Below are positions 1 to 33,870 of a DNA stretch of 33,870 nucleotides, one piece after another. Positions within the stretch are counted from its first letter, which is position 1. The number at the start of each line of letters is the position of its first letter. Origin of the DNA: Candidatus Fermentithermobacillaceae bacterium (GTDB lineage Bacteria > Bacillota > Sulfobacillia > Fermentithermobacillales > Fermentithermobacillaceae); NCBI GenBank assembly GCA_012841375.1, contig DUUV01000111.1:1-33870 (forward strand), written 5' to 3'. Below the pieces are notes generated by a model. The model was given only the letters and a program-made list of their open reading frames with translations. It did not search any database and was not told the DNA's origin. A program made the translations under genes and the position numbers.

Positions 1-451
1 AGCCCCCCGCCCTGACGAGCATAGTCGCGATCTCGGCCCGGGTGATGGGCGTGGTGGGATCGAACTCCTCACCAAAGTCTTCAGCGTGGATGATCCTTGC
101 ATCAACGAGCGCCCCCACACTCACGAAAGACCATCTGTCTGGCTCCACATCGGAAAAGTGTTGTTTTCCTCCAAAGTCTGTAATCCCCTTGGCCCTGGCA
201 AGGACTGCGGCGAACTCTTCCCTACTGATGTTCCCATCCGGCTTGAAAGTGCCGTCAGGGTAACCCGTCAGAATTCCCTTATCAACCATCGTGTTAATGT
301 ATGGAGCTGCCCAGTGGCCAACCACATCCTGTAGATATGGAGCCGCCTCCAAGAGGCTTGCGCTCCCCAGCAAGAAACAGATCATAAAGGCAAAGGCAAG
401 CGCCATCGACAATGGCAACTGAGTGTACTTCCGGTGTCGTCTTGTGCTCAT
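1..451 (-). CDS. SLH-domain surface protein, N-terminal part (runs off the window)
   Basis: This is the first 150 codons of an exported protein whose 3' end lies left of the window. The ATG at 451 is preceded by GAGGAG at 9 nt spacing. Residues 1-10 are basic (MSTRRHRKYT), and a hydrophobic segment ending near residue 30 gives a typical signal peptide. Two S-layer homology repeats follow: one with FKPDGNISREEF after a DVVGHWA start, and a second with FSDVEPDRW and ITRAEIATMLVR. SLH repeats bind pyruvylated secondary cell-wall polymers, so the product is probably held on the peptidoglycan. What follows the SLH part is unknown. The gene lies 31 nt downstream of the deacetylase gene on the same strand and is probably co-transcribed with it. 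Confidence 0.9.
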   Translation of the reverse strand, partial: MSTRRHRKYTQLPLSMALAFAFMICFLLGSASLLEAAPYLQDVVGHWAAPYINTMVDKGILTGYPDGTFKPDGNISREEFAAVLARAKGITDFGGKQHFSDVEPDRWSFVSVGALVDARIIHAEDFGEEFDPTTPITRAEIATMLVRAGG

Positions 452-482
452 CCCACAAGTCTCCTCTTCTACACGCGCCCCA

Positions 483-1361
483 CTATGGAGTGATGCATCG
501 CTCAAATTGTTCCAGCGAGGTCCCAGGCCATATGGTGATCCTATTGAGCCTGAAGGGATCATCCCCTGTACATACGAAGCCGTGTTTGATGGTAAACGCG
601 AACTCGTACCCCTCCTCCTGAAGCACTGCAGGCATCCAATCGGACATAGCGCCGAATGGATAAGCAAACGCTTTCGGGAGAGGGAGGCCATGGTCCCGGA
701 ACCTTCCTTTGAACCTCTGTAGATCCTCTGCTAGTTCGGCGACCTGCCAGTCTAGGATCTCTGGGGCTTCGGACGTACCCCCGTGCCCATCATACGTGTG
801 GCTCTGATACTCCACGAGGCCGGACTCGGCCATCGCGGCCATATCATCCCAGCTAAGATGTCTGTCTCCGGCAGTCGAACTGTCAGTCCGACCTCCTATG
901 ACGAACACGACCGCGGAGAGCCCATGCTCCTGAAGCACGGGAAAACCGTACTCCAGAAAGGACCTGTAGCCATCGTCGAAAGTAATGAGGATAGATTTTC
1001 GGGGGAGGGTCTTTTCACCGGCCAGCCACTTTCCGAACTCAGCCATCTTTGGTGTCGTATACCCTTGCTTCTTAAGCCACGCCACCTGTGCCTGAAACTC
1101 CTCAGCCGGCACCACCGTGCCGCTGTCAGCATGGAGTTCGTGGGCCTCGGAGGATAGGGCATGGTACATAAGAACAGGAATGGTATCAGCGTTTTCGACA
1201 ATGCGTTCCTCTGGGTGGGGAATCGGTCTCGCCCAGCCCCCACCGTCTCTGGCAGGGATGAACGCCGTTGTGAAGACCGAGACCAGAACCAGCAACACGA
1301 ACTCCAAAGGCCGGCTTTTCAAGAGCTTCAAGAGCAACGATGATGCACCCCATCTAGACAT
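483..1361 (-). CDS. membrane-anchored polysaccharide deacetylase (NodB/CE4 family)
   Basis: The 292-residue product has an N-terminal membrane segment (about residues 18-36), an extracytoplasmic linker and a NodB fold. Motif 1 is TFDDG (127-131), with D129/D130 as expected catalytic and metal residues. Motif 2 is SHTYDGH starting at 187, fitting H-[ST]-x-x-[HD]. Motif 3 is the AYPFG stretch. The VLMYHAL segment near residue 63 is typical of exported PgdA-like members. The family removes N-acetyl (or O-acetyl) groups from peptidoglycan or related polysaccharide; the substrate here is not shown. The ATG at 1361 has only a weak SD, so the exact start is less certain. It is the promoter-proximal gene of a pair with the SLH gene. 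Confidence 0.88.
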   Translation of the reverse strand: MSRWGASSLLLKLLKSRPLEFVLLVLVSVFTTAFIPARDGGGWARPIPHPEERIVENADTIPVLMYHALSSEAHELHADSGTVVPAEEFQAQVAWLKKQGYTTPKMAEFGKWLAGEKTLPRKSILITFDDGYRSFLEYGFPVLQEHGLSAVVFVIGGRTDSSTAGDRHLSWDDMAAMAESGLVEYQSHTYDGHGGTSEAPEILDWQVAELAEDLQRFKGRFRDHGLPLPKAFAYPFGAMSDWMPAVLQEEGYEFAFTIKHGFVCTGDDPFRLNRITIWPGTSLEQFERCITP

Positions 1362-1577
1362 CGGACGTCCCGCGCATTGTTGCAGCCCGAAGCGCGGTGA
1401 CGACTAGGCGCCCACCTTACCGGGATTCGTGCCGACCGAGCACTTTCCTCTCGCAGGCGAGATTTCAGTCTCCGGCGACTTTCTTACCGCTAGTGTCTCC
1501 GCTCATCCCGGGAGGCAGGCGACGCCTTGGAGTTTGCTAGCCAATGCTAAACCGTGGCTACAGGCGATGGCGAGATG

Positions 1578-1605
1578 TTTCAATACTGGTGGTTTCGGCT
1601 ATAAT
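1578..1605 (+). promoter_or_regulatory. possible sigma-A promoter for the AAA/DUF4143 gene
   Basis: A perfect TATAAT lies at 1600-1605, 38 nt before the ATG at 1644. The best -35 at proper spacing is TTTCAA (1578-1583, 16-bp spacer), which matches only three of six consensus bases. The rest of 1362-1643, between the divergent deacetylase and ATPase genes, shows no other clear element. Confidence 0.4.
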
Positions 1606-1643
1606 ATGATTGGGTTACGACTTTAGCCGAAAGGACTGCGTCA

Positions 1644-2870
1644 ATGGATTACATCAAGCGCGATCTGGAACGGGCAGTGCTCGAGGCCAGCGAGCAATAC
1701 CCCGTCGTATTCGTAAGCGGTCCTCGCCAGGTGGGGAAGACCACTATGCTCCGTCGACTGGCCGATACGTCCGCGCGCACCTATGTGTCCCTGGATGACC
1801 TCACCGCTAGGGCCCTGGCGAAGGATGACCCGGCGATGTTCTTCCAAATATACCGTCCTCCCATCCTGATAGACGAAGCTCAGTATGCGCCGGAGATGTT
1901 CCCATACATCAAGATCCATGCGGATCAGAGACGGCGGCCCGGAGACTTCTGGCTCACCGGTTCACAAGTGCTCCGGTTGATGGAAGGAGTTCGGGAATCC
2001 CTGGCGGGCAGGGTAGCTTTCCTCTCTTTGTCGTCGCTCTCCCAAAGCGAGTTGTACAGCCCGGGAAGTGGAGAACCCTTTGTTCCTGATCTCGACGCCT
2101 TGTTGAAGAGAGAAAAGGTCACGCAGCCCGCAGATACACAGGAGATATTCCGGCGTATTTTCCGCGGCTCAATGCCTGCCGTCGCCAGCGGGAAGTACAA
2201 AGACGTGAGCCTGTTCTACTCCAGCTATCTTAGCACCTATATAGAGCGGGATGTGCGATCCGTGTCCGCGGGCATAGACGAACTGAAGTTCTCAGCCTTT
2301 GTCGTCTCGGTTGCCTCGCGTTGCAGCCAGCTTCTGAACATAGCCGACATCGCCCGCGACGCCGACATCGACCAAGCCACCGCGAAGCGTTGGCTCAAGA
2401 TCCTGGAGACCTTCGGAATAGTGTTCTACCTTCATCCCTATTCGAACAATCAGTTAAAACGAGTAATCAAGGCGCCCAAGCTTTACTTCTTCGACACCGG
2501 CCTGGTCTGCTATTTGGGAAAGTGGAGCAGTCCTGAGACTGCGGAGCGGGGTGCGATGAGCGGGGCGTTGCTCGAGAACTACGTTGTCAGCGAACTTATA
2601 AAGAGCTACCAGAATGCCGCGAGAGTGCCGTTCTTCTACTACTACCGCGATCGCGACGCAAAGGAGATAGACGTCATCATCGAAGCCGACGGTCACCTCA
2701 TGCCAATAGAGGTCAAGAAAACCGCATCACCCGACAGACGGCTCTCAAGAGTGTTCTCGGTACTAGATAGATCACCTATCCCCAGAGGCATGGGCGCGAT
2801 ATTGTGCATGGTCGAAAGGCTGTCCGCCATAGACAGCCGGACCTTGGTGGTTCCTATCAGTCTGATCTAG
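1644..2870 (+). CDS. AAA ATPase with C-terminal DUF4143 domain
   Basis: The 408-residue cytosolic protein has a P-loop GPRQVGKTT (26-34) and a Walker B strand ILIDEAQ (74-80), as in the AAA_14 family. A winged-helix-like middle follows, where IARDADIDQATAKRWLKIL resembles a helix-turn-helix. The C-terminal DUF4143 part contains EIDVIIE and IEVKKT, the D...ExK pattern seen in many of these proteins and recalling PD-(D/E)xK folds. AAAGGA lies 8 nt before the ATG. The family is widespread and often horizontally moved; its function is not established, although toxin-antitoxin and DNA-related roles have been suggested. It stands alone here with no partner gene. Confidence 0.85.
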   Translation: MDYIKRDLERAVLEASEQYPVVFVSGPRQVGKTTMLRRLADTSARTYVSLDDLTARALAKDDPAMFFQIYRPPILIDEAQYAPEMFPYIKIHADQRRRPGDFWLTGSQVLRLMEGVRESLAGRVAFLSLSSLSQSELYSPGSGEPFVPDLDALLKREKVTQPADTQEIFRRIFRGSMPAVASGKYKDVSLFYSSYLSTYIERDVRSVSAGIDELKFSAFVVSVASRCSQLLNIADIARDADIDQATAKRWLKILETFGIVFYLHPYSNNQLKRVIKAPKLYFFDTGLVCYLGKWSSPETAERGAMSGALLENYVVSELIKSYQNAARVPFFYYYRDRDAKEIDVIIEADGHLMPIEVKKTASPDRRLSRVFSVLDRSPIPRGMGAILCMVERLSAIDSRTLVVPISLI

Positions 2871-3014
2871 TCACGGTGCAGCGCGGCGCAGCCCATCTTG
2901 CGTCGGTCCAGGAGAGATCTTGTGATCCCGTCTGGTGGATTTGTTTTATCCGGTGATGGTACGATCGATTGGCCAAGGGGCAAGAGCACACACAGAGACA
3001 GGAGATGACGGCCG

Positions 3015-3422
3015 ATGCCAAGACCAGCATCGATCATTACCTTCCTATACTTCGAGAACCTCCCGGCGGCCAAAGACTTCTTCACGTCGGTTCTGGGCCT
3101 TGAGCAAAGTGCTGATCAGGGATGGGCCGTGATATGGAAGACCGGATCGACGGGATTCATAGGAGCCGTGGATGCCCGGAAAGGCTCAATACCCGTTACG
3201 ACCCGCGGAGGAGTCCTCATCAGCCTTAACGTTGACGATGTGGAAGTTTGGCACGAGAAGGTGAAGCAGGCGGGAGTCCAAGAGCTCACCCCGATAAGGG
3301 ATAATCCTGAGATCGGACTCCGGTCTTTCTTCCTCAAAGGCCCCGAAGGATACGATTTCGAGATCCAGGAATTCGTCAGGCCACAAGACCGTGAAGTATT
3401 CCTGCCCGGCGTCTCGCGGTGA
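3015..3422 (+). CDS. VOC-superfamily (glyoxalase/bleomycin-resistance-like) protein
   Basis: The 135-residue product has the beta-alpha-beta-beta-beta pattern of vicinal oxygen chelate proteins. The first half is ITFLYFENLPAAKDFFTSVLGLE, and the second half closes with FFLKGPEGYDFEIQEF, the usual end of the second module. Members bind a divalent metal and include lyases, dioxygenases and drug-binding proteins; the substrate cannot be told from this sequence. AGGAG at 3000-3004 precedes the ATG by 10 nt. No functional link to either neighbour is evident. Confidence 0.85.
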   Translation: MPRPASIITFLYFENLPAAKDFFTSVLGLEQSADQGWAVIWKTGSTGFIGAVDARKGSIPVTTRGGVLISLNVDDVEVWHEKVKQAGVQELTPIRDNPEIGLRSFFLKGPEGYDFEIQEFVRPQDREVFLPGVSR

Positions 3423-3670
3423 TTTCGGAGATATCCTAGGCGCGGACCGGTGGCTTTTTGGCTTGGGCCCGGTGTACCAGGCTAGACGTGGTGACAGGCA
3501 GATATCCCGGCCAGCAAACGATCATATAACGAGAGTCGCATCGTGGTGAGGTCGCGGTGCGACGCCCCTGCGTTGCTCGAAGGATTTCAGCCGGTGACAT
3601 AGAAGTCACCCTCAGCCAAGAAACTCAGCCGTGAGCGGAGAGGGAGTGAGTCCTTCTGGCAAAGGATGTT
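3423..3670 (+). other. 248-nt non-coding stretch with inverted repeats upstream of the two-gene unit
   Basis: No convincing ORF is present. There is a perfect 6-bp stem GGTGAC/GTCACC with a 6-nt loop (3593-3610), a wider GTCGCA/TGCGAC pair about 55 nt upstream, and a short direct repeat of CTCAGCC after the first stem. It does not match any riboswitch class whose conserved core I can recognise. It may be a leader or an untranslated RNA of the downstream unit. Confidence 0.45.
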
Positions 3671-3799
3671 GTGCAGGTGAAGAACCCTAAGACCAACCGC
3701 TACGTGAAGATCGATCGAGATGCCGGCCGCATCATCTCCCAGAAGAAGAGTCCCGGTCCGTACAAGGGCGTTCCCATCGCTGAAAAGCGCAAAGACTGA
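3671..3799 (+). CDS. small basic protein (42 aa), first gene of a two-gene unit
   Basis: This short gene is easily missed. The frame is closed by a TGA at 3647-3649 and then reads a coherent, charged sequence including KNPKTNRYVKIDRDAGRI and SPGPYKGVPI, up to a TGA at 3797-3799. Start candidates are GTG at 3671 or GTG at 3677. AAGGA at 3662-3666 is 4 nt from the first and 10 nt from the second, so the choice is open. Only one nucleotide separates its stop from the ATG of the next gene, implying translational coupling. The composition (Lys/Arg-rich, no hydrophobic segment) suggests a small soluble or nucleic-acid-binding protein. I do not recognise a named family. Confidence 0.65.
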   Translation: MQVKNPKTNRYVKIDRDAGRIISQKKSPGPYKGVPIAEKRKD

Positions 3800-3800
3800 C

Positions 3801-4511
3801 ATGATCCTGTACGACCCCACCAACGGCGATGTGGTAACCACTCCGACCGAATGCAGGCCGAGGACTTGCTTCTTCATGAGCAAGGTCGGAGACAACGTTC
3901 CGCCCATGGTTCTCGAGGTTAGGAGCCGGCTTGCCGCGCTGCTCGGCGAGATTGGATATTTCCTGATCGACGCCACTGGAGTCACCACAGGTAAGGACTT
4001 CCTTCGAAAGATCTGGGACCTCATTGTCAGCGTGCCCATGGGGATGGCGTTCATCTATAGAAAGATGCCGCCGAGCACCCTCGCCAACGTGTTCTACGAG
4101 ATCGGCCTGATGCAGGCGCTGGGGAAAGATACTCTGGTCATCAAAGAACCCAGAGCTGCGATTCCGTCTGACTTGGTGCGGACCGAGTATGTCCTCTACG
4201 ACGGCAGATTTGATGATCGTATCCGTGCCTTCCTGGGCACTTGTCTCTCAAGCGCCGAGTTTCTTGCCACTGTGGCGGAGCAGATGGAACGCAATCCCTT
4301 GCTGGCCATCGACTACTACCGGCGTGCCTTCCTTCTGACCGGAAATGAAGAGTATTGCTTGAGGACAGATGAGCTCATGAAGAGCGGCGAGATCGGACAG
4401 AGAGCCAAGAACAGTGTTGAGTACCTGGCTGCAGGGTTCAGCCGCTTTACGCAACAGGCTCAGCAAATGAAAGCCATCCGCCAGACAGCCGTCACAAGAT
4501 TGCCTAGGTGA
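3801..4511 (+). CDS. nucleoside deoxyribosyltransferase/TIR-like fold protein with helical C-terminus
   Basis: I place the start at ATG 3801. The open frame extends further upstream, but that part overlaps the 42-aa gene and reads as low-quality Arg/Ser-rich sequence. The 236-residue product starts its core with CFFMSKVGDN (23-32), has LIDATGVTTGKDF (55-67), a hydrophobic strand MGMAFIY (80-86), and NVFYEIGLMQALGKDTLVIK (96-115). The last segment resembles the conserved E-x-G-x-x-x-A-x-G-K region of nucleoside 2-deoxyribosyltransferase-like and TIR-like domains, making E100 the candidate catalytic glutamate. Residues 140-236 are helical, with a TPR-like stretch around NPLLAIDYYRRAF. Members of this fold cleave N-glycosidic bonds (nucleosides, NAD) and several act in immunity. 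No SD is visible, so translation is probably coupled to the upstream small gene. Confidence 0.8.
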   Translation: MILYDPTNGDVVTTPTECRPRTCFFMSKVGDNVPPMVLEVRSRLAALLGEIGYFLIDATGVTTGKDFLRKIWDLIVSVPMGMAFIYRKMPPSTLANVFYEIGLMQALGKDTLVIKEPRAAIPSDLVRTEYVLYDGRFDDRIRAFLGTCLSSAEFLATVAEQMERNPLLAIDYYRRAFLLTGNEEYCLRTDELMKSGEIGQRAKNSVEYLAAGFSRFTQQAQQMKAIRQTAVTRLPR

Positions 4512-4512
4512 T

Positions 4513-4776
4513 CTACTCCTCCAGCGCCCGCTCCAACGCCTTCCGCATTTGTTCTTTGGTCGGCGCTCCCTCGTGGAGTTTCTCCTGCCCGATCCACAGA
4601 CACGGTACATAGTAGTAATCGTAGCTCTCGGCGATCTCGGGGTTCTCGCTTTCCTCGATCTTGGTGATCGGGATGTCCGCGAAATGCGGATTCTCTCCAA
4701 TCAGCCTCTCAATCAGTACATCCGCCTTTCGGCAATAAGGACATCCCTTGAGGTAGAAGTAGGTGATTTCCTTCAT
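4513..4776 (-). CDS. glutaredoxin/thioredoxin-like protein
   Basis: The 87-residue cytosolic protein begins MKEITYFYLKGCPYC. The ATG at 4776 has GGAGG about 7 nt upstream; an ATG at 4800 lacks comparable support. The redox motif CPYC is at residues 12-15, followed by a helix and the VPCLWIGQEKLHEG segment, which carries the cis-proline typical of the thioredoxin fold. It probably exchanges thiol-disulfide electrons. It follows the methyltransferase gene by 36 nt on the same strand and ends one nucleotide from the convergent 3801-4511 gene. Confidence 0.88.
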   Translation of the reverse strand: MKEITYFYLKGCPYCRKADVLIERLIGENPHFADIPITKIEESENPEIAESYDYYYVPCLWIGQEKLHEGAPTKEQMRKALERALEE

Positions 4777-4812
4777 GATCGACCTCCATTGCGGACTCAT
4801 GGTGTCTTCATT

Positions 4813-5616
4813 CTAACTCTTCCGTCCTACATAGAGCATGTGCTCGCCCGCTCCCCACGTAGTGGGGTCTGTGCCTAGGCGGTAGCAGACGTCAACCCAG
4901 GCATCAAAGGCTTCTTCCGGCAACCCGTTCACTGCGGCTTCCACCGGCGCAATCAGTCCTTCGGCCACAGCGAGCCTGAGCGTGGAGAGGCCGTGCCCGG
5001 ACATTAGGGGTTCTATCTCCATTGGGTGTATGAAGTAGGCATCAGTGAATCCTGGGTTCTGCTCAGTCGGGATGTGGACGGCCGTGGTCATAAGCTCCTC
5101 GTATCTCTTGGCGCAGCTTGTTATCTCTCCGGGGTCATGCTTAAGCAGGTCTATGTATACAGAGTACCTATTTATGAACGAAGCGAAAAACAATCCGTCT
5201 GGTGCCAGGACACGCAAGGCTTCTCGTATGGCAAGGTCACGGTCAGACGGCTCAACCAGGTGGTACAACGGCCCCATGAGAAGCACCGCGTCAAAGGCGG
5301 AATCCGCAAAGCGCGACAAGTCCAGGGCGTTCCCGTGCACGAAGGTGGCGATCTCCACCCCCATTTCACGGGCCTTCTGTCGTGCCAATTCCACGTTTTG
5401 TGAGGACAGGTCGAGCAGCGTGACTCTGTGACCTGCCTTGGCAAGTTCAATGCTGTAACGCCCGGGTCCACCGCCGATGTCCAGTATTGTCGAGCGGGGA
5501 GGGATGAACTCGCCCATCGCCCGGAGCGTGGTGCGGAATTCCATCCGGTGCCGGTCCATGCGGATCCATTCGTTCTGAGGGCAACTATCGTAGAAACTCT
5601 CAACCCTACGGCTCAT
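4813..5616 (-). CDS. class I SAM-dependent methyltransferase
   Basis: The 267-residue protein has motif I ILDIGGGPGRYS (about 44-55) and the acidic end of strand beta-2, VTLLDLS, which together bind S-adenosylmethionine. FDAVLLMGPLYHLVE is motif IV/post-IV of the Methyltransf_11/25 type. The C-terminal third is more variable and probably sets substrate choice. The ATG at 5616 has a strong GAGGAGG 7 nt upstream. The substrate is unknown. It is the first gene of a pair with the glutaredoxin-like gene, and its upstream region carries the 16-bp tandem repeat array. Confidence 0.85.
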   Translation of the reverse strand: MSRRVESFYDSCPQNEWIRMDRHRMEFRTTLRAMGEFIPPRSTILDIGGGPGRYSIELAKAGHRVTLLDLSSQNVELARQKAREMGVEIATFVHGNALDLSRFADSAFDAVLLMGPLYHLVEPSDRDLAIREALRVLAPDGLFFASFINRYSVYIDLLKHDPGEITSCAKRYEELMTTAVHIPTEQNPGFTDAYFIHPMEIEPLMSGHGLSTLRLAVAEGLIAPVEAAVNGLPEEAFDAWVDVCYRLGTDPTTWGAGEHMLYVGRKS

Positions 5617-5684
5617 CTCTCTGCCTCCTCATATACCGGTAACGCCCGGCGCGGTTTCTCTAGGGTTGGCAATCGTATGCCCGT

Positions 5685-5847
5685 GGATTTCTGCGATGGG
5701 AACTTCTCGTGATGGTAACTTCTCGTATTGCCAGCTTCTCGTAATGTCAGATTCTCGTGCCGTCAAGTCATCATGATGGCGAATGCTTATGATGGTAAGT
5801 ACTCATTGTGATGGCGACTTCTCATGCTGTCAACTGCTATTACTTCT
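5685..5847. repeat. degenerate 16-bp tandem repeat, about ten units
   Basis: Units start at 5685, 5701, 5717, 5733, 5749, 5765, 5781, 5797 (19 bp), 5816 and 5832. The rough consensus is AACTTCTCGTGATGGC. The unit starting at 5701 is nearest to it, and later units drift (for example GAATGCTTATGATGGT at 5781). The array fills most of the 305-bp gap between the DUF503 gene and the methyltransferase gene, both on the minus strand. The strict 16-bp period without unique spacers excludes a CRISPR array. There is no coding potential in the gap. Confidence 0.8.
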
Positions 5848-5921
5848 GTAGATTGAAGGAAGCTCTTGGGCTCCCGCCAGACTTCATGCCTCACATAGGG
5901 CATTCGCAGGCGCCCGCACGG

Positions 5922-6203
5922 TTACCTGCGTTCGCGCTCCACTGAGACGATTTGGGCTTCGCTGTTTGCCTCGACAAAGCGAATAACGCTATCGAGGATG
6001 CTGTCCGCCTGGGCTCCATTGGCCGCAATGGTGGCGATGCCGAGTGTGATTGTCTGATGAACGTTCTGGTTACTCACCTCGGCCGCAGATACGTTGAACT
6101 GGGTGCGTATTCTTGTGAGCAGGCTCTTGACCTCCATGCGCTTCTCCTTCAGGGAGTGCACCCATGGAGCATGCAAGTCTATGGTCATGGCTGCGACGAT
6201 CAT
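5922..6203 (-). CDS. DUF503 family protein (YlxP-like)
   Basis: The 93-residue protein opens MIVAAMTIDLHAPWVHSLKEKR, the signature of DUF503, and continues with VKSLLTRIRTQFNVSAAEV and ITLGIATIA, matching the whole length of the family. GAGGG lies about 8 nt before the ATG at 6203. The B. subtilis homologue YlxP is encoded near infB-rbfA and has been linked to ribosome biogenesis, but here the gene is alone beside rplM. The biochemical role is not established. Confidence 0.9.
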   Translation of the reverse strand: MIVAAMTIDLHAPWVHSLKEKRMEVKSLLTRIRTQFNVSAAEVSNQNVHQTITLGIATIAANGAQADSILDSVIRFVEANSEAQIVSVERERR

Positions 6204-6364
6204 GTTATCAGCCCTCGCCAGATGGATTTGGATGGTTACTCGCTAGGCTAATCGCCATGCTACACTCCAAGCGCGCACTTGCACTTGGGACTTTTCAGTG
6301 AGACTCCTCGCCCAGTCTACCACGGTTAGCCTACCGGGGCAGTCTGCTAAACTAATAGTAAGAA

Positions 6365-6434
6365 GGGGTAAGCAAGAGCGGTAAGCAAGGGGAGTAGGCA
6401 GTATCGGCAAATGAGCAGGGTAGGCGAGCGCGGT
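6365..6434. repeat. degenerate purine-rich repeat upstream of the rplM promoter
   Basis: Near copies of GGTAAGCAAGAGC occur at 6367 and 6380 (GGTAAGCAAGGGG), with weaker copies as GTAGGCA, GGCAAATGAGCA and GGTAGGCGAGCGC, and a last GGTAAGC around 6432. Spacing is about 12-14 bp and irregular. It lies upstream of the -35 box, so it is not in the rplM transcript. Confidence 0.5.
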
Positions 6435-6491
6435 AAGCGGAACCGATCACAGTTGCCTGCATGACCGTTGTATTTCGCCGTCGCATTCGCC

Positions 6492-6520
6492 TTGACCCGG
6501 AGTCACGCCGTAGTTAAAAT
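6492..6520 (+). promoter_or_regulatory. sigma-A promoter of rplM-rpsI
   Basis: The -35 box is TTGACC (6492-6497) and the -10 box TAAAAT (6515-6520), with an ideal 17-bp spacer. Each box has one mismatch to consensus. Transcription should start near 6527, leaving a short leader before the SD AAGGAGG at 6545-6551. Confidence 0.85.
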
Positions 6521-6559
6521 GTATGTTGCTTGTTTATCGGCACTAAGGAGGTTTTCAGT

Positions 6560-6997
6560 TTGGGCGACACGTACATGGCGAAGCCCTCGGAAGCCACCCG
6601 CAAGTGGTGGATCATCGACGCCGAAGGAAAGCCATTGGGAAGGTTGGCGACTTTGGCCGCGTCGATACTCAGGGGAAAGATGAAGCCCACCTATACACCC
6701 TCTGTGGACGCAGGGGATAGTGTGATCATAATAAACGCCGACAAAGTCAAGTTGACCGGCAACAAGCTTAAGGACAAGATCTTTTTCACCCACTCAGGAT
6801 ATCCGGGTGGTGCCAAGTACACGCCCTACGAAGTGATGATGAAAAAGAACCCCAGGCTCGTTGTGGAAACGGCCGTCAAGGGCATGTTGCCCCATAACCG
6901 CCTCGGGCGGAAGGTCATAAAGAGGCTCTTTGTGTACAGGGGCAGTACCCATCCGCACGACGCGCAGAAGCCGGCTTACTGGCAAGGAGGAGAGTAG
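6560..6997 (+). CDS. rplM: 50S ribosomal protein L13
   Basis: L13 is an early-assembling protein of the large ribosomal subunit. I choose TTG 6560 as start: it lies 8 nt after a perfect AAGGAGG (6545-6551) and gives the usual family opening of about five residues before MAKP (here MGDTYMAKP). ATG 6575 would be 23 nt from the SD. The resulting 145 residues match the standard bacterial length. Family hallmarks include [15 protein letters not shown], the central [13 protein letters not shown], the [16 protein letters not shown] segment and the terminal [13 protein letters not shown]. It forms the conserved operon with rpsI immediately downstream. Confidence 0.97.
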
Positions 6998-7001
6998 AAC
7001 T

Positions 7002-7391
7002 TTGGCAGACGCGATATTCGCAACCGGAAGACGCAAGCACGCCGTTGCGCGCGTGAGGATTTTGCCCGGAACCGGCAAGATTGCGATTAACGGCAAAGAC
7101 TTGTCCAGTTACTTTATGAACCCCAGCCTTGAACAGGAAGTTACCGCGCCTTTCAGAGTGACCGAGACGGAAGGCAAGTTCGACCTGTACGTCAACGTGT
7201 TGGGCGGCGGGCTGTCCGGACAGGCCGGAGCCTGCAGGCACGGTGTCGCCAGGGCCCTCACAGAGGTTGATGAGAATTTCAGGACGGTACTCAAGAAGGC
7301 CGGATACCTCACCCGCGACCCGAGGATGAAGGAGCGCAAGAAGTACGGCCTAAAGAAGGCCCGCAAGGCGTCTCAGTTCTCCAAGCGATAA
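7002..7391 (+). CDS. rpsI: 30S ribosomal protein S9
   Basis: S9 is a small-subunit protein whose basic C-terminal tail reaches the P-site tRNA. I choose TTG 7002, four nucleotides after the rplM stop, with AAGGAGGAGAG inside the end of rplM as SD; this gives 129 residues, the usual length. The start [16 protein letters not shown], the middle [19 protein letters not shown] and the C-terminal [18 protein letters not shown] are all canonical, including the essential final SKR. Starts further upstream would lie inside rplM and are rejected. It is co-transcribed with rplM from the promoter at 6492. Confidence 0.97.
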
Positions 7392-7483
7392 GGGCGAGAG
7401 TCAAGAAGGAGTCATATTCTCCCCCGGCAAAAAGTAATATCCGAACGTAAGGTCCGGAAGATGCTGGAGTACGGGGGATTCAC

Positions 7484-8212
7484 ATGGCAAGAAGACGGGG
7501 TGCGCGACGACGGCGCCGCCCCTTTTTCTATGTAACGAGCGCGCGGGCGGCCATCTTTGGGATTCTCTTGCTCGCAGTCCTTGTGGGCTCAGGCGTGTTT
7601 TCGAGAGCCATCGAAACCGCTACGCCGGCGGGCCCTCTGAAGGGGCAGGTCATCTATTTGGACCCGGGACACGGCGGGATCGATCCGGGAGCCTGCGGCG
7701 CAACGGTCGTCGAGAAAGACGTGGTCCTCCAAGTTGCTCTCTACCTGGGCGTAAAACTGGAGCGGAGCGGCGCCAGAGTAGTCTACTCGAGAACCGGCGA
7801 TTACGACCTAGAATCAGAGGACGTGAGCGACGTCAGGGCGCGCATCGATCTGATAGAATCGTCGGGCGCCACTATGGTAATCTCCCTGCACTGCAACGCC
7901 TTCACTGACCCGTACGAATATGGGGCGCAGACCTTCTACAACGCTCAGAGACACCCGGAGTCACAGCGCCTCGCTGAGATCATCCAGAAAGAGCTGGCCG
8001 AGAACACCGACACCTACCGGGAAGCCTCGGCGCGGATCGACCACTTCATGCTGAATGCCTCCGGGGTTCCTGCTGCCACCGTGGAGCTGGGGTTCTTGTC
8101 GAACCCACATGAGGAAACCCTGCTCGGTTCGGCTTCGTACCGTCAGAAACTGGCTGAGGTTATCTGGCGGGCGGTAATCCAGTTTGTAGAGACTGAGCAG
8201 GAAGAGCTTTAG
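7484..8212 (+). CDS. cwlD: N-acetylmuramoyl-L-alanine amidase, CwlD type
   Basis: The 242-residue protein has an Arg-rich N-terminus (MARRRGARRRRRP), a membrane anchor (about 22-39) and an Amidase_3 domain. Zinc ligands are recognisable as H63 in LDPGHGG, E77 in VVEKD and H136 in SLHCN; the catalytic Glu is in TVELGFLSN near the C-terminus. CwlD with PdaA makes muramic-delta-lactam in the spore cortex, so the gene supports a spore-forming host. Its place after rpsI is the usual one in Bacillota. The SD (GGGGG) is modest. It could be a related germination or lysis amidase, but length and position favour CwlD. Confidence 0.88.
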   Translation: MARRRGARRRRRPFFYVTSARAAIFGILLLAVLVGSGVFSRAIETATPAGPLKGQVIYLDPGHGGIDPGACGATVVEKDVVLQVALYLGVKLERSGARVVYSRTGDYDLESEDVSDVRARIDLIESSGATMVISLHCNAFTDPYEYGAQTFYNAQRHPESQRLAEIIQKELAENTDTYREASARIDHFMLNASGVPAATVELGFLSNPHEETLLGSASYRQKLAEVIWRAVIQFVETEQEEL

Positions 8213-8270
8213 CCTAGAGGCACTGCCGGCCGCCCGGATGAATACCGCTATGGCGGGGCGGGGATCGGCC

Positions 8271-9848
8271 TCAGGATAACGGCTTGTCCATCCCGAGTTT
8301 GGCCATCCGGTAGTACAACGACTGCCTGCTTATCCCCAATGCTCTGGCTGCGCGCGAGACGTTTCCGCCGGCCTCCTCAAGGGCGTCCTTGATGAGCTTC
8401 GCTTCGGTCAGAGCCATCCTGTCATTGATGGTGCCGGCCGGACCCGCCGGATCCGGGTCGTCGATCTCTATGTGACGCCCTCTCAGAGTGTCGGGCAAGT
8501 CGTCTAGAGTGATTACCCGCTTGCCCGGCGCGAGGGCGAGGACGGACTCGATCGTGTTCCTGAGCTCCCTCACGTTGCCAGGCCAGTGGTGAGCGGAGAG
8601 CCGCTCCATCACCTTCGGAGAGTACTCGGGCGGTTTCACTCCGAGGCTTCCGGCGTACGCGGCGGTCATCTCCCGAACGAGTACCGGTATGTCCTCTTTT
8701 CTCTCCCTAAGAGGCGGCAGTTTGATGCAGATAGCCGCCAGGCGGTAGTACAGGTCACTGCGCAGGTGGCCTTGACTCATGGCAACTGCCGGGTCGGTGT
8801 TGGCGGCGGCGATGACACGGACGTCGACCCGTATGAGGCGGCTTCCTCCGATCCGGCGTACCGCCTGCTCTTCGACTGCCCTCAGGAGTTTCGACTGGAG
8901 TGCTGGGCTGGCCGATGACACTTCGTCTAGGAACAGAGTGCCTCCACTGGCCTGCTCAAAGAGCCCTTCCTTATCCAATGCTCCCGTAAAGGCTCCTCTG
9001 GCGCTACCGAACAGCATGCTCTCTGCCAATGACTCAGGAAGTGCCGAGCAGTTCACGGCAACAAAGCGGCGGGCAGACCTGGCGCTCGCGTTGTGAATGC
9101 TCTGCGCGAAGAGCTCCTTTCCGGTTCCTGTTTCACCCCAGATGAGGATAGGTGAACAAGTCGCCGCGGCGCTCTTGGCGGCCGACTTGGCCCGGAGTAT
9201 TGAGGGGCTAACACCCAGGATGTCATCGAACGTGTACATAGTGTAGTTGGGCCTGAGGGCGTTCCTTAACCCCGCCTTGGCCGGCTTCGTGCTTTCCAAG
9301 CCGTCGGCAGGGGCGAAGCCCACAGGCGTGCCCGTACTTGACCTGGTTCCTGCAGGCTTCGTGACCTTCGGCGGGATTTGGTCAAGTTTCTGAGAGAGGT
9401 GCCGCACTCTCGAGATCGTCTTGGCGACCTCAATTGCGGCCACGCACCTACCGGCTACAACTATGGGCATAGTGCTGTTGACCGTAGTGACCAGGTCTCC
9501 GGTTGGTGTCCTGTAGGTCTGGGCGACGTCGTAGATGGGCTCACCTGTCTCCAGCACCTTGAGGAGTGTGCTGTTGTCGGGACTTAGGTGAGGAAATACT
9601 TGCCGGAGGGGACGGTCCAGCACGGCAGACGGATCGATCCCTTCGATAGCTCCCATGGCCGCGTTGTAGAAGATGGTCTTCTCTTCGCTGTTTACTATAT
9701 GTATTCCCTCGTTGATGACGGAGAGGGCGGCGGAATTCACCAACGACGAATAATCACCGGCGCTCGGCATCATGTCAGTCAGGCTCTTCGCAAGTTCTTG
9801 AGCGCCGGAGCGGCTCGCGTATGTTGACCCCTTACCGGTTAGGTCCAT
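8271..9848 (-). CDS. sigma-54-dependent activator (PAS-AAA-Fis), likely regulator of the ornithine cluster
   Basis: I choose ATG 9848 (525 aa), which has GGTGGGG just upstream; an ATG five codons earlier is possible. Residues 38-145 form a PAS-like sensor. The AAA+ domain has Walker A GETGTGKE (238-245), the sigma-54 contact loop GAFTGA (285-290) and Walker B GGTLFLDE (302-309). The C-terminus ends in a Fis-type helix-turn-helix (NVSRAARALGISRQSLYYRM). The domain order is that of RocR-like activators. The gene is divergent from ord across 210 bp that contain both a -24/-12 promoter and repeated TGACA half-sites. I infer that it activates the ornithine cluster in response to a small ligand, perhaps ornithine, and may repress itself because one palindrome lies about 22 bp before its start. 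Confidence 0.93.
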   Translation of the reverse strand: MDLTGKGSTYASRSGAQELAKSLTDMMPSAGDYSSLVNSAALSVINEGIHIVNSEEKTIFYNAAMGAIEGIDPSAVLDRPLRQVFPHLSPDNSTLLKVLETGEPIYDVAQTYRTPTGDLVTTVNSTMPIVVAGRCVAAIEVAKTISRVRHLSQKLDQIPPKVTKPAGTRSSTGTPVGFAPADGLESTKPAKAGLRNALRPNYTMYTFDDILGVSPSILRAKSAAKSAAATCSPILIWGETGTGKELFAQSIHNASARSARRFVAVNCSALPESLAESMLFGSARGAFTGALDKEGLFEQASGGTLFLDEVSSASPALQSKLLRAVEEQAVRRIGGSRLIRVDVRVIAAANTDPAVAMSQGHLRSDLYYRLAAICIKLPPLRERKEDIPVLVREMTAAYAGSLGVKPPEYSPKVMERLSAHHWPGNVRELRNTIESVLALAPGKRVITLDDLPDTLRGRHIEIDDPDPAGPAGTINDRMALTEAKLIKDALEEAGGNVSRAARALGISRQSLYYRMAKLGMDKPLS

Positions 9849-9870
9849 GAGGCACCCCACCATTGAATGA

Positions 9871-9939
9871 CTGTCTATGACAGCGACCGTTCATTTGACA
9901 GGCATGTATGATAATTTGACACTTCCGGGTACTTGTCAG
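9871..9939. promoter_or_regulatory. putative enhancer (UAS) sites for the sigma-54 activator
   Basis: A perfect palindrome CTGTC-TAT-GACAG lies at 9871-9883. Further half-sites follow: TTGACA at 9895-9900 and at 9916-9921 (21 bp apart, two helical turns) and an inverted TTGTCA at 9933-9938. The sites lie about 58-126 bp upstream of the -24 element, a normal enhancer distance. Ownership by the divergent activator is inferred from position. Confidence 0.6.
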
Positions 9940-9996
9940 TTCTACGCGATCCCCAAATTCCCCTCTTATGCTCTACGATTCGCCTCCTCACTTAGA

Positions 9997-10012
9997 TGGC
10001 ACGGAATATGCT
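9997..10012 (+). promoter_or_regulatory. sigma-54 (-24/-12) promoter of ord
   Basis: TGGCACGGAATATGCT matches the consensus TGGCACRNNNNTTGCW at every fixed position except one (A for T next to the -12 GC). The GG and GC are separated by exactly 10 bp. Transcription should start about 10023, leaving a leader of about 36 nt to the ord ATG. Confidence 0.82.
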
Positions 10013-10058
10013 TATGATACGGGTAAGTTGAGACTACTGCTGAGTGGGGGCTGTGCGC

Positions 10059-11102
10059 ATGAACAAGGAATCTGTCAAAGTGCTTCTATGGGGACTTGGA
10101 GCCATGGGCGGCGGGATGGCCCGTATCCTTCTGGAGAAGGAGGGTGTGGAGATCGTGGCCGCCGTCGCTCAGACGCCTGCAAAGGCAGGCAGGGACCTGG
10201 GCGAGGTCACCGGCGTCGAGCGCAGGACCGGGGTGGCGGTCACCAATGACATCGGGGCGGCTTTGGACAGAAAACCCGACGTGGTCCTCTTGAACACCGC
10301 CTCCTTTGTGAAAGAAGTGTTCCCGCAGATAAAGCTGATTTTGGAGCGCGGTTCCAACGTGATCACCATCGCCGAGGAGATGGCTTACCCTTGGGCTTCC
10401 GAACCGGAGCTCTCGGATGAGATCGACCGGCTCGCCAAAGCCGCCGGCAAGACCGTTTTGGGTACCGGGATCAACCCGGGCTTTGTCCTGGACACCTTGG
10501 TCCTGGCTCTCACCGGGATTTGCTCGGACATCAAACACATCCACGCCAAGAGGGTGAATAACCTGGCGCCCTTCGGGCCCACGGTAATGCGCACCCAGGG
10601 GGTGGGTACGACCCCCGAAGGCTTCAAGCAGGGGCTGGAGAGCGGAGAGATAGTCGGACACGTTGGGTTCAGGCAGTCGGCCTACCTCATCGGAAAAGGC
10701 CTGGGTTGGGACATAGACAGAGTGGTTGAGGAACGGGAACCCATCATCACCAACGTGCCGAGGAAGACGCAGTACATAGAAGTCGCGGCGGGAAATGTGG
10801 CCGGGTGTAGGCACACCGCAAGGGCATACGTGGGAGACCGGGAAGTCGTGTTCCTGGAGCACCCCCAACAGATATGTCCCGAGGCCGAAGGAGTGGAGAC
10901 CGGCGATTACATCACCATCGACGGCACTCCGCCCGTAAACCTGTCCATAAGGCCCGAGATCCCCGGGGGCATCGGTACAATGTCCATAGCCGTGAACATG
11001 ATCCCCGATGTCTGTGCGGCCAGGCCCGGCCTCTTGACCATGGTCGACCTTCCCGTGCCCCGCGGGATAGTGGGTTCCTTCGCGACTGCGACGCGCGGCT
11101 GA
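10059..11102 (+). CDS. ord: 2,4-diaminopentanoate dehydrogenase
   Basis: Ord oxidatively deaminates (2R,4S)-2,4-diaminopentanoate, the aminomutase product, to 2-amino-4-oxopentanoate with NAD(P)+. The 347-residue product has an N-terminal Rossmann motif GLGAMGGG and a dihydrodipicolinate-reductase-like layout, with [20 protein letters not shown] typical of the Ord family. I choose ATG 10059. A GTG at 10044 is in frame, but only about 21 nt would remain between the predicted transcription start and it, with no SD. It is the first gene after the sigma-54 promoter. A 113-nt gap without clear signals separates it from ortA. Assignment is strengthened by the adjacent ortAB and oraSE. Confidence 0.93.
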
Positions 11103-11215
11103 CGCGTACTGACTTGCACCGACGCGCACCGGCGCGCAGCCAATGAAGAGAAGGCCGGAAAAGCACATAAAGGCCGGACGACGGACGAAAATCCTTGTGA
11201 AAGGTGGAAGATATT

Positions 11216-11530
11216 GTGAGCCAGAAGTGCGGTAAGGGTGACTGGGTCATGATCCACCAGGTCATCCTCGAGCCTCACCAACGCAGCAAAGACGTACCTG
11301 AGGATACGGCAAAAGTGCCGCTGGAGGCCTGGATCAAGGGGTGGGCGGTAGACAGCGCCACAGTCGGCGAGGAAGTTCAAATAACGACCCTGGCCGGGCG
11401 GACCGTGAAGGGACGTCTGGTCGAGGTGAACCCCGGGTTCACCCATACCTACGGGCCCGCGGTGCCCGAGCTTGCCCCGGTAGGGCGGGAGCTCAGGACG
11501 GTTCTCAAGGAGGCGAAGGGACGTGGCTAG
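11216..11530 (+). CDS. ortA: 2-amino-4-oxopentanoate thiolase, small (alpha) subunit
   Basis: OrtA with OrtB cleaves 2-amino-4-oxopentanoate with CoA to acetyl-CoA and D-alanine. I choose GTG 11216 (104 aa), 7 nt after GGTGGA; a GTG four codons upstream has no SD. Family features are GDWVMIHQVILEP, VPEDTAKVPLEAWIKGW and VKGRLVEVNPGFTHTYG. The 3' end overlaps ortB by 8 nt, indicating coupled, probably equimolar synthesis of the two subunits. Confidence 0.93.
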   Translation: MSQKCGKGDWVMIHQVILEPHQRSKDVPEDTAKVPLEAWIKGWAVDSATVGEEVQITTLAGRTVKGRLVEVNPGFTHTYGPAVPELAPVGRELRTVLKEAKGRG

Positions 11531-12947
11531 AGACACCTCATATGAAGCGGTGATGGCCCGGCAGAACGAGATAATGAAGAAGTCTCTGGGCATGGACTAC
11601 GAGCAGTATGTTCGCGGCCCCATAGCCTTTGACTACGAGGCGATGATGTCGGGGACCGGATATACCCTGGAGAAGATACGCGAGATCCAGAGGGAAGTCG
11701 GAGTGGGAGATACGCCGCTATTGGAGCTCCGCAACGTCACCGAACTGGTCAGGCGGAACGCCAAGCCCGGGTACGGCGCCCGGATCCTCGTCAAGGACGA
11801 GTCCTGCAACCCGTCGGGCAGTTTCAAAGACAGAAGGGCGTCGGTTTCCTTGTATCACGCCGCCAAGATGGGCTATCCGGGGGCTTTGGCTGCTACATCG
11901 GGCAACTACGGGGCGGCCGTGGCCTCTCAAGCGGCCATGAGAAACCTCGGGTGCATAGTCGTGCAGGAAGTCTACGACTCAAGGCACGTAGGACAACCCG
12001 AGATCATTGAGAAGACCAGAAAGTGCGAGGCCTTCGGGGCCGAGGTCGTGCAGCTTACCGTCGGACCGGAGCTCTTCTACGTGGCGCTCATGCTTCTTGA
12101 GGAGACCGGCTATTTCAACGCTTCACTCTACAGTTCCTTTGGAGTCGCGGGCATCGAGACTCTCGGGGTCGAGATAGTAGAGCAGTGCCGCCAGAGGTAC
12201 GGCAAGGACCCCGCTTACGTAGTGGTGACTCACGCAGGTGGCGGGAATGTGACCGGGACCGCCAGGGGTCTCCGGAAAGCCGGAGCAGCGAACACTACCG
12301 TGATCGGCGCCAGCGTGGACCTGAGCGGGCTTCACATGGCTTCGGACCGGGACTTCAACCGCAAGTCCTTTACGACCGGCCACACGGGCTTTGGGGTCCC
12401 ATTCGCCACGTGGCCCGACCGTACCGACGTCCCCAAGAACGCCGCTCGACCGCTCAGGTACCTAGATAGATATGTGACCGTCACCCAGGGCGAGGTCTTC
12501 TACGTGACCGAAGTCACCGCCACCGTCGAAGGGCTTGAGCGTGGACCCGCCGGAAACACGTCACTGGCTGCCGCCATACCTTTGGCCGCCGAGCTTCCCG
12601 AGGATGAGATAGTGGTCGTCCAGGAGACCGAGTACACAGGCGCGGGCAAGCATCCCCAGGCTCAGCTCGACTTCGCGAGAAGGAACGGAGTCGAGGTCAG
12701 GCGGGGAGATCCCAAGGAGAACGTCCCGGGGAAGGCCATCGTGATCCCCGAGAGTTTTTCCCAGCTTCACGTCACCGAAATGTCGCTTGACCGCATGAAG
12801 AGGTCCTACATAAGGAACGCCGTCCAGAGGAACGGTCTCACAGAGGTCACCGGGGACGAACTCCAGTTCCTTTCCGAGGATACGAGGCTCTCTCCCGAGG
12901 CCGTCCAAGCGGTGTTGAGCGAGTTTGGGGTGAAAGTGCGTGGATAG
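11523..12947 (+). CDS. ortB: 2-amino-4-oxopentanoate thiolase, PLP-binding (beta) subunit
   Basis: OrtB is the 474-residue PLP subunit of the thiolase and resembles threonine-synthase-like fold-type II enzymes. The PLP lysine is K102 in NPSGSFKDRRAS, and a glycine-rich phosphate loop is seen in THAGGGNVTGTARG. The GTG start at 11523 has AAGGAGG inside the end of ortA. It overlaps ortA by 8 nt and oraS by 8 nt. The reaction ends the pathway, delivering acetyl-CoA (for substrate-level ATP through acetyl phosphate) and D-alanine. Confidence 0.95.
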   Translation: MARDTSYEAVMARQNEIMKKSLGMDYEQYVRGPIAFDYEAMMSGTGYTLEKIREIQREVGVGDTPLLELRNVTELVRRNAKPGYGARILVKDESCNPSGSFKDRRASVSLYHAAKMGYPGALAATSGNYGAAVASQAAMRNLGCIVVQEVYDSRHVGQPEIIEKTRKCEAFGAEVVQLTVGPELFYVALMLLEETGYFNASLYSSFGVAGIETLGVEIVEQCRQRYGKDPAYVVVTHAGGGNVTGTARGLRKAGAANTTVIGASVDLSGLHMASDRDFNRKSFTTGHTGFGVPFATWPDRTDVPKNAARPLRYLDRYVTVTQGEVFYVTEVTATVEGLERGPAGNTSLAAAIPLAAELPEDEIVVVQETEYTGAGKHPQAQLDFARRNGVEVRRGDPKENVPGKAIVIPESFSQLHVTEMSLDRMKRSYIRNAVQRNGLTEVTGDELQFLSEDTRLSPEAVQAVLSEFGVKVRG

Positions 12948-13308
12948 AGACGATCTGCTGGAAAAGCGGCGGCAGGAGATTAAGAGTCTTTCGGACGACG
13001 AGCTTAAAGAGCGGTTCTGGCGCCTTGCCGGCGAAATCGTGAAGCCCCTTTACGACCTGGCATACACGCACACTTCGCCCTCAATCGAAAGATCGGTACT
13101 CCTCAGGATGGGCTTTTCGAGCCTGGAGTCGAAGGCTATCGTCTCGCAAGCCGAAAAGAGACACCTATTGGGGAAAGGCGCCGGGCACCTGGTGCTCAAG
13201 TACGCCGGGATGACCAAGAAGCCCTATCTGGAAGCCGGCAAGGACCTGTGTGTCGACCAGGAGGCTTGGGATGAACTCAAGGCGGCATTTGAAAGGGGGG
13301 CGTCCTGA
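12940..13308 (+). CDS. oraS: D-ornithine 4,5-aminomutase, small subunit
   Basis: OraS is the small subunit of the adenosylcobalamin- and PLP-dependent D-ornithine 4,5-aminomutase, which moves the 5-amino group to C4 to make 2,4-diaminopentanoate. The 122 residues match the family length; KERFWRLAGEIVKPLYDLAYTHTSPSIERSVLLRMGF is the conserved region (broken here across positions 24-60). Start GTG 12940 overlaps ortB by 8 nt, and the TGA overlaps the oraE ATG by one base. The subunit has no cofactor site of its own. Confidence 0.93.
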   Translation: MDRDDLLEKRRQEIKSLSDDELKERFWRLAGEIVKPLYDLAYTHTSPSIERSVLLRMGFSSLESKAIVSQAEKRHLLGKGAGHLVLKYAGMTKKPYLEAGKDLCVDQEAWDELKAAFERGAS

Positions 13309-15584
13309 TGTCGGTGGACCGAACCGAAAAACCGGACCTCTCCAAGAAGCCGGATTCATCAAGGAGAGTCAACCCGTGGGGGAAGCTTGATCCATCCAAG
13401 AAACTGGATGTCCGCGAGATACTCCGGGACCTCCAGAACTACCGCCCCAGGCGGAATGGTTGGACCTGGAGGAAGAGAGTCCCGGACAACGCCGTGGGCC
13501 CCTTCCGGTACAAGGAGACGTCGGAACCGCTGGAGCGTTCGGTACCCCTTCCCGCCGCCAAGTACTTCGGCGGGATCGATCCCCAGCCTGACTACGTCAT
13601 CACCACCGAGATCGCCTCGGGACGCTTTGAAGACGACATAAGGCGGATGAGGATGGCCGCCTGGCACGGCGCGGATCACATGATGGTCATCCGCACCACC
13701 GGGCAGAGCCACATCGACGGCCTCCTGGAGGGGACTCCCGAGGGCGTCGGCGGAATCCCGATCACAAGGAAGCAATTGAGGGCCACCCGAAAGGCCCTGG
13801 ACCTAATTGAGGACGAGGTGGGCCGTCCAATCAATTTCCACTCATACGTTTCCGGCGTAGCGGGACCCGAGATAGCCGTCCTCTTCGCCGAGGAAGGAGT
13901 GAACGGCGCCCACCAGGACCCCCAGTACAACGTCTTGTACAGGAACGTCAACATGCAGCGGTCCTTTGTGGACGCCGCCGTGGCCAAGGCGATAATGGCA
14001 GAATTCGGGATGCTCCAGATAGACGGCGCTCATAACGCCAACGCCACCGCGCGGGAAGCGTGGAAGGTCATGCCCGAGCTCCTGGTTCAGCACGCCATCA
14101 ACTGCGCGTTTTCGCGGGCTGTGGGGATGGACCCGGGCAAGATCGCCCTATCCTCGGTCCCGCCCACGGCGCCTCCGGCTCCGGCCATGTCTTATGACCT
14201 GCCGTACGCCGTCGCCGTGAGATGGCTGTTTTCGGACTACAAGATCAGGGCTCAACAGAACACCAGGTATATCGAATCCGACGCACGGGAAGCCACGGTA
14301 ACCCATACCATCAACTTGGTGCTGTCGAGACTGACTTCCGCCGACGTGCAGAGCACGATCACGCCCGACGAAGGCCGGAACGTCCCTTGGCACTACAACA
14401 ACCTGGCGGCCGTCGACACCGCCAAGCAGGCGCTACTTGCGGTTGACGGGCTCAAAGACATGCTGGAGGTCAGGAAGGATGGTCCCGTCGGGGGGACCGT
14501 GAGGGACCTGGCCGAGCGGGCAGTCCTGTACCTTGAAGAAGTAAAGGAAAAGGGCTATTTCCAAGCCGTGGCGGACGGCATGTTTGTCGACTCGGGTTTC
14601 TATCCCGAGAGGCACGGCGACGGCATCAGGCGGGATCCCAACGGCGGCATCGGTTACGGCAGCATCGTTCTGAGGGAACCCGATTACTTCGCGCCCGTAT
14701 GCAACCACTTCGGGTACCAGGACCCGGCCAGGGTGCGGGAGCGCCCTTGCGATGAGATAGACGGCTGTACCTTTTGCGCTCCCCAGAAGATAGTCTACAT
14801 CGACGAGCTTGACCCCCAGGACAACGTCGAAAACCGGTTGGCTGGAGCGGCCGAAGACATGGGAGAGGGCAATATCAAGCCAGAAGTGCAGTGGGCCGGA
14901 GACGGCTACATAACGCTCACCATGTTCATACCCGAGGCTGAGCGAGTAGCCGAGTATGCTGCCCTGGAGATAGCCAAGCGGCTGAACTTGGAGAACCCTG
15001 AGGTCATCCACAAGGGCATCGCTCATCCGGCAGAAGGGACGCTTGTCGAGGTGAAGGCGGTTGTGCCTTTCGCCATCGCGCGCGATTCTCTCAAGATACC
15101 CGACAAGCCAAGCATCCTCTCTGCCGAGGAGATCAGGGAAGACGTGCAGCGGACGCCCCTTAAGGTCGTGTGCGCCACCGTCGGAGAAGATGAGCACTCG
15201 GTGGGGATGCGGGAGATCATCGACATCAAACACGGCGGCATCGAGGGATTTGGCATAAAGGCGACATACCTGGGGACGTCTGTGCCCGTGGATAAGGTGG
15301 TAAACGCGGCGATCGAGGAAGACGCGGACGCCATCTTGATCTCCACCATCATAAGCCACGCCGATATTCACCGGAAGAACATGGAGCGCCTGGCGCAGCT
15401 TTGTGAGGAGAAGGGCGTCAGGCAGAAGTTCATACTGGTCGGCGGCGGCACCCAGGTAACCAACGACCTGGCCGTTCAGGCCGGGCTGGATGCCGGGTTC
15501 GGACGGGGCACAAAAGGGATTCACGTGGCCTCGTTCCTCGTGAAGAGGCGCAGAGAGCTTCGCGGTACGGAGAGTCCTCCATGA
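13308..15584 (+). CDS. oraE: D-ornithine 4,5-aminomutase, large catalytic subunit
   Basis: The 758-residue subunit has a TIM-barrel that binds substrate and PLP phosphate, and a C-terminal Rossmann domain carrying B12. The base-off cobalamin motif DEHSVG provides H630, and the PLP-lysine is K641 in DIKHGG. Their 11-residue spacing matches what I recall for the Clostridium sticklandii enzyme (H618/K629), so both cofactor sites look intact. A short Lys/Asp/Pro/Ser-rich extension with repeated SKKPD/SKKLD-like units precedes the conserved start near residue 35. Translation is coupled to oraS (TGATG) and to the next gene (ATGA). Confidence 0.96.
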   Translation: MSVDRTEKPDLSKKPDSSRRVNPWGKLDPSKKLDVREILRDLQNYRPRRNGWTWRKRVPDNAVGPFRYKETSEPLERSVPLPAAKYFGGIDPQPDYVITTEIASGRFEDDIRRMRMAAWHGADHMMVIRTTGQSHIDGLLEGTPEGVGGIPITRKQLRATRKALDLIEDEVGRPINFHSYVSGVAGPEIAVLFAEEGVNGAHQDPQYNVLYRNVNMQRSFVDAAVAKAIMAEFGMLQIDGAHNANATAREAWKVMPELLVQHAINCAFSRAVGMDPGKIALSSVPPTAPPAPAMSYDLPYAVAVRWLFSDYKIRAQQNTRYIESDAREATVTHTINLVLSRLTSADVQSTITPDEGRNVPWHYNNLAAVDTAKQALLAVDGLKDMLEVRKDGPVGGTVRDLAERAVLYLEEVKEKGYFQAVADGMFVDSGFYPERHGDGIRRDPNGGIGYGSIVLREPDYFAPVCNHFGYQDPARVRERPCDEIDGCTFCAPQKIVYIDELDPQDNVENRLAGAAEDMGEGNIKPEVQWAGDGYITLTMFIPEAERVAEYAALEIAKRLNLENPEVIHKGIAHPAEGTLVEVKAVVPFAIARDSLKIPDKPSILSAEEIREDVQRTPLKVVCATVGEDEHSVGMREIIDIKHGGIEGFGIKATYLGTSVPVDKVVNAAIEEDADAILISTIISHADIHRKNMERLAQLCEEKGVRQKFILVGGGTQVTNDLAVQAGLDAGFGRGTKGIHVASFLVKRRRELRGTESPP

Positions 15585-17074
15585 GACCGGACGCCAAACC
15601 GGCTGTTGGATCGGGTGCCGGACCAGTTGTCCGACTGGGAGCAGGACCTGGCGCCGAACCGGGTACTGGTCCCAGGCCTGGGGCCAGACCCGGCGAAGGG
15701 CCGGCAGTAAGTCCGGATGTCTTGGTGGCCGAGATAGGCAGCACCACAACCGTAGTCAACGCTTTCAGGCTTGGAGAACACCCCAGATTTCTGGGGCAGG
15801 GTCTGGCGCCTACCACGGTTGACCGGGGCGATGTCATATTGGGCCTTGAGGCTGCCTTGGATGATCTAATGCAGAAGTGCGCGCCGGAATCAGGGGGAAG
15901 ACCGGAACCGTGGGATTCGTCCCTTATGTTGGCTGCTTCCAGCGCCGCGGGCGGCCTCTCCATGACCGTCCACGGTCTCGTCTACGACATGACGGTCAGG
16001 GCCGCCAAAGAAGCAGCGCTGGGGGCCGGCGCGGTGATCAAGTTCATCACCGCCGGAGACATGACCGAGTATGACCTCCGGGAGCTCCGGAGGATAGACC
16101 CGAAAATCATACTCTTGGCCGGAGGCGTGGACTACGGAGAGAGAGACACCGCCATCAGGAACGCCCGGCGGCTCGCGCAAGTCGGGTTGAAGGCCCCGGT
16201 GGTCTATGCCGGCAACATCGCCGCCAGGGCGGAAGTGGCCGATATCCTGGGCCAGGCGGGCATCAGGTTCTACATCGTGGATAATGTGTATCCGAAGGTA
16301 GACGAATTGGTGGTGGAACCCGCCAGAAGGATTATCCAGGACGTGTTCGAAGAACACATCACGAGGGCTCCGGGTATGGACAATCTCCGCCAGATGGTGA
16401 AGGGGACGGTGTTGCCGACTCCCGGGGCGGTGATGGAGGCGTGCAAGTTGCTCCAGCCCGTCCTCGGCGATGTCGTCTGCCTAGATGTCGGAGGCGCCAC
16501 CACCGACGTCCATTCGGTGGCTTCCGGAAGCCCGGAGATACAGGCCATACTGGAAAGCCCTGAGCCCCTGGCCAAGAGGACTGTTGAAGGAGACCTTGGC
16601 ATATACAGGAACGCGGCCAATGTCTACTCGCTCGTGAAGGATCGGGCAGAGAGGGATCTGGGGTTTGACCCGTCGCCGGTGATCGAGGAGTTGAGACCCA
16701 TCCCAGAGACCCCTCAGGAGGTAGCGCTGGTCAGGTATCTTGCGGCTCAAGCCTGCAAGACCGCCCTCTCCAGGCACGCAGGCTCTCTCAAGTTCCTCTA
16801 CGGCCCGTCGGGAAAGCAGACTGTAGCATCTGGCAAGGATCTCACCAGCGTGAATACGATAATCGGCACAGGGGGAGCCCTCACACGGCTCCCCGGCGGC
16901 GAAGGGATGCTCAAACCCCTCGTTGGCCAGGGACCGGGCCGCGAGCTGTACCCGAAGGATGCCCGCATCCTGATAGACACGCACTACATCATGGCGGCAT
17001 GCGGGGTGCTCTCGAGGCAGTTCCCCGAAGAGGCCAGGGAGATCCTTGTGGACGGATTGGAGGTCCGAGAGTGA
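15581..17074 (+). CDS. MutL/GlmL-like ASKHA ATPase, probable aminomutase reactivating factor
   Basis: The 497-residue protein belongs to the GlmL/MutL family found beside B12-dependent aminomutases. Phosphate-binding loops of the actin/Hsp70 fold are seen in VLVAEIGSTTTVVNAF (about 47-62) and LDVGGATTDVHSV. The family is thought to help exchange damaged cobalamin or to act as chaperone of the mutase. Residues about 8-43 are a Gly/Pro/Ala low-complexity segment not usual in the family. The upstream start is supported by the ATGA overlap with oraE; a start nearer the conserved VLVAEIG lacks an SD. It overlaps orr by 4 nt. Confidence 0.88.
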   Translation: MRPDAKPAVGSGAGPVVRLGAGPGAEPGTGPRPGARPGEGPAVSPDVLVAEIGSTTTVVNAFRLGEHPRFLGQGLAPTTVDRGDVILGLEAALDDLMQKCAPESGGRPEPWDSSLMLAASSAAGGLSMTVHGLVYDMTVRAAKEAALGAGAVIKFITAGDMTEYDLRELRRIDPKIILLAGGVDYGERDTAIRNARRLAQVGLKAPVVYAGNIAARAEVADILGQAGIRFYIVDNVYPKVDELVVEPARRIIQDVFEEHITRAPGMDNLRQMVKGTVLPTPGAVMEACKLLQPVLGDVVCLDVGGATTDVHSVASGSPEIQAILESPEPLAKRTVEGDLGIYRNAANVYSLVKDRAERDLGFDPSPVIEELRPIPETPQEVALVRYLAAQACKTALSRHAGSLKFLYGPSGKQTVASGKDLTSVNTIIGTGGALTRLPGGEGMLKPLVGQGPGRELYPKDARILIDTHYIMAACGVLSRQFPEEAREILVDGLEVRE

Positions 17075-18144
17075 GATACCCTTCCATGTCCATTGATGTC
17101 GGCAAACTGGAGCATAACGCCGTCACGGTTTCACGGCTCCTGGCCCGCGCGGGCCTCACGTATGTGGCTGTGAACAAAGCGACGTGCGGCCACCCGGACG
17201 TGGCCAAGGCGCTATTGGCAGGCAATCCCCTGGGTTTGGCCGATTCACGCGTTGAGAACCTGGCGCGGCTAAGGGAGAGCGGGTATCAAGGCGAGACCGT
17301 CCTTCTCCGTGCGCCTGCTCCGGCCAGGTGTGCCGAGGCGGTCGAGGTTGCCGACACGAGCCTCATCTCAGATCCGGGCATCGCCAGGGCTTTGGGAGAG
17401 GCGGCGGTGAGATGCGGTAAGAAGCACAATGTGATCCTCATGGTCGACATAGGAGACCGGCGTGAAGGGGTGCTCCCTGACGAAGCTCCGGAGACCGCGA
17501 GGGCGATGGCTTCGATCCCGGGCATCAGGCTCATCGGGATAGGGACTAATCTTGCCTGCTACGGGGCGATCATCCCCACCCGAGAAAAGATGGAGACGCT
17601 TCTCGAGATAAAGGACCGCGTCGAAAAGACCGTAGGGTTTAGCCTAGAGCGGGTCTCCGGGGGCAACTCGGCCAACATCCCCTTGGTGATGGAAGGACAG
17701 ATGCCCCGGGGAATAACCGAACTCAGGCTGGGCGAAAGCGTGATCTTGGGTACCGAAGCCGTCGAGAGAACACTGATCCCGGGCTGTCACAACGACGCCT
17801 TCCTGGCTCACGCAGAGGTGATCGAGGTCATCAGAAAGCCGTCTCTCCCGTCCGGGAAGATAGGCCAGGACGCCTTCGGGGCCGTGCCCATGTTTGTGGA
17901 CAGGGGCAACCGGATGAGGGCCATCCTAGCCATCGGAAGGCAGGATGTGGACCCCGACGGCCTCACGCCGTTGGATGAAGGCGTGACGGTTATCGGGGCT
18001 TCTTCGGACCACCTTATCTGCGACGTGGAGGACGCGGGCGACCGGGTGAAGGTAGGTACCGTGTTGTCTTTCATCCCTAACTACAGCGCGCTCTTAAGGT
18101 TGGCGACCTCGCCTTATGTTGAGAAAGTGGTGAAGAAGCCGTGA
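17071..18144 (+). CDS. orr: ornithine racemase (alanine-racemase-like, PLP)
   Basis: Orr converts L-ornithine to the D-ornithine used by OraSE. The 357-residue fold-type III PLP enzyme has its cofactor lysine at K36 in VNKATCGHP, and a downstream GGNSANIP segment expected to hold the phosphate. Start GTG 17071 forms a GTGA overlap with the preceding gene, with GGAGG 8 nt upstream; longer starts would lie deeper in the previous gene. A 4-nt GTGA overlap also joins it to the next gene. Amino-acid specificity (ornithine rather than alanine) is inferred from the cluster and family resemblance. Confidence 0.92.
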   Translation: MRYPSMSIDVGKLEHNAVTVSRLLARAGLTYVAVNKATCGHPDVAKALLAGNPLGLADSRVENLARLRESGYQGETVLLRAPAPARCAEAVEVADTSLISDPGIARALGEAAVRCGKKHNVILMVDIGDRREGVLPDEAPETARAMASIPGIRLIGIGTNLACYGAIIPTREKMETLLEIKDRVEKTVGFSLERVSGGNSANIPLVMEGQMPRGITELRLGESVILGTEAVERTLIPGCHNDAFLAHAEVIEVIRKPSLPSGKIGQDAFGAVPMFVDRGNRMRAILAIGRQDVDPDGLTPLDEGVTVIGASSDHLICDVEDAGDRVKVGTVLSFIPNYSALLRLATSPYVEKVVKKP

Positions 18145-19544
18145 AATCAGGAGTGGTCCTGGCAGGACTATCGCCCCACCCTCCCATCATCATCCCTGAA
18201 GTGGGGAGGGGCGAAGAGCGAAACGCGTCGTCTACGGTCCGGGCTATGGAATCCCTGGGGAAGCGCTTCGCGTCGGCGGACTATGACAGCCTTGTGATCA
18301 TCACTCCCCACGGACTCGTGCTTCGCGACGCCGTCTCCATAAGGGGAGACGCGACGATGGAGGGCGATTTCGGGGGATTTGGCGCACGACGGGTGACTTT
18401 TGGCGTAAGGAACGACCTTGAGCTTGTGAGGGAGATAGCGGCCGCGTCAAAGGAAGACGGGTTCACCACAGTTCTTTTGGACCGCCGGACAATGCGCAGC
18501 TACACGGTTGACAGTCGACTGGACCACGGGTGTCTGGTGCCTCTTTACTACATGGTGAAGCACGGCTTCTCCAGACCGGTTGTGGTTGTGAACATCGGTT
18601 ACCTGCCCGTCCTGGACCTTTACCGCTACGGTATGGCGATCTCGCGGGCATCCGAACGGGTAGGCCGGCGCGTCGCCGTGCTTGCGTCGGGCGACCTCTC
18701 CCACCGGCTCACGCCCGACGCTCCCGCCGGCTATAACCCGAAAGGAAAACTCTTTGACGAGAGCCTTATGGGCCATCTGAGGGACTTCGATCCTAAAGGG
18801 ATACTGGGCATTCCCGAAGATCTTCTTCAAGACGCAGGCGAATGCGGCATGAGGCCGGTGGCCATGATGTTGGGTTCCATCGACAACTGCCGCGTTCGGA
18901 GTGAAGTGCTCTCCTACGAGGGCCCGTTCGGCGTAGGCTATGGAGTCGCCCTCATCCACCCGGAAGGTCAAGGCGAGTCTCGACTGAAGGAGATCCTGGG
19001 GGACCGTGAACGGCGTCTCCAGGATGCCAGGGAGAACGAGTCGTACCCGGTCAGGCTGGCCAGAACCGCGGTCGAGCATTACGTGGGTACCCGAAAGACC
19101 TTGGATCCACCCGGTGATGTGCCGGAACAGTTCCGGTCTCCCGCGGGCGTGTTTGTGTCCATACATGAAGACGGTATGCTCCGCGGATGCATCGGGACCA
19201 TTGGGCCTACATGTCCTACTGCGGCCCAAGAGATAATACAGAGCGCGATTTCAGCCGCCACCGGCGACCCCAGATTCCGGGAAGTAACCGCCGGAGAACT
19301 GCCTTTCCTGGACTATTCCGTGGATGTGCTCTCAGACCCCCAGGAGATCTCCGGTGAGGAAGACTTGGACCCGAAGGTCTACGGAGTGATCGTGGAAAGG
19401 GGCGCCCGCAGGGGCTTGCTCCTCCCCGATCTTCCAGGCATCGATTCGGCCAGGGAGCAAGTAGAGATCGCCAAGAGGAAAGCAGGTATAAGGCCTTCCG
19501 AGGAAGTGCGGCTCTATAGATTTACGGTGACAAGATATCACTGA
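18141..19544 (+). CDS. fused AmmeMemoRadiSam system proteins B and A (MEMO1-AMMECR1)
   Basis: The 467-residue protein fuses two domains. Residues about 1-270 are MEMO1-like, related to extradiol dioxygenase LigB folds, with GLSPHPPII, ITPHG, DHGCLVPLYY and SGDLSHRL holding candidate metal-binding His/Asp. Residues about 290-467 are AMMECR1, with the hallmark LRGCIGT and LPFLDYSVDVLS. The triad MEMO1/AMMECR1/radical SAM recurs across bacteria and archaea, but its biochemical role is not established. The GTG start overlaps orr by 4 nt (GTGA), placing it in the ornithine operon. That coupling is strong contextual evidence but not proof of a role in ornithine metabolism. Confidence 0.9.
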   Translation: MKSGVVLAGLSPHPPIIIPEVGRGEERNASSTVRAMESLGKRFASADYDSLVIITPHGLVLRDAVSIRGDATMEGDFGGFGARRVTFGVRNDLELVREIAAASKEDGFTTVLLDRRTMRSYTVDSRLDHGCLVPLYYMVKHGFSRPVVVVNIGYLPVLDLYRYGMAISRASERVGRRVAVLASGDLSHRLTPDAPAGYNPKGKLFDESLMGHLRDFDPKGILGIPEDLLQDAGECGMRPVAMMLGSIDNCRVRSEVLSYEGPFGVGYGVALIHPEGQGESRLKEILGDRERRLQDARENESYPVRLARTAVEHYVGTRKTLDPPGDVPEQFRSPAGVFVSIHEDGMLRGCIGTIGPTCPTAAQEIIQSAISAATGDPRFREVTAGELPFLDYSVDVLSDPQEISGEEDLDPKVYGVIVERGARRGLLLPDLPGIDSAREQVEIAKRKAGIRPSEEVRLYRFTVTRYH

Positions 19545-19639
19545 CACGAAAACCCGGCCGACTCTTAGGAGATCTGCAGGGTGGCATCACCGGCGGCCGG
19601 ATGTCACCGGTCCGGCGAGACATCCCGGGGGGCGACGTG

Positions 19640-20665
19640 GTGACTGAGATGCTGGGAAAAGCCAAGTTTTGGGAGCCTGCGGAACAGGGCAAGGTGAGGT
19701 GCGGCCTGTGTCCCCATTCGTGCCTGGTCCCGGCTGGCAAAACGGGGATATGCCGGGTGAGGGAGAACAGGGGCGGGACTCTGTACGCGCTGAACTACAA
19801 CCTGGCTACCTCGCTGGCACTGGACCCGGTAGAGAAAAAGCCCCTTTACCACGTGCATCCCGGCGGGTATCTCCTGTCGGCGGGCACCTTTGGATGTAAT
19901 TTCAGGTGCCGGTTCTGCCAAAACTGGCAGATCTCACAGGACAGACCCAGGACGGTGGCGATCACCGCCGGAGAGCTGGTTGAGAGTGCCCTCGCCCAAA
20001 GAAAAAGGTACCCTGCCCTGGTGGGCATGGCCTATACCTACAACGAGCCAACCGTGTGGATTGAGTTCGTACTGGAGGCCGCCGCCCGCGCCAAAGAAGA
20101 GGGCCTGGTGAACGCGCTCGTGACCAACGGGTACATCTCCCGGCCTGCGCTCAGGGAAGTCCTTCAGTCTGTAGATGCCCTCAATATTGACGTGAAAGCC
20201 TGGAACGAAGACTTCTACCGGAGGCTCACCGGCGGGAGGCTCAAGCCCGTCCTGGAGACGGTCGAGGAATCGCTGAAGCATGCATGGGTGGAGGTCACTT
20301 ACCTGGTCATCCCCGGCGAAAACGACTCTCAGGAGGAGGTTGCCGCCCTCGCGCGCCATCTGGCGTCGCTCAGTCCGTCAGTGCCGGTGCACCTGTCCAG
20401 GTTTTTCCCCAACTACCGCATGGGCGGCGAGCCTACGCCTCTTGAGACATTGGAGCGGCTGAGGGATGTCTGCAGGGAGCACCTCCACCATGTCTACATA
20501 GGGAATGCTGCCAGACCGGGGTACGCGGATACACCCTGTCCGGAGTGCGGCACCACGCTTCTTAAGCGTGACGGTCTGGCTCTGGAAAGGGCGTTTCTCA
20601 CGCCCGACGGCGACTGCCCCGAATGCGGACGGCCCCTTGAGATGCTGGGTCAGGTTTGGCTGTAG
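19640..20665 (+). CDS. AmmeMemoRadiSam system radical SAM enzyme
   Basis: The 341-residue enzyme carries the radical SAM motif CNFRCRFC (C86, C90, C93), plus an N-terminal CGLCPHSC and two C-terminal CPECG sites that likely bind zinc or auxiliary iron-sulfur. It resembles PflA-type activases. I choose GTG 19640, 7 nt after a run of six G. GTG 19637 and ATG 19601 are alternatives, the latter without SD. It follows the MEMO1-AMMECR1 gene after 95 nt. The substrate is unknown. It is the last gene of the cluster, with a convergent gene beginning 52 nt beyond its stop. Confidence 0.9.
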   Translation: MTEMLGKAKFWEPAEQGKVRCGLCPHSCLVPAGKTGICRVRENRGGTLYALNYNLATSLALDPVEKKPLYHVHPGGYLLSAGTFGCNFRCRFCQNWQISQDRPRTVAITAGELVESALAQRKRYPALVGMAYTYNEPTVWIEFVLEAAARAKEEGLVNALVTNGYISRPALREVLQSVDALNIDVKAWNEDFYRRLTGGRLKPVLETVEESLKHAWVEVTYLVIPGENDSQEEVAALARHLASLSPSVPVHLSRFFPNYRMGGEPTPLETLERLRDVCREHLHHVYIGNAARPGYADTPCPECGTTLLKRDGLALERAFLTPDGDCPECGRPLEMLGQVWL

Positions 20666-20717
20666 GCCCGCTTTCCCCGTCTAGTCAGAACGAAACACCT
20701 GCTGGATCCGGGGCTCC

Positions 20718-22364
20718 TCACTCTATCTTCGATATGCGCCTCAGGAGAGACCTGAAGAGGTCGGGGTACGGGCCCAGGTAATACTCAAGGTCCAACCTCT
20801 CGGTGTATTTGTGGGCATCCCGTCCCGACGCGCCTATGTTGACCACCGGGACGTCCAGTTTGAGAAGGGAGTCAAGAGGCAGGTCATACACTTCGCCCCA
20901 GCCAGGTGTGTTGCCGGCCAGAGGCATGAGGTCGTCCTTGTCTCCCTGGAACCCCAAGTAGCTCAGGTCGCTTATGGCCGCGAAGTGTTCCCGCACCGCC
21001 AATGTTTCGCCGTAGGTCGATGCCGCTTCAGAGATGAGTCCCTGCACGGCATCCATGAGCGCCAGTTCCCTCGGCGCCTTTCGGAGATTGCTCCGGTGCG
21101 GGTAGTAGGGCGGCAGAAAGCCTACGATTATGACAGGGTCTTTGTCGGCGTAGAACTTGAGGACTTGGCCCACCACTCCGATGGACTTGAGCCTGTCGTC
21201 AGTCTCTCTGGGGAGCCCCTTGAGATACTCTTTGATGTGTCCTTCGAGCGAAGCGCCTGACCGGGCCATGTCCTGCTTCACCTTCTGGAAGACTTCCTCG
21301 TAGGTCAAGACCTTGGGTTCCCACGGGACGGAGGCTTTTAGAGATGCCCCTTCCGAGAACTTGAGTGCGCTGTTTCTCAACCGCTCGAGAGCCATGTCGA
21401 ACGCCTCGCGGGCGACCTTCTTCATCATCTCCAGAGCTATCGCCGGCGTCTTCTCGACGGTGAGCACGTTGAAGCCGGCGACGACCTGGGCAGGGAGAGT
21501 CACCGAGTAGACCTCTCGCAGGTCGCGATGCCAGAGTGCGGCCGGTGGGGGATATGCCTCGGCGCCGGCCCGGTCTATCCAATCGGGCGAGCCCTCGAGC
21601 ACCATGTTGACCGCCGATGCCAGCAGGTTGGCATTTAGTCCTTCGTAGTAGGAGCCTACGTGGCTTTCCCGTCCCACGCAGTAGAACATGGGCATGAGTT
21701 TGCCAATGGTGCCCACCGATATGTACCGCTTGGCATCTCCGTCGTACTCCTGGACCTCACCCTCGGTGTTCACGCACGCGACGAAGTCCAGCCCCTCTTC
21801 CTCCTGAAGCCGCTCCAGGTGCTTGATGGAGGACAACATCCCGGCGGACCGGTTCTCTTCGTCGCCGACCAGGATGAGGGCGATGTTGGTGTCCAGGTCC
21901 CGGGGGTTTGCGGCGCATTCCCGGACGTACTCGAGCTCAACAGCCACGCCGCACTTCATGTCGAAAACCCCTCGCCCGAAGAGGTAGTTGCCTGACTCCA
22001 GGTCTTTCCGGGCTTCGTCCGGCAAGGTCAGCTTGGATAGCTCGCGAGCGTAAGCCGGGGGGTCGAAGGCCAGCTGAGCCAACTCCCTGGCTTCGGCGGT
22101 ATCGACCACGTCAATATGACCCATGAGGATGACCGTCTTCGCGGTGTGAGGGACCGCCCGCACGATGGCGAAGACGCTGTGGCGTCCGTACGGATCGTTT
22201 TCGACCGGCAAGAGCCGGAGGTCCCCTTTGTTCTCCTGGAAATAGGGTAGGGAGGCGAGTTTGTCGTGGATCACTCGGGCTAACCGGGACTCTTCCTTGC
22301 TTGGGGAAACGCTGGGTATCCTGACGAGTTCCAACAGGAGATTGTAGGTGTTTCCTGCTTTCAT
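20718..22364 (-). CDS. rocB: M20-family peptidase/deacylase, RocB-like
   Basis: The 548-residue zinc hydrolase has M20 ligand motifs: MGHIDVVD, GRGVFDMKCG and GDEENRSAG, with a later NTEG. Length and layout fit RocB, a protein linked to arginine/ornithine/citrulline use in Bacillus whose exact reaction is not settled. The ATG at 22364 has AAGGAGGG about 8 nt upstream, so a longer open frame running toward 22763 is not used. It is convergent with the radical SAM gene and divergent from the GTPase gene. Proximity to the ornithine operon suggests that it supplies ornithine or arginine from acylated or peptide forms. Confidence 0.85.
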   Translation of the reverse strand: MKAGNTYNLLLELVRIPSVSPSKEESRLARVIHDKLASLPYFQENKGDLRLLPVENDPYGRHSVFAIVRAVPHTAKTVILMGHIDVVDTAEARELAQLAFDPPAYARELSKLTLPDEARKDLESGNYLFGRGVFDMKCGVAVELEYVRECAANPRDLDTNIALILVGDEENRSAGMLSSIKHLERLQEEEGLDFVACVNTEGEVQEYDGDAKRYISVGTIGKLMPMFYCVGRESHVGSYYEGLNANLLASAVNMVLEGSPDWIDRAGAEAYPPPAALWHRDLREVYSVTLPAQVVAGFNVLTVEKTPAIALEMMKKVAREAFDMALERLRNSALKFSEGASLKASVPWEPKVLTYEEVFQKVKQDMARSGASLEGHIKEYLKGLPRETDDRLKSIGVVGQVLKFYADKDPVIIVGFLPPYYPHRSNLRKAPRELALMDAVQGLISEAASTYGETLAVREHFAAISDLSYLGFQGDKDDLMPLAGNTPGWGEVYDLPLDSLLKLDVPVVNIGASGRDAHKYTERLDLEYYLGPYPDLFRSLLRRISKIE

Positions 22365-22462
22365 GGATGTGCCCTCCTTGCCGCTCTGTCCATAGTTCTT
22401 CCCTCTTGCCCGTAAAATGCGTCGGGAGCACGCGGGTGGGCTGAGTTCAAGGAGACTTCGTT

Positions 22463-22478
22463 TATACACTTCTGTATA
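22463..22478. promoter_or_regulatory. perfect palindrome, possible operator
   Basis: TATACA-CTTC-TGTATA is a perfect 6-bp inverted repeat with a 4-bp centre, about 99 bp upstream of the rocB-like ATG. AT-rich palindromes of this size are typical of operator sites, including ArgR-type sites, but I cannot assign a regulator. Confidence 0.5.
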
Positions 22479-22554
22479 GTCCACTGCAGTTCCTCCAGAA
22501 GCGGCATTCTGCGGGAGTTGTGACCCTCTCTTTGTAGGCCCGAGGAAGGATGTT

Positions 22555-22583
22555 CCACCTTTATGCACGAATGAATAAGGTGG
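22555..22583 (+). repeat. inverted repeat / hairpin in GTPase leader
   Basis: CCACCTT (22555-22561) pairs with AAGGTGG (22577-22583) across a 15-nt loop that contains TGAATAA. It lies 104 nt before the GTG start. It could be an RNA stem or a DNA site. Confidence 0.5.
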
Positions 22584-22586
22584 ATA

Positions 22587-22624
22587 GCGCCGCCTGTCGC
22601 GAATGGTGAGAGGCGACGCGGCGC
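22587..22624 (+). repeat. strong bulged hairpin in GTPase leader
   Basis: GCGCCGC-CT-GTCGC (22587-22600) pairs with GCGACGCGGCGC (22613-22624), making 12 base pairs with a 2-nt bulge and a 12-nt loop. No U-run follows, so it is not a plain terminator. With the neighbouring stem at 22555 it could form a structured 5' leader. Confidence 0.55.
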
Positions 22625-22686
22625 ATGACAAGACTGTGACCGGGGAGCAGGTAACAGATCCGGAATCAGAAAGGGGCATCCGCAGA

Positions 22687-24009
22687 GTGGCAAAGAGGAA
22701 AGTACTCATTATGGGCGCTGCCGGGCGTGATTTCCACAACTTCAACACGGTGTATAGGGACAACGACGCCTACGAAGTAGTTGCTTTCACCGCGACTCAG
22801 ATCCCCGACATAGAGGGTCGAACCTATCCACCTTCGTTGGCGGGCTCATTGTACCCCCAGGGGATCCCCATTTACTCGGAAGATGATCTCCTGGACCTCA
22901 TCCGGAAGCACCAGATCAATGAAGTGGTTTTCTCGTACAGCGACATCAACCATGTGAGTCTCATGCACAAGGCTTCGGCCGTGATCGCCGCCGGAGCCGA
23001 CTTCAAATTCCTGGGCTACGATTCCACCGCCATCAAGTCCAAGAAACCCGTTATCTCCATCTGCGCCGTGAGGACGGGGGTCGGGAAGAGCCAGACCACC
23101 AGACGGGTCTCCGAGATCTTGAAGGCCGCGGGGAAGAAGGTCGCCGCCGTACGTCACCCCATGCCCTACGGAAACCTCGAGGAGCAGGTGTGGCAGAGGT
23201 TCGCGACCTACGAGGACCTCGATCTCCACAAGTGCACCATCGAGGAGCGTGAGGAATACGAGCCTCACATCGACAGGGGTATCATTGTCTACGCTGGAGT
23301 GGATTACGCAGAGATACTGAAGAGGGCCGAGGAAGAAGTAGATGTCATCCTGTGGGATGGCGGCAACAACGACATACCCTTCTACAAGAGCGACTGCAAG
23401 ATCGTCCTCGTAGACCCGCACAGGCCGGGCCACGAGATGACGTACCATCCGGGCGAGGCCAACCTGAGGCAAGCCGACATCGTAGTCATCAACAAGATCG
23501 AGACTGCCAATGCCGAGAGCGTGGACATCGTCCGAAACAACGTCCGGAAGGCCAACCCCAATGCCATCGTCGTAGACGCCGCGTCGCCGGTCTTCCCTGA
23601 AAGGCCCATGGAGATCGCCGGCAAGAAGGTGCTGGTCATTGAGGACGGCCCGACGCTTACCCACGGGGAGATGAAGTACGGAGCCGGAGTCATGGCAGCC
23701 CGCAAAAACGGCGCCGCTCAACTGGTTGATCCGAGACCATGGGCGGTAGGCTCGATTGCCAAGACCTTCGAGAAGCACCCGCACATCGGTCCGTTGCTCC
23801 CTGCCATGGGGTATTCGGCCAAGCAGATCAAGGAGCTGGAGGAAACGGTGGCCGCCGTGGAGTGCGACTTGGTGCTGGTCGCCACACCCATTGACATCCG
23901 CAGGGTCATGAAGTTGGATAAGCCGTCCATGAGGGTTCGCTACGAACTGCAGGAGATCGGCACTCCCAACCTGACCGACGCGATCAAGATGGTCGGAGGG
24001 ATTCTATAG
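22687..24009 (+). CDS. cyclic 2,3-diphosphoglycerate-synthetase-like GTPase (COG2403 type)
   Basis: The 440-residue protein begins KRKVLIMGAAGRDFHNF, an N-terminal Rossmann-like part, followed by a P-loop CAVRTGVGKSQTTRRV with K134. VILWDGGNNDIPF is the Walker-B-like segment, and ADIVVINKIETAN resembles a NKxD-type base-recognition motif. Archaeal homologues make cyclic 2,3-diphosphoglycerate; bacterial ones are uncharacterised and sometimes named only GTPase. I choose GTG 22687 with AAAGGGG about 10 nt upstream, because homology begins there; an in-frame start at 22603 would fall inside the hairpin. It is divergent from the rocB-like gene and downstream of the ornithine cluster. Confidence 0.82.
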   Translation: MAKRKVLIMGAAGRDFHNFNTVYRDNDAYEVVAFTATQIPDIEGRTYPPSLAGSLYPQGIPIYSEDDLLDLIRKHQINEVVFSYSDINHVSLMHKASAVIAAGADFKFLGYDSTAIKSKKPVISICAVRTGVGKSQTTRRVSEILKAAGKKVAAVRHPMPYGNLEEQVWQRFATYEDLDLHKCTIEEREEYEPHIDRGIIVYAGVDYAEILKRAEEEVDVILWDGGNNDIPFYKSDCKIVLVDPHRPGHEMTYHPGEANLRQADIVVINKIETANAESVDIVRNNVRKANPNAIVVDAASPVFPERPMEIAGKKVLVIEDGPTLTHGEMKYGAGVMAARKNGAAQLVDPRPWAVGSIAKTFEKHPHIGPLLPAMGYSAKQIKELEETVAAVECDLVLVATPIDIRRVMKLDKPSMRVRYELQEIGTPNLTDAIKMVGGIL

Positions 24010-24093
24010 GCCCGTTAGGCCGCTTTTCCCGGCGGGGAACTGAGCGCACGTCGCGACACGGGGTTTCGCCCGACGGGAACTGGAGAGTTGAGA

Positions 24094-24127
24094 CAAAGGT
24101 GGGGTCCTGCCCGGGACCCCACCTTTG
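24094..24127. other. perfect 14-bp hairpin after the GTPase gene
   Basis: CAAAGGTGGGGTCC (24094-24107) and its exact complement (24114-24127) flank a 6-nt loop, TGCCCG. It is strong enough to terminate, and it lies 85 nt after the GTPase stop, but no U-tract follows in either direction. The remaining intergenic sequence (24010-24255) holds a small TTCCC/GGGAA stem and two copies of GGGAACTG. Confidence 0.65.
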
Positions 24128-24255
24128 CGCTTACCGGTGGAAGCCGGTTTGGACCTCCTCGGAATTCTAATCACGAATAGGGGCAGTCTAGAGGCGCAAG
24201 ACTACCTTGGGCGACAAAACGCCTGCCGTCAGAGAAAAGGGAGGCCCGCTCGATA

Positions 24256-26250
24256 GTGACGACTGCCCAGATCCTGTACCTCATCGCCTTTTCCGTGTAC
24301 CTGGTGTTCTTCATCCTCTTTGCCAGGTTCTTCGTCTGGAAAGCATATAGCGGACGGAAATACTGGAACCGCAAGTGCGTCCTGCGGGTGGAAGACCTTC
24401 GGGAGACCGCGGAACGCCTGGGGAAATCCCTTCCATTCATCAGCATCCTGGTCCCGGCAAGAAATGAGTCGCTCGTCATCGAGAACACCATCAATCATCT
24501 CATCAAACTCAACTATCCGAGAGATTCCTTTGAGGTACTCATCGTCACAGATGAGAAGGAAGCGATGCAGGCGGCGAAAGAGCGCGCGCTGATCGCGCGG
24601 GTGTCTCAAGACATTCTCTGCAGAACGGACTTCAGGGAAGCCGTACCCCAGGAGATAGAGGCAACCGTGAGGGCGGTTGTCCTGTCTTGTCTCTCCGACT
24701 ATGCCCTCAGAGAGTATTGCTCCAAAGGCTTTCAGAAGACGTACTCGGTGGGCATGCCGGAGCTTTCGGCCATTCCGGCTGCCGAAAGGCACCGGATCGT
24801 GAGGGACATATGCATCGCCATCCTGAGCGCCGTGGGTACTCCGCCTAAAGTCAGATTGCAGAATATTGTCCGAAAGACGTGTCCGTGGTTGTCAAAGCTC
24901 GATCAGGAGCGAGTCTACCCGGCGTGTCTGGCAGTCGCGGTACCCGTCTTGGCCGTGTTCGCCGAGCTCTATGACGGAGACTCTAGGCGCCTATTGAACC
25001 GGGCGATACAGCATACCGTTCGCGCCAATCATGAGCTCACGCAGGACATTGTCCTCAAGATGACCGACTTCATCGCCAACCGGGTGTCCAAAGCGGTGAG
25101 GAAAGGTGCCCTATCGGGGGAACTCGGGGACAAGGTCCGGTTCTACGTCAACGACATGTGTCCGACCACTCAAGAGGTTGTCGAGCGAGTGCGGGCGGAG
25201 CGTCTGGCGTCAGGTGAATCCCCCACCATCAAGCACGTATCCGTGCCTCCGGATTTTGACGGACTGATCGGAGGCAAGCGGCTGGGCCGCGAAGTACCAT
25301 CCACCAAGGGCCGGGCTCTGAACTGGGGCGTCAGCTACCTTGACAAAAGGACGGAGGTCTGCGGGTTCTACGACGCCGAAAGCCGCCCCGACCGGGATGT
25401 CCTCTTGTATGTGGGCTACCGGCGACTCATGGACCCGGTAGGGTGCAGGGTCCTTCAGGGGCCGGTGTTCCAGGTGCGCAACTTCTACCAGATGACGCCT
25501 TTCTGCAGGATCGCGAGTCTGTACCAGGCCGTGGCCCATGACTGGTACCTCCCATGGTTGTTCCGGACACTCCCTTTTGTGGGGGGGACCAATGTGTTTG
25601 TCGAGCGCCGCCTGCTCTTGGATGTGGGCGGGTGGGACTGCACCGTGCTGACTGAAGACCTGGAGTTCGGTGCCAGGGCCTATCTCTTGCGGGAGGCATG
25701 GCCTGAATACCTGCCCTACGCTTCTTCAGAGCAGACTCCGGCGACGTTTCCCGCGTTCTTCCGGCAACGTCTGAGATGGGGTACAGGGCACTTGCAGGTT
25801 GTTGAAAAAGTGGGCCGGGATGAGACCGGTGACCCGTCCAAGCGGAAGAGGCTCCGGCGGAACCTGATCATAAAGGGACAACTGGAGTGGATAGCATACC
25901 AGCTGGCCACCTTTGTGCCGCCAACGGCCATGGTGCTGCACTACAACAACATGCTCGACCCAAACGCCGTGCCTGCCGCGTACCAGTGGATGCTTCAGGG
26001 ATTTTCCCTAATCTACCTGACGTTCACGGTCTACGCGTTCAAGAGGTACAGCGGTTTCCTCGATCACACGCTCCGTCCAGAGAGCCTCACCGGCAGGGTG
26101 GCAGTTTACTTGGGGCTCTTGCTCCTGCCCCTGGCGGCCTTCGTATTTCCCGTGCCCTATACGAGCGCCCTTGTATTGAAGACCCTTGGGAGGGCGCCCA
26201 CGGCGTGGGTGAAGACCCCCAGGACGGAGGAAGGTCGAGCGGCGAGCTAG
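24256..26250 (+). CDS. membrane glycosyltransferase family 2 with a large helical insertion
   Basis: The 664-residue protein starts with a membrane helix (about 6-28), then a GT-A fold opening ISILVPARNES (62-72). The conserved pieces continue only after residue 325: KGRALNWG (351-358), the DxD-like DAES (373-376), LTEDLEFG (465-472) and the acceptor motif QRLRWGTGH (504-512), as in processive cellulose-synthase/NdvC-like enzymes. C-terminal helices (about 545-640) anchor it. Between VLIVTDEKE (95-102) and residue 325 lies about 220 residues of mostly helical sequence with no counterpart in standard GT2 enzymes. The GTG start 24256 has a GGGAGG about 12 nt upstream. It probably makes or extends a surface glycan. 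Confidence 0.85.
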   Translation: MTTAQILYLIAFSVYLVFFILFARFFVWKAYSGRKYWNRKCVLRVEDLRETAERLGKSLPFISILVPARNESLVIENTINHLIKLNYPRDSFEVLIVTDEKEAMQAAKERALIARVSQDILCRTDFREAVPQEIEATVRAVVLSCLSDYALREYCSKGFQKTYSVGMPELSAIPAAERHRIVRDICIAILSAVGTPPKVRLQNIVRKTCPWLSKLDQERVYPACLAVAVPVLAVFAELYDGDSRRLLNRAIQHTVRANHELTQDIVLKMTDFIANRVSKAVRKGALSGELGDKVRFYVNDMCPTTQEVVERVRAERLASGESPTIKHVSVPPDFDGLIGGKRLGREVPSTKGRALNWGVSYLDKRTEVCGFYDAESRPDRDVLLYVGYRRLMDPVGCRVLQGPVFQVRNFYQMTPFCRIASLYQAVAHDWYLPWLFRTLPFVGGTNVFVERRLLLDVGGWDCTVLTEDLEFGARAYLLREAWPEYLPYASSEQTPATFPAFFRQRLRWGTGHLQVVEKVGRDETGDPSKRKRLRRNLIIKGQLEWIAYQLATFVPPTAMVLHYNNMLDPNAVPAAYQWMLQGFSLIYLTFTVYAFKRYSGFLDHTLRPESLTGRVAVYLGLLLLPLAAFVFPVPYTSALVLKTLGRAPTAWVKTPRTEEGRAAS

Positions 26251-26355
26251 GGACGATTCGTGTCGCGTATGGATGAAGACCGAGTTTCGAGCCCCAGAAG
26301 GATACGCAGGCTCCTGTGCCTAACACGTCATGTCGATACAAAGGCAAGGGAGGGA

Positions 26356-26371
26356 AGAGCCTCCGGGCTCT
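26356..26371 (+). promoter_or_regulatory. hairpin between SD and start codon
   Basis: AGAGCC-TCCG-GGCTCT forms a perfect 6-bp stem. GGGAGGGA (26348-26355) ends right before it, and GTG 26378 follows 6 nt after it. Folding would bring SD and start to normal spacing. Confidence 0.45.
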
Positions 26372-26377
26372 CTCACA

Positions 26378-26650
26378 GTGAACTGGAACATAGTCGTATC
26401 CACTTTCGTAGCGGTGTTTTTCGCCGAACTCGGGGACAAGACGCAGCTCTCGACCATGATGCTGGCGTCCTCCAAGAAGGCTCCGGCCAGCGTGTTTGTG
26501 GGGTCGGCCGTCGCCCTCGTCTTGTCGTCGCTGATCGGCGTGTTGGTGGGCGATACCCTGTACAGGGTGGTGCCGGCCCACATAATCCGCATCGCCGCCG
26601 GTGCCGGGTTTCTGGTGATAGGGGCTCTCATCCTGTTCGGCAAGATATAG
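26378..26650 (+). CDS. small GDT1/TMEM165 (UPF0016) family membrane protein
   Basis: The 90-residue product, from GTG 26378, contains the family motif ELGDKTQL in the first helix, two or three membrane segments and the end GAGFLVIGALILFGKI. GDT1 proteins are cation (Mn2+/Ca2+) transporters built from two such halves. Single-half bacterial members are about this size and probably dimerise or pair with a second gene, which I do not see here. An in-frame ATG at 26330 would add 16 residues that do not resemble the family and has no SD, whereas the 26378 start gives the usual opening (MNW) before the first helix. Confidence 0.8.
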   Translation: MNWNIVVSTFVAVFFAELGDKTQLSTMMLASSKKAPASVFVGSAVALVLSSLIGVLVGDTLYRVVPAHIIRIAAGAGFLVIGALILFGKI

Positions 26651-26725
26651 GTCATGCCTGCAGGATAGCACCCGTAAGCGAGCTCTTGAGCAAGCAAGAG
26701 GACGCGCATCACGCCAGGCCCGAAC

Positions 26726-26754
26726 TTGTTCGTGGCGACGCAGGGGTATATAAT
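26726..26754 (+). promoter_or_regulatory. sigma-A promoter of tRNA-Arg
   Basis: TTGTTC (26726-26731) and a perfect TATAAT (26749-26754) are separated by 17 bp. The -10 box ends 14 nt before the mature tRNA 5' end. Confidence 0.8.
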
Positions 26755-26768
26755 CTAATAGATAAAGT

Positions 26769-26845
26769 GCGCCCGTAGCTCAAACGGATAGAGTGTTGGC
26801 CTCCGGAGCCAGAGGTTGCGCGTTCGATTCGCGCCGGGCGCACCA
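26769..26845 (+). tRNA. tRNA-Arg (anticodon CCG)
   Basis: The 77-nt gene folds as a cloverleaf. The acceptor stem GCGCCCG pairs with CGGGCGC, the D arm is GCTC/GAGT, and the anticodon stem TTGGC/GCCAG holds loop CTCCGGA with anticodon CCG. The T arm GCGCG/CGCGC has loop TTCGATT. CCA is encoded. It reads CGG arginine codons. There is no terminator before the NYN gene that starts 49 nt downstream. Confidence 0.96.
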
Positions 26846-26893
26846 AGACCTTTAGAAAAAACATTCCTTCCCCGAAAATAGGAGGGCCCGCCT

Positions 26894-27523
26894 TTGAAAC
26901 CTGATTCACTCTATGGTGCTCCGCGTACCGCAGTCTTTGTAGATGGTTGGAACTTCAAATACGCTACCTACGATTCATTCGGCATCCAAGTAGACTTTGT
27001 GAAATTGCTCAAGACCCTGGTAAAAGACGATCTCCTTATCCGTGCGTACTTCTACACCGGAGAGTGGACCACTGACAGCATTGAGCAATACGTCAAGTTG
27101 TCGGGAAACCCCGACCCCGTGAGCCTTAGAGAAGATCTGGAGGGACAGCGCCGCCGCTCCCAGTCGTTCCACCGGTTCCTCAACCGAAACGGCTACATGG
27201 TTGTTCGAAAGCCCCTCAAGGTGTTTGCCGGGGGAGCCATCAAGGCAGATCTGGACCTGGAGCTGGCCATCGACATGCTGTCTCTGGTCGATAGATGCGA
27301 CAAGTACATCCTCTGTTCGGGAGACGGCGACTTCGTCCCGCTAGTGAAAGCCGTCGCCCAGCGAGGCGTCAGGATCCAAGTGCTCTCCACTCAGCATCCC
27401 GATGCCTACGTCCGGTGCAACTTCAAGGCTGCCGACGAGCTCGTTGACGCCGCGGATGAATTCATCGAAATCTCCGACCTACTGAACGAGATTAAGCGGT
27501 CTCATTCCGGGCACAACACGTAG
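26894..27523 (+). CDS. NYN-domain (PIN-like, LabA-type) putative nuclease
   Basis: The 209-residue cytosolic protein has the acidic motifs of the NYN/PIN-like fold: VDGWN with D17, KADLDLELAIDM in the middle and the late SGDGDFVPLV. These residues coordinate metal in related RNases. TTG 26894 is the start, with GGAGGG 7 nt upstream. The gene lies 49 nt behind tRNA-Arg with no terminator between, so part of its expression may come from the tRNA promoter. Its substrate is unknown; RNA is likely by family. Confidence 0.87.
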   Translation: MKPDSLYGAPRTAVFVDGWNFKYATYDSFGIQVDFVKLLKTLVKDDLLIRAYFYTGEWTTDSIEQYVKLSGNPDPVSLREDLEGQRRRSQSFHRFLNRNGYMVVRKPLKVFAGGAIKADLDLELAIDMLSLVDRCDKYILCSGDGDFVPLVKAVAQRGVRIQVLSTQHPDAYVRCNFKAADELVDAADEFIEISDLLNEIKRSHSGHNT

Positions 27524-27530
27524 TCGCCCG

Positions 27531-27857
27531 TCAGTGTTCGGTTACTTCGATAAGAGACGTAGCGGCAATCTGGTCACGGACAATGTCCGGGAGGTGTACC
27601 GGGAACACCGGTTCTTCGGCGCCTGCGATGACCTCGAAAATCCGCCTGCCGATGTCCGGATGTAGATAGATTAGCTGGACCGAAGCCGTCGACTCCTTGT
27701 GTGAGCCTGCGTTGCCGGCCTCTCTGAGGACGGCTCTTATGACGCATCGTTGGCCTTCCGCGTCACGCTCTTCGCCGAGGAGGTAGCTTGCTGTGAACTG
27801 GCGGCCTTCCATGGAAAACGTTCTGGTGGCTTCTTTGATGACATGGACGTCGAACAT
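27531..27857 (-). CDS. small conserved protein, DUF6514-like
   Basis: The 108-residue protein from ATG 27857 has GCAGGAG about 8 nt upstream; the open frame beyond that start is not coding-like. The pattern (a strand such as FTASYLLGEE, a Cys/Ile-rich strand, a helix IGRRIFEVIAGAEEPVFPVHLPDIVRDQI) resembles DUF6514 proteins of Clostridia, where a similar VxPxHLxDI segment is near the C-terminus. No function is known. It converges on the NYN gene with 7 nt between stops. Confidence 0.7.
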   Translation of the reverse strand: MFDVHVIKEATRTFSMEGRQFTASYLLGEERDAEGQRCVIRAVLREAGNAGSHKESTASVQLIYLHPDIGRRIFEVIAGAEEPVFPVHLPDIVRDQIAATSLIEVTEH

Positions 27858-28182
27858 CTGGTATCTCCTGCCTTCTCCTTGGGTGCGTGGGGGGAGCATT
27901 TCTTGAGAGTCGTTGTGGATACCCTTGTGGACAAGGAAGAATCGTTCGACTGGCGGCGACACGATGGCACTACAAGGCACATGTATCGCGAGAGGGCGAA
28001 TTCTGGAACCCCAGCCCTGAGACCAATGGCGCAAGACAAACCGGTCGAATCAGATCGATTGGAGGCGAAGAATTCCGGACGGGACTCGAACGAGGGCGGG
28101 TTTTGACGTTTGACTGAGGTCGTCGCCCTGGGCATACTAGGACGGATATCACAAAAGCCAGGGTCTGAGGAGGTAAGTACTC
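27858..28182. other. intergenic region between DUF6514-like and FMN-binding genes
   Basis: This 325-bp divergent region holds the promoter of the FMN-binding gene (28110-28138) and two DnaA-box-like 9-mers (27914 and 27926), probably fortuitous. I see no supported gene in it. Confidence 0.5.
28110..28138 (+). promoter_or_regulatory. possible sigma-A promoter of FMN-binding gene
   Basis: TTGACT (28110-28115) and CATACT (28133-28138) are separated by 17 bp, 45 nt before the start. The -35 is good and the -10 has four of six matches. Confidence 0.5.
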
Positions 28183-28905
28183 TTGGTGCAAGGTGCATCC
28201 CAGGGACGGAAACGGCTTGCCGCGCTGGTATCGTGCGTGCTTATTGCGCTGGCGTTGGCCGCGCCGGCTTGCGCCCCCAAGGTCTATAACGACGGGACCT
28301 ACACAGGCATCTCTCAGGGAGACGGGCACGGTTACGCCGTTGCCGAAGTCACTCTTCAAAAGGACAGGATTACGGCGGCGAAACTCACCGAGATGACCGA
28401 GGTGGGAGAAGAAAAGGACTATGCCACATACCCGTGGCCCAAGTCCAAAGAGGCCCACGACACGCTCGAGAAGGCTTTTGTCGGTCGCCAAGACAACAAC
28501 GTTGATGTCGTTACTCAGGCCACCAGATCCTCAAACAAGTTCAAAGAAGCGGTCGGGTTCGCTCTGGAGAAGGCCCGGAAGAAACCTTCCGTCACGTCAA
28601 CTTACTTCGAAGGAACGTTTCAGGGAAGGTCCAAGGCGGATGATGCGGGTTGGGGTATCGCATGGGTCACCATCCAGGGAGATAGGATCACTTCGGTTGA
28701 GGTTGAGGATGTAATGTCAGACGGCGAGTTCAAGGATTGGGCTACGTATGAATATCCGACCGCGTTGGAAGCAAAGGCGGAGATGCCCAAGAGATTCGTC
28801 GAGGCAAATGCTCCGACGGTAGACGCCTATACCGGTGCGACCAAGAGCTCGACCAAGTGGATGGAGGCGGTCGCAGCGGCTCTCGCAGCCGCCAAGATCA
28901 GGTAG
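28183..28905 (+). CDS. exported protein with two FMN-binding domains
   Basis: The 240-residue product has a signal peptide (about residues 1-27) ending ALAAPAC, which could be a weak lipobox. Two FMN_bind domains follow: about 31-125, ending QATRSSNKF, and 140-238, ending TGATKSSTKW. In this family the Thr/Ser of the SGATxTS-like motif carries covalently attached FMN. The second copy keeps GAT and the first has QAT, so the second is the better candidate. The start TTG 28183 has GAGGAGG 9 nt upstream. Such proteins act in extracytoplasmic electron transfer. The ferredoxin gene follows after 124 nt but has its own promoter. Confidence 0.85.
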   Translation: MVQGASQGRKRLAALVSCVLIALALAAPACAPKVYNDGTYTGISQGDGHGYAVAEVTLQKDRITAAKLTEMTEVGEEKDYATYPWPKSKEAHDTLEKAFVGRQDNNVDVVTQATRSSNKFKEAVGFALEKARKKPSVTSTYFEGTFQGRSKADDAGWGIAWVTIQGDRITSVEVEDVMSDGEFKDWATYEYPTALEAKAEMPKRFVEANAPTVDAYTGATKSSTKWMEAVAAALAAAKIR

Positions 28906-28934
28906 TCAAGAGATAGTAGGTATTCCGCGCCACA

Positions 28935-28967
28935 AACGACTGTCACCAGTCAGAAGGTCGTTCTTTT
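28935..28967 (+). terminator. possible terminator after FMN-binding gene
   Basis: AACGAC (28935-28940) pairs with GTCGTT (28957-28962), and CTTTT follows. An alternative inner stem GACTG/CAGTC exists. The outer stem is short, so confidence is moderate. Confidence 0.45.
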
Positions 28968-28969
28968 GA

Positions 28970-29224
<255 letters not shown>

Positions 29225-29257
29225 TCGGGTCTCGTATCCCGAAATGAAGTTCTGAAG

Positions 29258-29290
29258 AATGCCAGGTCTCTTTCGGGAGCCCTGGCATTT
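29258..29290 (+). terminator. hairpin terminator of ferredoxin gene
   Basis: AATGCCAGG (29258-29266) pairs with CCTGGCATT (29281-29289) over a 14-nt loop. Only a short T tail follows. It lies 34 nt after the stop. Confidence 0.7.
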
Positions 29291-29308
29291 GACTAAGGGG
29301 GATAAACG

Positions 29309-30322
29309 ATGGACGCCGAAAAGCTACATAGAGAATCGATCGTCATAGACGGCCACTGCGATACCATCTTAAGCCTCATGGACCGCCCCGGAAGGCCCGG
29401 CTACCAGAAACGAGACTTCTTTGCCCGCAACGAACGCGGTCACATTGACCTGCCCAGGCTCAAGGAGGGCGGCGTTACCTGCCAGGTAATGGCCGTCTAT
29501 ATCGAGCCCCAGTACAAGCCCACACGGTCGGCCAGGAGAGCCATGGAGATGCTAGACACCTTCTACGCGCTTCTGGACGAGTCGGAAGATTTCCGGCTGG
29601 CGACTTGCGCCAGAGACATCGAGGAAGCCAAGACCTTGGGGAAGACGTGTGGTCTCTTGAGCATCGAAGGCGGAGAGGCAGTTGAAGGGAGCCTCAGTCT
29701 CCTCCGCGGGTTTTACCGTTTGGGTGTGAGGGCAATGGGACTCACTTGGAACCAGCGGAACGATATCGCCGACGGGGTCGGCGAGAAGTCCGCAGGTTCG
29801 GGTCTAACCGATTTCGGCGTTTCCCTGGTCAAGGAAATGGAGCGCATCGGAATGATGGTTGACGTATCCCACCTCTCCGACAGTTCGTTCTGGGCAGTAG
29901 CCAATATCGCCGAGCGACCGTTCATCGCGTCTCACTCCAACTGCAGGGCGCTGGCGTCCAACCGGAGGAACCTCACCGATGAGCAGATCGAGGCCCTCGC
30001 CAAGAAGGGCGGAGTCATTGGTGTGGTGTTCTGTCCGGGATTCGTCGATGACAACCGGGATAACGTTTCTCTCAAGCGGCTCTGCGACCACATCGACCAC
30101 ATCAAGTCGGTGGTAGGGGTTGACCACATAGGGTTGGGCTCAGACTTCGACGGGTACGGCTCTCCCCTTGGGGGAATTGACGCACCCAAGGTTGTCCTCT
30201 CCGATGTAAGCGAGATGCCCAAGCTTACAGAGGAATTGGTCTCGAGAGGTTACACCGAGGAGGAAATAAAGAAGATCCTCGGAGGGAACTGGCTGAGAGT
30301 CTACAAGGAAATCTTGGGCTAG
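29309..30322 (+). CDS. membrane-dipeptidase-type (M19) zinc dipeptidase
   Basis: The 337-residue enzyme has the M19 metal ligands H16 and D18 in DGHCDT, the bridging Glu in SIEGGEAVEG, and His in VDVSHLS and ASHSNCRAL, with GLGSDFDGYG completing the site. The family hydrolyses dipeptides, including L,D- and D-containing ones. No signal peptide is present, so it is cytosolic. AAGGGGG precedes the ATG. It may help turn imported peptides into free amino acids for fermentation. Confidence 0.93.
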   Translation: MDAEKLHRESIVIDGHCDTILSLMDRPGRPGYQKRDFFARNERGHIDLPRLKEGGVTCQVMAVYIEPQYKPTRSARRAMEMLDTFYALLDESEDFRLATCARDIEEAKTLGKTCGLLSIEGGEAVEGSLSLLRGFYRLGVRAMGLTWNQRNDIADGVGEKSAGSGLTDFGVSLVKEMERIGMMVDVSHLSDSSFWAVANIAERPFIASHSNCRALASNRRNLTDEQIEALAKKGGVIGVVFCPGFVDDNRDNVSLKRLCDHIDHIKSVVGVDHIGLGSDFDGYGSPLGGIDAPKVVLSDVSEMPKLTEELVSRGYTEEEIKKILGGNWLRVYKEILG

Positions 30323-30431
30323 ACTCTCAATAGGAGGCGGAGTGACAGGCGGTCCGGTGAAGCGCCGGCGCGAGGTCGCTTCGTTTGTTTGGTTATGTTC
30401 CGTTTGTTTGCTCATCTTGGACAGAGCCAAA

Positions 30432-30464
30432 ATCTCCCCGGTCGATGGCCGGGGAGATCGTTTT
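30432..30464. terminator. bidirectional intrinsic terminator
   Basis: ATCTCCCCGG (30432-30441) pairs perfectly with CCGGGGAGAT (30449-30458) over a 7-nt loop. TTTT follows on the plus strand (30461-30464), and AAAA at 30429-30432 gives a T-run on the minus strand. It serves both the dipeptidase gene and the convergent serine-hydrolase gene. Confidence 0.85.
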
Positions 30465-30576
30465 ACTCGTTACTCAGGATTCGAGACGATTCGAAGCGAG
30501 CCCCTCACGAAGCACCCGACAACCTGGGAGATGTTTCCGTTCCCGGCATGCGCAACAGATGACAGATAAGAGCCGC

Positions 30577-31404
30577 TCAGGACCTTCCGAGTTCCGTGCA
30601 TTCAGCCAAGACCTTCATGTAGCCGAAGGCCTTTCGGACGATCGCCGCTGTCGCTTCCTCAGGACGGCCGGGCAGAAAACTTCCGCACACAGCCAGCGCA
30701 AAGGGCCGGTCCGGCGTGGGATAGATGATTCCGGCGTCCACCGAGAGATTGCCCAAACCTCCGGGTTTGTTGGCCCTCTTCACGCCTTCCGGCAATCCCA
30801 GCGTGAACGGCCCGCCCTTAGGCAGGGTGAGAACGGAGAGCACGTCTTCTGCCACGCGTTCCGTAACGCCGTCTCTCTCCTGGATCTTTGCCACCAGAGA
30901 AGCCAGCTCTCCCGGCGTGGAGACATTCTCATCTCCCCGCTTTGCCGCTTCGAAGTCCATCATTTTCCGTCGAAGCTTGGTGTTTTCCAAGCCCAAAGAC
31001 CTCATTGTCTCGTTGACGAAGTCCATGGTGGCGAGGTCGATACATATGTTGGTTGCGGTATTGTCCGAGAGCGATATCATGAGAGCCGCCACGTCGCGGA
31101 CGGCCAGTTCGGCCTTGTGGGAGAAATGCCCCAAGACGCCGCTTCCGCCCACCTTGTCCTTGTCTTCCACCGCCACTCTATCTGACCAACCGATGTCTCC
31201 CCGGTCGACCCGGATCGCCAGACCGAGCAGGATGGCTATCTTGATGGTGCTGGCGGTAGGAAACAGAACCTCGGCGCGAAAGCTCGCTTGCCTTCCGGTC
31301 TTGAGGTCCATGAGTGAGTAGCCCATCACCCCCGTCTCTTGGCAAGCATCATTCAGTTCACCGGCCAACTTGCTCCAGAGGATATCCACGGATCTATCGC
31401 CCAT
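30577..31404 (-). CDS. class A beta-lactamase-like serine hydrolase without signal peptide
   Basis: The 275-residue protein has the three active-site motifs of the penicillin-binding fold: S52-x-x-K55 (STIK), SDN at 113-115 and KPG at 213-215. In the omega-loop region the ExxLN motif of true class A enzymes is replaced by MMDFEAAKRGDENVSTP, with E152 and N160 the only candidates. The N-terminus (MGDRSVDILW) has no signal peptide, so the product should be cytosolic, unlike exported lactamases. It might be an esterase, a peptidase or a cytosolic amidase. GGGAG lies close to the ATG. Confidence 0.82.
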   Translation of the reverse strand: MGDRSVDILWSKLAGELNDACQETGVMGYSLMDLKTGRQASFRAEVLFPTASTIKIAILLGLAIRVDRGDIGWSDRVAVEDKDKVGGSGVLGHFSHKAELAVRDVAALMISLSDNTATNICIDLATMDFVNETMRSLGLENTKLRRKMMDFEAAKRGDENVSTPGELASLVAKIQERDGVTERVAEDVLSVLTLPKGGPFTLGLPEGVKRANKPGGLGNLSVDAGIIYPTPDRPFALAVCGSFLPGRPEEATAAIVRKAFGYMKVLAECTELGRS

Positions 31405-31575
31405 TTGCTCCCGCGCAGAGCGCGCGGCTCATCTCCTTTCGTGTGGGACTACGCCTAGTTTCCTCGGTCTCTCCGGGATGATTTCTCCTTTCCGAAGAAT
31501 GCATCCTGCCGCACGTGTGCCACAATTTGGGTTTTGCATAGGGTGTGGATAGAGGCGATGATTAGATAAGCGCAT

Positions 31576-31606
31576 ACGGGACCGGGTTCCCGTAGCGAGG
31601 AACCGG
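31576..31606 (+). repeat. mutually exclusive inverted repeats upstream of GH18 gene
   Basis: ACGGGA/TCCCGT (31576-31581 with 31588-31593) overlaps a second possible stem, CCGGGTTCC (31582-31590) with GGAACCGG (31599-31606). The two cannot form together. They lie about 80-110 nt before the GH18 ATG. Two copies of CCGACCGG follow. No clear sigma-A promoter is visible in 31405-31684. Confidence 0.4.
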
Positions 31607-31684
31607 CCGTGGTGGCCTTCCGTCATAGTTGACGAAGCCCTCCGACCGGCTTCGACAGAGAAAAAACCGACCGGAGAAGAGCCC

Positions 31685-33364
31685 ATGTCTCTTGGCCCGA
31701 GAGCCAGTAGGAAGCGGACAAGACCGAGATATGTCTGGCCTGCCATCGCATTCGCCCTGATGCTTGCCGGGGCGCTATTGGCAGTGCCTTCGTTCTTGTA
31801 CGTAGAGAAGCCGCCGGCTGCCCGCCCCCACCTCATATACAAAGGTGAGGAACAGGCGTTCCCCGTTGTCGTCGAGCGCGGCGAGGCGTACGTGCCGTTT
31901 CAGTTCGTGAAAGAGAAAATCGACTCCAACGCCTTCTGGGACGAAACGGGCACAGTGATCGTCACTACCAAAGATAAGGTAGTGAAGCTGAAAACGGACT
32001 CGCTCACCGCCCACGTGAACCAGAACCCTGTGGACTTGCAGGTCCCCGTTGTCCTTGAAAGCGGCGAACCTTATATACCTTCATCCATTTTGGAGACATT
32101 GTATCCCTTGTCCGTGTCTTATCATCCAGATGAGGGAGTCTTCATAGCGAGGCCGACCGACGAGGCGTCTTTGGTCGGCACCTCCATTTCGGACGTGGTC
32201 GTCCGCGTGGACCCATCGCTACTTGCGAGGCGCGTGGGCGTAGCTCCCGCGGGGACAGAGTTCTACATCCACTCCGTGAAAGGTGGGTGGCTTAGAGTGG
32301 ACACAAGCGAAGGCCTGGTTGGGTGGGTGTCGTCCCGGGACATTGACCGCACGGAGGAACGAGAACCCAGTCACCGGCCGCCTAGAGACTACACCCCAAG
32401 GCCTTTGGGGTCCGACAAAATAGCACTCGTATGGGAACAGGTCGATCGGCATAACCCCGATACGTCGAAAATCGGCGATATGCCCGGCCTGAATGTCATC
32501 TCACCCACCTGGTTCCGCCTTGGCGAGAAGCCGGGGGAAGTTGAGAACTACGCAGATTTCCGCTACGTGTCTTGGGCCCATGAACGGGGCTACCAGGTTT
32601 GGGCGCTGTTCTCCAACTCCTTCGAGCTCGAGAGGACGAAGACCATGCTTAGGGACTCAGACCTCCGGGACAAGGTGATATCACAAATACTCATGTATGC
32701 CCGCTTGTATTCCCTTGACGGCATCAACATTGACTTTGAGAACGTGTACCAGGACGACGCTCCTTACCTCACGCAGTTCGTGAGAGAGCTCACGCCCCTT
32801 CTCCACGAAGCCGGGCTAACCGTGTCAATAGACGTAACCGTCAAGTCGCTGAGCCCCACTTGGTCGATGTGCTTCGAGCGAAGCCGCCTGGCCGAAGTGG
32901 TGGATTACGTGATGCTCATGGCTTACGACGAGTTTTACGCCGGCTCGCCTGTGGCGGGTCCGACTGCGTCGATCCCCTGGACCGAGTGGACGGTCCAGAA
33001 GACCCTCGAGGAAGTGCCTGCAGAAAAGCTGGTCCTCGGCGTGCCCTTCTACACCAGGCTCTGGACCGAGGTTAAGGAAGGGTCCCATGTGAAGGTCAGT
33101 CAGGTAGCGTACGGCATGTCCTCGTCCGAGGCATGGGTCAGGTCTCAGGGTGTTGAAGCCACCATAGATCCGGATCGGGGCCTCCGGTATGCCGAAAAGA
33201 CGTCGGGAGACAAGACCTACAAGATCTGGCTTGAAGATGCCGGGTCAATGACCAAACGGATGGAGATAGCCGACTCTTACGGACTAGCCGGAATTGCCGC
33301 TTGGAGGCGTGGGCTCGAGACCCCCGACATCTGGGACGTCATCTCCGACTACGTCGAGAGGTGA
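31685..33364 (+). CDS. GH18 glycosidase with stalk and SH3 domains (spore/cell-wall type)
   Basis: The 559-residue protein has a membrane anchor or uncleaved signal (about 17-40), a copper-amine-oxidase-N-like stalk domain (about 55-160), an SH3-type domain (about 170-220, ending LVGWVSSRDI) and a GH18 barrel from about 240. The catalytic motif DxxDxDxE is DGINIDFE (345-352), with E352 the acid/base, and VMLMAYDEF is the later conserved strand. It resembles YaaH/SleL-type N-acetylglucosaminidases of spore cortex or cell wall. GGAGAAG precedes the ATG. Its last 81 bp overlap the opposing CAP gene. Confidence 0.9.
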   Translation: MSLGPRASRKRTRPRYVWPAIAFALMLAGALLAVPSFLYVEKPPAARPHLIYKGEEQAFPVVVERGEAYVPFQFVKEKIDSNAFWDETGTVIVTTKDKVVKLKTDSLTAHVNQNPVDLQVPVVLESGEPYIPSSILETLYPLSVSYHPDEGVFIARPTDEASLVGTSISDVVVRVDPSLLARRVGVAPAGTEFYIHSVKGGWLRVDTSEGLVGWVSSRDIDRTEEREPSHRPPRDYTPRPLGSDKIALVWEQVDRHNPDTSKIGDMPGLNVISPTWFRLGEKPGEVENYADFRYVSWAHERGYQVWALFSNSFELERTKTMLRDSDLRDKVISQILMYARLYSLDGINIDFENVYQDDAPYLTQFVRELTPLLHEAGLTVSIDVTVKSLSPTWSMCFERSRLAEVVDYVMLMAYDEFYAGSPVAGPTASIPWTEWTVQKTLEEVPAEKLVLGVPFYTRLWTEVKEGSHVKVSQVAYGMSSSEAWVRSQGVEATIDPDRGLRYAEKTSGDKTYKIWLEDAGSMTKRMEIADSYGLAGIAAWRRGLETPDIWDVISDYVER

Positions 33365-33870
33365 GGGAGCCTGTGGGCCATGCGGCCAAGCGGGCTCAGG
33401 GTCCAGCGCTGAGTCTACGGCTTCATTATCAGAGAGGGCTGGGGAAAGGCTTCCGAATTCCTCAACCGGTGGCGATCCGTCCTCGAGGGCTTTTTCAACA
33501 GGTATGTCCTCAGGTTCGCAGATGAATATCTCCACTATCATCATCCCGTAGGGCCCGCCCTTAACCACTGCCACGCCCGTATGGGTGAAGCGCTTGCTGA
33601 GCACGTTTGCCTTGTGGGAGGCGCTTTCCATAAGAAGCTTGTGCGCGAGTTCCGGACTTGTGCAGCCGGCGAGGTTCTCGGCGGCCTTCGAAAACCGGAT
33701 ACCCGCGGCTTTGAGTCTGGCTGCGAGCGTCCCTGTTGTAGGCGACATGTGCCCAAAGTAGCCGGCCTCAATCATATCCGCGGCGTGTGCTTCCGCGACC
33801 CTGGTGAGGTCCTCACGCAGCGCCAGAGCCGGGAGATCTGCCTGAGAGCGTTCCTTGTTGATGAGCTCAA
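33284..33870 (-). CDS. CAP/SCP-domain protein, C-terminal part (start beyond window)
   Basis: The frame runs off the right edge. The visible part starts ELINKERSQADLPALALR, continues AHAADMIEAGYFGHMSP and ends the CAP fold with VAVVKGGPYGMMIVEIFI. These are the conserved His/Glu-bearing segments of CAP (SCP/PR-1) domains common on spores and cell walls of Bacillota (YkwD-like). The roughly 70-residue acidic Pro/Asp-rich tail is encoded antisense to the end of the GH18 gene. Function is unknown; wall binding or proteolysis has been proposed for relatives. Confidence 0.88.
   Translation of the reverse strand, partial: ELINKERSQADLPALALREDLTRVAEAHAADMIEAGYFGHMSPTTGTLAARLKAAGIRFSKAAENLAGCTSPELAHKLLMESASHKANVLSKRFTHTGVAVVKGGPYGMMIVEIFICEPEDIPVEKALEDGSPPVEEFGSLSPALSDNEAVDSALDPEPAWPHGPQAPSPLDVVGDDVPDVGGLEPTPPSGNSG

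Follow-up and report, generated by a model that had tools for sequence, protein, structure and literature searches.

Portal and capsid proteins of phages are known triggers of TIR NADases. SpbK and Swarozyc are triggered by the phage portal (PMC11984713, PMC12847820, PMC13174449), and staphylococcal Thoeris is triggered by the capsid (PMC11312562). Phage 3T codes for a protein, Nip, that binds the TIR domain of SpbK and blocks it, which sets a precedent for a phage protein that binds and blocks a TIR NADase (PMC11984713). In addition to the described systems, PADLOC lists candidate defence genes under the label PDC (PMC11514479).

The window considered here (the whole stretch of 33,870 nucleotides that was analysed, contig C121 of the 2.37 Mb genome G000) carries a two-gene unit in which a small gene precedes a larger one coding for a protein that resembles TIR domains and nucleoside deoxyribosyltransferases (NDT). 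Swarozyc (DUF4062) and SpbK, both portal-activated NADases, are likewise TIR/NDT-related single effectors with a catalytic Glu. Unlike them, the large protein of the window has no match to DUF4062 or TIR in Pfam, has another C-terminal region and is accompanied by a small coupled partner. As regards the CBASS TIR effectors, the large protein does not match their model, and no CD-NTase was found among the neighbouring genes of the window that were tested. The proteins of phrog_3634 and of the PADLOC CBASS "Effector TIR" model PDLC00733 are homologous to it over positions 20–130 and have in common with it the NVFYE-type Glu and an SD/FD motif. However, only distant relatives match PDLC00733, and the large protein itself does not; compared with these relatives it lacks the "AD" Asp, carries both an RPRTCF block at its N-terminus and inserted residues ahead of NVFYE, and has a coupled small gene, which they do not have.

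The layout is also reminiscent of type II toxin-antitoxin modules: the small gene comes first, the two genes are coupled in a conserved order, the larger one is possibly toxic, and the antitoxin-like gene outlives its partner. In contrast to such modules, no DNA-binding domain is recognised in the small protein. Nip, with 279 aa and SH3-like and HU-like domains, is unlike the small protein in size and described architecture (PMC11984713). The closest relatives of the small protein are found in PDC-S38 and phrog_12550; it matches both, but as a short form that is devoid of the MAKNTGKGYRRGAV start and has a TIR-like gene coupled to it. The original prediction, made from the DNA alone, stated that no described system with this pairing was known. 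That holds in the searchable literature, in which no mention of PDC-S38 was found, whereas the small protein turned out to be a PADLOC candidate already.

Table 1. Features of the two-gene unit (window coordinates).
Feature	Position	Strand	Description
5' leader	3589..3655	+	partly conserved across 3 genomes of the genus (upstream alignment of G000, G001, G002)
Small gene	3656..3799	+	47 aa, probable CTG start; stop TGA 3797–3799; short-form PDC-S38-family protein
Large gene	3801..4511	+	236 aa, TIR/NDT-like protein, 1 base past the end of the small gene
Rossmann-like TIR/NDT core, residues 16–138	3846..4214	+	from hhalign and secondary structure of the predicted model
NVFYE motif, candidate catalytic Glu100 (codon 4098–4100)	4086..4100	+	
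C-terminal helical region, residues 139–236	4215..4508	+	secondary structure of the model, good to about residue 200

The Two-Gene Unit

The original prediction described a 42-aa gene ending one nucleotide before a 236-aa gene. Both open reading frames and the 1-base gap are present, but the small gene most likely begins upstream of the GTG at 3671 that gives 42 aa. The homologous start codon was compared across eight copies of the small gene and is TTG (n = 4), ATG (n = 2) or CTG (n = 2, the window and its closest relative). Genome G002 has GTA at the position that matches GTG 3671, and the residues encoded 5' of 3671 are conserved. Furthermore, the 3' part of the leader is a strong ribosome-binding site, GGAGAGGGAG (3636–3645), 10 bases ahead of CTG 3656. 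For these reasons CTG 3656 was chosen; GTG 3671 was rejected on the start-codon comparison and the GTA of G002. Because CTG starts are uncommon, the placement is one that we infer. A sigma-70-like promoter was looked for in the leader and none was found; a leader hairpin judged by eye was dropped, as it showed no conservation.

The two-gene unit is real, beyond chance, since dN/dS is low and all relatives found have the pair in this order and coupled. Selection is purifying on both genes: within the genus, dN/dS (Nei-Gojobori) is 0.03–0.06 for the small gene and 0.11–0.16 for the large one. The small open reading frame was also considered as a mere leader peptide, and this was rejected, its amino-acid sequence being conserved out to phage contigs and its dN/dS being about 0.05.

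Distribution, Inheritance and Surroundings

Six genomes were found to carry a homologue of the large protein: G000, G001, G002, G007, G043 and G358, the last of which belongs to another class of the same phylum and has an assembly gap inside the gene. The distribution is patchy, with the large gene in three of the four genomes of the genus and in few outside it. Three further matches of the large-protein profile search were discounted as chance, two because they hit an oxidoreductase and a DHH/CBS protein (L032 and L035) and one, L034, because it is weak and comes from the genus of L035. The small gene lies directly upstream of the large one in 6/6 genomes from two classes, with an overlap of a few bases or a 1-base gap, which bears out the idea that it always precedes its larger partner. 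It is likewise conserved in the sense first proposed, being kept in all relatives with the large gene; among the genomes with large-gene homologues none was found to carry the large gene without the small one.

The losses are asymmetric in two genomes, G216 and G058, in which the large gene is deleted in place, leaving its start codon, while the small gene is intact. G216 additionally keeps a short piece of the end of the large gene. The deletions are located at L041 4988–5280 and L046 6260–6450, where the residual start codon overlaps the intact small gene. In G068 both genes are decayed, and in G451 the small gene is truncated. A small gene that is kept and a large gene that is never alone are expected if the small protein restrains the large one, the retention pattern being based on two genomes.

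The large protein of the window is 86% identical to that of G001 and 80% identical to that of G002, and the flanking glyoxalase, glutaredoxin-like, methyltransferase and DUF503-type genes show a similar identity of 82–86%. The divergence of the pair is thus that of its chromosomal neighbours, which argues for vertical inheritance in the genus with no recent mobile insertion. The clustering of such pairs in defence islands, envisaged in the original prediction, is not what is seen here: in the window's genus the pair diverges at the rate of its neighbours, and no known defence genes were recognised around the window unit. The neighbours are an AAA_14/DUF4143 gene, the glyoxalase, glutaredoxin-like and methyltransferase genes, and then ribosomal genes. 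PADLOC scoring of these neighbours recognised no established defence system beside the unit, only a PDC-S01 candidate and the methyltransferase, which cross-matches mad2.

Other genes of the region may be mentioned in their own right. The AAA_14/DUF4143 ATPase gene upstream of the pair (window 1644–2870) is the PDC-S01 candidate (E = 7.6e-107). In G002 only, a NERD-UvrD helicase gene (L048 2132–3925) is located directly upstream of the pair and matches PADLOC RTasNERD-Hel. Judging by eye, window 11204–18144 resembles a D-ornithine aminomutase pathway cluster in which one gene is reactivase-like and another racemase-like, and window 18141–20665 resembles an AmmeMemoRadiSam pair.

Fold and Relatives of the Large Protein

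The large protein has no match in Pfam, NCBIfam or PADLOC. This includes Pfam PF05014 (nucleoside deoxyribosyltransferase), which some distant relatives match weakly. A PDB sequence search gave chance matches only, tblastn against plasmids and phages gave weak domain-level relatives only, and no homologue was found in viral contigs. With a profile of five relatives, distant proteins come to light in Streptococcus prophages and in other genomes of the phylum. The PADLOC CBASS TIR-effector model is matched by all of those that were tested (6/6). Residues 16–138 align with the distant TIR-like set in hhalign with a probability of 98.4% and E = 5.4e-15, and family members match phrog_3634, a Streptococcus prophage family, with E = 2e-6 to 2e-5. 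AlphaFold2 predicts a Rossmann-like core and a helical C-terminal part with a mean pLDDT of 69.8, the core being mostly at 60–90 by block. With this moderate-confidence model, the best Foldseek matches are TIR-STING, NDT, DNPH1/Rcl, the CMP N-glycosidase BcmB and SARM1 (probability of about 1, E of about 2e-3). The predicted TIR/NDT-type fold is therefore well supported by Foldseek, hhalign and the homologues that match the TIR-effector model, in agreement with the original prediction. In the C-terminal region (residues 139–236) no domain was recognised and no Pfam match was found.

Since NDT, DNPH1 and CMP-glycosidase structures score as high as TIR domains, the large protein might be a housekeeping nucleoside or nucleotide deoxyribosyltransferase or hydrolase of salvage metabolism with no connection to phages, and vertical inheritance alongside chromosomal neighbours would suit such an enzyme. 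We regard this as quite improbable: the relatives match the TIR-effector model and a prophage family and not the Pfam family of salvage enzymes, and the occurrence of the gene is patchy.

The segment NVFYEIGLMQALGK that had been singled out is present in the large protein, and its Glu is indeed residue 100, which is invariant in 10/10 aligned sequences and has the position of a catalytic Glu, where the helix that comes after the NVFYE loop begins. The family likewise shows no variation at Asn96 or in the NVF(Y/F)E block. The Asp of the "iADxT" motif is found in all six distant relatives; the close family has Phe, Ile or Val at that column and five residues inserted ahead of NVFYE, so that activity or substrate may differ. 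The loss of this Asp beside the active-site loop, together with the insertion, could even mean that the large protein no longer catalyses anything and serves as a TIR/NDT scaffold. This appears highly improbable in view of the invariant Glu100, Asn96 and NVF(Y/F)E block and the low dN/dS.

The Small Protein and the PDC-S38 Family

The small protein matches PADLOC PDC-S38 with E = 3.2e-12 over model positions 21–53 of 57 and phrog_12550 with E = 8.9e-8. The N-terminal 20 positions of PDC-S38 are missing, and it is therefore called a short form. It has no match in Pfam or NCBIfam. AlphaFold2 predicts a three-stranded beta meander (mean pLDDT 87.8), for which the fold search gave no credible PDB match. 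Full-length PDC-S38 genes reside on plasmids and temperate phages next to WYL regulators, HTH/ImmA pairs or phage repressors, and AbiTii, PD-(D/E)XK nuclease, nucleotidyltransferase or TIR/SIR2 genes also occur near them.

On Klebsiella, Serratia and Sinorhizobium plasmids (L054, L058, L059, L060) full-length PDC-S38 genes are divergent from genes of WYL-domain regulators, and varied nuclease or nucleotidyltransferase genes lie downstream. The window's genome has a second, full-length PDC-S38 gene (G000:C151:4258–4419; locus L010, 1462–1665), divergent from HTH and ImmA-like peptidase genes that match the PADLOC candidates PDC-M69A and PDC-M69B.

PDC-S38 proteins frequently have no adjoining TIR-like gene, and the small protein may thus have a role of its own. 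It could be an independent accessory, for example, a nucleic-acid-binding or phage-interfering protein, that is co-expressed with the effector and does not touch it, with the effector sensing infection through its C-terminal helical region. The family occurs beside many different genes and often alone, the small gene stays intact where the large one is lost, and the small protein, which is basic, is the better conserved of the two, all of which would fit. We nevertheless judge such independence somewhat unlikely, since every bacterial unit of the short-form clade is coupled and no large gene turned up without the small one.

Short-Form Copies in Phages

The partner's family is tied to phage head modules, which is an unexpected link. 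The short PDC-S38 form is found in uncultivated phage contigs in versions about 50–70% identical. It follows the portal gene immediately in L090/L091 and one gene later in L070 and L088, separates the small-terminase gene from the large-terminase gene in L072 and L074, is at most about 3.5 kb from portal or terminase in L073, L093, L094 and L095, and is located elsewhere in the contig in L069 and L071. The terminase calls in L095 and L074 and the small-terminase call in L072 are readings of the sequence by eye; the remaining large-terminase and portal genes were confirmed with PHROGs. In L092, too, a short PDC-S38-like gene is part of the head/packaging module and adjoins portal or terminase. 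No homologue of the large gene was found in the short-form phage contigs.

The copies beside the portal could be counter-defence, bait or unrelated cargo. One reading is that the small protein is not a restraint and serves as bait or sensor: as a host copy of a protein of the phage head/packaging module, it would let the effector recognise assembling heads or would be displaced by the phage copy. Both the position of phage versions in several distinct viral contigs, next to genes for portal, terminase or head morphogenesis, and the action of portal and capsid as triggers point in this direction. On the other hand, the phage protein could be a virion component or a cargo gene, and further phage PDC-S38 copies sit in early, lysis or lysogeny regions; on balance, a bait or sensor is improbable.

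Proposed Mechanism and Its Significance

As a tentative proposal, which we hold to be somewhat less than an even chance, the pair is a translationally coupled unit in which a TIR/NDT-like N-glycosidase is gated by its 47-aa PDC-S38 partner and triggered by phage infection. The large protein would be an N-glycosidase with Glu100 as the catalytic residue and, most likely, NAD+ or a related nucleotide as substrate. The small protein, translated just ahead of it from the same message, would bind the enzyme and hold it silent or triggerable. Phage infection, perhaps through a head/packaging component or the phage copy of the small protein, would shift the state of the enzyme, and the enzyme would deplete its substrate so that growth stops. 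We infer the enzyme activity, the substrate, the physical binding, the gating and the anti-phage role. The original prediction is borne out in part: its fold and its conserved partner hold, and a role in defence and the small protein as inhibitor, antitoxin or adaptor are candidate functions.

Gating of the enzyme by its small partner is the most economical account because coupling puts the small protein first, losses spare the small gene, and the phage-defence members of the fold must stay off until triggered. It is favoured by the 6/6 pairing, purifying selection, the TIR/NDT homology and the invariant Glu. It is also favoured by the status of PDC-S38 as a PADLOC defence candidate whose longer members lie near regulators and AbiTii, nuclease or nucleotidyltransferase genes, and by the precedent of TIR NADases for which portal or capsid is the trigger and a phage protein the inhibitor. 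The proposal is weakened by the moderate confidence of the large-protein model and its Foldseek E values, by vertical inheritance in the genus and by the scoring of the neighbours, in which no established defence system was recognised.

A broader reading, which we consider unlikely, is that the short PDC-S38 protein acts on TIR/NDT-like effectors as a regulator or bait that is shared and transferable: bacteria would couple it to an effector for silencing, and phages would carry it in head/packaging modules as counter-defence or as a sensed component.

PDC-S38 is a widespread small family of plasmids, temperate phages and chromosomes, and the pair gives it the first fixed enzyme-like partner in the material searched, which makes the role of PDC-S38 directly testable. 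If the small protein does gate a TIR-like effector, the phage copies that adjoin portal or terminase would mean that a gene of the head module is involved in setting off TIR immunity or in blocking it.
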